The notes beneath the pieces were generated by a model. That model was not told where the DNA came from, did no database searches, and was given only the letters and a program-made list of their open reading frames with translations. Shown here piece after piece: positions 1-52,461 of a stretch of DNA of 52,461 nucleotides. This DNA comes from an uncultured Anaeromyxobacter sp. (GTDB taxonomy: Bacteria > Myxococcota > Myxococcia > Myxococcales > Anaeromyxobacteraceae): assembly GCA_903904005.1 (NCBI GenBank), contig CAIVAR010000058.1, positions 1 through 52,461 of the forward strand, read 5' to 3'. Each line of letters begins with the position of its first letter. Within the stretch, counting starts at the first letter, position 1. The translations under genes were made by a program, and so were the position numbers.

Positions 1-368
1 GCGGGGAGCAGCAGATGCTCGCCATCAGCCGCGCGCTCATGGCGCGCCCCAAGCTCATGATGCTCGACGAGCCGTCCCTGGGCCTGGCCCCGCTGCTCGT
101 CGCCGAGATCTTCCGGATCATCAAGCGCATCAACGAGGAGCGGAAGACCACCATCCTGCTCGTCGAGCAGAACGCCAACCTGGCCCTCTCCATCGCCGAC
201 TACGGCTACATCATGGAGAACGGCCGGGTGGTCCTCGACGGCGACCCCGAGAAGCTCCGCTCCAACGAGGACGTGAAGGAGTTCTACCTGGGCGGCGGCG
301 GCGAGGGCGGCAAGAAGAGCTACAAGAACCTCAAGTTCTACAAGCGGCGCAAGCGCTGGCTTTCCTAG
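1..368 (+). CDS. Branched-chain amino-acid-type ABC transporter ATP-binding protein (LivF-like), 5' truncated
   Basis: This is the C-terminal part of an ABC ATPase whose start lies before the window; the frame begins at base 3. Visible in order are the end of the ABC signature (GEQQ), the Walker B segment [11 protein letters not shown] followed by APLL, and the LivF-style switch region [16 protein letters not shown]. The ATPase would drive uptake of branched-chain amino acids or a related carboxylate together with LivG/H/M-type partners that should lie upstream. The protein ends in an unusual basic tail rich in Lys, Arg and Tyr (about the last 20 residues, ending KRRKRWLS), beyond the usual LivF end at EFYLG. 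The CoA-ligase-like gene 78 bases downstream suggests that the imported substrate may be an acid to be activated; that is inference. Confidence 0.88.
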
Positions 369-384
369 CAAGGCCTTCCCAGCA

Positions 385-404
385 GCGCCGGCTTCAGCCG
401 GCGC
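385..404. other. Perfect GC hairpin between the transporter and ligase genes
   Basis: GCGCCGGC, loop TTCA, GCCGGCGC: an 8-bp perfect stem starting 17 bases after the ABC ATPase stop. No T-tract follows, so it could be a weak terminator, an mRNA-stabilising stem or an attenuator between cotranscribed genes. The sequence shows only the structure. Confidence 0.45.
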
Positions 405-446
405 AAGAGCGGGCTCACGGAGCCGCAACACCCACGGAAAGTCCCC

Positions 447-1712
447 ATGCCCCTCCGCCCGTCCCGCATCCTCGATCCCGCCATCGAATCCCTCGCGCCG
501 GAGCAGCGCCGCCTCCAGCAGGGCGAGCGGCTTCGCCGCACCGTGGCCCACGCCTTCGCCCGCGCCCCCCGGGCCCGCCGCACGCTCACCGCCGCCGGCA
601 TCGACCCGGCCAGCGTCCACGGCCTCGACGACCTGCTGCGCATCCCGGTCACCCGCAAGGACTCCATCCCCGCCGCCCAGGCCGAGGAGCCGCCCTTCGC
701 GGGCCTCACCGCGGTCGAGCCGGGGCAGCTGGCCCGGATCTTCATGTCCGCGGGGCCCATCTACGACCCGCAGGGCGCCCACGAGGACTTCTGGCGCTTC
801 CGGCACGCGCTGGCCGCCGCCGGCTTCCGGGCCGGCGACGTGGCCCACAACTCCGCCTCCTACCACCTCACCCCGCTCGGCTTCATGCTCGACGCCGGGG
901 CCCGCGCGCTGGGCTGCGCGGTGATCCCCGCCGGCGTGGGGCAGGCCGAGCTTCAGGTGAAGGTGGCGGCCCACGTGAAGGCCACCGCCTACCTCGGCCT
1001 CCCCAGCTTCCTGCACGCGCTGCTCACCAAGGCGCGCGAGCTCGGGACGCCGCTGTCCTTCGAAACCGCCTGGGTCATCGCCGAGATGCTCCCCGAGACG
1101 CTGCGCACCGAGATCCAGGAGGGGTTCGGCGTGCGGGTCCTGCAGGGGTACGGCACCGCCGACCTGGGCTGCCTGGCCTACGAGTGCCCGGAGAAGGGGG
1201 GCTGGCACGTCCACCCCGAGGCCATCGTGGAGGTGCTCGACATCGAGACCGGCAAGCCGGCGGAGCCCGGCCAGCTCGGCGAGGTGGTGGGCACGCTCTT
1301 CGACGTGGCCTATCCGTTGCTCCGCTTCGGCACGGGCGACCTCTCCTCGCTCGGCCCCGAGGAGCGCTGCGCCTGCGGGCGCACCACGCCGAAGCTGCTC
1401 GGCATGCTCGGCCGGGTGGGGGACGGCGTGAAGGTGCGGGGGCTGTTCGTCCGCGCCGGGCAGATCGACGGGATCGTGAAGCGCTTCCCCGAGGTGACCG
1501 CCTGGCAGGCCGTGGTGACGCGGGAGAACCACCTCGACCGGCTCGAGTACGTGGTCGAGCTCTCCGCCCCCGACGCCGGCGGCGCCCTCGCCTCGCGCCT
1601 CGCCGAGGCGCTGCGCGAGGAGGTCAAGGTGAAGGGGGACGTCCGGGCCGCGCCGGCCGGTACCATCCCCCCCGGGGTGAAGCGAATCGACGACCGGCGG
1701 GTCTGGAAGTAA
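447..1712 (+). CDS. Phenylacetate-CoA ligase-like (PaaK family) adenylate-forming protein
   Basis: The 421-aa length fits PaaK-type ligases (about 430 aa), which activate aromatic or other carboxylic acids with ATP and CoA. Supporting motifs are QGYGTADLG (A5-like), TGDLSSL (A7), [14 protein letters not shown] (A8, residues about 328-341) and a terminal [10 protein letters not shown] segment with the A10-type Lys. Oddly, the Ser/Thr/Gly-rich P-loop of the family (SSGTTGxP) is missing; its place at residues about 99-110 reads [15 protein letters not shown] handling may therefore differ, or the protein may be a divergent or non-catalytic member. A GGAAAG sequence lies 5 bases before the ATG. 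It sits between a LivF-like ATPase and the aromatic biosynthesis operon, only 12 bases before aroH. Confidence 0.8.
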
Positions 1713-1724
1713 GCTCTCCGGTCG

Positions 1725-2108
1725 ATGCGCGGCATCCGAGGCGCGACCCAGATCGAGGAGAACACCGTTCCGGCCATGGAAGAGGCCGTGGCGGAGCTCT
1801 GCGCGGCCCTCTGCGAGCGGAACGCCATCCGCCCGGAGGACATCGGCTGGGCCATCTTCACCGTGACCCACGACCTCGACGCCGACTTCCCGGCCCGCAC
1901 CGCGCGGATCCGCAACGGCTGGCACCAGGTTCCCATGATCTGCTCGCAGGAGATCCCGGTCCCGGGTTCCCTGCCGCGGGCCATCCGCGTGCTCCTCCAC
2001 GTGGAGACGCTCGACCGGCCGGTGCGCCACGTCTACCTGCGCGGCGCGCGGGCGCTCCGTCCCGACCTCGCCGACCCGGAGGCCCCGCCGAGGACCGGCG
2101 GGAGGTGA
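1725..2108 (+). CDS. aroH: Chorismate mutase, AroH type
   Basis: Monofunctional chorismate mutase of the small trimeric Bacillus AroH class (127 aa), converting chorismate to prephenate. The N-terminal MRGIRGAT motif carries Arg5, and the core [17 protein letters not shown] carries Glu76 and Arg88, matching B. subtilis Arg7, Glu78 and Arg90. [15 protein letters not shown] supplies Tyr104 and Arg112, matching Tyr108 and Arg116. It is the first gene of a block in which nearly every junction is a start/stop overlap. It lies 3 bases before tyrA, so its product feeds prephenate dehydrogenase directly. The last 14 residues (Pro/Gly/Arg rich) are a short extension. Confidence 0.95.
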
Positions 2109-2111
2109 GCC

Positions 2112-2963
2112 ATGGCGACCGACGCCAGGCTGCCCCGCCGGGTGGGCATCGTGGGGCTCGGCCTCATGGGCGCCTCGCTGGCCCGCGGGATCAAGGCCGC
2201 CGATCCGTCCATCCACGTCGCCGCCGCCGAGACGAGCGCCGACGTCCGGGGGCGCGCCCTCGCCGACGGGGTCGTCGACACGGTGCACGAGGGGCCGGGG
2301 GCCTGGCTCTCCGACCGGGAACTGGTCGTGCTCTGCACCCCGGTGGCCGCCATCGAGGCGCTCCTCGGGCCGGTGTCCCGGGCCATGCCGGACGGGGCGG
2401 TGCTCACCGACGTCGGCGGCGCCAAGGAGCGGGTGGTGGAGGTGGCGCGCCGGGAGGGGGACCCGCGCGTCTCCTTCGTGGGCGCACACCCCATGTTCGG
2501 CGGGCGCGGCGGCTACGACGGGGCGAAGGCCGACCGGTGGACCGGCGGAACGGTGGCGGTCTGCGTGGACGGCGTTCCCGCCGGCGCGGTGGCGCGGGTG
2601 TCGGCCCTGCACGAGGCGCTCGGCGCCCGCGTCGCGACCTGTACCGCCGCGGAGCACGATGCCGCCGTGGCGCTGGTGTCGCACCTTCCGTACCTGCTCG
2701 CCGGTGCCCTCTCGCTCGCCGCGAAGGAGGCCGGGCCGCTCGCCGGCGCGCTGGCCGGGCCGGGGATGAACGACATGACCCGGCTGGCCGGCTTCGCCTT
2801 CGACATCCAGGGGGAGGTGGCGCGGCGCAACGCCCACGTCCCGGAGGCGGCCCGGCTGCTCGAGCGCCACCTGTCCCGGATCCTGGCCGCCATCGCCGAC
2901 TCTCCTGGCGCGGCCCGCCAGGTCCTCGAGGAGGCCCGCGCGGCCCGGGGAGCGCTCTTTTGA
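2112..2963 (+). CDS. tyrA: Prephenate dehydrogenase
   Basis: Monofunctional 283-aa prephenate dehydrogenase, which oxidatively decarboxylates prephenate to 4-hydroxyphenylpyruvate on the tyrosine branch. The NAD-binding Rossmann motif [12 protein letters not shown] is at residues about 12-23, followed by the family motifs [19 protein letters not shown] and [11 protein letters not shown], which carry the conserved active-site histidines. There is no ACT domain and no fused chorismate mutase, consistent with the separate aroH just upstream. A ribosome-binding-like GGGAGGTGAGCC precedes the ATG. The stop codon is shared with the TTG start of aroA. Confidence 0.95.
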
Positions 2964-4249
2964 AGGGGCCCGTCACCTGCCGCCGCCGGGGCCCGCTCCG
3001 GGGAGACTTCGAGGTGCCCGGCGACAAGTCGGTCTCCCACCGGTCGCTGCTCTTCGCGGCGCTGGCCCGGGGCGAGACCCGCGTGCGCGGCCTGCTCCGC
3101 GCCGAGGACGTGCACTCCACCTGGAAGGCGGTGGAGCGGCTGGGGGCCCGGGTGCGGGAGGAGGGGAGCGAGGTGGTGGTGACGCCGCCCCCGGTCCTCG
3201 CCGAACCCGACGACGTGATCGACTGCGGCAACTCCGGGACGAGCCTGCGGCTGCTGGCCGGCGTGCTCGCCGGCGTTCCGGGGCTCTCGGTGCTGACCGG
3301 CGACGCCTCGCTGCGGCGCCGTCCGGTGCGGCGGGTGGTCGAGCCGCTCCGCGCCATGGGCGGGGTGCTCGAGGCCCGCGACGGCGACCGGCTCCCGCCG
3401 CTCGTCATCCGGGGGCGGAAGCTCCGGGGCACCCGCCACGTGCTCGCCGTGGCGAGCGCGCAGGTGAAGTCGGCCATCCTCCTCGCCGGCCTCGCCGCCG
3501 ACGGGGAGACGGTGGTGGAGGAGCCGGCCCAGTCCCGCGACCACACCGAGCGGATGCTCCGGCGCATGGGGGCCGACCTCTCGGTCGACGGGCTCCGCGT
3601 CTCGATCCGCCCCTCCACCCTCACCGGCGGCGAGGTGGACGTCCCGGGCGACATCTCCTCGGCGGCCTTCTTCCTCTGCGGCGCCGCCGCGCTCCCAGGC
3701 TCGCGGGTCACGGCGCGCGGGCTCGGCACCAACCCCACCCGCACCGGCCTCCTCGACGTCCTGCGCGCCATGGGCGCGGGCGTGGAGGTGGCGAACGAGC
3801 GGGAGAGCGCCGGCGAGCCGCGCGCCGACGTCACCGTCCGGGGCGGACCGCTGGTGGCCACCACCATCGAGGGAGCGCTCGTCCCGCGCCTCATCGACGA
3901 GCTCCCGGTCCTCATGGTCCTCGCCACCCAGGCGCGTGGCCGCACCCTGATCCGCGACGCCCGGGAACTCCGGGTGAAGGAGTCGGACCGGCTTGCGGGG
4001 ATGGGGGAGGCGCTCGCCGCCGCCGGGGCCCGCATCGAGCTCTTCGACGACGGCTGCGCCATCGAGGGGCCGACGCCGCTGCGGGGCGTGTCGGTGCGCA
4101 CCCGCATGGATCACCGCGTGGCCATGAGCATGGCCATCGCCCAGCTCCTCGCCGGCGGCGACGAGGTGGTGCTCGACGACGTCGCCTGCGTCGACACCAG
4201 CTTCCCCTCCTTCTTCTCGATCCTCGATCGCCTCTCGGAGGGCGCATGA
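2960..4249 (+). CDS. aroA: 3-phosphoshikimate 1-carboxyvinyltransferase (EPSP synthase), class II-like
   Basis: The 429-aa length matches EPSP synthases, which join shikimate-3-phosphate and PEP. I place the start at TTG 2960, overlapping the tyrA stop (TTGA), because the conserved N-terminus ([12 protein letters not shown]) begins 18 residues later and a longer start would run back through tyrA. Catalytic landmarks include NSGTSLRL (91-98), LIDELPVL (Asp313) and LRVKESDR (Lys340, Glu341). All four motifs used to define glyphosate-tolerant class II enzymes are readable: GDKS (21-24), SAQVK (166-170), RDHTE (193-197) and NPTR (258-261). aroE overlaps the 3' end by ATGA. Confidence 0.96.
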
Positions 4250-5085
4250 TCTCGGGGCGCAGCACCGTCTTCGCCGTCATCGGCTCTCCGGTCGACCACA
4301 GCCTCTCCCCGGCCATGCACAACGCGGCCTTCGCCGCCATCGGCTTCGACGGCGCCTACGTGGCGCTGCCGGTCGCACCCGACGAGCTCGAGGCAGCCGT
4401 CCGCGGCGCTCGCGCGCTCGGCCTCGGGGGGATGAACGTCACCGTCCCGCACAAGGAGGCGGTGGTTCCCCTCTGCGCAGCCCTCGACGACGTCGCGGCG
4501 CAGGTGGGGGCGGTCAACGTGCTGGCCCGCCACGCCCGGGGCTGGGCCGGCTTCAACACCGATGCGCCCGCGGTGCGGGGGCTGCTCACCGACGCCGGCA
4601 TCGGCCCGCGCTCCCGGGCGCTCGTGCTGGGCGCGGGGGGCGCCGCCCGCGCCGCCGTCTGGGGGCTCGTGGCCATGGGGGCGAACGTGCGGATCTCGGC
4701 CCGGCGTGCCGGTGCCGCCGAGGACCTGGCCCGCGACATGACACGGACGCTCGAGTTGCCCGAGGGAGCCATCCGGACGGTGGACTGGGAGGCGGTCGCG
4801 CCGGAGTCCATCCAGTCCGACGCCATCGTGAACGCCACCACGGTGGGGCTGGGGAGCCATTCCGGCGAGCTCCCGGCGCTGGCCTGGAAGACCGGCCAGG
4901 TGGCGCTCGACTTCGTCTACGGCGAGACCGCCTTCGCCCGCTCGGCCCGGGGCAACGGCGCGCGGCTGGTGACGGGCGAGCAGGTGCTGGTGCGCCAGGG
5001 GGCGCTCGCCTTCAAGATCTGGCTCGGCCGCTCCGCGCCCGAGGACGTGATGGCGAGGGCCATCGAGCGGCACGGGGGGCGTTGA
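4246..5085 (+). CDS. aroE: Shikimate dehydrogenase
   Basis: A 279-aa NADP-dependent enzyme reducing 3-dehydroshikimate to shikimate. The substrate site is seen as [14 protein letters not shown] (13-26), NVTVPHKE with catalytic Lys70, and GFNTDAP with Asp106. The Rossmann glycine-rich motif LGAGGAARA is at about 127-135, and NATTVGL lies near 200. The ATG overlaps the aroA stop as ATGA, indicating translational coupling. Its position does not follow pathway order, but all neighbours belong to the same pathway. Confidence 0.96.
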
Positions 5086-5087
5086 CC

Positions 5088-6233
5088 ATGGCGATCCGTT
5101 ATCTCACTGCTGGTGAATCCCACGGCCCGGGGCTCTGCGCCATCGCCGAGGGCTTCCCGGCCGGGCTCTCCCTCGACCTGGCCCGGGTCGACGCCGAGCT
5201 GGCCCGGCGCCAGAAGGGCTACGGCCGCGGCGGGCGGATGCAGATCGAGACCGATCGCGCCGAGTTCCTCTCCGGGATCCGCGGCGGCGTGACGCTCGGT
5301 ACCCCCATCGCGCTGGTGGTCTGGAACAAGGACCACGAGAACTGGAAGGAGCTCATGTCCCCGGCGGCGCGCGGCGGCCCGCGCTTCACCCGTCCCCGCC
5401 CGGGCCACGCCGACCTCCCCGGCGTGCAGAAGTACGGGTTCGACGACGCCCGCGACGCGCTCGAGCGGGCCAGCGCCCGGTCCACGGCCGCCACCGTCGC
5501 GCTGGGGGCGCTCGCCCGGCAACTCCTCGGCCGGTTCGGGATCGAGGTCTGCTCCCGGGTCACCGCCATCGGCGAGCGCTCGGTGCGCTGCGACGACGCG
5601 CCCTCGGCCGAGGAGCGGACCGCCATCGAGGCCTCCGACGTCCGCACCGCCGACCCGGCGCTCGCCGCGCAGTGGCGCGCCATCGTCGACCGGGAGAAGG
5701 CGCGGGGCGGCTCCATCGGCGGCGCCTTCGAGGTCTGGGCCACGGGGCTCCCGCCCGGCCTCGGGACCTACGCCCACCCCGACCGGCGGCTCGACGGGCG
5801 GCTCGCCGGCGCGCTCTGCGCAATCCCCGCCATCCGCGCCGTCGAGATCGGCGAGGGGACCCGGGTCGACCTGCCGGGTGATCGCTTCCACGACGCCATC
5901 CAGCACTCGGCGGAGCGGGGCTACCACCGCGCCACCAACCGGGCCGGGGGCATCGAGGGCGGGATGACCAACGGCGAGCCGGTCTGCGTGCGTGCCTTCA
6001 TGAAGCCCATCCCCACCATGACCACCCCGCTCGGCACCGTCGACATCGACACCCACGAGCCGGCCATGGCCCGCTACGAGCGCAGCGACGTCTGCGCCGT
6101 GCCGGCCGCCTCGGTGGTGGGCGAGGCCGTGGTCTGCTGGGAGCTCGCCGCCGTCTTCCTGGAGAAGTTCGGGGGCGACGCGGTGGTCGACATCGAGAAG
6201 GCGGTCACGGCCTATGCCGCTCGGATCTGCTGA
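5088..6233 (+). CDS. aroC: Chorismate synthase
   Basis: FMN-dependent chorismate synthase converting EPSP to chorismate. I chose ATG 5088 (381 aa), because the family normally begins a few residues before [11 protein letters not shown]; an in-frame TTG at 5082 overlaps the aroE stop and is the alternative. Signatures are [13 protein letters not shown], the basic loop [12 protein letters not shown] and, near the C-terminus, [13 protein letters not shown]. The 3' end overlaps the aroK start by 20 bases. Confidence 0.96.
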
Positions 6234-6714
6234 GACCGTCTCGCTCGCCGGGATGATGGGCTCGGGCAAGTCGACCGTGGCCCGGGAGCTGGCCCGGCTC
6301 CTGGGGCGGCGCTTCGTCGACACCGACGCCGAGGTGGAGCGGCTGGCCCGGCGCCCGGTGGCCGCCATCTTCTCCGAGCGGGGCGAGGCGGCCTTCCGCG
6401 CGCTGGAGCGGCAGGTGGTGTGCGCCCTCTCCGGTCCGCTCGTGGTCGCGCTGGGCGGCGGGGCCTTCTGCGACCCGGGCAACGCCGGGCACCTGCTCCA
6501 CGTCGGCCGCGTGATCTTCCTCGACGTCTCCGCCGGCGAGGCGTCGCGGCGCCTGGGCGACGGGGGTGGCCGCCCGCTGGTCCGCCAGTGGGATGCCCTG
6601 CTCCGCGCCCGGCTCCCCCTCTACCGGCGCGCCACGCTCACCGTCGCCGTCGACGGGTCCTCGTCCGACGCCGTGGCCCGGCGGCTGGCGGGGCTGCTGG
6701 GGGCGGCCCCGTGA
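6214..6714 (+). CDS. aroK: Shikimate kinase
   Basis: A 166-aa kinase phosphorylating shikimate at the 3-hydroxyl with ATP. Visible features are the P-loop GMMGSGKS (13-20), the shikimate-binding DTD (36-38), FRALE (Arg62) and the GGG triplet (81-83). The lid region contains RPLVR. The start lies inside the aroC 3' end, and the stop is shared with the GTG of aroB, so translation is probably coupled on both sides. Confidence 0.95.
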
Positions 6715-7787
6715 GCACGGAGCTCGAGGCCCGGCAGCAGGGGCACGCCTACCCGGTCCGGGTCGGCCCGGCCGCGCGGGGGATCGCCCAGTTCACCCAG
6801 GGTCACGAAGGGATCGCGCTGGTCACCTGCGCCCGCGTGCTCGCCACCCCCTTCGGCGCGGGAATCGCAGCGGCGCTGGCCCGGGAGGCCCCCCTCGCCG
6901 CCACGGTGGTCCTGCCCGACGGGGAGCGCGGCAAGACGCTGGCCGTGCTGGAGCGCTCGGCCACCCGGTTGCTCCGGGCCGGGCTGACCCGGCGCAGCCT
7001 GGTGGTGGGGATGGGGGGCGGGGCGGTCACCGACGCGGCCGGCTTCCTCTCCGCCGTCTTCATGCGGGGCATCGACTGGCTCGCCGTCCCGACCACCGTC
7101 CTCGGCATGGTCGACGCCGCGCTGGGGGGGAAGACCGCGGTGAACCTGCCGCTCGCCAAGAACGCGGTGGGCGCCTTCCACCCGCCGGTGGGCGTGCTCT
7201 CCGACCCGGCCGCGCTCGCCACCCTTCCGCCGCGGGAGTTCCGCAGCGGCCTGGGAGAGGTGCTCAAGTATGGGTTCCTGCGTCCGGAACTGCTCCCGGG
7301 GCTCGCCGCCGAGGCGCGCGCCGGGCGCGCCGGCGAGCGGACCCTCGCGGCCTGCGCCCGGGTGAAGCTGGAGGTGGTGGAGCGGGATCCGCGGGAGAAG
7401 GGCGAGCGGAAGCTCCTCAACCTGGGGCACACCTTCGGCCACGGCGTGGAGGCGGCCGGGGGGTTCCGGAGGTGGACCCACGGGGAGTCGGTGGCCATCG
7501 GGATGGCGTTCGCGTTCCGGCTGGCGCGGGTGATGGGGCGGGTGGGGGAGGAGGAGGTGGAGAGGGTCGAGGACGTGATCCGGGGGGCGGGGCTGCCCGT
7601 GGGCATTCCGCCCGCCGCTGCGCGGCGTGCGGGGGCTTTGATGACCCACGACAAGAAGCGGTCGGCGGCCGGGCTCCTCTGGGTGCTGCCGATTCGCCGG
7701 GCCCGCGGCTGGGCGGTAGAGTGGGACGTCGTCGCCGATCCGGCTGCCGTCCGGGAGGCGGCGCGGGAGATCGGGAGACCGGGATGA
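6711..7787 (+). CDS. aroB: 3-dehydroquinate synthase
   Basis: A 358-aa NAD- and metal-dependent enzyme cyclising DAHP to 3-dehydroquinate. The GTG at 6711 overlaps the aroK stop (GTGA) and gives the normal family length. Motifs: GMGGGAVTDAAGFLSA, VPTTVLGMVDAALGGKTAVN, GLGEVLKYG (catalytic Lys), and the metal ligands in GHTFGHGVEA and THGESVAIGM. The usual GGGVIGDLAGF appears as GGGAVTDAAGF, a conservative variation. aroQ follows with an ATGA overlap. Confidence 0.95.
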   Translation: MSTELEARQQGHAYPVRVGPAARGIAQFTQGHEGIALVTCARVLATPFGAGIAAALAREAPLAATVVLPDGERGKTLAVLERSATRLLRAGLTRRSLVVGMGGGAVTDAAGFLSAVFMRGIDWLAVPTTVLGMVDAALGGKTAVNLPLAKNAVGAFHPPVGVLSDPAALATLPPREFRSGLGEVLKYGFLRPELLPGLAAEARAGRAGERTLAACARVKLEVVERDPREKGERKLLNLGHTFGHGVEAAGGFRRWTHGESVAIGMAFAFRLARVMGRVGEEEVERVEDVIRGAGLPVGIPPAAARRAGALMTHDKKRSAAGLLWVLPIRRARGWAVEWDVVADPAAVREAAREIGRPG

Positions 7788-8320
7788 TCCTGCTCGTGAA
7801 CGGACCGAACCTGAACCTGCTCGGGGAGCGGGAGCCGGAGGTCTACGGCTCCACCACCCTCCGGGACGTAGAGCGGATGGTCTCGGAGGCGTGCGCGGCC
7901 TACGGGCACGAGGTGAAGGCCTTCCAGTCGAACCACGAGGGCGCCCTCATCGACTTCATCCAGGAGCACCGCAAGGACGCGCGCGGGCTCATCGTGAACC
8001 CGGGCGCCTTCACCCACACGAGCTACGCGCTGCACGACTGCCTGAAGTCGATCTCCTTCCCGGTGGTCGAGATCCACATCTCGAACGTCCACGCGCGCGA
8101 GGAGTGGCGCCGGCAGGACCTCATCGCCCCGGCCACCCGCGGGCAGATCGTCGGGCTCGGGCCGGCCGGCTACTACTACGCGGCGGTCTGGCTCTGCAGC
8201 CAGGTGACCGACCCGGCCCTCGGCGAGTACGACGCCGACGCCGAGCCGGTCGAGGTGTCGCCGGACGACGTGAAGGTCGACGACCCGCCGCCCCTCATCG
8301 GCGGCGACTACGAGGGGTAG
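7784..8320 (+). CDS. aroQ: 3-dehydroquinate dehydratase, type II
   Basis: Type II dehydroquinase making 3-dehydroshikimate. The ATG at 7784 overlaps the aroB stop. Family motifs: LLVNGPNLNLLGEREPEVYG with the catalytic Tyr, SNHEGALID, NPGAFTHTSYALHD and the His segment VEIHISNVHAREEWR. At 178 aa it is about 30 residues longer than a typical AroQ (about 145-150). The excess is an acidic tail rich in Asp, Glu and Pro, ending GGDYEG, whose role is unknown. It is the last pathway gene; a glycosyltransferase starts 8 bases later. Confidence 0.95.
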   Translation: MILLVNGPNLNLLGEREPEVYGSTTLRDVERMVSEACAAYGHEVKAFQSNHEGALIDFIQEHRKDARGLIVNPGAFTHTSYALHDCLKSISFPVVEIHISNVHAREEWRRQDLIAPATRGQIVGLGPAGYYYAAVWLCSQVTDPALGEYDADAEPVEVSPDDVKVDDPPPLIGGDYEG

Positions 8321-8328
8321 CGCCCCCC

Positions 8329-9333
8329 GTGCCCCGCGTGGCCGTCCTCATGCCGGCCCGCGACGCCGCGGGAACCGTGCGCGCGGCCGTCCTCTCCATC
8401 CTCCGCCAGGACTTCCGCGATCTCTCGCTCGTGGCCGTGGACGACGGCTCGCGGGACGGCACCGGCGCGATCCTCGCCGCGCTCGCCGCGCGCGACCGGC
8501 GCGTCGTCCTGGTGCCCGGGAGCGGGGAGGGGATCGCCGGCGCGCTGAACCGGGGGCTCGCCCGCTGCGACGCCGAGGTGGTGGTGCGGATGGACGCCGA
8601 CGACGTCGCCCACCCGCGCCGCGTCGGGCGTCAACTCGAGGCGCTCGACGCCGACAGGGCCCTCGCCGCGGTGGGTTCCCGCGTCCGGCTCTTCCCGCGC
8701 ATGGAGGTGGCGGGAGGGATGGCCCGCTACGCCGCCTGGCTGAACGGGCTCGTCACGCCCGGGCTCGTGGCCCGCGACCTGCTCGTGGAGTCGCCGCTCG
8801 TCCACCCGGCCTCGGCCATCCGGCGCGCCGTGCTCGAGGAGGCCCGCGGCTGGCGCGACGGCGACTTCCCGGAGGACTACGACCTGTGGCTGCGCCTCTC
8901 CGCCGCCGGCCACCGGCTCGGGAACGTCCCCGAGGTCCTGCTCGACTGGCGCGAGTCGGCCGGGCGCCTCACCCGGACCGACGGCCGGTACGCCCTCTCC
9001 CGCCACGTGGCGCTCAAGGCGGCATGGCTCGCCGCCGGGCCGCTCGCCGACCGGCGCGAGGTGGTGCTCTGGGGCGCCGGGGAGACCGGCCGGGCCTTCG
9101 CCCGCGCGCTGGCGCCGCACGGCGTCTCGGTGGCCCTGTTCCTCGAGGTCGATCCGAAGAAGATCGGGCGCCAGGTGCTCGGCGTGCCGGTGGTCTCCTT
9201 CGCGGAGGCCGGGCGGGCCCGCGGGCTGCCGCTCCTCGTCGCCGTGGGCGCTGCGGGGGCGCGCGACCTCATCCGCGCCGAGCTCGGACGCCGGGGCTTC
9301 GAGGAGGTCCGGGACTACCGCTGCGTGGCCTGA
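8329..9333 (+). CDS. GT2 glycosyltransferase with C-terminal Rossmann-type domain
   Basis: A 334-aa protein starting at GTG 8329, where the GT-A fold begins at once (VPRVAVLMPARDAAGTV). Nucleotide-sugar binding features are VAVDDGSRDGT and the metal-binding RMDADDVAHP; PEDYDLWLRLS (about residues 183-193) is typical of GT2 acceptor regions. From about residue 243 a second domain begins, VVLWGAGETGRAFARAL, a GxGxxG Rossmann motif like those of PglD-type sugar acyltransferase N-domains or nucleotide-sugar enzymes. The substrate cannot be read. Its last 19 bases overlap the convergent kinase gene. The gap from aroQ is 8 bases, so cotranscription with the aromatic operon is likely although the function is unrelated. 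Confidence 0.82.
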   Translation: MPRVAVLMPARDAAGTVRAAVLSILRQDFRDLSLVAVDDGSRDGTGAILAALAARDRRVVLVPGSGEGIAGALNRGLARCDAEVVVRMDADDVAHPRRVGRQLEALDADRALAAVGSRVRLFPRMEVAGGMARYAAWLNGLVTPGLVARDLLVESPLVHPASAIRRAVLEEARGWRDGDFPEDYDLWLRLSAAGHRLGNVPEVLLDWRESAGRLTRTDGRYALSRHVALKAAWLAAGPLADRREVVLWGAGETGRAFARALAPHGVSVALFLEVDPKKIGRQVLGVPVVSFAEAGRARGLPLLVAVGAAGARDLIRAELGRRGFEEVRDYRCVA

Positions 9334-12300
9334 GTGCTCTGAGCCGTCTTGGGCGCGAGCCGCTTCTTCATGGCCCGGGCCTCGGCGAGCCGGGGCAGGT
9401 CGGGGTCGGCGCGCTGCCAGCCCTTGAGGAGCTCGTCGACCCGCTCGAGGGCCTTCTGCCGCTCGCCCAGCCGCTCGTAGGCCCCCGCGAGGAGGAAGAG
9501 CCCGTTCGACTCGTTCGCCCCGCGACCTTCCCCGCCGGCCGGCCAGGGGAGGGTCCGGGCCCGTTCGAGGCTGGCCGCGCCCTCGGCGTCCCTGCCCGCC
9601 TGGATCTGGAGCTCCCCGAGCGCCTTCAGCACGTTGTAGCGGCGCCCGATGCTCTGCGAGTCGGCCATCGGGCGAAGCTTCGCCTCCGCCTCGGCGAGCC
9701 GCCCCGAGCGCCACAGCGTGACCACCTCGTAGGCCTCGACGTCGAACGGAGAGACGTCGGGCCAGTCGGCGGCGGCGCGGGCGCTCTCCATGAGCGCCGC
9801 GGCGTCGTCCAGGGCCCCGACGAACGCGGCGGTGATGGCGGTCCCGACCAGCGGGGGTGCGGTCCGGAACAGCCCCGCCCGCTCGGCGTCGGCGCGGGCG
9901 GTCCGGATCATGGAAGGCGACCGGGTGATCGATCCGAGCTCCATCTTGAGCCCCGCCAGCGCCTGCGGCGGGGCGCCGGCGCGCGCCAGCTCGCCGATGA
10001 ACGCCTCCGCCTCGTGGATGCGCCCCTGCTGGGCGAGCGAGGCCACGAGGAGGCGCGCGTACCAGGAGGCCTCGCCGAAGGGCTCCGCGTCGCCGGCTCC
10101 CTTCGCCGGGGCGGGACGCTTGCCGGCCTCGGCGAGCCCCTCGCGGGCCAGGGCCTCGGCCTCCTGGGCGCGTCCCTGCGACATCAACCACGAGGCGACG
10201 GCGGCCGCCGGCCACTGCTTCCCGTCGATGGCGTGGGCCCGACGGAACGCCTGCTCCGCCTCCTCGCGCCGGTCGAGCGACAGCAGTGCCCGTCCCGTCC
10301 AGCGGTTGGCCTCGGCCGAGTGGGCCACCTCGACCCACCTCCGCGACGTCTCGAGCTCCTTCTCGAAGAGCCCCATGTCCTCGTAGGCCATGGCGAGGTG
10401 GTTCCAGGCCAGCACGTAGTTGGGGTCGAGCTGGAGCGCCCGCTCGAAGTAGGGGGCCGCCGCCGCCATGTCGCCCCGGTGGAAGGGGATGTCGCCGGCG
10501 TAGAGCACCGCCTCCTTGTCCTCGGGGTAGGCTTCCGCGGCCCTGTCCCGGAGCCGCCGCGCCTCGTCGGGACGGTGCTCGACGGTGGCCTTCCACCCGA
10601 GCAGCGCGAGCCGTTCCTTCTCCGGCAGCCGGTCGGCGAGCCGGGTGGCGGCGTCGAGGTGCTCCTGCAAGGTCCGGCGGCTCGCCTCGTCCCCGGTCTT
10701 GCTCGCCTTGAGCCAGACGTCGGGGCGCCAGGCGTCGAGGATGGCGAGCTGGTAGTGGGCGAGGGCGAAGTCGGGATCGATCTTCAGGGCGGCCTCGAGC
10801 TCGGAGAGCGCCTGCTCCGGCCGCTGGAAGTCGATGGCCTGCCGCGCCTTGAAGTAGTGCTCGTAGGCGGCGAGGTTGCCCGTGGTCACCTCGGCGACGC
10901 CGCGCCCGCTGGCCACGTCGGCGGGGCGCTCCCGCAGCCGCTCGCGCGTCTGGGCCGAGAGCCGGTCGATCATCCCCGGGATGCTCGCCTTTCCCTTCCC
11001 CTCCTGCTTCAGCGTGAAGAGGTACTCGTTGGTGGCCGGGTCGAGGGCCCGCATCTCGATGGCGTAGAGGTCGTCGAAGCGGTGCACGGTGGCGAGGAGC
11101 AGCGCCTTCACCCCGGCGGCCTTGCCCACCTCGCGGGCCAGCGACTCATCGATGCGCTCGGGGACCGTCCTGCCCATCTGCCGGAGCAGGTCGGCGAGGC
11201 GGGACCGGGTGAGCACGGTGAGCCGCTTCGACTGCTCGAGCGAGGTGGTGAGCATCCCCGACAGCCCGTTCAGCTCGGGATCCGAGGTGCCGTTCTGGAA
11301 GTCGGCCACCGCCACCGGGATCCGCTGCCCCGGGGCGAGGTCCCGGTCCCGATCACGGAGCGTGCGGGACGCGAACAGGGCGAGGAGGGCCACGAGCCCC
11401 ACCAGCGCCCCGGCGAGCACCACGCGCCGCCGGTTCTTCCCCGTGTCGAGCGCGGCCCGCTGCTCGAGCAGCGTCTCGAGGACCGCCGCGCCGTCCCGTG
11501 GACGCTCCTTCCGGTCGCGGGAGGTGGAGCGCCGGACGAGGAGGCGGACGCTCCGGGGCGCGGCGCCGGACGGCAGCTCGGGCGGCGGGCCGTCGTCGAG
11601 CGCCGTGCTCCGCCCGGACTCCACCGCGAAGGGGCGGTGGCCGGTGAGCATCTCGTGGAGCATCACGCCGAGGGCGAAGACGTCGGTCCGCTCGTCCTCC
11701 GGCTCGCGCCGCCACTGTTCCGGCGCCATGTAGGCGGGCGTCCCGCCCTCCGGGCCGCTGCCGGATCCGAAGACGCGGGAGAGGCCGAAGTCGAGGATCT
11801 TCACCGCCCCGTCGTCGCAGAGGAAGACGTTGGATGGCTTGAGGTCGCGGTGCAGGACGCCGGCGTGGTGGGCGTGGGCGAGGCCGCGGGCGATCTCGGT
11901 GGCGACGCGGAGCGCCTCCGGCCCGGGAAGCGCACCCCGGCGCAGCCGCGCCTCGAGGGTCTCGCCGCGCAGCAACTCGAGGACGAGCCAGCCCTCCCCC
12001 CCCGCGCTGCCCAGGTCGTGGACGGTGACGATGTTGGGGTGGTGGAGGGCGGCGGCCGCCTCGGCCTCGGCGCGCAGCATCCCCGGGTCGACGCCGCGCC
12101 GGGCCCGGACCACCTTCACCGCCACGAGCCGCCCGAGCTCCCGATCGCGTGCCTCGTGGACCACGCCGAAGCCCCCCCGCCCCAGCTCGCGGAGGACCTC
12201 GAAGCGCTCGCCGATCACGCTCCCGGGACCGATGCCGCTGCCGGGGCGGAGCTCGGGGGCCTCCGCCAGCTCCTCGAGCAGAGCGGACATCGACCCGGGC

Positions 12301-12398
12301 TTCGGCTGGTCGGGCGGCAAGCCTCCCGATGGTACGGCTTCCTCGCCCGCGATCACAGCCTTGCCTCCCCCGGGTCGGCCGTCCACGTTGTCCGACAA
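9315..12398 (-). CDS. Membrane Ser/Thr protein kinase with TolB/FlgO-like and TPR domains
   Basis: A 1027-aa eukaryotic-type kinase. The kinase domain (about 65-315) has the Gly loop LGRGGFG (72-78), Lys95 in VAVK, HRD 183-185 within HRDLKPSN, DFG 203-205 and APE 225-227, so it looks catalytically complete. A single transmembrane helix (about 325-345) is followed by a region resembling TolB/FlgO-like or adenylate-cyclase-associated domains (IPVAVADFQNGT, about 358-470), then TPR-like helical repeats to the end. It presumably senses through the C-terminal part outside the membrane, with the kinase in the cytoplasm. The start is uncertain: TTG 12398 gives full length, while ATG 12290 (MSALLEELAEAP) is possible; neither has a strong ribosome site. 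It overlaps the convergent glycosyltransferase gene by 19 bases. Confidence 0.88.
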   Translation of the reverse strand: MSDNVDGRPGGGKAVIAGEEAVPSGGLPPDQPKPGSMSALLEELAEAPELRPGSGIGPGSVIGERFEVLRELGRGGFGVVHEARDRELGRLVAVKVVRARRGVDPGMLRAEAEAAAALHHPNIVTVHDLGSAGGEGWLVLELLRGETLEARLRRGALPGPEALRVATEIARGLAHAHHAGVLHRDLKPSNVFLCDDGAVKILDFGLSRVFGSGSGPEGGTPAYMAPEQWRREPEDERTDVFALGVMLHEMLTGHRPFAVESGRSTALDDGPPPELPSGAAPRSVRLLVRRSTSRDRKERPRDGAAVLETLLEQRAALDTGKNRRRVVLAGALVGLVALLALFASRTLRDRDRDLAPGQRIPVAVADFQNGTSDPELNGLSGMLTTSLEQSKRLTVLTRSRLADLLRQMGRTVPERIDESLAREVGKAAGVKALLLATVHRFDDLYAIEMRALDPATNEYLFTLKQEGKGKASIPGMIDRLSAQTRERLRERPADVASGRGVAEVTTGNLAAYEHYFKARQAIDFQRPEQALSELEAALKIDPDFALAHYQLAILDAWRPDVWLKASKTGDEASRRTLQEHLDAATRLADRLPEKERLALLGWKATVEHRPDEARRLRDRAAEAYPEDKEAVLYAGDIPFHRGDMAAAAPYFERALQLDPNYVLAWNHLAMAYEDMGLFEKELETSRRWVEVAHSAEANRWTGRALLSLDRREEAEQAFRRAHAIDGKQWPAAAVASWLMSQGRAQEAEALAREGLAEAGKRPAPAKGAGDAEPFGEASWYARLLVASLAQQGRIHEAEAFIGELARAGAPPQALAGLKMELGSITRSPSMIRTARADAERAGLFRTAPPLVGTAITAAFVGALDDAAALMESARAAADWPDVSPFDVEAYEVVTLWRSGRLAEAEAKLRPMADSQSIGRRYNVLKALGELQIQAGRDAEGAASLERARTLPWPAGGEGRGANESNGLFLLAGAYERLGERQKALERVDELLKGWQRADPDLPRLAEARAMKKRLAPKTAQSTQATQR

Positions 12399-12451
12399 AG
12401 GATGAACGGACGGGGGAGCGCCCTATTTCGCTGGAGGCGATCCCGGCCGGG

Positions 12452-12622
12452 TCAGGAAAAAATCGTTGCCCCGGACCGGAGCCTCGCCAGCCGGATGGCG
12501 AGCGACGCCGCGAAGACGAGGAGCGCGGCAACCACGGCCAGGTCCTTCGCGCCGTCGCACCGGCAGAGGGATCGCAGGAACCGGTCGACGTCGCGACGGG
12601 ACACTGATCGGTACGCGGTCAT
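12452..12622 (-). CDS. Possible 56-aa single-span membrane protein
   Basis: This short reading frame begins MTAYRSVSRRDVDRFL, has a Cys pair (LCRCDG, residues 20 and 22) and then a hydrophobic stretch at about 27-45 (AVVAALLVFAASLAI), ending in a basic tail. The pattern fits a single-pass membrane peptide. An AAAGGGGGG purine run precedes the ATG. It lies between the OPT transporter (74 bases upstream) and the kinase (53 bases downstream), all on the same strand. No family is recognised; it could be chance reading in GC-rich DNA. Confidence 0.4.
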   Translation of the reverse strand: MTAYRSVSRRDVDRFLRSLCRCDGAKDLAVVAALLVFAASLAIRLARLRSGATIFS

Positions 12623-12678
12623 GCGGGCCCCCCCTTTTCTGGAGGATTGGAGGGCCCTCAGGCGGCTTTGTGACAGGC

Positions 12679-12692
12679 CGGGTGGTGACCCG
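12679..12692 (-). terminator. Weak stem downstream of the OPT gene
   Basis: CGGGT-GGTG-ACCCG (5-bp arms, 4-base loop) begins 4 bases after the OPT stop. No T-run follows, so termination here is only a possibility. Confidence 0.25.
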
Positions 12693-12696
12693 CGAA

Positions 12697-14754
12697 TCAG
12701 TCGACCTTCACCTGCGACTTCATGGCGGTCCGGAAGAGCAGGAACCCCAGCCCGGCGAAGCAGAGGACGCCCAGAAGGGTGTAACCCCCGTGGCCGATCA
12801 CCCGGGCGATGGCGGGCTCCATGTCGAGCTTGCTCGCGAGGAAGCGCTCGACGCTCTCGTTCACCTGGAGGAGCGCCACCACCACCCCCGTGAGGGCGCC
12901 GCCGGCGACGAGCCCGGTGGCCATGAGCGAACCTCCGCCCAGCTCGGCGTCCTCGGCCTGGCCGCCCCGGCGCGTGGTGGCCAGGTCCGCGAGCCCCTTC
13001 ACGACGCCGCCGACGAAGATGGGCAGCGTGGTGGAGAGGGGGAGGTAGAGCCCCACCGCGAAGGAGAGCGCCTTCACCCCGCACAGCTCCATGGTGATGG
13101 AGAAGAAGACGCCCACGAGGACGTAGACCCAGTCGAGGTTCAGCGAGAGCAGCCCCTTGATCAGGGTGGCCATGAGCGTTCCCTGCGGCGCGGGGAACTT
13201 CTCGGTGCCGATGGCGTGGGTGATGCCCTTGGCGAGCTGGTCGGCGCTCGGGGTGTCGAGGACCTTCACTGTGAGTCCGATGACGACCGCCGACGCGATG
13301 GCGCCGATGAAGAGCGCCATCTGCTGCGCCCGCGGCGTGGCGCCGATGAGGAAGCCGGTCTTCAAGTCCTGCGAGGTGGCGCCGGCGTTGGCGGCGGCGA
13401 TGCAGACCATGCCGCCCACCACGAGCGCCATCGGCTCGTAGGCCGTCCCGGTCCAGCCGAGCCCGACGAAGACCATGGCGGTGGCCATGAGGGTGGCGAT
13501 GGTCATGCCCGAGATGGGGTTCGACGACGACCCGATCAGGCCGACGATGCGGGAGGAGACGGTGACGAAGATGAATCCGAAGACGATGACGAGCACCGCC
13601 ACCAGGATCTTGTTCAGGATGGTCTCGCCCGGGATGAAGGGCAGGGCGACCAGCACCACCACGAGCCCGATGCTGCCGGCGATGACGGTGACGAAGGAGA
13701 GGTCCCGCTCGGTGCGCTTGGTCTCGTGGGCCGCCGTCTTGTCGGAGAGCGAGCGGATCGAGTCGCGCAGCGACGTGTAGATGGTGGGCAGCGTCTTGAT
13801 CAGCGTGATGAAGCCACCGGCGGCCACCGCGCCGGCGCCGATCTGGCGCACGTAGGCGCGGTAGATGGCGTTCGCGGTGTTGGCGAAGGTGTGGGTGGCG
13901 GGGTCCCAGCCGAAGCCGGCCGGGTTGTTGCCGACCTTGACGAGCTGCGCGTAGACCATGTCGCCGGGGACGAGGAACCCGAGCAGCGGGATGAGCCCGA
14001 GCCAGGCGAGCACGCCGCCGGCCACGAGGACCCCGGCGATCTTCGGGCCGATGATGTAGCCGACGCCCATGTACTCGGGCGTGATCTCCCCGTTCACGGT
14101 GGCGTTGGGGAGCCACTTGTTGGTCCGGGAGCTGACCCAGGCCGGCGTCTCGGCGATGACGTGGAAGACCTTCTGGAGGATGGCGTAGGCGACCGAGATG
14201 CCCACGCCCTGGAATGCGGTCTTCGCGAAGTCGCCCCCCTTCTCGCCGGCGATGAGCACCGAGGCGCAGGCCGCGCCCTCCGGGTACTTGAGCTCCTCGT
14301 GCTCCTTCACGATGAGGGAGCGACGGAGCGGGATCATCATGAGGACGCCGAGGATGCCGCCCACCAGCGAGAGGGTGAAGAGCGTCGCGTAGTTGAAGTA
14401 GCCGGCGCCGACGGACTTGCCGTCCACGCCCACCGACAGGAAGAGGAAGCCGGGGAGGGTGAAGACCACGCCCGCCGCGATCGACTCGCCGGCCGAGCCG
14501 GCGGTCTGGATGATGTTGTTCTCGAGGATGGTGGTCTTGAGGAGCTTGCGCCCGAGCGAGATGGCGATGACCGCGATGGGGATCGAGGCCGAGACGGTGA
14601 GGCCGGCCTTGAGCGCCAGGTAGACGGTGGAGGCGCCGAAGAGGATCCCGAAGACCGCGCCGGCTACCACCGCCTTCACGGTGAACTCGGGGATGACCGT
14701 CTCGGCCGGGATGTAGGGCTTGAATCCGGACGCGCCGGAAGTGCTGTCGCTCAT
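12697..14754 (-). CDS. OPT family oligopeptide/metal-chelate transporter
   Basis: A 685-aa integral membrane protein of the OPT/YSL superfamily, whose members import oligopeptides or metal-chelate complexes driven by protons. The recognisable OPT segment is [19 protein letters not shown] (about 78-95), followed by a long series of hydrophobic helices to the C-terminus (roughly 14-16 spans by eye). [15 protein letters not shown] near residue 575 is another OPT-like element. The ATG at 14754 has a purine-rich GGAGGGAG upstream. Two inverted repeats lie between this start and the neighbouring RluA gene. The substrate cannot be deduced. Confidence 0.9.
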
Positions 14755-14772
14755 CGCCTGGGGCTCCCTCCG

Positions 14773-14821
14773 GGAACGGCGACGGGCCGTTCCACGGGGC
14801 GGGAAGTAACCACGTTTCCCG
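14773..14821 (-). promoter_or_regulatory. Two inverted repeats upstream of the OPT gene
   Basis: The first is GGAACGGC-N5-GCCGTTCC (14773-14793), a perfect 8-bp repeat ending 19 bases before the OPT start codon. The second is CGGGAA-N10-TTCCCG (14800-14821). They fill most of the 97-base gap. They could be operator sites for a regulator of the transporter, or the first could be a leader hairpin. No regulator is encoded next to it. Confidence 0.4.
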
Positions 14822-14851
14822 GCCGGATTCCACCCGGGAGGGGCGGGGCAC

Positions 14852-15760
14852 TCAGGTTCCGGCGGGCCCCACGAGCGCGTCCCGGACCGCGGCCAGGTCG
14901 GCGGGAACGGGGGCCTCGAAGGGGGTACGGACGCCGGTGGCGGGGTGGTCGATCACGAGCCGGAGGGCGTGGAGCATCACCCGGGGAATGGGAAGCGCGC
15001 CCACCATGCGGGGGCCGCCGTAGCGGGCGTCGCCGAGCAGCGGAGCCCCCAGCGCGGCCAGGTGGACCCGGATCTGGTGGGTGCGCCCCGTCTCCGGGCA
15101 GGCCTCCACGAGCGCCGCGCCGCCCGGTCCCACCGCGAGGGTCCGGTAGCGGGTGGCGGCGGGGTCGCCCCCGGGGGAGACGGCCCTCCGCCCGGGGCGG
15201 AGCGGGTCCTTCCCGAGGGGGGCGTCGATGCGCCCGTCGGCCGGGGAGGGCGCCCGGGCGCAGAGCGCCAGGTAGGTCTTCTCGGCCGTCCCGTCGCGGA
15301 AGGCGGCGGAGAGGACCCGTTCGGCCTCCGCCGTGCGGGCGAGGATGGTGACGCCGCTCGTCTCCCGGTCGAGCCGGTGGACGAGGCGGGCCGGGGTGCC
15401 GAGCATCGCGGAGACGAGCTCGGGCAGGTGGCCCCGGTCGCTCGTGAGGGTGGGCTGCGCCGGGACGCCGGCCGGCTTGTCCACCACCGCCACGTGGGCG
15501 TCGGCGAAGATCAGGCGGGTGCGATCGAGGGGCGGCGCGGCGTCGGCGCCGCGGCCGGCCTCCTCCAGGTTCACCGTGACCTTCTGCCCGCGGTGGAGGA
15601 GCTTGCCCGAGACCTTGCAGCGCTTCCCGTCGAGGAAGACCCCGCCGCGCTCCAGGACCCTGCGGGCCTCGCCGCGGGAGATGCCGCCCCGGGCTGCGAT
15701 GAAGCGGTCGATCCGCTCCCCCTCGTCGTCGGCGCCCGCGGCGAGGGTGAGCCGCTTCAT
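14852..15760 (-). CDS. RluA-family pseudouridine synthase
   Basis: 302-aa enzyme of the RluA family that isomerises uridine in RNA. An N-terminal S4 RNA-binding region (about 15-65: RIDRFIAARGGISRGEARRVL) is followed by the catalytic domain with VDKPAGVPAQ and the catalytic Asp131 in HRLDRETSG; GRTHQIRVHLA lies further on. The start at 15760 overlaps the FmdB stop (TGATG). Which RNA position is modified (RluC-, RluD- or TruC-like) cannot be told from sequence alone. Confidence 0.93.
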   Translation of the reverse strand: MKRLTLAAGADDEGERIDRFIAARGGISRGEARRVLERGGVFLDGKRCKVSGKLLHRGQKVTVNLEEAGRGADAAPPLDRTRLIFADAHVAVVDKPAGVPAQPTLTSDRGHLPELVSAMLGTPARLVHRLDRETSGVTILARTAEAERVLSAAFRDGTAEKTYLALCARAPSPADGRIDAPLGKDPLRPGRRAVSPGGDPAATRYRTLAVGPGGAALVEACPETGRTHQIRVHLAALGAPLLGDARYGGPRMVGALPIPRVMLHALRLVIDHPATGVRTPFEAPVPADLAAVRDALVGPAGT

Positions 15761-15975
15761 CAGGCCTCGGCCGACGGGCAGCCGGCGCAGCCCGCGCCCC
15801 TGGGCGCGCTGCAGGAGGCCGGCTTCGAGCCGCCCTTCACGGCGAAGGAGCCGGCGCTCATCACCTTCTTCACCGGGGCTCCGCACACGTCGTGCCGGCG
15901 GAGGGGAGGCGCCGACATCCGCTGCAACGTGTCGAAGCGACCGCACTTCGGGCACTCGTATTCGTAGATGGGCAT
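15760..15975 (-). CDS. FmdB-type zinc ribbon protein
   Basis: A 71-aa FmdB-family putative regulatory protein. It opens with the family sequence MPIYEYECPKCGRFD. The first knuckle is Cys8-x2-Cys11; the second, normally CxxC, reads His28-x2-Cys31, which could still bind zinc. The C-terminal part adds Cys55, Cys63 and Cys66 (GAGCAGCP). It is cotranscribed with the RluA gene by a 1-base overlap. A strong -35-like TTGACA and a TAGTTT hexamer lie immediately upstream, suggesting a nearly leaderless mRNA. Confidence 0.88.
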   Translation of the reverse strand: MPIYEYECPKCGRFDTLQRMSAPPLRRHDVCGAPVKKVMSAGSFAVKGGSKPASCSAPRGAGCAGCPSAEA

Positions 15976-15984
15976 GGCGCCCGG

Positions 15985-16012
15985 AAACTAACCCCCCCCA
16001 CGGACGTGTCAA
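15985..16012 (-). promoter_or_regulatory. Promoter of the FmdB-RluA pair
   Basis: On the minus strand TTGACA (16012-16007, perfect consensus -35) is separated by 16 bases from TAGTTT (15990-15985), which ends only 9 bases before the ATG at 15975. Transcription would begin within about 3 bases of the start codon. Confidence 0.6.
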
Positions 16013-16041
16013 GGGTGTCGGCCCCGGAGCGCCCGCCGTCG

Positions 16042-16047
16042 TAGTAT
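16042..16047 (+). promoter_or_regulatory. -10 element of the M64 peptidase gene
   Basis: TAGTAT ends 8 bases before the ATG at 16056 in an otherwise GC-rich stretch. No convincing -35 is visible. The geometry predicts a leaderless transcript. Confidence 0.45.
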
Positions 16048-16055
16048 CCGCCCCC

Positions 16056-17456
16056 ATGCACGCCCCCCTCCTCCTCGCCCTCGCGCTGGCCGCAAGCGCC
16101 ACCCCGCGCACCTTCCGGGTCGACGCCTTCCACACCGGCAACGCCACCGAGGAGCGCTTCTCCCTCGACCGGCTGGTCCTCGAGCCGCTTCCCTTCCCGG
16201 GGAACCCCGACCGACCGGTCGACGACCTCAACCTGGGCAAGTACCTCTTCGAGGTCCGCGACCTCGCCACCAACCGGCTCCTCTACTCGCGCGGCTACGC
16301 CACCGTCTTCGGGGAGTGGGAGACCACCGCCGAGGCGAAGGAGGCGAACCGGACCTTCCACGAGTCGTTCCGCTTCCCGGCCCCCGACCGGCCGGTCCAG
16401 CTCGTGGTTCGCAAGCGCGATCGGCGCCAGGCCTTCCGGGAGATCTGGACGCTCACCGTGGACCCGAAGGACATGTACGTCGACACCTCACCGCCGTCCC
16501 CCGCGGGGCCGGTGATCGAGATCCTGAAGAGCGGCCCTCCGGAGCGGAAGCTCGACCTCCTCATCCTCGGGGACGGATATACCGCCAGTGAATGCCGGAC
16601 CTTCGAGGCCCAGGCCCGCAAGGCCACCGACGCCCTCCTCGCGGTCGAGCCCTTCCGGTCCCGCCGCGGCGACCTCAACGTGCGCGCCCTCTGCCCCCCG
16701 GCACGGGAGAGCGGCGTGTCCCGCCCCTCCACCGGCATCCACCGGAACAGCCCGGTCGGCACCGCCTACGACGCCTTCGGCTCGGAGCGCTACCTGCTCG
16801 CCCTCGACAACCGGCGCTTCCGGGAGGTGGCCTCCCAGGCCCCGTACGACTTCGTGGCCATCCTGGCCAACGCCGAGACCTACGGCGGCGGCGGGATCCA
16901 GGGGCTCTACGCGACGGTCGCCGCCGGCAGCCTCTGGTCGCCCTACGTCTTCGTCCACGAGCTCGGGCACCACATCGCCGGGCTCGCCGACGAGTACTTC
17001 ACCTCCGACGTGGCCTACCTCCCGGGGGAGCGGATCGAGCCCTGGGAGCGCAACGTCACCATCCTGCCCGACCCGACCCGGCCGAAGTGGGCGGTGACGC
17101 CGGGAGCGCCCATCCCCACCCCGTGGGACCAGGCCGACTACGAGCGGCGGGCCAAGGGCTTCCAGGAGAAGCGCAAGATCATCCGGAAGCGCAACGGGCC
17201 GGAGTCCGAGATGGACGCGCTCTTCCTGGAGCAGAAGAAGATCGAGACCGAGAAGCTCTCCGCCGAGCCCTGGGCCCGGAAGGTGGGGGCCTTCGAGGGG
17301 GCCAACTACGAGGCCAAGGGGTCCTACCGCTCCGAGGTGGACTGCATCATGTTCTCGCGCGACGACGTGCCGTTCTGCTCGGCCTGCCGGGGCGCGCTCG
17401 ACGAGGTGATCGATCAGTACGCCGGGGCGCACGCCCGGACCTCGTCTTCCCGCTAG
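16056..17456 (+). CDS. Secreted M64 (IgA peptidase-like) metallopeptidase
   Basis: A 466-aa protein beginning with a signal-like MHAPLLLALALAASA. An N-terminal beta-rich region (about 18-150) precedes the peptidase domain, which opens with LDLLILGDGYTA and contains the zinc motif HELGH at 301-305 (VFVHELGHHIAGLADEYF), characteristic of peptidase family M64. The final segment has three Cys (DCIMFSRDDVPFCSAC), common near the end of M64 domains. M64 members include an IgA-cleaving enzyme of Clostridium ramosum; the natural substrate here is unknown. The start was chosen at ATG 16056 because of the signal sequence and the -10-like element just upstream. The following gene starts 13 bases after the stop. 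Confidence 0.9.
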   Translation: MHAPLLLALALAASATPRTFRVDAFHTGNATEERFSLDRLVLEPLPFPGNPDRPVDDLNLGKYLFEVRDLATNRLLYSRGYATVFGEWETTAEAKEANRTFHESFRFPAPDRPVQLVVRKRDRRQAFREIWTLTVDPKDMYVDTSPPSPAGPVIEILKSGPPERKLDLLILGDGYTASECRTFEAQARKATDALLAVEPFRSRRGDLNVRALCPPARESGVSRPSTGIHRNSPVGTAYDAFGSERYLLALDNRRFREVASQAPYDFVAILANAETYGGGGIQGLYATVAAGSLWSPYVFVHELGHHIAGLADEYFTSDVAYLPGERIEPWERNVTILPDPTRPKWAVTPGAPIPTPWDQADYERRAKGFQEKRKIIRKRNGPESEMDALFLEQKKIETEKLSAEPWARKVGAFEGANYEAKGSYRSEVDCIMFSRDDVPFCSACRGALDEVIDQYAGAHARTSSSR

Positions 17457-17469
17457 CGGAGGGCGCCGC

Positions 17470-18843
17470 ATGGACTCCGGGGAAGTCGAGCAGGTCCAGG
17501 ACGAGGTCGACGCCCTCTGCCGGGCGCTCTCCGAGGAGCGCTTCCGCCACGTCGCGGGCATCACGGCCCGCCCCGAGCTGTCGGCCATCTTCGAGGCCCA
17601 CGCCCTCGCCTCCCACCGGGAGACGGTGATCATGCTCCGCGAGCAGGGCGAGCGGGAGCTCGCGGCGCGCGTGGCCGGCCTCGCCGCCGAGCGGGCCGCC
17701 GCCGGATCCGAGGAGGCCTGGCGCGCAGCCGACGCGGTCGCCACCGGGCCAGGTCCCGACGGGCCGGTCGGGCTCTCCGAGGCGGCCCTCGCGCTCCTCC
17801 ACGACCGGAACCGGGAACGGCGCGCGCTGCTCGCCCGCGCCGTCGCCGAGGGCGCCCGCGCCTCGTCCGCTCCCCGCGAGGCGGCCGCCGAGTCCCGCGC
17901 CGCCGCCCGCGCCTCGCTCGGCCTCACCCCGGCCTGGGACGACGTCGTCCAGGCCGACGAGGTGCTCGCCGTCTCCGATGCCGCCTACCGCGACCTCCTC
18001 GCCTGGTTCGCCGGTCGAGAGGGGCTCGAGCTCCCGCCCCGCGGCGCCCTCGACCGGGCCGAGCTCCTCCACCTGCTCGCCTTCCGCGACCAGGACGGGC
18101 TCTTCCGGCCGGCGCCCCTCTCCCAGGTGGTGCTCGACGGCTTCGACGGGCTCGGCATCGACATCCGGCGCGTCCGGCTCGACGGGGGGGCCCGCGCGGC
18201 GAAGTGGCCGGGCGCGCACGCCTTCGAGGGGAGGCTGTCGCTCCGGCGGCAGGGGGGGCTCACCGACTGGCTCGACCTGCCCGATGCCGCCGGCCGGGCC
18301 GCCGTGGCCTCCACCTCGCGCCCCTCCACCCGGGACCCGTCGCTCCCGGCCACGGCCGGCGCGCTCGGGTCCGGGCTCCTCCTCGAGCCCCGCTTCCTCT
18401 CCACGGCGATCGACGTCGACCGGAAGGGCGCGCGCGACGTGCTGCGCCGGCTGGCGCTGCGCCTGCTCTTCCGGTTGCGGGTCCGTGCCGCGGCGCTGCG
18501 GGTGGCCACGGAGGTGGAGCGGGGCACGGGCGGGAGGGCCTGGCGGGAGGCCCACCGGGAGGCCCTGTCCCGCGCGGCGCTCGCCGACTGGCCCGACGGC
18601 CTGGCCAGCCGCGACGACGACGCCGGTGCGCTCCGGAACGCGCTCGCCGGCGCGGCCTGGGCGGTGGCCATCCGGCACGACCTGCGGGAGCGCTTCGACG
18701 AGGACTACTGGCGCAATCCCCGGACCGGGGAGGCCCTGGCCGGACGGCTCGCCGCGGGCAGCCCGGGTCCGGAAGCGCAGAGGCCCCCGCTCGCTCGCGC
18801 GGCGGAGGCCCTGGTGTCCCTGCTCGAAGGGGGAAGCGGCTAG
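17470..18843 (+). CDS. Hypothetical 457-aa helical protein downstream of the M64 peptidase
   Basis: A long Ala/Arg/Leu/Glu-rich protein that I do not recognise. There is no signal peptide or clear membrane helix. The first 150 residues look helical, with acidic-basic coiled-coil character. A middle part (about 155-260) contains ELLHLLAFRDQDGLFRPAP, and the C-terminus contains DEDYWRNPRTGEALAGRL. No HEXXH or nucleotide-binding motif is seen. GGAGGGCGCCGC before ATG 17470 supports the start. It probably forms an operon with the M64 gene. Its stop codon shares the palindrome CTAG with the stop of the opposite gene. Confidence 0.75.
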   Translation: MDSGEVEQVQDEVDALCRALSEERFRHVAGITARPELSAIFEAHALASHRETVIMLREQGERELAARVAGLAAERAAAGSEEAWRAADAVATGPGPDGPVGLSEAALALLHDRNRERRALLARAVAEGARASSAPREAAAESRAAARASLGLTPAWDDVVQADEVLAVSDAAYRDLLAWFAGREGLELPPRGALDRAELLHLLAFRDQDGLFRPAPLSQVVLDGFDGLGIDIRRVRLDGGARAAKWPGAHAFEGRLSLRRQGGLTDWLDLPDAAGRAAVASTSRPSTRDPSLPATAGALGSGLLLEPRFLSTAIDVDRKGARDVLRRLALRLLFRLRVRAAALRVATEVERGTGGRAWREAHREALSRAALADWPDGLASRDDDAGALRNALAGAAWAVAIRHDLRERFDEDYWRNPRTGEALAGRLAAGSPGPEAQRPPLARAAEALVSLLEGGSG

Positions 18844-19181
18844 CGGGTCGGACCGCGGCGCCGGAGCGCCCGGACGATCTTGTCCTTGGTGCCGGACCCG
18901 GTGGCGGCGGGCGCCGCGCGGCGGGACGTCCGGGCCTGGCGGGCCCGGTGGGCGCGGAGCTTCAGATACGTCTCGATCTCGAGGGCCTTGAGCTCGATGG
19001 CGAGCTCCTCGCTCTCGGTGCCCATCCACTCGATCTCGCTCCGTCGGGGGAGGGCGGCGCCGAGCCGCATGCGCATCACCCGCTCCTCGACCGCGGCGAG
19101 CTTCGTGGCGCCGCGGCGGCGGAGCATGGCCTGGGCGGAGGCTTCGGTGACGGTGGCGTCTGCGGTCTTCCTCTTCGTCAT
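18840..19181 (-). CDS. Small basic hypothetical protein (113 aa)
   Basis: Starts MTKRKTADATVTEASAQAM; the predicted protein is helical and basic with an acidic middle (IEWMGTESEELAIELKALEIETYLKLRAHRARQART). It ends in a Lys/Arg-rich tail, GTKDKIVRALRRRGPTR. No known family is recognised; the composition suggests nucleic-acid or protein binding, which is only a guess. An upstream in-frame start at 19217 is possible, but ATG 19181 fits a well-placed promoter. It converges with the previous gene, sharing CTAG at the stops. Confidence 0.65.
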   Translation of the reverse strand: MTKRKTADATVTEASAQAMLRRRGATKLAAVEERVMRMRLGAALPRRSEIEWMGTESEELAIELKALEIETYLKLRAHRARQARTSRRAAPAATGSGTKDKIVRALRRRGPTR

Positions 19182-19188
19182 GACCGAA

Positions 19189-19216
19189 ATCCTAGGCACC
19201 TCCCGGGGCCTGTCCA
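19189..19216 (-). promoter_or_regulatory. Promoter of the small basic protein gene
   Basis: Minus strand: TGGACA (19216-19211, 5/6 to the -35 consensus), 16-base spacer, TAGGAT (19194-19189, 4/6 to the -10), then only 7 bases to the ATG. A leaderless mRNA is predicted. The AGGA inside the -10 could alternatively act as a ribosome site if transcription starts further upstream. Confidence 0.6.
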
Positions 19217-19277
19217 TTTTTCGTGCGCCCCGATCCTTCCGCCCGCCGGGAGGCTTCCACCCGGTATCGCCGCGGGG

Positions 19278-20273
19278 CTACTCCCCCTCGTCGCCGGACT
19301 CGTCGGCGGCATCGCCCGGATCGGCGTCGCCGGCCGGGGCACCCTCGGCGCCCTTCTTCTTCCGGAGCCCCGCCTGCTCGAGGGCACGGGCGACCCCCTT
19401 CGGCTTGCGCTCGTCGGGGAGGGCCTTGCGCGGCGGCTCCACCGGCGCCACGTCCCCTCCCAGCGCGGTGACGCGCCCGTCCACGTCGACCCGGACCCGG
19501 GCCTCCGGGTCTCCCTTCACGCCCAGCAGGGTGGAGATGCGCACCGTGAGCGGCGCCCCCGTGGCGGCGTCGAGGAGCATCTCGCCGGAGGCGTCGATGG
19601 GCTCCCGGCCGTCGAGCAGCGCGAGCCGCGTCTTGGTGGCGGCGTCGGGTCCGCCGGGGGGCGGATCGGCGGAGAGGCGGGACGTACCCGGCGTGAAACG
19701 GGCCCGGTCGAGCGAGAGGGCGAAGCGCCGGGCCGGACGCCCCAGCACGGCGGTGGTCCCGGCCGGAGCGGCGACGAGCGCCGGACCGAGCAGGCTGGCC
19801 ACCTCGCCGGCGAGGAGGAGGCTCTCGTCCCGGAAGCGGCGCGCGGCGCGCCCGTGGTCGGTGGGGCGCTCGCGCCACTCCCCCGACGCCGGGTAGAGCG
19901 AGCGGGCGTAGCTCATCCCCTTCGCCCAGATCACCCGCTTCCCGCTCTCCGAGCCGGGGCCGCGCCCCGGGTCGACGGTTCCCTCGGCCGAGAACTCGCC
20001 GGTGGCGAGCTGCCGGACCGCGTGGTGCTCCGACACGTCGAGCTTCCGATCGCCCCGCGCCGCCGACCAGGAGGCGGTGCCCTCCCAGGCGAAGGAACCG
20101 AGCCGGGCGGAGACCTCGTCGGCGCCGAGGCGCAGGGCCGCCACCGGGCGCTCCCAGTCGAAGGGGGCGGGCGCCCGGGAGGGGTTCGCCGCGGGCGCAC
20201 CCGGCGCCCCGCCGCGGCTGCAGGCCGCCGCCAGCAGGGCGATCGCGGCCAGGACGGGGAGGGGGCGCCGCAC
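19278..20273 (-). CDS. Predicted lipoprotein, unknown function
   Basis: A 331-aa protein with a lipoprotein signal: MRRPLPVLAAIALLAAAC, with the lipobox Cys at residue 18. The mature part has many short beta-prone segments (SFAWEGTASWSAARGDRKLDVSE; MLLDAATGAPLTVRI), which resemble LolA/LppX-like lipid-binding folds but are not diagnostic. The C-terminus is a charged tail with KKKGAEG followed by many Asp/Glu. It starts 4 bases after the hflX stop and is probably cotranscribed with it. Confidence 0.75.
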   Translation of the reverse strand: MRRPLPVLAAIALLAAACSRGGAPGAPAANPSRAPAPFDWERPVAALRLGADEVSARLGSFAWEGTASWSAARGDRKLDVSEHHAVRQLATGEFSAEGTVDPGRGPGSESGKRVIWAKGMSYARSLYPASGEWRERPTDHGRAARRFRDESLLLAGEVASLLGPALVAAPAGTTAVLGRPARRFALSLDRARFTPGTSRLSADPPPGGPDAATKTRLALLDGREPIDASGEMLLDAATGAPLTVRISTLLGVKGDPEARVRVDVDGRVTALGGDVAPVEPPRKALPDERKPKGVARALEQAGLRKKKGAEGAPAGDADPGDAADESGDEGE

Positions 20274-20277
20274 CGGA

Positions 20278-22005
20278 TCAGCTCTCCTGCCGGAGCACGC
20301 GGGCCGAGGGGAGGATGCGGGCCGGCTCGGGCTCGCTCTCGTCGGCGCTGCGGGAGACGTCGGAGAGCGGGACGCGGCCGTCCCTCCAGAGGATCCGGTC
20401 GCAACGGTGGAGCAGCTCCGGCAGCCCGCCCCGCGTCGAGGCCGAGATGGCCACGCCCCCGCGCGCGGCGGCGATGGCCTCCCCCTCGCCGGGCGGGAGC
20501 CGGTCGACCTTGTTCAGGACGAGGAGCCGCGCGGTCTCGGACAGCCCCAGCGTCCCCAGGATCTTCTCGACCGCGGCCACGTGGGCGTCGAGGTCGGGGT
20601 CGGCCGCGTCGGCGACGTGGAGCAGGAGGTCGGCGTCGTCGAGCTCCTCGAGGGTGGCCCGGAAGGCGGCGATCAGGTCCTCGGGGAGGTCGCGGATGAA
20701 CCCCACCGTGTCGGTGATGATCACCTCGCGGTCGCGCGGGAAGCGGAGCCGACGGCTGGTGGGGTCGAGGGTGGCGAAGAGCACGTCCTCGGCCAGCACC
20801 TTCGAGTCGGTGAGGGCGTTGAGCAGCGTGGACTTCCCGGCGTTGGTGTAGCCGACGATCGAGATCACCGGCATCCCGCGCTCGTTGCGCCGCTTGCGCC
20901 GGACCTGACGGTCGGTGGAGAGGGCCTCGGTGCGACGCTTGAGCTGGGTGATGCGATCGCGCACCCGGCGCCGGTCGATCTCGAGCTTGGTCTCGCCCGG
21001 GCCCCGGCCGCCGATGCCCCCGGCCAGGCGGGAGAGCGAGTCGTCGCGCCCCACGAGGCGCGGGTAGAGGTACTCGAGCTGGGCCAGCTCCACCTGCAGC
21101 TTGCCGTCGGCCGACTGGGCCCGCTGCGCGAAGATGTCGAGGATGAGCTGGGTGCGGTCGAGGATCTTGAGCGCCGTGGCGTCGGCGATGTGGATGGCCT
21201 GCGACGGGGAGAGGTCGGCGTCGAAGATGATGAGGTCGGCCATGAGCTGCATGGACCGGAGCAGGATGTCCTCGAGCTTGCCCTTGCCGATGAGGGTGCG
21301 CGGGTCGGGATCGCGCCGCATCTGCACCGAGGCGTCGATCACCTCGACACCGGCGGTGCGGGCGAGCTCGCGGAGCTCGGCCAGCGAGGACTCGGCGTCG
21401 GCGCGGCTCTTCCCCTTGCCCCCCACGCCGACCAGGATGGCCCGCTCGCGCCCGCCGGTGCGACGCATCGCCGAGGCCCGAGCGAACTCCTCCTCGAGCG
21501 CCAGCGGTCCCTCCACGGCGTCGTAATCGAGGTCGTGCACCGACGGTGCGATCTCGTCCTTCCAGAGCGCACCCTGCGGGTTCTCGGGCAGCAGGTGGGC
21601 CAGGTGGACCTTGCCGGGCAGGCCGTCCTCGCGGACCTCGATCGCCGTGACCGAGTCGAGCCGGAGCAGCGCCAGGTCGGTGTGGTCGTCGCGGGTGAGC
21701 GGCTCGCCGCGCAGGTGGGTGTGCACGAGCCGCAGGCCACGCAGGCGGTGGCTGCCGGCCCGGGCGCGCCCCACGTCGGGGAGGGTGAGCTTGCCGGCGT
21801 CGCCGACCACCACCCACTGCACGTCCCCCTTGCGGTCGAGGAGCACGCCGACCTGCCGGTTGGTCTCCCGGGAGACCTCGGTGAGGTGGCGCGCCAGCTC
21901 GGGCGAGATCACCTCGCCGGCGTCGACTCGGCGGCGGTAGGTGCGGCGGAGGGCGTGGAGCTGGCTCTGCTTGAGCCCGAGGGTGTTGCCGTGGACCTCT
22001 TCCAT
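20278..22005 (-). CDS. hflX: Ribosome-associated GTPase HflX
   Basis: A 575-aa HflX-family GTPase that acts on 50S or stalled ribosomes. The N-terminal HflX domain includes GKGKLEDI, VELAQLEYLYPRLVG and the glycine-rich linker GGIGGRGPGETKLEIDRRR. The G domain has GYTNAGKST (about 384-392), DTVGFI and NKVD. The protein is longer than E. coli HflX (426 aa) by an N-terminal domain of about 180 residues (from LGLKQSQLHALRRTYRRR), seen in other long HflX forms. The start is ATG 22005 with TATGCT 11 bases upstream. The downstream partner is a lipoprotein. Confidence 0.95.
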   Translation of the reverse strand: MEEVHGNTLGLKQSQLHALRRTYRRRVDAGEVISPELARHLTEVSRETNRQVGVLLDRKGDVQWVVVGDAGKLTLPDVGRARAGSHRLRGLRLVHTHLRGEPLTRDDHTDLALLRLDSVTAIEVREDGLPGKVHLAHLLPENPQGALWKDEIAPSVHDLDYDAVEGPLALEEEFARASAMRRTGGRERAILVGVGGKGKSRADAESSLAELRELARTAGVEVIDASVQMRRDPDPRTLIGKGKLEDILLRSMQLMADLIIFDADLSPSQAIHIADATALKILDRTQLILDIFAQRAQSADGKLQVELAQLEYLYPRLVGRDDSLSRLAGGIGGRGPGETKLEIDRRRVRDRITQLKRRTEALSTDRQVRRKRRNERGMPVISIVGYTNAGKSTLLNALTDSKVLAEDVLFATLDPTSRRLRFPRDREVIITDTVGFIRDLPEDLIAAFRATLEELDDADLLLHVADAADPDLDAHVAAVEKILGTLGLSETARLLVLNKVDRLPPGEGEAIAAARGGVAISASTRGGLPELLHRCDRILWRDGRVPLSDVSRSADESEPEPARILPSARVLRQES

Positions 22006-22016
22006 GAAGTGCCGGG

Positions 22017-22022
22017 AGCATA
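22017..22022 (-). promoter_or_regulatory. -10-like element of hflX
   Basis: TATGCT (22022-22017 on the minus strand, 4/6 to the consensus) ends 11 bases before ATG 22005. A weak TTGCTC lies about 20 bases further up. The leader would be only a few bases long. Confidence 0.35.
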
Positions 22023-22105
22023 ACGGCGAGGGGCCCCGCCGCGAGCAAGATCCGCGACGAGCCCCCCCGGATGTGACCCCACGCCGGGGCGCGGGGGTGT
22101 GGGGA

Positions 22106-22969
22106 TCAGGGCCTGGGCGCCCCCGGGGAGACGATCTTGCCGGGATCGGGACCCGGAGCCGCCGCGCCGCCCGGGCTCATGGCGCTGCCCGGCTGACCGG
22201 CCGCGCCCGGGGTCCGACCCGATCCCACCTGCTTCGCGGGTGCGGTTCCCTGCTGCCCGGGCTGGACGAGCCCGCCCACGCCGGAGCCCGAGGGGCGAGC
22301 GCCACCAGCGGCGGAGCCACCTGCTCCCTCGCCCGACATGCTGCTCTTCTTCTCGGGCTGTCCCTTCGGCGGATTGTCCTTGGGGGTGCTCTCCTTGGGC
22401 GACTTCTCCTTGGGGGTGCTCTTCTCCTTGGGAGACTTGTCCTTCGGCGGGCTGTCCTTCGGCGGGTTGTCCTTCGGCGGCGGAGCGCTCTCCTTGGGCG
22501 ACCTCTCCTTGGGAGTGCCCTGCTCCTTGGGAGACTTCTCCTTCGGGTTGACCCCGCCGCCGCCGGAGGAGGCCCCGCCCGTGGCTGGCTTCTTCTGGCT
22601 GTTGTCGAACTTTCCCGTCGTGCCCGGCCCCATGCTGAAGCCGCCGCCACCACCTCCGCCCTCCTGCGCGCGCCCGCTGCGGTCGACTCCCGCTGGCGCG
22701 GCCTTGCCCGGGTCCATGCCCTTCTGCATCCCCGCGGCACCCTTCTGCATGCCCGCGGCGTTCTTCATCTCCGCCCCGGCCTTCATGCCGGCCGCGTCCT
22801 GTGGCCCCTTGGCGGCCGGCCCGGCCGCCGTCCCCGACGCCTTGGGAGCGGCCTGGGTCGCCTTCGGGGTCACCTTGGCCGCCGGTGGGGTCTCGGTCTT
22901 CGTGGCCTGCGCGAACGCCGTACCGCAGGTCAGCACGCCGCACAGCGCGACGATCTTCTCGATCCGCAT
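22106..22969 (-). CDS. Secreted low-complexity Lys/Pro/Glu repeat protein
   Basis: 287 aa with a cleavable-looking signal (MRIEKIVALCGVLTCGTAFAQA). The mature protein is disordered-looking. It has Ala/Lys/Pro-rich residues 22-60, repeated AAGMQKG units at about 71-84, a Gly run (104-110), then about 15 tandem SPKE, TPKE or PPKD units (141-208), and a Gly/Pro/Ala-rich tail. The alternating Lys with Glu or Asp makes it strongly zwitterionic. No enzyme domain is visible. The ATG is preceded by GAGGAAACCC, a good ribosome site. The Cys-rich secreted gene lies 19 bases upstream on the same strand, suggesting an operon. Function is unknown; it could be an envelope or extracellular matrix protein. 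Confidence 0.75.
   Translation of the reverse strand: MRIEKIVALCGVLTCGTAFAQATKTETPPAAKVTPKATQAAPKASGTAAGPAAKGPQDAAGMKAGAEMKNAAGMQKGAAGMQKGMDPGKAAPAGVDRSGRAQEGGGGGGGFSMGPGTTGKFDNSQKKPATGGASSGGGGVNPKEKSPKEQGTPKERSPKESAPPPKDNPPKDSPPKDKSPKEKSTPKEKSPKESTPKDNPPKGQPEKKSSMSGEGAGGSAAGGARPSGSGVGGLVQPGQQGTAPAKQVGSGRTPGAAGQPGSAMSPGGAAAPGPDPGKIVSPGAPRP
22346..22549 (-). repeat. Tandem SPKE/PPKD-coding repeat
   Basis: About 200 bases of imperfect 12-15-base repeats encoding SPKE(K/R/Q), TPKE and PPKD(N/S/K) units. On the plus strand it reads as repeated TCCTTGGG and TCCTTCGG blocks. Copy-number variation between strains would be expected. Confidence 0.8.
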
Positions 22970-22988
22970 GGGTTTCCTCGTGAACGGG

Positions 22989-23372
22989 TCAGGGTTGGGT
23001 CCGCGTCCAAACGCCCTTCATCAGCCGGGTGCACTGGTCCTCGCCCTTCGTCGCGACCGCCGCCGGGGTGAGCTTGACGCCGTATCCAGGGAACCCGGCG
23101 TAGTAGACGAGGCGACTCTCGTCCTTCTTCCCCGCTGCGCGCAGGCAGGCACCGAGCCGTCCCTCCACGGGGCAGCCTCCCGGCGCGAAGGTTCCCTGCT
23201 GCGACTCGCAGAGCCGCTGCATCTTCAGGGCCGCCCAGGAGGAGCCCGTCCACTCGTCGCAGACGCCGGTGGCGGGGTGGTTGCAACCGCCGGCGATCGG
23301 GTCGGCGCAGAGGGCCGACCCGGGCTGGGCGGCTGCCACGAGAAGGACGAGGAGTGCGAGGAGGCGCGTCAT
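22989..23372 (-). CDS. Small secreted Cys-rich hypothetical protein
   Basis: 127 aa from ATG 23372: signal sequence MTRLLALLVLLVAAAQPGSA, then a mature part with seven Cys (LCADPIAGGCNHPATGVCDEW, RLCESQQ, GGCPVEGRLGACL, DQCTRL), suggesting disulphide bonds in the periplasm or outside. No family is recognised. An upstream in-frame start (23459) would put 29 extra residues ahead of the signal sequence and is unlikely. It is probably the first gene of a pair with the repeat protein. Confidence 0.7.
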   Translation of the reverse strand: MTRLLALLVLLVAAAQPGSALCADPIAGGCNHPATGVCDEWTGSSWAALKMQRLCESQQGTFAPGGCPVEGRLGACLRAAGKKDESRLVYYAGFPGYGVKLTPAAVATKGEDQCTRLMKGVWTRTQP

Positions 23373-23448
23373 GCCGTCGGACGCTGCCACGTCCGGCTCG
23401 GGCTCGGCAAGGCGGGCTGCGCCATGGTCCCTTTCGCCCTTGCGGGGG

Positions 23449-24957
23449 TCAACTTCCATCCGGCAGGGGGGATTCCCGTACCCGCCACGCGTACGTCATG
23501 TCGGCGCGGTCGAGCCAGTGGAAGAGGTTCACCCGCGCGAGCCACGCCGGAAGCGACGTGAAGACGCGGGCCCCGTACCGCTCCAGGACGGCCTCCGCCC
23601 CCGGAGGCAGGGGGTGCCTGGCGGTGACCATCACGGGGCCCGGCCCGGCGGCGAGGGTGGCCTCGAGGCCGGCGGCGTCCGTCACCACCTCCAGCGGAGG
23701 CATCGGCTGGGGAAGGAGGAAAGGGACCACCCCACCGTGGAAGTCGCGCGGGTCGGCGAGGGCCACCCAGCGCGCCGGCTCGGCGGCGTGCCGGTAGAAG
23801 AAGCGCTGCAGTTCCAGGTTGTCGCTCGACGGCAGGAGGCAGAGGAGGAGGACCGCCACGGTGTCGACGGCCCAGGTGGCCCGTCCTAGCCAGAGGAAGC
23901 CCATCGCGCGGGTGGTGAACCGCTCCCACCCCCGGGGCGCCGGCGGCGCAGCGAGGAGCAGGACCACGCAGAGCGTGGCGGCCGGCAGGATGGGGAAGAG
24001 GAAGCGGATCTCCTTGTGGCCGATGAGTCCGTGGACGACCACGAACGGGAGCGTGGCCCAGGTGAGGAGGTGCCCCGGGAACCTCCACCAGAAGAGCAGG
24101 AGACCGAGGAGGAGGGCGACGCCGAAGGGAGGGAAGAGCCCCGCCATGAACCAGAGGTAGGCGGGGAGCGGCGACCGGCCGTAGGCCGCCACCCTGCCCT
24201 GGAGGAGGTTCGCGTCGAAGTACCGCCAGGGAACGACCTCGAACGTGCCGTAGCCCCAGGCGTCGACGACGATCCCGAGGGCGAGCGGGACGGCCATGCC
24301 GGCGGCAAGGCTCCCGAGTGCTCGCCAGCGATCCCGCCGGTGGACGAGCACCCAGAGGACGAGCCCCGCCACCGCCAGCCCGGTCTGGTAGCGGAACGCG
24401 AAGGCGAACCCCAGCGCGGCGCCCGCGGCGAGGAGTCGTACCCGGGAGGCTTCCCCGCCGGACTTCCCATCGCCGACGGGGGCCAGGGGGAGGAGCGCTG
24501 CCAGCGCCAGCACGAGGAAGGTCGTGGACGCGCTCTCCGACGACAGGCGCGCCGCCAGGTAGGGGACGAAGTACGGGAGCGCCAGGGAGAGGTACGCGAA
24601 CCGGCGCCAGCGCGCCGAGGGGAGCCACGCGCGGACGGCGACGAGCAGGGTGGCGAGCGCCCCCCAGGCTGCGAGCCCGCTCGCGAGCCGCCAGGCACGC
24701 AGCAGGATGAACGGGTCGGTGACCCCCACCGTGCCGAGGCCCCGGGCGAGGACGGCGTAGCTCCCCGGCTGCAGCCAGGGGCGGATCCGCTCCGCGTGCT
24801 CCCAGGGAAGATCCCGCGCGGGTGTGAGGCCGAGCTTCAGGCTCGCGAAGCCGACCACCTGGAAGTACTCGTCCACCTGGAAGACGCTGTCGGTGGCCAG
24901 GGCGGCCGCGACGGTGAGGGCGAGGGAGATGGCGAGGCTCCACCGGAACACCCGCAT
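23449..24957 (-). CDS. GT22-like membrane mannosyltransferase
   Basis: A 502-aa multi-pass membrane protein from ATG 24957, where the first transmembrane helix begins; a GTG at 25062 would add 35 residues without hydrophobic character. The catalytic-type acidic motif DEYFQ (29-33) follows the first helix. RLSSES, DAWGYGTFEVVPWRYFDAN and HKEIRFLFP (314-322) match the pattern of family GT22 (ALG9/ALG12/PIG-B), which transfers mannose from polyprenyl-phosphate-mannose on the outer side of a membrane. A soluble domain of about 110 residues ends the protein. Acceptor unknown. The divergent neighbour is proB. Confidence 0.75.
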   Translation of the reverse strand: MRVFRWSLAISLALTVAAALATDSVFQVDEYFQVVGFASLKLGLTPARDLPWEHAERIRPWLQPGSYAVLARGLGTVGVTDPFILLRAWRLASGLAAWGALATLLVAVRAWLPSARWRRFAYLSLALPYFVPYLAARLSSESASTTFLVLALAALLPLAPVGDGKSGGEASRVRLLAAGAALGFAFAFRYQTGLAVAGLVLWVLVHRRDRWRALGSLAAGMAVPLALGIVVDAWGYGTFEVVPWRYFDANLLQGRVAAYGRSPLPAYLWFMAGLFPPFGVALLLGLLLFWWRFPGHLLTWATLPFVVVHGLIGHKEIRFLFPILPAATLCVVLLLAAPPAPRGWERFTTRAMGFLWLGRATWAVDTVAVLLLCLLPSSDNLELQRFFYRHAAEPARWVALADPRDFHGGVVPFLLPQPMPPLEVVTDAAGLEATLAAGPGPVMVTARHPLPPGAEAVLERYGARVFTSLPAWLARVNLFHWLDRADMTYAWRVRESPLPDGS

Positions 24958-25028
24958 CTCGTCGATGCGATCGAGGGCGCGGAGCAGGGGTGGATCCGTG
25001 GCCGCCCCCAAGAAGGGGAAGTCACGCC

Positions 25029-25058
25029 GTGTCAGGTCCCCACCCCTCGCGCTAGGAT
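25029..25058 (+). promoter_or_regulatory. Promoter of proB
   Basis: GTGTCA (25029-25034, 4/6) and TAGGAT (25053-25058, 4/6) with an 18-base spacer; only 6 bases separate the hexamer from the GTG start at 25065, predicting leaderless translation. The 107-base gap to the GT22 start must also hold that gene's divergent promoter, which I cannot identify. Confidence 0.5.
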
Positions 25059-25064
25059 GCACCC

Positions 25065-26213
25065 GTGCCCCGCCGATCCCTGGGAAAGACCCGCCGCATC
25101 GTCGTCAAGGTCGGAACCGGTACCTTAACGGACGGCGCCGGGCGCTTCGACCGGAAGAACTGCGAGCGGCTCTCCGCCGAGCTGGCCGGGCTCGCTGCGA
25201 CGCACGGCCTGGTGCTGGTCTCCTCCGGCGCCATCGCGCTCGGCGCCGATCGCCTGGGGCTCGTTCGATCGCCCCGGAAGAGCTGGGACATGGCCACGAA
25301 GCAGGCCGCCGCGGCCGTCGGCCAGCCGGATCTCATGGCCGAGTGGGGGCGCGCGCTGGGCGCCCACGGCCGCATCGTCGCCCAGGTCCTCCTCACCGCC
25401 GACGACCTGGCCAGCCGCAAGCGCTTCCTGAACGCCCGACACACCTTCGAGAGCCTGCTCGAGCACGGCGTGGTCCCGGTGGTGAACGAGAACGACACCG
25501 TGGCCGTCGACGAGATCAAGGTCGGGGACAACGACAGCCTGGCGGCCCTGGTGGCCACCTGCGTGGGCGCCGACCTGGTGGCGCTCCTCACCGACGTCGA
25601 GGGGCTCTACGACCGCGACCCGTGCCACCCCGCCGCGCGCCTCGTCGCCGACGTCCACAAGGTCACGAGCGAGGTGGAGCGGATGGCCGGCGGCGCCGGC
25701 AGCGCGAGCAGCGTCGGGGGCATGGTCACCAAGGTCGCCGCGGCCAAGCGGCTGGCCGCCCAGGGGGTGGGCACGGCGCTCCTCTCCGGCCGCCGCGCCG
25801 GCGCCCTCGGGGCGCTGCTCGCCGGCGATCCGGTGGGCACCTTCTTCCGTCCCGGCGCGGAGCGGCGGGCCGGACGGCGGGAGTGGCTGAGCCTCGCCGC
25901 CCGGGGGAAGGGCACCATCCTCGTCGACGCCGGCGCCCGCAAGGCGCTGGCCGACCAGGGCAAGAGCCTGCTGCCCTCCGGCGTGAAGGGGGTCGAGGGG
26001 TCGTTCGGGGTGGGGGATCCGGTCGACATCGCGGTGGCCGGGGAGCCCCCGTTCGCACGCGGCCTGGCCGGCTACGGGGCCGACGAGGTCCGGCGGATCG
26101 CCGGCCTGAAGTCGAGCGAGATCGAGCGGGCGCTGGGCTATAAGTACCTGGACGAGGTGGTTCACCGGAACGACATGGTCCTCACCGACCCCGGCAGCGA
26201 GGCGACGCGATGA
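25065..26213 (+). CDS. proB: Glutamate 5-kinase
   Basis: 382-aa kinase making gamma-glutamyl phosphate, the first proline step. The amino-acid kinase domain (about 10-265) shows [44 protein letters not shown] and the ATP-site region [15 protein letters not shown]-terminal PUA domain (about 280-360) includes [14 protein letters not shown] and [18 protein letters not shown] 25065 is the only start near the conserved N-terminus. The proA ATG overlaps the stop (ATGA). Confidence 0.96.
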
Positions 26214-27493
26214 GCGGCGAGCACCCCGGGCTCGCGCTTCGCATGCGCTCCCTGGCCGCCGACGCGCGGCGGGCCTCCCGGGTCCTTGCCCGCGCCTCCA
26301 CCGAGCAGAAGGACCTGGCGCTGCGCGCGGCCGCCGACGCCCTCTCCACCCACGCGGACGCCATCCTCGAGGCCAACCGGGCCGACGTCGCCGCCGCGGC
26401 GGCGGCCGGGTCCGGCGAGCCCTTCCTGGACCGGCTGCGCCTCGATCCGAAGCGGCTCGCCGCCATCGCCGCGGCCATCCGCGAGGTGGCCGCCCTGCCC
26501 GATCCCGTCGGCCGCGTGACCGCGAGCTGGAGCCGCCCTCACGGACTTTCCGTGAAGAAGGTGCGCATCCCGCTCGGCGTGGTGCTCATGGTCTACGAGG
26601 CCCGCCCCAACGTCACCGCCGAGGCCGCTGCACTCTGCGTGAAGAGCGGGAACGCCTGCATCCTGCGCCCCGGCTCCGACGCGCTGGCCTCCTCGCTCGC
26701 GCTGGGTGCCGCCTTCGCCGAGGGGCTCGACGCGGCCGGGCTCCCCGCCGCCGCCGCCCAGGTGGTGCCGGTGGCCGATCGCGACGCCACCTACGAGCTG
26801 CTCGCCCTCGACGACCTCATCGACCTGGCCATCCCGCGCGGCGGCCCGGGGCTGATCCGTGCCGTGGCCGAGCGGTCGCGGGTCCCGGTGGTGAAGCACT
26901 TCCAGGGGGTCTGCCACCTCTTCCTCGACGAGAGCGCCGGCGAGGCCGACGCCGTGGCCATCGCCGTGAACGGCAAGGTGCAGCGCCCCAGCGCCTGCAA
27001 CGCCACCGAGTGCCTGCTCGTGCACCGCGCCGCGGCGGAGCGGCTGTTGCCACCGGTGGCGCGCGCGCTCGTCGCCGAGGGGGTGGAGCTGCGCTGCGAT
27101 CCCACCGCGCTCGGCATCCTCGACCGCGCCGGCGTGGCCTGCGTCCAGGCCGCCGAGGAGGACTTCGGCCGGGAGTTCCTCGACGGGATCCTGGCGGTCC
27201 GGGTGGTGGGCGACCTCGACGGCGCGCTGGCCCACATCGCCCGGTACGGCTCGCTCCACACCGAGGCCATCGTCACCAACGACCTCGCCGCCGCCCGCCG
27301 CTTCGAGCGGGAGGTGGAGGCGAGCGCCGTCATGATCAACGCATCGACACGATTCAACGACGGCGGCGAGCTCGGGCTCGGCGCCGAGATCGGCATCAGC
27401 ACCACCAAGCTGCACGCGTTCGGCCCCATGGGGCTCGAGGAGCTCACCACGCAGAAGTACGTGGTCGAGGGGCGCGGAAACGTCCGTACCTGA
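26210..27493 (+). CDS. proA: Glutamate-5-semialdehyde dehydrogenase
   Basis: 427-aa NADPH-dependent reductase of gamma-glutamyl phosphate. The catalytic Cys263 lies in [13 protein letters not shown]; other family segments are [47 protein letters not shown] and the C-terminal [20 protein letters not shown]. Translation is coupled to proB through ATGA. Together they convert glutamate to the semialdehyde that cyclises to the proline precursor; proC is not in the window. Confidence 0.97.
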
Positions 27494-27509
27494 GAGAGGA
27501 ACCGCAAGC

Positions 27510-28148
27510 ATGGCGAAGGCGACGAAGGGCAAGAAGCCGGCGAAGTCGAAGGGCGGACCCGCGAGGAAGTCGTTCGCGAAGGGGGCCGGGGCGAAGGCCA
27601 GGCCCGCCGGGAAGGGCAAGGCGTCCGGGAAGAAGTTCTTCGTCGGCAAGGCGCCGAGGCCTGCCCAGGGCAGGAAGGGCGAGGTCTCGGCCCGTCCGGG
27701 CCTGAAGCGGGCCACGCTCCGGCCGGGCAAGAAGGTCGCGCCGCGCAAGGTCGCCACCCCGGCCGCGCCGGTCTCGGCGCCGGTCGTCGCAGCCGGCCTG
27801 CCGCCCGACGACGGGCAGCTGCGGGCGCTGGCGGCGGTGGCCGCCGGAGCCGACAAGAAGTCGGAGAACCCGGTGGTGCTCGACGTGCGCGGCCTCTCCG
27901 GCGTGGCCGACTACTTCGTGCTCCTCTCCGCCGACAGCGACCGGCAGGCGGCCGCCGTGGCCGACACCGTCGACGATCGGCTCACCGGCATGGGCGCGCA
28001 GCGCCTGGGCGCCGAGGGTCGGAGCGGCGGCGGGTGGGTGCTGCTCGACTTCGGCGACGTGGTGGTCCACGTGATGTCGCCGGAGGCCCGCGGGTTCTAC
28101 GACCTCGAGGGGCTCTGGGCCGACGCGCCGCGGGTCTCGGTCGGCTGA
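27510..28148 (+). CDS. rsfS: Ribosomal silencing factor RsfS with a long basic N-terminal extension
   Basis: The C-terminal half (about 98-212) is a clear RsfS/DUF143 domain: VVLDVRGLSGVADYFVLLSA, SDRQAAAVADTV, and GWVLLDFGDVVVHVMS followed by PEARGFYDLEGLW. RsfS binds ribosomal protein uL14 and blocks subunit joining. RsfS is normally 105-130 aa; here the first roughly 95 residues are an Ala/Lys/Arg/Gly/Pro-rich tail (AKATKGKKPAKSKGG onward), probably disordered and able to bind RNA (inference). AGAGAGGAAC precedes the ATG, 16 bases after proA. Confidence 0.92.
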   Translation: MAKATKGKKPAKSKGGPARKSFAKGAGAKARPAGKGKASGKKFFVGKAPRPAQGRKGEVSARPGLKRATLRPGKKVAPRKVATPAAPVSAPVVAAGLPPDDGQLRALAAVAAGADKKSENPVVLDVRGLSGVADYFVLLSADSDRQAAAVADTVDDRLTGMGAQRLGAEGRSGGGWVLLDFGDVVVHVMSPEARGFYDLEGLWADAPRVSVG

Positions 28149-28172
28149 CCGCTCCCCGGGGGGCGCAGCCCC

Positions 28173-28186
28173 TTGATTTGACTCAA
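28173..28186 (+). promoter_or_regulatory. FNR-like box upstream of nifJ
   Basis: TTGATTTGACTCAA matches TTGAT-N4-ATCAA at 9 of 10 defined positions, inside an AT-rich island of about 25 bases that stands out in this GC-rich DNA. It lies 121 bases before the nifJ ATG. FNR/CRP-family regulators commonly control pyruvate:ferredoxin oxidoreductase under anoxia, so the location makes sense; binding is not proven. Confidence 0.5.
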
Positions 28187-28207
28187 TGTTTCTTATTCCG
28201 CCGGTTC

Positions 28208-28246
28208 GGGCCGGATCGCCGATCCAGATCGGCCCATCCCGGGCCG
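28208..28246. promoter_or_regulatory. Phased GGGCCG inverted-repeat array in the nifJ promoter
   Basis: GGGCCG (28208-28213), its inverse CGGCCC (28230-28235) and GGGCCG (28241-28246) are spaced 22 and 11 bases apart, so all fall on one face of the helix. A nested GGATCG-C-CGATCC (28213-28225) sits inside the first pair. The array lies between the FNR-like box and the -10 hexamer, where an operator would be expected. Confidence 0.4.
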
Positions 28247-28253
28247 GTCGGGG

Positions 28254-28259
28254 TAGAAT
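28254..28259 (+). promoter_or_regulatory. -10 element of nifJ
   Basis: TAGAAT is 5/6 to the consensus and lies 48 bases before the ATG, so this mRNA has a normal leader with a GGAGG ribosome site (28299-28303). No consensus -35 is present, which fits an activator-dependent promoter. Confidence 0.45.
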
Positions 28260-28307
28260 CCCTCCCCTTCACGAAACAACCACGCGCGCTCGGTCGCCGG
28301 AGGACGC

Positions 28308-31949
<3,642 letters not shown>

Positions 31950-31951
31950 GC

Positions 31952-32698
31952 ATGAACCCGCGCCCGCTCCTCGCCGCCGCGATCCTCCTCCTCGCCGCCC
32001 CGGCGGGGAGCGTCCTGGCCCAGGACGCCGCGCTCCGGGCATCGCCGCCCGGGTCCGTGGCCCACCCCCGCCCGCCCCGGACCATCGCGGTCTCCGGGAC
32101 GGGGAAGGTGGCGGTTCCTCCCGACTCGGCCTCCTTCACCGTGGGTGTCGAGTCGACCGCCAGGACGGTCGGCGCGGCCACCGCCGAGGTGAACACCCGG
32201 ATGAAGGCCGTCCTCGACGCGGTGGCGGCCGCCGGCGTCCCCGGGAAGGACGTCCGTACGGTTCGCTACGACGTCTCCATCGACCGCCCCTGGAAGGACG
32301 GCAAGCAGCAGCCCATCGCCGGCTACCGGGTCTCGACCGCCGCCGACGTGAAGGTGCGGGATCTCGCGAAGCTGGGGAAGATCCTCGACGCGGTGACCAC
32401 GGCCGGATCGAACCAGCTCCAGTCGCTCCGCATGGAGCGACTCGATCCGAAGCCCCAGCAGCTCGAGGCGCTCGCGCTCGCCTATGCGGCGGCCCGCGAG
32501 AAGGCCAAGGCCATCGCCATCGCAGCGGGGGTGGAGCTCGGCGAGTTCGTCACCGTGTCGGAGGAGGGGATCGCTCCCCGGCCGATGCCCGGGCTCATGA
32601 TGGCCCGCTCCATGGCGGCCGACGCGTCGTCCGCGCCGGTGGCCGAGGGCGAGCTCGAGTACGGGGCGCGGGTCGAGGCGGTCTTCGCGGTCAAGTAG
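31952..32698 (+). CDS. Secreted SIMPL-domain (DUF541) protein
   Basis: 248 aa from ATG 31952, starting 2 bases after the nifJ stop. The signal peptide is MNPRPLLAAAILLLAAPAGSVLA. The SIMPL/DUF541 pattern is seen as IAVSGTGKVAVPPDSASFTVGV at the mature start, then GYRVSTAADVKVRDLAKLGKILDAV and ALAYAAAREKAKAIAIAAGVELG, with GARVEAVFAV at the end. Bacterial SIMPL proteins are periplasmic or outer-membrane associated and of unclear function. Cotranscription with nifJ is likely by spacing; a functional link is not evident. Confidence 0.85.
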   Translation: MNPRPLLAAAILLLAAPAGSVLAQDAALRASPPGSVAHPRPPRTIAVSGTGKVAVPPDSASFTVGVESTARTVGAATAEVNTRMKAVLDAVAAAGVPGKDVRTVRYDVSIDRPWKDGKQQPIAGYRVSTAADVKVRDLAKLGKILDAVTTAGSNQLQSLRMERLDPKPQQLEALALAYAAAREKAKAIAIAAGVELGEFVTVSEEGIAPRPMPGLMMARSMAADASSAPVAEGELEYGARVEAVFAVK

Positions 32699-32701
32699 CC
32701 G

Positions 32702-33481
32702 TCACTCCAGCAGGCTGAGCGTCGTCGACGACTTCCTGTCCCGCCGCTCGCCCGCCCCCGCCGATCGGTAGTCGCTCTCGTGCCGGAGCACGACGAGCCG
32801 GTCCCCGCTGCGGCCGAAGCGGAGGACGTCCTTCTGCTCGATATCGAAGGTGATGATGAGGAAGATGCGCCCCTTGAGGAGGACGCGTCGATCGGTGGCG
32901 AGCGGCACGCCGTCCTTGCCGAGCCAGACCCGCGCCGTCGCCTCGACGTCCTTCACGTACTTCCGGTCCCGCGTGGCGATCGACGGCTTCATCCGGAACG
33001 TGAGCACGCGCGTCGGCGCGCCCTCGAAGGGCTCCACCTTGTCCTCGAGCAGCGTGGCGTCGTGGAGCGAGCGCAGCATCTCGGGAACGGCGTCGAGGGA
33101 GCGGGCCAGCGCGAGGGTGCGCAGGTCGGAGATGGCGTCGCGCGCCGGGGCCTGGGCCTCCGGGTTCAGGAGCCGCTCCCGCTCCTCGGCCTCGGCCCGG
33201 GCGAGCAAGGCGGGGCTCCAGCCGACCCGCAGCCCCTCCGGCCCGGCCGACACCGTCGCCGTGGCGGTTCCCGTGGAGGGCGCCACGTCGTCGTCCCCCT
33301 GCTGGAAGGTCACCTTGTGCTCGACCCGCGCGCGGACCGGGGTGGTGCCGGGAAGCCGGGCCAGCACCCCCACCAGCTGGGCGAGGGGATCGGGCGGGGC
33401 CGCAGCGGCCGGCGGCGGCGCGCCGATGACGTCGGGGGGCGCGGCGAGCACGAGGAGGAGGAGCGCGGTGGGCAGGAGCAT
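32702..33481 (-). CDS. Secreted hypothetical protein downstream of the TSUP gene
   Basis: 259 aa with a signal-like N-terminus (MLLPTALLLLVLAAPPDVIGAPPP). The mature part has beta-prone segments with a VKDVEATARVWLGKDGVPLATDRR pattern that resembles periplasmic LolA-like or DUF-type beta proteins, but I recognise no family. An AT-rich TTATAT ends 9 bases before the ATG, so it may have its own promoter besides being third in the mgsA-TSUP direction (25-base gap). It converges with the SIMPL gene, with 3 bases between stops. Confidence 0.7.
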   Translation of the reverse strand: MLLPTALLLLVLAAPPDVIGAPPPAAAAPPDPLAQLVGVLARLPGTTPVRARVEHKVTFQQGDDDVAPSTGTATATVSAGPEGLRVGWSPALLARAEAEERERLLNPEAQAPARDAISDLRTLALARSLDAVPEMLRSLHDATLLEDKVEPFEGAPTRVLTFRMKPSIATRDRKYVKDVEATARVWLGKDGVPLATDRRVLLKGRIFLIITFDIEQKDVLRFGRSGDRLVVLRHESDYRSAGAGERRDRKSSTTLSLLE

Positions 33482-33506
33482 GGGCCGGGCATATAACCGG
33501 CCGCTT

Positions 33507-34268
33507 CTACCCGCGCGCCAGGTCCGTGCCGAGCTTGACCACGAGTGCCAGGACCACGAGCAGCACCACCCACCGGACCAGCCTGTCCCCGCCGCGGACG
33601 GCGAGGTGCGCGCCGGCGAGCCCGCCGGCGAACTGCCCGGCCGCCATGGGGAGCGCCACGTTCCAGGCCACGAGCCCCCGCGAGGCGAAGAGGGCCACCG
33701 CGGCCAGGTTGGAGGCGAAGTTCACCACCTTGGCGTCGGCCGACGCCTCCCGCATCCCGGCGCCGAAGAAGAGGACGAAACCGAAGATGAGGAAGGTCCC
33801 GGTGCCGGGCCCGAAGAAGCCGTCGTAGGCGCCGATGACGAGCGCGATGGCGGCGGCCACGGAGAGCGACCGGTGCGCCCCGGCCCGCGGCGTGGCCGGC
33901 GTGGCGGGTCGGATGGCCAGGACCACCGCCACCACCACGAGGAGTCCCAGCACCACCGGGCGCAGCATGGCCGGCGGGACGAGCAGGACGAGCGCCGCGC
34001 CGCCGAGGGAGCCGAGGAGCCCGGCCGGGAAGGTGACCTTCGCCACCCGCCCATCCACGAGCCCCGCCCGGGCGTAGCGGAGCAGGGCCGCCCCGGAGCC
34101 GAAGACGCTCTGCCCCTTGTTGGTCCCGAGCGCGAGCGCAGGCGGGAGCCCGGCCGCGAGCAGCGCCGGAAGGGTGATGAGCCCGCCGCCACCGGCGATG
34201 GCGTCCACGGTCCCTGCCACGAACGAGGCGACGACGAGGAGCGCGAGCGCGGGAAGGGAGACGTCCAA
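33507..34268 (-). CDS. TSUP (TauE/SafE) family membrane transporter
   Basis: 253-aa membrane protein with two repeats of about four helices. Family features are VAGTVDAIAGGGGLITLPALLAAGLPP with LALGTNKGQS in the first half, and GAYDGFFGPGTGTFLIF in the second. TSUP proteins move sulfite, sulfoacetate or related organosulfur anions; the YfcA-like form here gives no substrate. The start is TTG 34268, the only one placing the first helix correctly, and a TAGGCT hexamer 9 bases upstream supports it. It lies downstream of mgsA. Confidence 0.9.
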   Translation of the reverse strand: MDVSLPALALLVVASFVAGTVDAIAGGGGLITLPALLAAGLPPALALGTNKGQSVFGSGAALLRYARAGLVDGRVAKVTFPAGLLGSLGGAALVLLVPPAMLRPVVLGLLVVVAVVLAIRPATPATPRAGAHRSLSVAAAIALVIGAYDGFFGPGTGTFLIFGFVLFFGAGMREASADAKVVNFASNLAAVALFASRGLVAWNVALPMAAGQFAGGLAGAHLAVRGGDRLVRWVVLLVVLALVVKLGTDLARG

Positions 34269-34277
34269 GCGGGGCGC

Positions 34278-34283
34278 AGCCTA
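34278..34283 (-). promoter_or_regulatory. -10-like element before the TSUP gene
   Basis: TAGGCT (34283-34278 on the minus strand) ends 9 bases before the TTG start, in the 26-base gap after mgsA. No -35 is evident. It may give an internal leaderless start in addition to read-through from mgsA. Confidence 0.35.
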
Positions 34284-34294
34284 CCAGCTCGGGG

Positions 34295-34765
34295 TCAGAC
34301 TGCGGGCTTCGCCGTGGCCCCGGCGGCCCCGCCGAGCGGCCCCCCGTAGGTCTCCGCCATCAGGTGGGACGAGACGATGAAGTCGGCGGTGGCGCGGTTG
34401 CACGCGGTGGGGATGTTGTAGAGCACCGCGATCCGCAGCAGCGCCTTCACGTCGGTGTCGTGCGGGTGCGGTTCGAGCGGGTCCCAGAAGAAGATGAGCA
34501 CGTCGAGCTTGCCCTCGGCGATCATCGCGCCGAGTTGCTGGTCGCCCCCCATCGGTCCGGAGAGGAGCCGCTGCACCTCGAGCCCGAGCCGGCTGTGGAT
34601 GAGCTTGCCGGTGGTCCCGGTGCCGAGGAGCTGGTGGCGGGAGAGGGTGCCCTGGTTGAAGCGGGCCCAGTCGAGCAGGTCCTCCTTCTTGTTGTCGTGG
34701 GCCACGAGCGCCACGCGCTTGCGGATCTCCATGGACGGCGTCGCGGTCTTCGGTGTCGCGGTCAT
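34295..34765 (-). CDS. mgsA: Methylglyoxal synthase
   Basis: 156-aa enzyme converting dihydroxyacetone phosphate to methylglyoxal and phosphate, a glycolytic bypass under phosphate limitation. Motifs: VALVAHDNKK (His23), the phosphate-binding GTTGKLI, SGPMGGDQQ with catalytic Asp75, and DPLEPHPHDTDVKALLRIA (His102, Asp105). The end carries NIPTACNRATADFIVSS. An alternative start (MEIRKRV, residue 12) is closer to the usual family N-terminus. CATGAT lies 6 bases before ATG 34765. It is divergent from rlmH. Confidence 0.95.
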   Translation of the reverse strand: MTATPKTATPSMEIRKRVALVAHDNKKEDLLDWARFNQGTLSRHQLLGTGTTGKLIHSRLGLEVQRLLSGPMGGDQQLGAMIAEGKLDVLIFFWDPLEPHPHDTDVKALLRIAVLYNIPTACNRATADFIVSSHLMAETYGGPLGGAAGATAKPAV

Positions 34766-34818
34766 GCGGGGATCATGCCCCGGGTCGGGGTCCGGCGCAT
34801 GACGATCCTGGGTCGCGG

Positions 34819-34824
34819 TAGAGT
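34819..34824 (+). promoter_or_regulatory. -10-like element of rlmH
   Basis: TAGAGT ends 6 bases before the GTG at 34831, in the 65-base gap shared with the divergent mgsA. A leaderless transcript is predicted. Confidence 0.45.
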
Positions 34825-34830
34825 CGTCCC

Positions 34831-35292
34831 GTGCGCATCCGCCTCCTCTCCGTCGGCAAGGACCGGTCCGGGCTCTACGCCCCGGCCGTCGAGGAGTACG
34901 CGAAGCGCATCTCCCGCTACGTGAAGTTCGCCGTCGAGGAGGTCCCGGAGGCGCGCAAGGCCGCCGGGACGCCCCGGGCCCGGGACGAGGAGGGGGCCTC
35001 GCTCCTCGACCGCATCGAGGACGGGGAGCGGGTGGTGCTCCTCGACGAGCGGGGCAAGGAGCACGACAGCCTGGCCTTCGCCCGGCGGGTCGGCGCCTGG
35101 GTGGAGGGGGCCCGGGACGTGACCCTCGTCATCGGCGGGTCGGACGGGCACGGCGACGCGGTCCGGGCCCGGGCGGCGGAGACCCTCTGCCTCTCCCGGC
35201 TCACGCTCGCCCACCGGCTGGCCCGGCTGGTCCTCGTCGAGCAACTCTACCGGGCCTTCACCATCCTCCGCGGCGAGCCATACCACAAGTGA
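34831..35292 (+). CDS. rlmH: 23S rRNA (pseudouridine1915-N3)-methyltransferase
   Basis: 153-aa SPOUT methyltransferase that methylates pseudouridine 1915 of 23S rRNA helix 69. It starts MRIRLLSVGKDRSG, carries the SAM-binding knot region VTLVIGGSDGHG and LSRLTLAHRLARLVLVEQLY, and ends with the hallmark RAFTILRGEPYHK. GTG 34831 is the only sensible start. rlmH usually follows rsfS; here it is about 6.7 kb away. Confidence 0.95.
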   Translation: MRIRLLSVGKDRSGLYAPAVEEYAKRISRYVKFAVEEVPEARKAAGTPRARDEEGASLLDRIEDGERVVLLDERGKEHDSLAFARRVGAWVEGARDVTLVIGGSDGHGDAVRARAAETLCLSRLTLAHRLARLVLVEQLYRAFTILRGEPYHK

Positions 35293-35337
35293 ACCCTGGG
35301 CCTCCCCGGGTCCGCCTGGCCCGGCTCTCGCATGAGC

Positions 35338-35379
35338 CCCTTGAGTTCCCTTGAGAACCGGGGGAGCGTGGCCTAGGCT
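35338..35379 (+). promoter_or_regulatory. gpmI promoter with CCCTTGAG direct repeat
   Basis: CCCTTGAG occurs twice at exactly 10-base period (35338-35345, 35348-35355). The second copy contains TTGAGA (35351-35356, 5/6 to -35), followed by a 17-base spacer and TAGGCT (35374-35379). The predicted leader is about 40 bases. The repeat could be an activator or repressor site on one helix face. Confidence 0.5.
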
Positions 35380-35424
35380 TTCCCTCCATTCCCGGCGTGC
35401 GAAGGCGCGCCCAGCGAGGTTCCA

Positions 35425-36975
35425 TTGCCCCAGGTGAAGCCCGTCCTCCTCGTCGTCCTCGACGGTTGGGGGATCCGCGTCGAGCGGGAAGCCAACGCCA
35501 TCGCCATCGCCGGAACGCCCTGCATGGACGCGCTCGTGCGCGACTACCCGTCGACCGCGCTGCGGACCTCCGGTCTCGCCGTCGGACTCCCCGACGGACA
35601 GATGGGCAACTCCGAGGTGGGGCACACCAACCTCGGCGCCGGCCGGATCGTCTACCAGGACCTGGTGCGCATCAACCGCGCCATCGAGGACGGCTCCTTC
35701 TTCCAGATCCCCGCGCTGCTCGAGGCCGTGCGCAAGGCCAAGGCGGTGGGCGGGGCGGTGCACTTCATGGGGCTCGTCTCCGACGGCGGCGTCCACAGCC
35801 AGGACGCGCACCTGCACGCGCTGCTCGAGCTGGCCCGGCGCGAGGGGGTGGCGAAGGCCTACGTCCACGCCTTCCTCGACGGCCGCGACACGCCGCCCAG
35901 GAGCGGCCTCGGGTTCGTCCAGTCGCTCGAGAACCGCATGAAGGAGAAGGGCTACGGCAAGGTGGCCACCGTCATGGGGCGCTTCTTCGCCATGGACCGC
36001 GACAAGCGCTGGGACCGGGTGAAGGAGGCCTTCGACGCCATGGTCCGCTCGGAGGGCTACAAGGCCACCTCCGGCGTGAACGCCGTCGAGCAGGCGTACG
36101 CCCGCGGCGAGACCGACGAGTTCGTGAAGCCCACCGTGGTCGTGAACGGGGGAGGGGAGCCGGTGGCGCGCATCAAGGACGGCGACGCGCTCGTCTTCTT
36201 CAACTTCCGCTCCGACCGGGCCCGCGAGATCACCCGCGCCTTCATGCAGGCCGACTTCAAGGACTTCGACGCCTCGGCGCGTCCACGCCTCTCCGCCTTC
36301 GCCGGCATGGCCCAGTACGACGAGACCTTCGACCTGCCGGCCGCCTTCCCACCCGAGCAGCCCACCGAGATCTTCCCGGAGATCGTGTCGCGGGCAGGGT
36401 TGAAGCAGCTGCGCTGCGCGGAGACCGAGAAGTACGCCCACGTCACCTTCTTCTTCAACGGCGGGCGGGAGACGGTCTTCCCGGGGGAGGACCGGGCGCT
36501 CGTGCCCAGCCCGCGCGACGTGAAGACCTACGACGAGAAGCCGGAGATGAGCGCGCGGCAGGTCGCCGACAAGGTGGTCGAGGCCATCCGGACGCGCCGT
36601 TACGGCTTCATCCTGGTGAACTTCGCCAACGCCGACATGGTCGGCCACACCGGCCGGCTCGACGCGGCGGTGAAGGCCGTCAAGGTCGTCGACGAGTGCA
36701 TCGGGCGGCTCTGGGCCGCGGCCAGCGAGGCCGGCATGGCCATGCTCGTCACCGCCGACCACGGCAACGCCGAGATGATGGTCGACCCGATCACCGGCGA
36801 GCCCCACACCGCCCACACGCTCGGTCCCGTGCCCTTCATCCTGGCCGACCCCGACCTGCGCGGCGCCAGGCTCCGCCAGGACGGCGTCCTCGCCGACGTG
36901 GCGCCCACCGCCCTCCAGGTCCTCGGACTCCCGCAGCCGAAGGAGATGAAGGGGCTCGGACTCCTGGTGAAGTGA
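35425..36975 (+). CDS. gpmI: 2,3-bisphosphoglycerate-independent phosphoglycerate mutase
   Basis: 516-aa Mn-dependent mutase interconverting 3- and 2-phosphoglycerate. The N-terminal LLVVLDGWGI holds a metal ligand, GQMGNSEVGHTNLGAGR contains the catalytic Ser63, and HFMGLVSDGGVHS is the family segment that follows. FDGRDT-like FLDGRDTPPRSG and the C-terminal ADHGNAEMM are also present. TTG 35425 is preferred over GTG 35434 because GAGG lies 5 bases before the TTG. comF starts 1 base after the stop. Confidence 0.96.
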   Translation: MPQVKPVLLVVLDGWGIRVEREANAIAIAGTPCMDALVRDYPSTALRTSGLAVGLPDGQMGNSEVGHTNLGAGRIVYQDLVRINRAIEDGSFFQIPALLEAVRKAKAVGGAVHFMGLVSDGGVHSQDAHLHALLELARREGVAKAYVHAFLDGRDTPPRSGLGFVQSLENRMKEKGYGKVATVMGRFFAMDRDKRWDRVKEAFDAMVRSEGYKATSGVNAVEQAYARGETDEFVKPTVVVNGGGEPVARIKDGDALVFFNFRSDRAREITRAFMQADFKDFDASARPRLSAFAGMAQYDETFDLPAAFPPEQPTEIFPEIVSRAGLKQLRCAETEKYAHVTFFFNGGRETVFPGEDRALVPSPRDVKTYDEKPEMSARQVADKVVEAIRTRRYGFILVNFANADMVGHTGRLDAAVKAVKVVDECIGRLWAAASEAGMAMLVTADHGNAEMMVDPITGEPHTAHTLGPVPFILADPDLRGARLRQDGVLADVAPTALQVLGLPQPKEMKGLGLLVK

Positions 36976-36976
36976 G

Positions 36977-37603
36977 ATGGGCGGGGCGCTGGCGGCCTTC
37001 GGCGGCGCGCTGCTCGACCTGGCGTTCCCGCCGCGCTGTCCGGCCTGCGGCGAGGACCCGGAGCGGCCCTCCCCGTTCTGCGCCCTGTGCGACGGGGCCA
37101 TCGACCCCGCGCCCGACCTCGGGGACGGGGTCCGTGCCGCCGCCCTCTTCGGCGGCCCTATCGCCGACGCGGTGCACGCCCTCAAGTACGGCGGCCGGCC
37201 CGACGCGGCCGGCCCCCTGGGACGCTGGCTCGTCGGCCGCGTTCCGCTCCCCCGGGGGGCGGCCGTGGTCTGGGTTCCGCTCGGCAGGCGGCGGCGCATC
37301 GAGCGGACCTACGACCAGGCCATGCTCCTCGCGGCAGCCGTGGCCCGTTCGGCGGGCAGGCCGCTCCTGCGCGGCACGCTCCGCCGCGTCCGGGAGACCC
37401 CGCCGCAGGTGGGGAACGACCGCGCCGCGCGCGCCCGCAACGTGGCCGGTGCCTTCGCGGCCTCGCCCGCGGTGGCAGGACGGGACCTCGTGCTGGTCGA
37501 CGACGTGGTGACGACCGGCGCCACCGTGGAGGCGGCCACCCGCGCACTCCGCGGCGCCGGGGCGCGGAGCGTGGTGGTCGTGGCGCTGGCCCGCGCGGGG
37601 TGA
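36977..37603 (+). CDS. ComF family phosphoribosyltransferase-like protein
   Basis: 208 aa with an N-terminal four-Cys zinc ribbon (Cys21, 24, 35, 38: CPACGEDPERPSPFCALC) and a C-terminal type I phosphoribosyltransferase fold with the PRPP motif VLVDDVVTTGAT (about 172-183). ALKYGGRPD and RIERTYDQAMLLA (in place of the usual RGFNQ segment) are family landmarks. ComF proteins take part in DNA uptake for transformation in several bacteria. Probably cotranscribed with gpmI. Confidence 0.9.
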   Translation: MGGALAAFGGALLDLAFPPRCPACGEDPERPSPFCALCDGAIDPAPDLGDGVRAAALFGGPIADAVHALKYGGRPDAAGPLGRWLVGRVPLPRGAAVVWVPLGRRRRIERTYDQAMLLAAAVARSAGRPLLRGTLRRVRETPPQVGNDRAARARNVAGAFAASPAVAGRDLVLVDDVVTTGATVEAATRALRGAGARSVVVVALARAG

Positions 37604-37657
37604 GCTCGGCGGGAGAGGGACCGGGCGATCGCCGGAATGCGCGGGCCCTTCCGGGGG

Positions 37658-37663
37658 TAGACT
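37658..37663 (+). promoter_or_regulatory. -10-like element of the first DUF3857 gene
   Basis: TAGACT ends 6 bases before the GTG at 37670. A GGCGATCGCC palindrome (37624-37633) lies 24 bases further upstream and could be an operator. A leaderless transcript is predicted. Confidence 0.4.
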
Positions 37664-37669
37664 CCGGGC

Positions 37670-40600
37670 GTGCCGTTCACCGCCTTCCTCCTGCCCCTGG
37701 CGCTCCTCGCCGCCGGGTCGCCCCCCGCCGCCCCGGCGCCGCGCGACCCCCCGGCCGCGGCCTTCGAGCGCTCGGCGTCGGAGCTCCGCCGGCGCCACGA
37801 CGACCCCGCCGCCATCGTGCCGCTCACCCGGATCCACGAGCTGGAGCCGACCCTCGTCGACCTCCCCCGCGTCGCCGCGGCCTACCGGGCCATCGCCGAC
37901 GATCCGAAGGCCCACCCCGAGGTCCGGTCGCTCGCGCGCTGGTACCTCTCCGGCGTCGAGGGCGCGCTGGGGCGGGAGGACCGTGCGCGGGGCGAGCGGC
38001 AGAAGCTCGGCTTCCTCCATGGCTGGTGGATCGTGGGGCCGTTCGACAACGAGGGGCGGGCCGGGCTCGACCGGGAGTTCCCTCCGGAGAAGGGAATCGA
38101 CCTAGAGGCCCGCTACCCCGGGAAGGCGCGCCAGGTGGGCTGGAGGGCGCTGCCGCCCGAGCTCGAGTGGTCCGGGATCGCGACCATCGGGACGGCGGTT
38201 CGCCCGCAGCACGAGGCGGTGGTCTATGCGCTGGCCGTTCCCGAGGTCGCCCGGGAGCGACGGGCGCGGCTCTGGGTCGCGGCGAGCGGTGCCTTCCGGG
38301 TCTGGGTGAACGGCGTGGTGGCCCTGGAGGACCGGGGCTACCACCCCGCGCGCCTGGACCAGGCGGCGGTGGAGGTCACCCTCCGGAAGGGGCCGAACCG
38401 GATCCTGGTCAAGCTGGCCCAGGACCAGGGGGAGATGGCCCTCGCGGTGCGGCTCACCGACCCGGCCGGCGCGCCGATCGACGCGTCGCCGGCGACGATG
38501 CCGCCCTGCCCGCCGGTCGTGGGGGGCGTGGCACCCCGTCCGGTTCCGGTCGTCTCGCTCGTGGCCGAGCTGGCGCGGCGGGCCGCCCGGGCGAAGGGGC
38601 CGGCGCAGGGGAGGGCCCGCATGGACCTGGCCGCAGCGCTCGCCGAGAAGCTGCCCGAGGACCTCTCCGAGCACGCCGCGGCGCGGGAGGCGCGTCGGGC
38701 CGCGGAGCTCTTGCCGGGCGACGCCGGGGCCCAGCTGCTCGCCGCCCGCCTGGAGGATCAGGACCCGAACCGGAGGCGCGAGTACCTCGAGGCCGCCCTG
38801 CGCGCCTCCCCGAAGGATCCGGTGGCACGGCTCGCGCTGGCCGAGGAGGAGCTCCGGCACGGACGCCCCCACGAGGCCGTGCGCCGTCTCGATCCGCTCG
38901 CCGCCGACTGGCCGGGCTGGGCGGCTCCCCGCGCGGTGCTGGCCCAGTCCTGGGAGCAGGTCGGCTATCCGGCCCGCGGGCAGGTGGCGCTCCTCCGCCT
39001 CGCCGCGGACTTCCCCGAACAGCCGGGAGCCGTCGAGCTCGGCGCCCGGACCGCCCGGCAGCTCGACCGGACCAAGGAGGCGATGGTCGGGTACCGGAGG
39101 TTGCTCGCGCTCCGGTACGACGACGCGGCGGCCCGTTCCGCGCTCGGATCGCTGCACGTCCGGCGGGGGGAGCTCGACGCGGCCCTCGCGCTCCTCGACG
39201 ACGCGGTCCGCCTGTCGCCCGGCGACCCGTTCCTGCGGCTGCGCCGCGCCGACCTGCTCGCGGCCAACGGGCGCGCCGAGGCGGCCGAGGCCGACTACCT
39301 GGCCGCCGCACGCCTCTCCCCGGACGAGCCGGAGGTGCACGAGCGGCGGGGGCGGCAGCTGCTCCGGGACGGGCGGCGGGGAGACGCGCTCGCCTCGCTG
39401 CAGGTGGCCTTCGACCTGAAGCCGCAGAGCACCCAGCTGAAGGACCTCACCCGCCAGCTCGAGCCGGAGCGGGAGCGCTACGAGACGCCGTACCTGGTGG
39501 ACGCCGCGGCGCTCGCGAAGTCGCCCCCGCCGCGACGGGGGGACGAGGACGCGGCCGTCCTCTCCGAGACCAAGGTCACCCGGGTCCACCCGTCCGGGCT
39601 CTCCTCCACCGCCTACCAGCTCGTGGCCAAGGCCTACACCCGGCGGGGCGCCGACTCCCTGCGCGCCCACCCCATCGGCTACGTGCCGGGGCGCCAGGAC
39701 ATCCGGGTCGAGCGGGCCCGGGTCTGGAAGCCGGACGGCTCGATGGTCGACACCCACCAGGAGGGGGACCGGAGCACGAGCGAGCCCTGGTACCGGCTCT
39801 ACTACGACACCCGCGTCCGGCAGGTGGTGGTGCCGGCGCTCGCCCCCGGCGACGTGCTCGAGCTCTCCTGGCGGGTCGACGACGTGGCCGGGGAAAATTT
39901 GCTGTCCGACTACTTCGGCGAGGTGGTGCACTTCACCGACGGTTCACGCAAGGAGCGGATGGACTACGTGCTGCTCGCCCCCGCGTCCCGCCCCATCCAC
40001 GCGAGCGACCCGAAGCTTCCCGGCGTCTCCCGCTCGGTGAAGGAGCTGCCCGGCGGCGTCCGCGAGTACCGCTGGACCGCCACCGACCTGCCGCGCATCC
40101 TGCCCGAGCCGGGGATGCCCGGGCCGTCGGAGTCCTCCGCCTCCGTCCACGTCTCCACCTACGCCTCCTGGGACGACGTGGCCCGGTTCTACGAGGGGCT
40201 GGTGCGCGAGCAGCTTCGCCCCGGTCCGGGCGTGCGTGCCGAGTCGGCCCGCATCGTGGGCGCCGTGCGGGCCCGCCCCGGGAGCGCCACCCTCGGGGAG
40301 AAGGAGCTGCGGCGCGAGATCGTGAAGGCGGTCTACGACGACGTGGTGACGAGCACGCGCTACGTGGGGCTCGAGTTCGGCATCCACGGGTACAAGCCCT
40401 ACCAGGTGGAGCAGGTGCTCACCCGCCGCTTCGGCGACTGCAAGGACAAGGCGAGCCTGATGCACGCGCTGCTCGAGGCCGCCGGCATCGACTCGCGCCT
40501 CGTGCTCCTGCGCATGCGAAGGCTGGGGAACCTGCCGCCTTCGCCGGCGTCCCTGGCCGTCTTCAACCACGCCATCCTCTACGTCCCCGAGTTCGACCTC

Positions 40601-41377
40601 TGGCTCGACGGCACGGCCACCGGCTCCGGTTCCCGCGAGCTGCCCGCCGAGGACCGGGGCGCCACCGTGCTGGTCGTGAACCCCGGCGCGCCGCCCACCT
40701 TCCGGACCCTCCCCGAGGCGGTGCCCGGCGACGACCGGGTCGAGACCGAGATCCACGGCGTGCTCGCCGCGGACGGGACGGCCACCGCGGAGGGAAGCCT
40801 CACGATCACGGGGGTGCAGGCGCCCGCCTTCCGGCGGGGATACCAGTCGGAGAGCGGAAGGCGGGGCGCGCTGGAGCAGAGCCTCGCCCGGACCTTCCCC
40901 GGCCTCCGGGTGGAGTCGGTGGAGACGAGCGACCTCTCCCGGATCGAGGACGACGTGACGGTGCGCTTCCGGCTCGCGGTCCCGCGCCTGGCGCGCCCCG
41001 AGAACGGTGGGCTCACGCTGGCCCCGTTCGGCCAGGGGCAGAACTGGATGGAGAGCTGGGCGCCCCTCTCCGAGCGACGCCACGACCTCGTGCTGCAGAG
41101 CCCGTTCGAGACCCGCTTCGCGCTCCGCTGGGAGCTGCCGCCCGGGATGGCGCCGGCGTCGTTGCTCGCGCCGGAGCGGCGCGAGGGGCCGTTCGGCGCC
41201 TGGTCGGTCTCGCTCGCGATGGAGGGGAACGTGCTCGTCGCCCGGGGTTCACTTCAAGTGACCTCCAGGCGCATCCCGGTCGCCGACTACCCGGCCTTCC
41301 GGGAGTTCCTCGCCGGGGTGGACCGCGCGCTCCTGCGCACCGTGCGCCTCGTCCGCGCCGGGGGAGGGATGCCGTGA
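37670..41377 (+). CDS. Giant secreted TPR-DUF3857-transglutaminase protein, triad intact
   Basis: 1235 aa from GTG 37670. After a signal-like N-terminus (MPFTAFLLPLALLAAGSPP) comes a helical part, then a jelly-roll-like domain (about 118-265: GWWIVGPFDN, FRVWVNGVVAL, GPNRILVKL) resembling carbohydrate-binding or glycoside hydrolase 2 sandwich folds. TPR-like repeats occupy about 345-610, DUF3857 about 620-800, and a transglutaminase-like domain about 865-990. The triad is readable: Cys924 in FGDCKDKASL, His967 in FNHAILYV and Asp980 in WLDGTA. A beta-rich end follows. It probably acts in the periplasm or cell envelope as a cysteine peptidase or cross-linking enzyme; substrate unknown. The next gene is a paralogue overlapping by GTGA. 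Confidence 0.85.
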   Translation: MPFTAFLLPLALLAAGSPPAAPAPRDPPAAAFERSASELRRRHDDPAAIVPLTRIHELEPTLVDLPRVAAAYRAIADDPKAHPEVRSLARWYLSGVEGALGREDRARGERQKLGFLHGWWIVGPFDNEGRAGLDREFPPEKGIDLEARYPGKARQVGWRALPPELEWSGIATIGTAVRPQHEAVVYALAVPEVARERRARLWVAASGAFRVWVNGVVALEDRGYHPARLDQAAVEVTLRKGPNRILVKLAQDQGEMALAVRLTDPAGAPIDASPATMPPCPPVVGGVAPRPVPVVSLVAELARRAARAKGPAQGRARMDLAAALAEKLPEDLSEHAAAREARRAAELLPGDAGAQLLAARLEDQDPNRRREYLEAALRASPKDPVARLALAEEELRHGRPHEAVRRLDPLAADWPGWAAPRAVLAQSWEQVGYPARGQVALLRLAADFPEQPGAVELGARTARQLDRTKEAMVGYRRLLALRYDDAAARSALGSLHVRRGELDAALALLDDAVRLSPGDPFLRLRRADLLAANGRAEAAEADYLAAARLSPDEPEVHERRGRQLLRDGRRGDALASLQVAFDLKPQSTQLKDLTRQLEPERERYETPYLVDAAALAKSPPPRRGDEDAAVLSETKVTRVHPSGLSSTAYQLVAKAYTRRGADSLRAHPIGYVPGRQDIRVERARVWKPDGSMVDTHQEGDRSTSEPWYRLYYDTRVRQVVVPALAPGDVLELSWRVDDVAGENLLSDYFGEVVHFTDGSRKERMDYVLLAPASRPIHASDPKLPGVSRSVKELPGGVREYRWTATDLPRILPEPGMPGPSESSASVHVSTYASWDDVARFYEGLVREQLRPGPGVRAESARIVGAVRARPGSATLGEKELRREIVKAVYDDVVTSTRYVGLEFGIHGYKPYQVEQVLTRRFGDCKDKASLMHALLEAAGIDSRLVLLRMRRLGNLPPSPASLAVFNHAILYVPEFDLWLDGTATGSGSRELPAEDRGATVLVVNPGAPPTFRTLPEAVPGDDRVETEIHGVLAADGTATAEGSLTITGVQAPAFRRGYQSESGRRGALEQSLARTFPGLRVESVETSDLSRIEDDVTVRFRLAVPRLARPENGGLTLAPFGQGQNWMESWAPLSERRHDLVLQSPFETRFALRWELPPGMAPASLLAPERREGPFGAWSVSLAMEGNVLVARGSLQVTSRRIPVADYPAFREFLAGVDRALLRTVRLVRAGGGMP

Positions 41378-44300
41378 GAACCCGCCGCGCCCTCCCGGCG
41401 ATCCTCCTCGCCGTCCTCGTCGCCCTTCCGTCCGCGGGCTCCGCCGGCGCGGCGGCCCCGTCCGGCTTCGACGCCTGGCTGCGGGGCGGGGACCCGACGG
41501 CGGCGGCCGCCCGCTTCCGGGTCGATGCGGCAGGCGATCCGACGAACCCGTGGCCGCGGCTCGGCGAGGCGATGCTCGCCGAACGCTCCCTCGACGGCGA
41601 GGCGGAGGCGGACGCGCTGCTCGCGATCGTGGCGGCAGCCCCCCGGCACCCGCTCGCGCTCATCGCCCTGCGCCGCCTCGGGGAGCTGTCCCTCGCCGCG
41701 CCGCCGGTGGCCGACCGGGTCGACGCCGCGCTCGCCCGGGCGCTCGACGGCTCCCGGCTTCCGGGCACGGCGGCGTACCGGGCCCGCGTCGTCCGCGCGG
41801 CCATCGCCGAGATGCGTGGGTCCTTCGCGGACGCGGCCGGCCTGCGCCGGCAGAACGGCGTCGCCGACGACTGGACGCTCGCCGGTCCCTTCGGCGCGTT
41901 CCACGCGATGGAGTTCGACCGCCCCTTCCCGCCGGAGCAGGGGACCTGGCCTCCCGCGGGTGCGCGCCCCCTGCCGGCCCCCGACGGCGCCCTCTCCCTC
42001 GACGGCGAGTCGATCCCGGGGGACGTCTGGTACGTCGCCGCCGACGCCGTGCTCGGTCGCGGCGGGCGCTACCTGCTCGCCGTGGGAACCACCGCATCGG
42101 CACGGGTCTTCGTCGACGGGCGACCCGTCGCCGAGCGGCGGGCCTGGGCGGGCTGGCCGTCGGCCGTCCAGCTCCTCCCCGTCGAGCTCGCGCCGGGAAC
42201 CCACCGGTTCCTCGTGAAGCTCACCCGGGGAGGGGCACGGGCCAACCTGGCGCTCTCCCTGGCGCGGGAGGACGGCGCCGCCTCCGACGCGGCGTGGAAG
42301 GCGGCGACAGGTCCGGGGCCCGCCTCCGTGAAGGGCGAGCTCCCCCGGGCGGTACTCGGGGCGCGGGCGCTCGCCGACCTGCTCGAGCCGGACGGCGGGC
42401 CCGTGCTGGCCCGCCTCGTCGCCGCCAGGGACAGGGTGGAGAACGACCGGCAGGCCGCGCTCGTCCTGCTCGACGAGGCGGCGGGGATCGCACCCGGCGC
42501 CGCGCCCGTGCGGGCCGCCCGCGGCGACGCCCTCTCCGGCGACCCGTCGCTGGCGGAGCGGATCGCGCGCGCGCGCGCGGAAGCCGACTGGCGCGAGGCC
42601 TCCCGGCTCGATCCGGGCGACTCGGCCACGCGGCTCGTCCTCGCCGAGGTGGCGATGGCGGGGGGGCGCCTCGACGACGCGGAGGCGCTGCTCGCCGGTC
42701 TGCCCGAGAAGGTCGCGGCACGTCCCAGGGCCCGCCTGGCGCGGGCGCAGCTGCTCGGCGCACGAAGCCACCCCGAGGCAGCGGAGAGCCTGGTCCTCGA
42801 GCCCTCCCGGGCGGGAAGCTGCGCCGGCGCCTCCATGCTCGCCGAGATGGCGGCGCGCCGCGACGCGATCGCGCTGCAGGACGAGGCCGTGGCGGCGCTG
42901 GCCCGCTGCCCCGGAGGGGCCGAGCGCGTCGCCGAGCACCGCCGCGTCCGGGGAGACCTGGCCGGTGCCGCGGCCGCCTGGACCGCCATCGCCCGTGCCG
43001 GCCCGGCCCGCATCGACGCCCGGATGGCGCTCGCCGGCGTGAAGGTCGCGCAGGGGGACCCGGCGGCGGCGGCGGCCGAACTCGAGGACCTGGCCCGGAT
43101 CTGGCCCGTGGACGGGCAGATCCAGCGCCGGCTGGGAGAGGTGTGGGAGCTCGCGGGTCGGACGGGCGAGGCGCGCGCGGCGCGGGAGCGCGCGCTCGCG
43201 CTCGACGGATCGGACCTGGTGCTGCGGCGCGCGCTGGCGCTCGAGGACGGGCGCGAGCTCCTCGCCGACCTGGCCGTCGACGGCCCGGCCACCATCCGCG
43301 CCTATGAGGCCGCCAAGGTCCCGGTCACCACGCCGGCCTCGCTGGTCCTCGACGCCGCCGCGGTGGAGGCCTGGCCCGACGGCTCCACCACCGAGCGTAC
43401 CCACCAGGTGATCCACGTCCACGACGCGCGGGGCGTGGAGAAGTGGGGCGAGGTGGAGATCCCGGCGGGTGCCACGGTGCTCAGGCTCGAGACCCGCAAG
43501 CGCGACGGCCGGATCCTCGAGCCGGAGGTGCACGGCGGCGACAAGCGCACCCTCTCCGCGGCCGGCCTCGAGCCGGGCGACTACCTGGAGGTCGAGTGGA
43601 TGCGCTCCCACTCGACCCGGCGCCCGGCGTCCCCCGGGTGGATCTCCGACCCCTTCTTCTTCCGCGGGGAGGACCTGCCGTTCTTCCTCTCGACCTACAC
43701 CGTGGCGGCGCCGGCGGGTGCGCTGCAGGTGGACGCGCGGAAGAAGACCCCGCCGCCGCAGGTCGTCCGGGAAGGGGACCGCGACGTGATGCGGGCCGAG
43801 GCGCACCGCGCCCCCGCGCTCGTGACCGAGCCCGGATCCCCGGGGATCTCGGAGTACGTCCCCATGGTGATGGTCGGGTCGGGCGAGGGGATCGACGGCC
43901 TCGCCCTCTCCGCGGCCGACGCCTTCCCCGAGCGCGTCCGTCCGGGGCGCGAGGTCGAGGCGCTGGCCCGTGCGCTCCGGTATCCCGCCGGCGCGCCGCC
44001 GCGGACCGGCGAGCCGCTCCTGCGCGCCGCCTACCAGGCGGTGATGGAGAAGGTGGACGGGACGGGTCCCTTCGCCGACCAGGCGAGCCACGTGCTCTCG
44101 CGCGGACGAGGGAACCGGCTCCTGCTCCTCGTGGCGCTGCTCGACGCCCTCGGCGTGCCGGCCCGGGTCGCGCTGGTCCGGCCCTTCTACGTCGACCCCC
44201 AGCCCTGGCTCTTCCCGCGCCTCGACCTCTACTCGTCACCGGTGGTTCGCGCCGAGGCGGACGGGAAGGTTTACTGGCTCGACCCCGGGACGCGCTGGGC

Positions 44301-45042
44301 GCCCTTCGGGGCGCTGCCGCCCGGTGCCCTCGACTCCGAGGCGCTGGTGCTGCCGCGCCCGGGCGAGTCGTTGCGCCGGGAGCGGACGCCGGCGCTCCCC
44401 GCCACGGACCGCAGCGAGGTCGTCCTGAAGATCCAGGTCGACGCCGGGGGCGACGCCACCATCGAGGGGGTCGAGACCTACCAGGGGTTCGAGGGGGCGG
44501 GCGCCAAGGGGGCCATCGAGCAGCTCGACGAGACCGGGCGGCGACGCGCCCTCGAGCGCGCGCTCTCCCGGAGCTTCCGGTCGCTGCAGCTCCAGGAGGT
44601 GCGCTTCGAGGGGGAGAAGGACTCCGCCGCGCCGCTCGTCATCCGCTACCGGGCCCGCGTCGCCGAGCTGGCCCGCCCGTCCGGTGGACGGCTCCTGATC
44701 GACGACGTCCCGTACCCGGCCAGGCTGACCGCCCGCTTCGCCCCGCTCGCCTCCCGGGAGGCGCCGCTCCTCATCGGCGTGGACGATCGCTCCTCGCTGC
44801 GCGTCGAGGTGACGCCGCCGCCAGGGGAGACGCCCGTCGCCGGCGCGCCCGTCCGCCTGGAGGCGCCGCAGGGGAGCTACGTGCGCGAGGAGCGGGTCGA
44901 GGGAGGACGGCTGATCCGGCAGGACCGGCTCGAGGTGCGTCGCGCCCGGGTCCCCGTCGACGCGTACCCCGAGTTCGCCCGCTTCGCCGCTGCGGTGGAC
45001 GAGGCTCAGGCGTTGCCGATCGATCTGGGCGAGGCGAAGTAG
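41374..45042 (+). CDS. Paralogous giant TPR-DUF3857 protein with degenerate transglutaminase site
   Basis: 1222 aa from GTG 41374, overlapping the previous stop (GTGA), with a signal-like start (RRALPAILLAVLVALPSAGSAGA). The architecture copies its neighbour: jelly-roll (about 166-299: WTLAGPFGAFHA, VFVDGRPVAE, GTHRFLVKL), TPR-like helices (about 390-640), DUF3857 (from about 650), transglutaminase fold and a beta-rich end. Where the neighbour has FGDCKDK, this protein has SRGRGNR, with Arg912 in place of Cys. The His position is Ser955; only the Asp is kept (Asp970, YWLDPGT). It is therefore probably non-catalytic and may be a partner or regulator of the active copy. Confidence 0.83.
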   Translation: MRTRRALPAILLAVLVALPSAGSAGAAAPSGFDAWLRGGDPTAAAARFRVDAAGDPTNPWPRLGEAMLAERSLDGEAEADALLAIVAAAPRHPLALIALRRLGELSLAAPPVADRVDAALARALDGSRLPGTAAYRARVVRAAIAEMRGSFADAAGLRRQNGVADDWTLAGPFGAFHAMEFDRPFPPEQGTWPPAGARPLPAPDGALSLDGESIPGDVWYVAADAVLGRGGRYLLAVGTTASARVFVDGRPVAERRAWAGWPSAVQLLPVELAPGTHRFLVKLTRGGARANLALSLAREDGAASDAAWKAATGPGPASVKGELPRAVLGARALADLLEPDGGPVLARLVAARDRVENDRQAALVLLDEAAGIAPGAAPVRAARGDALSGDPSLAERIARARAEADWREASRLDPGDSATRLVLAEVAMAGGRLDDAEALLAGLPEKVAARPRARLARAQLLGARSHPEAAESLVLEPSRAGSCAGASMLAEMAARRDAIALQDEAVAALARCPGGAERVAEHRRVRGDLAGAAAAWTAIARAGPARIDARMALAGVKVAQGDPAAAAAELEDLARIWPVDGQIQRRLGEVWELAGRTGEARAARERALALDGSDLVLRRALALEDGRELLADLAVDGPATIRAYEAAKVPVTTPASLVLDAAAVEAWPDGSTTERTHQVIHVHDARGVEKWGEVEIPAGATVLRLETRKRDGRILEPEVHGGDKRTLSAAGLEPGDYLEVEWMRSHSTRRPASPGWISDPFFFRGEDLPFFLSTYTVAAPAGALQVDARKKTPPPQVVREGDRDVMRAEAHRAPALVTEPGSPGISEYVPMVMVGSGEGIDGLALSAADAFPERVRPGREVEALARALRYPAGAPPRTGEPLLRAAYQAVMEKVDGTGPFADQASHVLSRGRGNRLLLLVALLDALGVPARVALVRPFYVDPQPWLFPRLDLYSSPVVRAEADGKVYWLDPGTRWAPFGALPPGALDSEALVLPRPGESLRRERTPALPATDRSEVVLKIQVDAGGDATIEGVETYQGFEGAGAKGAIEQLDETGRRRALERALSRSFRSLQLQEVRFEGEKDSAAPLVIRYRARVAELARPSGGRLLIDDVPYPARLTARFAPLASREAPLLIGVDDRSSLRVEVTPPPGETPVAGAPVRLEAPQGSYVREERVEGGRLIRQDRLEVRRARVPVDAYPEFARFAAAVDEAQALPIDLGEAK

Positions 45043-45049
45043 GGTGTCG

Positions 45050-45733
45050 ATGGTCAAGCTCCAGTACCTGCTTCGCGCGCCAGCCTCCGAGAGCGTGGAG
45101 GCGTTCCGGGATCGGGCACTCGCCACGGGCGCCCGCCTCCTCGCTTGCGGCCCGGCGCGGCTGAAGCTCACCTTCACCGCCGAGGAACCGCCCCGGCTCT
45201 CGGTGATGCCCTTCCGCCGGGATCGCCTCCTCCTGGTGTCGCTGTGGGACGACGGGGAGCCCGGGGCGGCCGCGCCCCGCTGGAATCCGATCCTGGAGTC
45301 CGAGGGCGCCGTGGAGGGCTACCGCGTCGACGAGTCGGTGCCGCGGGAATACCGCCACGACTGGCCCGACGGGCGCGACACGCCGGGCGGAAGCATGCTC
45401 ACCCTGCTGCACCGACGGGCCGGCCTGACCGACGCCGAGTTCCTGCGGCGGTGGCACGACGGCCACTCGCCGCTCGCGCTCCAGATTCACCCGCTGTGGA
45501 ACTACGTGCGCAACGTCGTCGCGGCGCCGGTCCTGCCCGGGTCCCCGCCGCTCTGCGGGATCGTCGAGGAGCAGTTCCGCAGCCGCAGCGAGCTTCTCGA
45601 CCCCGTGGCGTTCTTCGGCGGCTGGCTGCGGATGGTCCCCAGCATGCTCCGCGTGTTCGTCGACGTCCGCGGCTTCCTGGACCTCGCCGCGATCGAGAAC
45701 TACCTGGTCACGGAGCGCTGGATCCGGAGCTGA
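45050..45733 (+). CDS. EthD-like ferredoxin-fold protein
   Basis: 227 aa from ATG 45050 (AGGG 8 bases upstream); a GTG at 45044 would add two residues. The C-terminal half has an EthD-like segment: MLTLLHRRAGLTDAEFLRRW followed by HDGHSPLA and HPLWNYVRNVV (about 115-160). EthD-domain proteins are small alpha/beta-barrel dimers of mixed function, some binding hydrophobic or quinone-like compounds. The N-terminal half may be a second, more divergent barrel module. It begins 7 bases after the DUF3857 paralogue and may share its transcript. Function unknown. Confidence 0.75.
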   Translation: MVKLQYLLRAPASESVEAFRDRALATGARLLACGPARLKLTFTAEEPPRLSVMPFRRDRLLLVSLWDDGEPGAAAPRWNPILESEGAVEGYRVDESVPREYRHDWPDGRDTPGGSMLTLLHRRAGLTDAEFLRRWHDGHSPLALQIHPLWNYVRNVVAAPVLPGSPPLCGIVEEQFRSRSELLDPVAFFGGWLRMVPSMLRVFVDVRGFLDLAAIENYLVTERWIRS

Positions 45734-45743
45734 CGTCGAGGGT

Positions 45744-45758
45744 GGGCGCGGTGCGCCC
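45744..45758. terminator. Hairpin between two convergent genes
   Basis: GGGCGC-GGT-GCGCCC, a perfect 6-bp stem with a 3-base loop, occupies the 31-base gap between the EthD-like and lipoprotein stops. It can form on both strands and could be a bidirectional terminator, though no T-tract is present. Confidence 0.4.
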
Positions 45759-45764
45759 CGTCGG

Positions 45765-46100
45765 TCACTTCCCCGCGGCGGGCGGCAGCGGTGCCGGCAG
45801 CACGCTCGCCGGGTACGAGCCGGTGACGTCCAGCCAGGTGTACGCGGGTCCGGCCGGCGCTCCACTCGCGACGGACTTGTAGCGCCTGACGATCCCACAG
45901 ACGTCCAGGTCGACCGTGGAGCCCTCGCTGCGGATGATCCGGATGCGCTCCAGGGGGCAGCCGTGGTCGAACGCGACCTGCGCCCCGACCGTGCTGATGG
46001 AGCCGAAGTTCACCTTGCCCACCGGCTCCCCCGGGCTGGCGGTCACGCAGCCGCTCATGACGATGGCAATCGCTCCGGCGACGAGTCCGATGGTCTTCAT
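45765..46100 (-). CDS. Small predicted lipoprotein
   Basis: 111 aa from ATG 46100, preceded by GGAGGAACCGA, a strong ribosome site. The lipobox is IVMSGC with Cys18. The mature part (about 93 residues) has two further Cys (48 and 68), probably a disulphide, in FDHGCPLERIRIIRSE and DLDVCGIVRRYKS, and a Pro-rich end. It resembles small outer-membrane lipoproteins of unknown function. It is divergent from the HEXXH peptidase across a 132-base gap. Confidence 0.8.
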   Translation of the reverse strand: MKTIGLVAGAIAIVMSGCVTASPGEPVGKVNFGSISTVGAQVAFDHGCPLERIRIIRSEGSTVDLDVCGIVRRYKSVASGAPAGPAYTWLDVTGSYPASVLPAPLPPAAGK

Positions 46101-46153
46101 TCGGTTCCTCCGTGGACGCGGTGGGCGCCAAGATCTCGGCTTGCACACCGTAA

Positions 46154-46172
46154 CACCCCTTCTCGAGGGGTG
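46154..46172. promoter_or_regulatory. Inverted repeat in the lipoprotein/peptidase divergent promoter region
   Basis: CACCCCT-TCTCG-AGGGGTG, a perfect 7-bp repeat with a 5-base centre, lies near the middle of the 132-base gap between two divergent secreted-protein genes. It could be an operator acting on both. Confidence 0.4.
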
Positions 46173-46194
46173 CGCGGATCCCGCACCTCCGCTC

Positions 46195-46223
46195 TTCGCA
46201 TGCCGCTGGATGTGACATAGGGT
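46195..46223 (+). promoter_or_regulatory. Promoter of the HEXXH peptidase gene
   Basis: TTCGCA (46195-46200, 4/6), 17-base spacer, TAGGGT (46218-46223), then 9 bases to ATG 46233. The predicted transcript is leaderless or has a leader of about 2-3 bases. Confidence 0.5.
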
Positions 46224-46232
46224 CAACTTCCC

Positions 46233-47738
46233 ATGAGCCGACACCTCCTGGTCGCCCTTCACCTCCTGTCGGTCGTTCCCGTCATCGCCAGGGCCGAGAT
46301 CGTCGCCTGCCCGGACCCGGAGGCCCCCGCCTGGGTCGAGGTGGCGAGTCCCCATTTCCTCGTCCGGACCGACGCCGGCGACCGCGTCGCCAGGGACGCG
46401 GCCCAGCACCTGGAGCGGCTCCGGGTCGCCACGGTGAGGTCCGCCTTCGGCGGCAAGCTGGAGGCGCCGGGCGTCACCGAGGTGGTGATCCTCCGGGACG
46501 ACGAGGAGATGGCCGACCTCACCGGCCGCAAGGAGTCGGACGAGATGCTCGGCGGGTTCTTCCAGGTCTACCTGGGGCGGAGCCGCATCGTCGCCACCCG
46601 CAAGTTCCTCCCCTACTCCCCTTCGCTCCACACGCTCCAGCACGAGATGGCCCACCAGCTCATGGCCCATGCCTTCCCCCGGCAGCCCCGGTGGTTCTCC
46701 GAGGGGATGGCCGAGTTCCTCGCCGCCGTGGAGGTCAACGAGGCCGGCGACAGGCCCGTGGCCGTGCTCGGGAAGCCTCCGCCGCCGTGGAAATGGCAGG
46801 AGAAGGTCTCCGCGAGCGAGGTCCTCTCCTGGGCCTGCGGGGGAGCACGGGAGGTTCCCTGCTACCAGTCGGCCTGGTGGCTCGTTCATCACCTCATGAA
46901 CAGCCGGGCCGACGCCTTCGCCGACTTCCAGCGGCGGCTCGCGCGCGCGGAAGATCCCGCAGCCGCATGGAAGGCCTCCTTCCCGGATCTCGACCCGGCC
47001 AGCGCCAAGGCGATGGACGCATTCGACACGGTGCTTCGCGACTACAGCCGATCGGGTCGGTACGGGGTGGCGAAGGTCCCGTTCGACGAGCCCAAGCTCA
47101 CCCTCACGTCCCGCCCCATGGCGTGTGCCGAGGTGCGGGCGACGTACGCCGAGATGGTGATGAACCCGTTCCAGGTGGACCCCGCGGCCGGTCCCCGGCG
47201 CGCGGCGGCGGAGAAGGCGGCTTCCCTGAAGCTCGACCCCTCCGGCCTCCCGGTCTGGCGGCTGCTCGCGCTGGACGGCGCCTCGCCGGAGACCTTCTCC
47301 CTCGCCGCCAGGGCGGTGAAGGCGAGCCCGGGCGACTGGCGAGGCTGGTACCTCGTGCTCGCATCGGCAGGCGAGGCACCGGCGAACCAGTCCCTCCGGA
47401 AGGAGGCCATCGAGAAGCTCGCGTCCGCCCCTCCCGACGACGTCATGGTCCTGAGCGACCTCACCTGGGCGCTGCTCGGCCAGGGAGACGACGGGCGCGC
47501 GGTCGCCGTCGCCGCCCGCGCCGTGAAGCTCGCCCCCTGGGAGCCGCTGGTCGTCGACGCGTGGGCCGTGGTCCAGGCGAGCCTGGGGCAGTGCAAGGAG
47601 GCGCGGGCGGCCATCCAGCGCGCCGTCGACCTCGCGACGGGCGAGCACGGCGGCGGAAAGGCCCCCTACCTGGAGCGTCAGCAGGTGATCGAGAAGCACT
47701 GCGCGGGGGCCCCGGCCCCGCCGAAGCCAAAGGGCTGA
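46233..47738 (+). CDS. Secreted gluzincin-type metallopeptidase with TPR-like end
   Basis: 501 aa with the signal peptide MSRHLLVALHLLSVVPVIARA. An N-terminal segment WVEVASPHFLVRTDAGDRVA is typical of DUF1570/peptidase_MA-like proteins. Zinc ligands are His137 and His141 (HEMAHQLMAH) and Glu157 (RWFSEGMAEFLA), a full HEXXH plus Glu site, so it should be active. The C-terminal half (about 310-490) contains TPR-like helices (LAARAVKASPGDW; AVAARAVKLAPWEPL). It probably acts in the periplasm or outside. Substrate unknown. Confidence 0.85.
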   Translation: MSRHLLVALHLLSVVPVIARAEIVACPDPEAPAWVEVASPHFLVRTDAGDRVARDAAQHLERLRVATVRSAFGGKLEAPGVTEVVILRDDEEMADLTGRKESDEMLGGFFQVYLGRSRIVATRKFLPYSPSLHTLQHEMAHQLMAHAFPRQPRWFSEGMAEFLAAVEVNEAGDRPVAVLGKPPPPWKWQEKVSASEVLSWACGGAREVPCYQSAWWLVHHLMNSRADAFADFQRRLARAEDPAAAWKASFPDLDPASAKAMDAFDTVLRDYSRSGRYGVAKVPFDEPKLTLTSRPMACAEVRATYAEMVMNPFQVDPAAGPRRAAAEKAASLKLDPSGLPVWRLLALDGASPETFSLAARAVKASPGDWRGWYLVLASAGEAPANQSLRKEAIEKLASAPPDDVMVLSDLTWALLGQGDDGRAVAVAARAVKLAPWEPLVVDAWAVVQASLGQCKEARAAIQRAVDLATGEHGGGKAPYLERQQVIEKHCAGAPAPPKPKG

Positions 47739-47751
47739 CGTGTGGGTGGCG

Positions 47752-48897
47752 TCACCCCGTCTCGAAGAGCCGCTCCGCCACCGCGCTGTGCACGTCCATG
47801 CCCGCAGCGGTGAGCCGGAGCCGGCCGCCTTCCAGCTCGGCCAGGCCCGCCCGCACGAGCGCCTCCACCTCGGCGCGCCGCGCCGGGCCGAGGACCGCTG
47901 CGTCGAGCCCCTGCGCGGTGCGGAGCGAGAGCATGATCCGCTCGTTGGCGAGCTCGGATGGCCCGAGCTGCTCCTCCGACGCGCTGGGCAGCTCCCCCGC
48001 GTCGACGGCCGCGAGCCACGGCTCCACCTCCCGGTGGTTCGTCCAGCGCACCGCGCCGCCGCCGCTCCGCACGCACCCCACCGCGCCGGCGCCGGCACCC
48101 AGGTAGTCCTCCGACCGCCAGTAGAGGAGGTTGTGACGGGACTCGAACCCGGGCCGGGCGAAGTTGGAGATCTCGTAGCGGCGGAACCCGGCGCCGGCGA
48201 GCACCTCGGCCACGGCCCGCCCCTGCGCGAGCACCTCGTCGTCCTCCGGGAAGGTGAGCTTCCCCTGGCGCGCCAGGCGGGCGAACGGGACGTCCTCGGC
48301 GAGGACCTCGGCGTCGAGGGTGAGGGCGTACGAGGACACGTGGGTCACGGGCAGCGCGACGAGCCGCTCCGCGTCGGCACGCGCCGTCTCCGCAGACGAC
48401 CGCCGCCCACCGTGGATGAGGTCCACCGAGACGTTGGGGATGACCGCGGCCACCTCGCGGATGGCCCGCTCCGCGTCGGCCGTCCCGTGCCGCCGCCCCA
48501 GCTTGTGGAGCACGCCCGGGTCGAAGGACTGCACCCCGATCGACACACGGTTCACGCCGGCCCGGCGCCAGGCCTCGGCACGGGCCGTGTCGGCCGACTC
48601 CGGGTTCGCCTCCAGCGTCACCTCGGCCCCCGGCGCCAGGCCCAGCGCGCGCGCCGCCTCGACCACCCGGGCCATGGCGGCGGGCTCCCAGAGCGACGGC
48701 GTCCCGCCGCCCAGGAAGAGGGTGGCGCAGCGCCGACCGGAGAAGGCCGGGGCGCGCCGGCGGATCTCCTCCACCACCGCCGTGGCGTAGCGTTCACCCG
48801 GGATCGGCCGGGAGGTGGTGACCGCGAAGTCGCAGTACGGGCAGCGGAAGCTGCACCACGGAAAGTGAACGTAGATGCCGAAGGGGAGGGGGAGCAC
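47752..48897 (-). CDS. hemW: HemW-like radical SAM protein
   Basis: 381 aa from GTG 48897. The radical SAM cluster motif is Cys15-x3-Cys19-x2-Cys22 (CSFRCPYCDF), followed by LFLGGGTPSLW and VSIGVQSFD. The C-terminal HNLLYWRSEDYLGAGAGA matches the HemW HNxxYW region implicated in heme binding, favouring HemW (heme chaperone) over the coproporphyrinogen dehydrogenase HemN. The usual DLIYGLP is replaced by DLIHGGR. It is divergent from prmA, with only 31 bases between start codons. Confidence 0.88.
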   Translation of the reverse strand: MLPLPFGIYVHFPWCSFRCPYCDFAVTTSRPIPGERYATAVVEEIRRRAPAFSGRRCATLFLGGGTPSLWEPAAMARVVEAARALGLAPGAEVTLEANPESADTARAEAWRRAGVNRVSIGVQSFDPGVLHKLGRRHGTADAERAIREVAAVIPNVSVDLIHGGRRSSAETARADAERLVALPVTHVSSYALTLDAEVLAEDVPFARLARQGKLTFPEDDEVLAQGRAVAEVLAGAGFRRYEISNFARPGFESRHNLLYWRSEDYLGAGAGAVGCVRSGGGAVRWTNHREVEPWLAAVDAGELPSASEEQLGPSELANERIMLSLRTAQGLDAAVLGPARRAEVEALVRAGLAELEGGRLRLTAAGMDVHSAVAERLFETG

Positions 48898-48905
48898 CGG
48901 CGCGG

Positions 48906-48911
48906 ATGCTA
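48906..48911 (-). promoter_or_regulatory. -10-like element of hemW
   Basis: TAGCAT (minus strand 48911-48906) ends 8 bases before GTG 48897. A second TAGCAT overlaps it (48916-48911). The 31-base intergenic space leaves no room for a longer leader unless transcription starts inside prmA. Confidence 0.45.
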
Positions 48912-48914
48912 TGC

Positions 48915-48920
48915 TAACTT
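48915..48920 (+). promoter_or_regulatory. -10-like element of prmA
   Basis: TAACTT ends 8 bases before ATG 48929; TATGCT (48910-48915) overlaps it and is an alternative. It lies back-to-back with the hemW hexamer, giving two promoters within 31 bases. Confidence 0.4.
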
Positions 48921-48928
48921 TCCGCCGG

Positions 48929-49789
48929 ATGGCCACCTGGTCCCTCACCGCCGAGCTCCCCGCCGCAGAGGCCGACGCCTGCACCGCGCTCCTCTTCGAG
49001 AACGGCGCCGCCGGGGTCGAGGAGCGGGAGGCCGGGCTCGCCCCCATGCCCGGGGAGCGCCAGCCGGGGGCGGGTCGCGTGCTGCTCATCGGCTTCTTCG
49101 CCGACGAAGAGGGCGCGCGCGCCGCCGCAGCCGCGCTCGACATCCCCGCCGACCTCGCCGAGATCCCCGACCGCGACTGGGGCGAGGAGTGGAAGAAGGG
49201 GCTCGGGCCCATCTCGGTGGGGCGGCTCTTCCTCCGCCCCTCCTGGATCGACGTCGCACCCCCTCCCGGCGCCGCCGAGGTGGTGCTCGACCCGGGCATG
49301 GCTTTCGGCACCGGCACCCACGCCACCACCTCGCTCTGCCTGTCGGCCATCGACGCCTTCCTGGCGCGCCGCCCCGGCGCCTCGGTGCTCGACGTGGGCA
49401 CCGGGTCGGGGCTCCTCGCCATCGCGGCCCGCAAGCTGGGGGCGGGGAGGGTGGCGGCGAACGACAACGACCCGGTGGCGGTCGCGGTGGCGGCCGAGAA
49501 CGCCGCCCGCAACGGCACCGCCCTGGAACTCACCGGGGAACCGCCATCGGCCATCCCCGGCACCTTCGACCTCGTCGTCGCGAACATCCTCGCGAACGTG
49601 CTCGTGGAGCTGGCGCCCGACCTGGCGCGGCGGACGGCGCCGGGCGGCGAGGTGGTCCTGGCCGGGGTGCTCGTCCCCCAGGAGACGGAGGTCGCGGGAG
49701 CCTTCCTCGCCGAGGGGCTGGCCCCGCTGCCCGGCGATCGGCGCGGGGAGTGGTCGCTGCTCCGCTTCAGCCGCCCGGAGGGGCGGTGA
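48929..49789 (+). CDS. prmA: Ribosomal protein L11 methyltransferase
   Basis: 286-aa SAM-dependent enzyme that methylates ribosomal protein L11. ATG 48929 (MATWSLTAELP) was chosen over an upstream in-frame ATG because it fits the family N-terminus. The N-terminal recognition domain ends with DWGEEWKKGLGPISVG. Catalytic-domain motifs are LDPGMAFGTGTHATTSLCL, VLDVGTGSGLLAI (SAM motif I) and VVANILANVL. rsmE overlaps the stop as GTGA; both act on the ribosome. Confidence 0.95.
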   Translation: MATWSLTAELPAAEADACTALLFENGAAGVEEREAGLAPMPGERQPGAGRVLLIGFFADEEGARAAAAALDIPADLAEIPDRDWGEEWKKGLGPISVGRLFLRPSWIDVAPPPGAAEVVLDPGMAFGTGTHATTSLCLSAIDAFLARRPGASVLDVGTGSGLLAIAARKLGAGRVAANDNDPVAVAVAAENAARNGTALELTGEPPSAIPGTFDLVVANILANVLVELAPDLARRTAPGGEVVLAGVLVPQETEVAGAFLAEGLAPLPGDRRGEWSLLRFSRPEGR

Positions 49790-50502
49790 GCCGGCGCCGC
49801 CTGCACGTCCCGCCCGACCGGATCGAGGGCGCCGTGGCCCGGCCCGACGCGGCGTCGCTCCACTACCTCGCCGACGTCCTGCGGCTCGAGGCCGGGGCGC
49901 CGGTGGAGGTGTTCGACGGGGCCGGAAGCGCCTGGGACGCCACCTTCACCGGGAGCGAGCTGCGGCTGGGGGAGCGCCGGCCCGCGCCGCGTCCGGGCGC
50001 CACCGTGTGGCTCGCCTTCGCGCTCGCCCGGGGGGAGAAGGGGGAGTGGATCGTCCAGAAGGCGACCGAGCTCGGCGTCTCCCGGCTGGTTCCCTGGCAG
50101 GCCGAGCGCTCGGTGGTTCGGCTCGAGCCCGACCGGGCCGCGGAGCGGGCCCGGCGCTGGCGTCGGATCGCCGAGGAGGCCGCCCGGCAGTGCGGCCGGG
50201 CCGACGTCCCGGAGGTGGCCGTGCCCGGATCGCTCGCCGCCGCGCTCGAGGCCCCGACCGGCTTCGAGCGGGTGGTCTTCCACGCCGGGGCGGGGTCGCC
50301 CCTGGCCGGGCTGGTCCATCCGGGATCCCCCGGGATCCTGGCCGTCGTCGGCCCGGAGGGTGGCCTCACCGATCGTGAAGTGGAGGCCTGCCTCGCCTCC
50401 GGATGCGGGCTCGCCACCCTCGGGCCGCGCGTCCTCCGGGCCGAGACCGCGGCCGTCGCGGCAGCTGCGCTCCTGCAGCACCTCGCCGGCGATCTGGGAT
50501 AG
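49786..50502 (+). CDS. rsmE: 16S rRNA (uracil1498-N3)-methyltransferase
   Basis: 238-aa SPOUT methyltransferase targeting U1498 of 16S rRNA. Start GTG 49786 overlaps the prmA stop. A PUA-like N-terminal part (HYLADVLRLEAGAPVEVFDG) is followed by KGEWIVQKATELGVSRLVPW, EEAARQCGRADVPEV, VVGPEGGLTDREV and the knot segment LGPRVLRAETA. Typical prmA-rsmE pairing. Confidence 0.95.
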   Translation: MSRRRLHVPPDRIEGAVARPDAASLHYLADVLRLEAGAPVEVFDGAGSAWDATFTGSELRLGERRPAPRPGATVWLAFALARGEKGEWIVQKATELGVSRLVPWQAERSVVRLEPDRAAERARRWRRIAEEAARQCGRADVPEVAVPGSLAAALEAPTGFERVVFHAGAGSPLAGLVHPGSPGILAVVGPEGGLTDREVEACLASGCGLATLGPRVLRAETAAVAAAALLQHLAGDLG

Positions 50503-50563
50503 CACCCGATATCCCCGGACGCCGGCTTGACCCCGCCCGGGTGCGCCGGTACTTCTTCGAGGC

Positions 50564-51334
50564 GTGCAATGCCCCCGCTGCCGGACGGAGAACGGCGAGG
50601 CCGCCATCCGCTGCTCGGGTTGCGGCGCACCCATCGCCCTCGGCGACGAGGTGGTGGGCGTGTCGCTCGACACGTCGATGCCCCTCGACCGCCGCACCTC
50701 CCGACGGGAGCAGGAGCCTGCCTGGGAGTCGCTGCGCCCGGTCCCGGTGGACTGGGAGATGGAGCCGCCCGCCGAGGCCACCCCGGTCAGCCCGCGCGTC
50801 CCCCCGCGTGCCCCGCCCCGCCCGCGCCCCCGGGCCACCATCCCGGCCCCCGCCGACCTCGAGATCGACATGGCCGTCGAGGCCGTCGAGGTCCACCGGA
50901 TGCGGGCGCCGGCCTGGCGGCGGATCGCCTCCTGGGCGGTCGACGGCGCGCTGCTCGGCGCCGCGTCGGCGGCCATGCTGCTCCCCGTGCTCGGGCCGGT
51001 CCTGGTCCCGGGCGGTCTCGAGCAGGGGCGCGACATCCTCGTGCCCGCGATCCTCGCCGTGGCCCTGCTCGCCTTCGCCTACCAGTGGCTGGGGATCGCA
51101 CTCACCGGCGCGACGCCGGGCATGGGCGCCGCCGGGATCCGGTGCGTGGGACCCGACGGTCGCCGCCCCTCGCCGGGCCGGTCCGCGATCCGGGCCGGCC
51201 TGGGGCTCCTCTCCGCCGCCGCCCTGGGCATCGGCGTGCTGCTCGCGCTCTTCACGCGGAGTGGACGGGGCGCCCACGACATCGGCGCCGGGACCTGGGT
51301 CGTCCTGGCCGTTCCGGCAGGGAGAGGCGCATGA
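50564..51334 (+). CDS. Zinc-ribbon RDD-family membrane protein
   Basis: 256 aa from GTG 50564. A rubredoxin-like zinc ribbon opens it (Cys3, Cys6, Cys17, Cys20: CPRCRTENGEAAIRCSGC). A Pro/Arg-rich linker (about 70-100) leads to an RDD domain with about three helices: PAWRRIASWAVDGALLGAA carries the Arg-Asp pattern, and GATPGMGAAGIRCVG is the characteristic loop. RDD proteins may transport ions or osmolytes. The start of the next gene overlaps the stop (ATGA). Confidence 0.82.
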   Translation: MQCPRCRTENGEAAIRCSGCGAPIALGDEVVGVSLDTSMPLDRRTSRREQEPAWESLRPVPVDWEMEPPAEATPVSPRVPPRAPPRPRPRATIPAPADLEIDMAVEAVEVHRMRAPAWRRIASWAVDGALLGAASAAMLLPVLGPVLVPGGLEQGRDILVPAILAVALLAFAYQWLGIALTGATPGMGAAGIRCVGPDGRRPSPGRSAIRAGLGLLSAAALGIGVLLALFTRSGRGAHDIGAGTWVVLAVPAGRGA

Positions 51335-52461
51335 ACGACCCGCTGCTCGCCCACCTCGTCGAAGAGGGGCTCATCGGCGCCAAGGACGCCGGGCACGCGG
51401 CGGAGCGCGTGGCCCGGACCGGCGGCGCGCTGGACAGCGTCCTCCTCGAGCTGCGCCTCGTTCCCGCGCCCCGCCTGGCCGAGGCGCTCTCGCGGGTGAG
51501 CGGGATGCCCCAGCCCCCCGAGTCGGCCTTCACCGCACCCGATCCCCGGGCCCGGCGCGTCTTCCCCGCCAAGGTCGCCGAGCGCCACGCCATCGCCCCG
51601 TTCGCCCTCGACGGCCGGGAGCTCTCGGTGGTGATGACCTACCCGCCCGACCGGGACCTGCTGGGGGAGATCGGCATCCTGCTCTCGCTCCACCTCCGCG
51701 CCCACGTGGCCCCGGAGTGGCGGGTCCGGGCGCTCGTCCGCGAGCTCTACGGAACGCCGCTCCCCGGACGGCTCGAAGCGCTCACCGGCCCCCCCGGCCT
51801 CGCTCCGGACGCCGGACCCGACGCCGGAGCGACCGACCCCGGCGCCGGAGCGACCGACCCCGGCGCCGCGCGGGCCCCGGGCTGGACCCCCGCCCAGGCC
51901 AGCGAGGCGATGGCCGCCGCCGCCGACCCCGACGAGGCCATCCGCGTCGCCCTGCGCGCCGCCCGCGACCGGTTCTCCTTCGCCGCCGCCTTCACGGTCC
52001 GTCGCGACGTCCTCGGCGGGCACGACGCGCTGGGGATCGACCCGCGGGCACGGGAACTCTGCCGCTCCATCGTGGTGGACCTGAACGCGCCCGGCCTCTT
52101 CGGAAAGCCGCTCGAGACCCGCGCCCCGTACCTCGGCCCCCCGCCCTCCGATCCGGTGACCGACTCGGTGCTCGCCGCGCTCGGCCGGACCGGTCCCCGC
52201 ACCGTGCTGGTGGCCCCGGTCTGGATCGGCGAGCGCGCCGCCTGCGTGATCTACGCGGACAACGACGACGCGCCCGTCTCCTCGGGCCACCTCGGCGCCC
52301 TCTTCCCACTCCTCGGGGCGCTGGGCGATGCCCTGGCCCGGATGATCCGCGATCGGAAGGCCGGGGGGAGAACCCCGCCGAAGGAGGCGCCCGTCGAGGC
52401 GAAGCCTGTCCCGACGCCCGCCCCCCGTCCGACGCCCGCCGCCCCCCCGCGCCCCGCCCCC
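51331..52461 (+). CDS. GspE N-terminal-domain-like protein, 3' truncated by window end
   Basis: The frame is open from ATG 51331 (overlapping the previous stop) to the window end, at least 377 codons. The N-terminus (MNDPLLAHLVEEGLIGAKDA, LRLVPAPRLAEALSRVSGMP, VAERHAIAPFALDGRELSVVM) resembles the GspE-N/MshEN domain of type II secretion and pilus ATPases, used in myxobacteria in many regulatory proteins and able to bind c-di-GMP in some cases. A Pro/Gly/Asp linker (about 153-185) includes a duplicated 7-residue unit. A second region (about 200-350) ends in IRDRK, and a Pro/Ala-rich stretch follows. No Walker motif is visible before the end. It may be a stand-alone regulator. Confidence 0.75.
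   Translation, partial: MNDPLLAHLVEEGLIGAKDAGHAAERVARTGGALDSVLLELRLVPAPRLAEALSRVSGMPQPPESAFTAPDPRARRVFPAKVAERHAIAPFALDGRELSVVMTYPPDRDLLGEIGILLSLHLRAHVAPEWRVRALVRELYGTPLPGRLEALTGPPGLAPDAGPDAGATDPGAGATDPGAARAPGWTPAQASEAMAAAADPDEAIRVALRAARDRFSFAAAFTVRRDVLGGHDALGIDPRARELCRSIVVDLNAPGLFGKPLETRAPYLGPPPSDPVTDSVLAALGRTGPRTVLVAPVWIGERAACVIYADNDDAPVSSGHLGALFPLLGALGDALARMIRDRKAGGRTPPKEAPVEAKPVPTPAPRPTPAAPPRPAP
51823..51864 (+). repeat. Two exact 21-bp tandem copies inside the GspE-N-like gene
   Basis: The 21-base unit beginning GCCGGAGCGACCGACC occurs twice in direct succession and codes for a repeated GATDPGA-type linker. It is likely slippage-derived, with no separate function evident. Confidence 0.7.

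Follow-up and report, generated by a model that had tools for sequence, protein, structure and literature searches.

An enzyme-pseudoenzyme pair of giant DUF3857-transglutaminase genes is kept across most of Myxococcota, with the same cysteine loss in the second copy. As read from the sequences, one ancient duplication produced gene A, in which the thiol triad is kept, and gene B, in which the whole fold is kept and the GDCKDK loop has become a conserved G-[SN]-R. The pair was studied in the window, i.e. the whole stretch of 52,461 nucleotides analysed here, which is a contig of a GC-rich 4.56-Mb assembly of an uncultured Anaeromyxobacter. We consider it an evenly balanced proposition that B would be a usually membrane-anchored pseudoenzyme serving the soluble enzyme A as scaffold or regulator, the two forming a two-protein periplasmic module.

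Gene A (37670..41377, 1235 aa) and gene B (41374..45042, 1222 aa) both begin with GTG and lie on the + strand, as do all features given below. Both assignments draw on sequence, Pfam, orthologues and predicted models. The two genes share four bases, GTGA (41374..41377), in which the start of B overlaps the stop of A; the adjacency and the overlap, also found in the family loci, are thus as the original prediction had described them. A and B have a common architecture comprising a helical N-terminus, a beta domain, TPR, DUF3857, a transglutaminase fold and DUF3858. In A, a predicted signal peptide without lipobox (37670..37756, from pattern and inspection of the sequence) is followed by a predicted beta domain (residues ~120-263, 38027..38458), a TPR superhelix seen by Pfam and in the model (residues ~297-597, 38558..39460), and a DUF3857 domain that scores far above the curated Pfam cut-off (39593..40096; 5e-26, 92.2 bits vs 24.6). 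The transglutaminase core (40301..40612; Transglut_core 2e-8, 34.9 bits vs a cut-off of 23) carries GDCKDKA, FNHA and WLDGTA in the orthologue alignment and hence the complete Cys-His-Asp triad, and a weak DUF3858 match below cut-off lies at 41069..41314. B displays a signal peptide by pattern (41374..41460), a predicted beta domain (residues ~166-310, 41869..42303), a modelled TPR superhelix (42361..43245), TPRs being matched by Pfam too, and a DUF3857 domain also above cut-off (43375..43818; 1.9e-8, 35 bits vs 24.6). No Pfam match to Transglut_core was obtained in B at E <= 1. Of the modules supposed to be shared, TPR, DUF3857 and the transglutaminase fold stand, while the ‘jelly-roll’ comes down to a predicted beta domain with no Pfam match in A or in B.

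The two proteins are clearly paralogues, with 29% identity across the C-terminal ~500 aa (BLASTP E 1e-24) and a profile-profile match of E 4.5e-66 over 566 columns. The predicted model of B is confident (pLDDT 94). For both proteins the top fold match is structure 3kd4, with Foldseek 2.2e-23, Z 31.4 and 494 residues for A and Foldseek 1.8e-18, Z 17.9, 465 residues and rmsd 4.2 for B, which shows by prediction that B shares the fold.

The triad of A was correctly identified from the start: Cys924, His967 and Asp980 lie within a motif RFGDCKDKA...FNHA...WLDGTA that is kept in A orthologues, and all three residues are intact in 81/81 A sequences. At the Cys loop, B presents LSRGRGNR (its R910-R915 part, 44101..44118 by orthologue alignment, standing in place of the catalytic GDCKDK), with S955 at the His position and a retained Asp970 (WLDP). 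The catalytic Cys expected of an active transglutaminase-like enzyme is missing from the window's B and from every other B examined, in two surveys of 46/46 and 47/47 sequences that share some genomes; by this loss throughout its orthologues B classes as a pseudoenzyme, and the pairing of enzyme with pseudoenzyme that had been proposed holds at the sequence level. The His position varies among B sequences and is actually occupied by His in 10/43 relatives, so the defining loss is that of the Cys. Consequently, the idea of a downstream copy keeping only the Asp describes the window's B and is not a rule, although Asp970 itself is D in 40/43.

Which residue of B stands in for the Cys also needed correction. 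The original prediction had read Arg912 and Ser955 at the Cys and His positions; the residues are indeed there, but R912 is R in 35/43 B sequences (otherwise E or Q), whereas all 43 share G913 and R915. A four-residue loop precedes the active-site helix in both predicted models; the first residue of that helix is Cys924 in A (position 888 of the mature protein) and Arg915 in B (position 886 of the mature protein). Because of these equivalent helix starts, the models suggest that GDC was converted to G-[SN]-R, with Arg915 and not Arg912 at the Cys position, a reading taken from secondary-structure strings rather than from superposition. Moreover, the RYVGLEFGIHGYKPY stretch, conserved in A beside the active site, is lost in B. 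A different Cys/His pair in the second active site was looked for and rejected: the only two cysteines of B, 483 and 512, belong to the TPR region, which leaves the cleft without an alternative nucleophilic Cys. These two residues (window ~42820-42910) are present together in 36/43 B sequences and absent together in 7/43, which suggests a disulphide, probably gained in the Myxococcia line.

That relatives conserve the pair, which had been set as a check, was confirmed. In the window's own family, A is followed by B in 16 loci including the window; the overlap is exactly 4 bp in 12/16, and gaps of 8-26 bases separate the genes in the remaining ones. Across the phylum, the same 4-bp overlap is found in 23/41 callable loci. 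Of the 79 genomes of the order, almost every one yields a strong DUF3857 match corresponding to A, and most also yield a weak second one corresponding to B. Half of B used as a BLAST-type query gave matches in the genus only, and later profile searches reached further: with the B profile, B was found in the genomes of the order except G004 and G012, and it is interrupted by a contig end in G025. G004 and G012, both family members, are devoid of A as well as of B; either the module can be dispensed with in some genomes or these are assembly gaps. A scan of named genomes, run with the A alignment since the B alignment has no conserved stretch, gave 80 A loci, with B directly downstream in 48 of the 70 that have at least 3.9 kb of downstream sequence. 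Adjacent A-B pairs were thus also recovered in Nannocystis, Sandaracinus, Labilithrix and other Polyangia-type records, and broken B frames follow A in two loci (L118 and L173). The 22 A loci without B nearby are mostly from Myxococcaceae. In this group (f4) both genes are nevertheless present in 46/46 genomes searched; wherever the two could be assigned to a single contig, they are separated by tens of kb (317485 vs 276676 in G055, for instance). Translational coupling, proposed to be tight, is therefore reflected in the conserved overlap but is dispensable, as Myxococcaceae keep A and B unlinked. A Myxococcaceae MAG carries two tandem A-type genes (L104, 3955-11468; 282 and 840 bits), an additional duplication.

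The genomic context gives a second view of this linkage. The Myxococcia loci read gpmI-comF-A-B, with a hemW-like gene next in convergent orientation. A remains with gpmI and comF in Myxococcaceae; in the f6 lineage A lies by gpmI and B by hemW, pointing to a break between two once-adjacent genes, and the same layout is given for the G017/G034 lineage. Other classes have unrelated flanks, among them an AMP-ligase with Lon, UbiA, LexA, an MBL-fold protein and a radical SAM protein. Chance adjacency inside a conserved neighbourhood could thus be rejected, the flanks being replaced while the pair persists. The sole constant neighbour of A or B is the partner gene, which among the indirect arguments for a functional A-B link is the strongest. 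None of the flanks examined offered an informative partner or pathway from which a function could be read. In the window itself, an EthD-like ORF lies directly after B and is followed by a TPR/DUF1570 gene (together 45044-47738), both between B and hemW; their products have no match in the other loci searched, and hemW in relatives is often almost directly 3′ of B. In another locus (L052, G009:C146), the GTGA overlap of A involves, instead of B, a gene for a TlpA/thioredoxin-like protein (FWASWCEPC), which could keep the thiol of A reduced. B of that genome lies on a different contig, beside hemW, and this overlap of A with a TlpA/thioredoxin-like gene was found in no locus other than L052.

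In a phylogenetic analysis of 93 sequences, one branch sets all B apart (support 97) and all A likewise fall together on one side (66); families branch in a similar order inside A and B. The duplication is thus older than the separation between the f12/f13 lineages and the class Myxococcia. A single B group was also recovered (98/96) in a smaller tree that included outgroups from plasmids. B evolves faster than A in the tree, and Nei-Gojobori dN/dS of close pairs ranges over 0.13-0.33 for A and 0.13-0.47 for B; both copies are under purifying selection, and B, with values well below 1, is not decaying. The highest B value (0.47) comes from two loci of one genus (L048 and L049, in G008 and G031), where the Asp motif reads WLAGN or WLDGA, and suggests relaxed constraint on B in that genus. 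Conservation in A is highest in the transglutaminase domain (0.67 vs 0.55 overall). In B, the transglutaminase-like domain is average (0.49 vs 0.48 overall) and DUF3857 is the most conserved part (0.54). Constraint therefore moved from the transglutaminase domain in A to DUF3857 in B, G913 and R915 remaining invariant, the pattern expected if catalysis was lost and another role of the fold was kept.

Signals for localization, called by simple patterns and not by a trained predictor, differ between the two proteins. In nearly all species the hydrophobic signal at the N-terminus of A contains no lipobox. For B, a lipobox is found at 33/41 callable starts, covering most relatives, so that B of most species is predicted to be a lipoprotein. 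The window's genus (the window, L035 and L036) differs: its B signal is devoid of the lipobox Cys, and the lipid anchor seems to have been lost there. We propose that A would be the enzyme, a thiol peptidase or a transamidase/deamidase with a protein or peptide of the envelope as substrate. In most species a membrane-tethered B would bind A or the substrate of A via the TPR helix and the dead cleft, and this binding would place and gate the activity of A at the surface of the membrane. Where the anchor appears lost, as in the window's genus, B would act as a soluble partner.

This proposal has to be weighed against other roles for B. B could be an independent envelope lipoprotein whose dead cleft became a binding site, its adjacency to A being inherited from the tandem duplication without any physical or functional link. 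The unlinked genes of Myxococcaceae and of the G017/G034 lineage, the faster evolution of B and the occurrence of Cys-less members alone, as in Rhodanobacter (L182), all speak in favour of such independence. On the other hand, adjacency has outlasted the complete replacement of flanks across classes, no Myxococcaceae genome has one gene but not the other, and a similar paired arrangement is also found in Persicobacter. We therefore regard an independent B as unlikely, yet as the most serious of the alternatives. B cannot be read as a decaying pseudogene or as an annotation artefact. This notion finds comfort only in the loss of catalytic residues and is refuted by full-length ORFs in dozens of genomes, phylum-wide retention and a confident fold, and we rejected it on the dN/dS values; its probability is next to nil.

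Alternatively, B could be an inhibitor that holds A inactive at the membrane and releases it on a signal, by analogy with LapD and the transglutaminase-like protease LapG. A soluble, triad-bearing A with a lipidated B would fit this scheme, and transglutaminase-fold proteases working under membrane partners are known from LapG/LapD. But B is devoid of a signalling domain, A is not related to LapG by Pfam, and co-expression would equally fit an obligate partner, all of which make inhibition improbable. It is still less probable that B remains an enzyme using other residues in the old cleft. The invariant G913 and Arg915, the conserved Asp970 and strong purifying selection would be consistent with residual activity, but the site has no nucleophilic Cys, its domain is no more conserved than the rest of B and the neighbouring RYVGLEFGIHGYKPY segment is gone. 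The scaffold or regulator reading of B thus remains the one we favour. Since Myxococcaceae keep both genes unlinked, single deletions would be possible there without polarity. More generally, the conserved active/dead pair offers the DUF3857-transglutaminase family a concrete testable unit, the questions being the ligand of the dead copy and the substrate of the active one.

Among known systems, LapG/LapD, in which a periplasmic transglutaminase-fold cysteine protease is controlled by a membrane protein, may be a working analogue of the module. Unlike B with respect to A, however, LapD is not a paralogue of LapG, and at E values up to 1 Pfam gives A no LapG/BTLCP match. RloB (PMC12239564) and HM2192 (PMC12096838) are further inactive proteins with a transglutaminase fold and effects on the envelope, but of different architecture. 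Proteins of this kind resemble B in being periplasmic and catalytically dead, with an envelope phenotype, but their partners are an aspartic protease and an ATP-grasp protein and they have 7 TM helices (PMC12096838). No Pfam match to the RloB-type seven-transmembrane inactive transglutaminase domain was obtained in B, where only DUF3857 and TPR are matched. The DUF3857-transglutaminase family itself, though widespread, is nearly absent from the open literature searched, the mention found being only the naming of a gene beside lolA.

The closest relatives of the pair come from Bacteroidota. Sequence searching gave a single solved relative of this domain set, structure 3kd4 (BDI_1141 of Parabacteroides distasonis). 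It shares the DUF3857-transglutaminase-DUF3858 C-terminal domains with A and B, while its solved chain (505 residues) contains neither TPR nor the N-terminal beta domain. Like B it has no catalytic Cys, GDCKDKAS of A aligning to GTPLEIAQ, which makes its filing as a ‘putative protease’ doubtful. Plasmids of Persicobacter (L176 and L179), plasmids being the extent of our Bacteroidota coverage, carry tandem DUF3857 genes, the first with GDC and the adjacent second without Cys. These proteins are short (613-671 aa) and have no TPR or beta modules; the second copies show SNEAG and GNSAD instead of G-[SN]-R, their orthology to B is unsure (support 84/70), and the first copy of L179 has Glu at the Asp position. 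A Rhodanobacter plasmid (L182, 5641-7506) encodes a DUF3857 protein with GTAED in place of GDCKD, and the stretch examined around it contains no further DUF3857 gene.

The Cys-less 3kd4 and the Persicobacter tandems indicate that the lost-cysteine theme and the pairing are broader than Myxococcota. The claim that no described system has this layout consequently has to be toned down. A wider reading, to which we give somewhat less than even credence, is that most of Myxococcota possess a heteromeric envelope module: a pseudo-transglutaminase, lipid-anchored and bearing the invariant G-[SN]-R in place of GDC, would capture and gate a soluble thiol enzyme; the related Bacteroidota active/dead pairs would then make this an unrecognised general principle of enzyme-pseudoenzyme pairing in the DUF3857 family. 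With 3kd4 and Persicobacter as partial precedents, this putative DUF3857 envelope module had previously been unstudied, and what is particular to the Myxococcota pair is its giant TPR architecture, its invariant G-[SN]-R, its predicted lipidated dead partner and its near phylum-wide retention.
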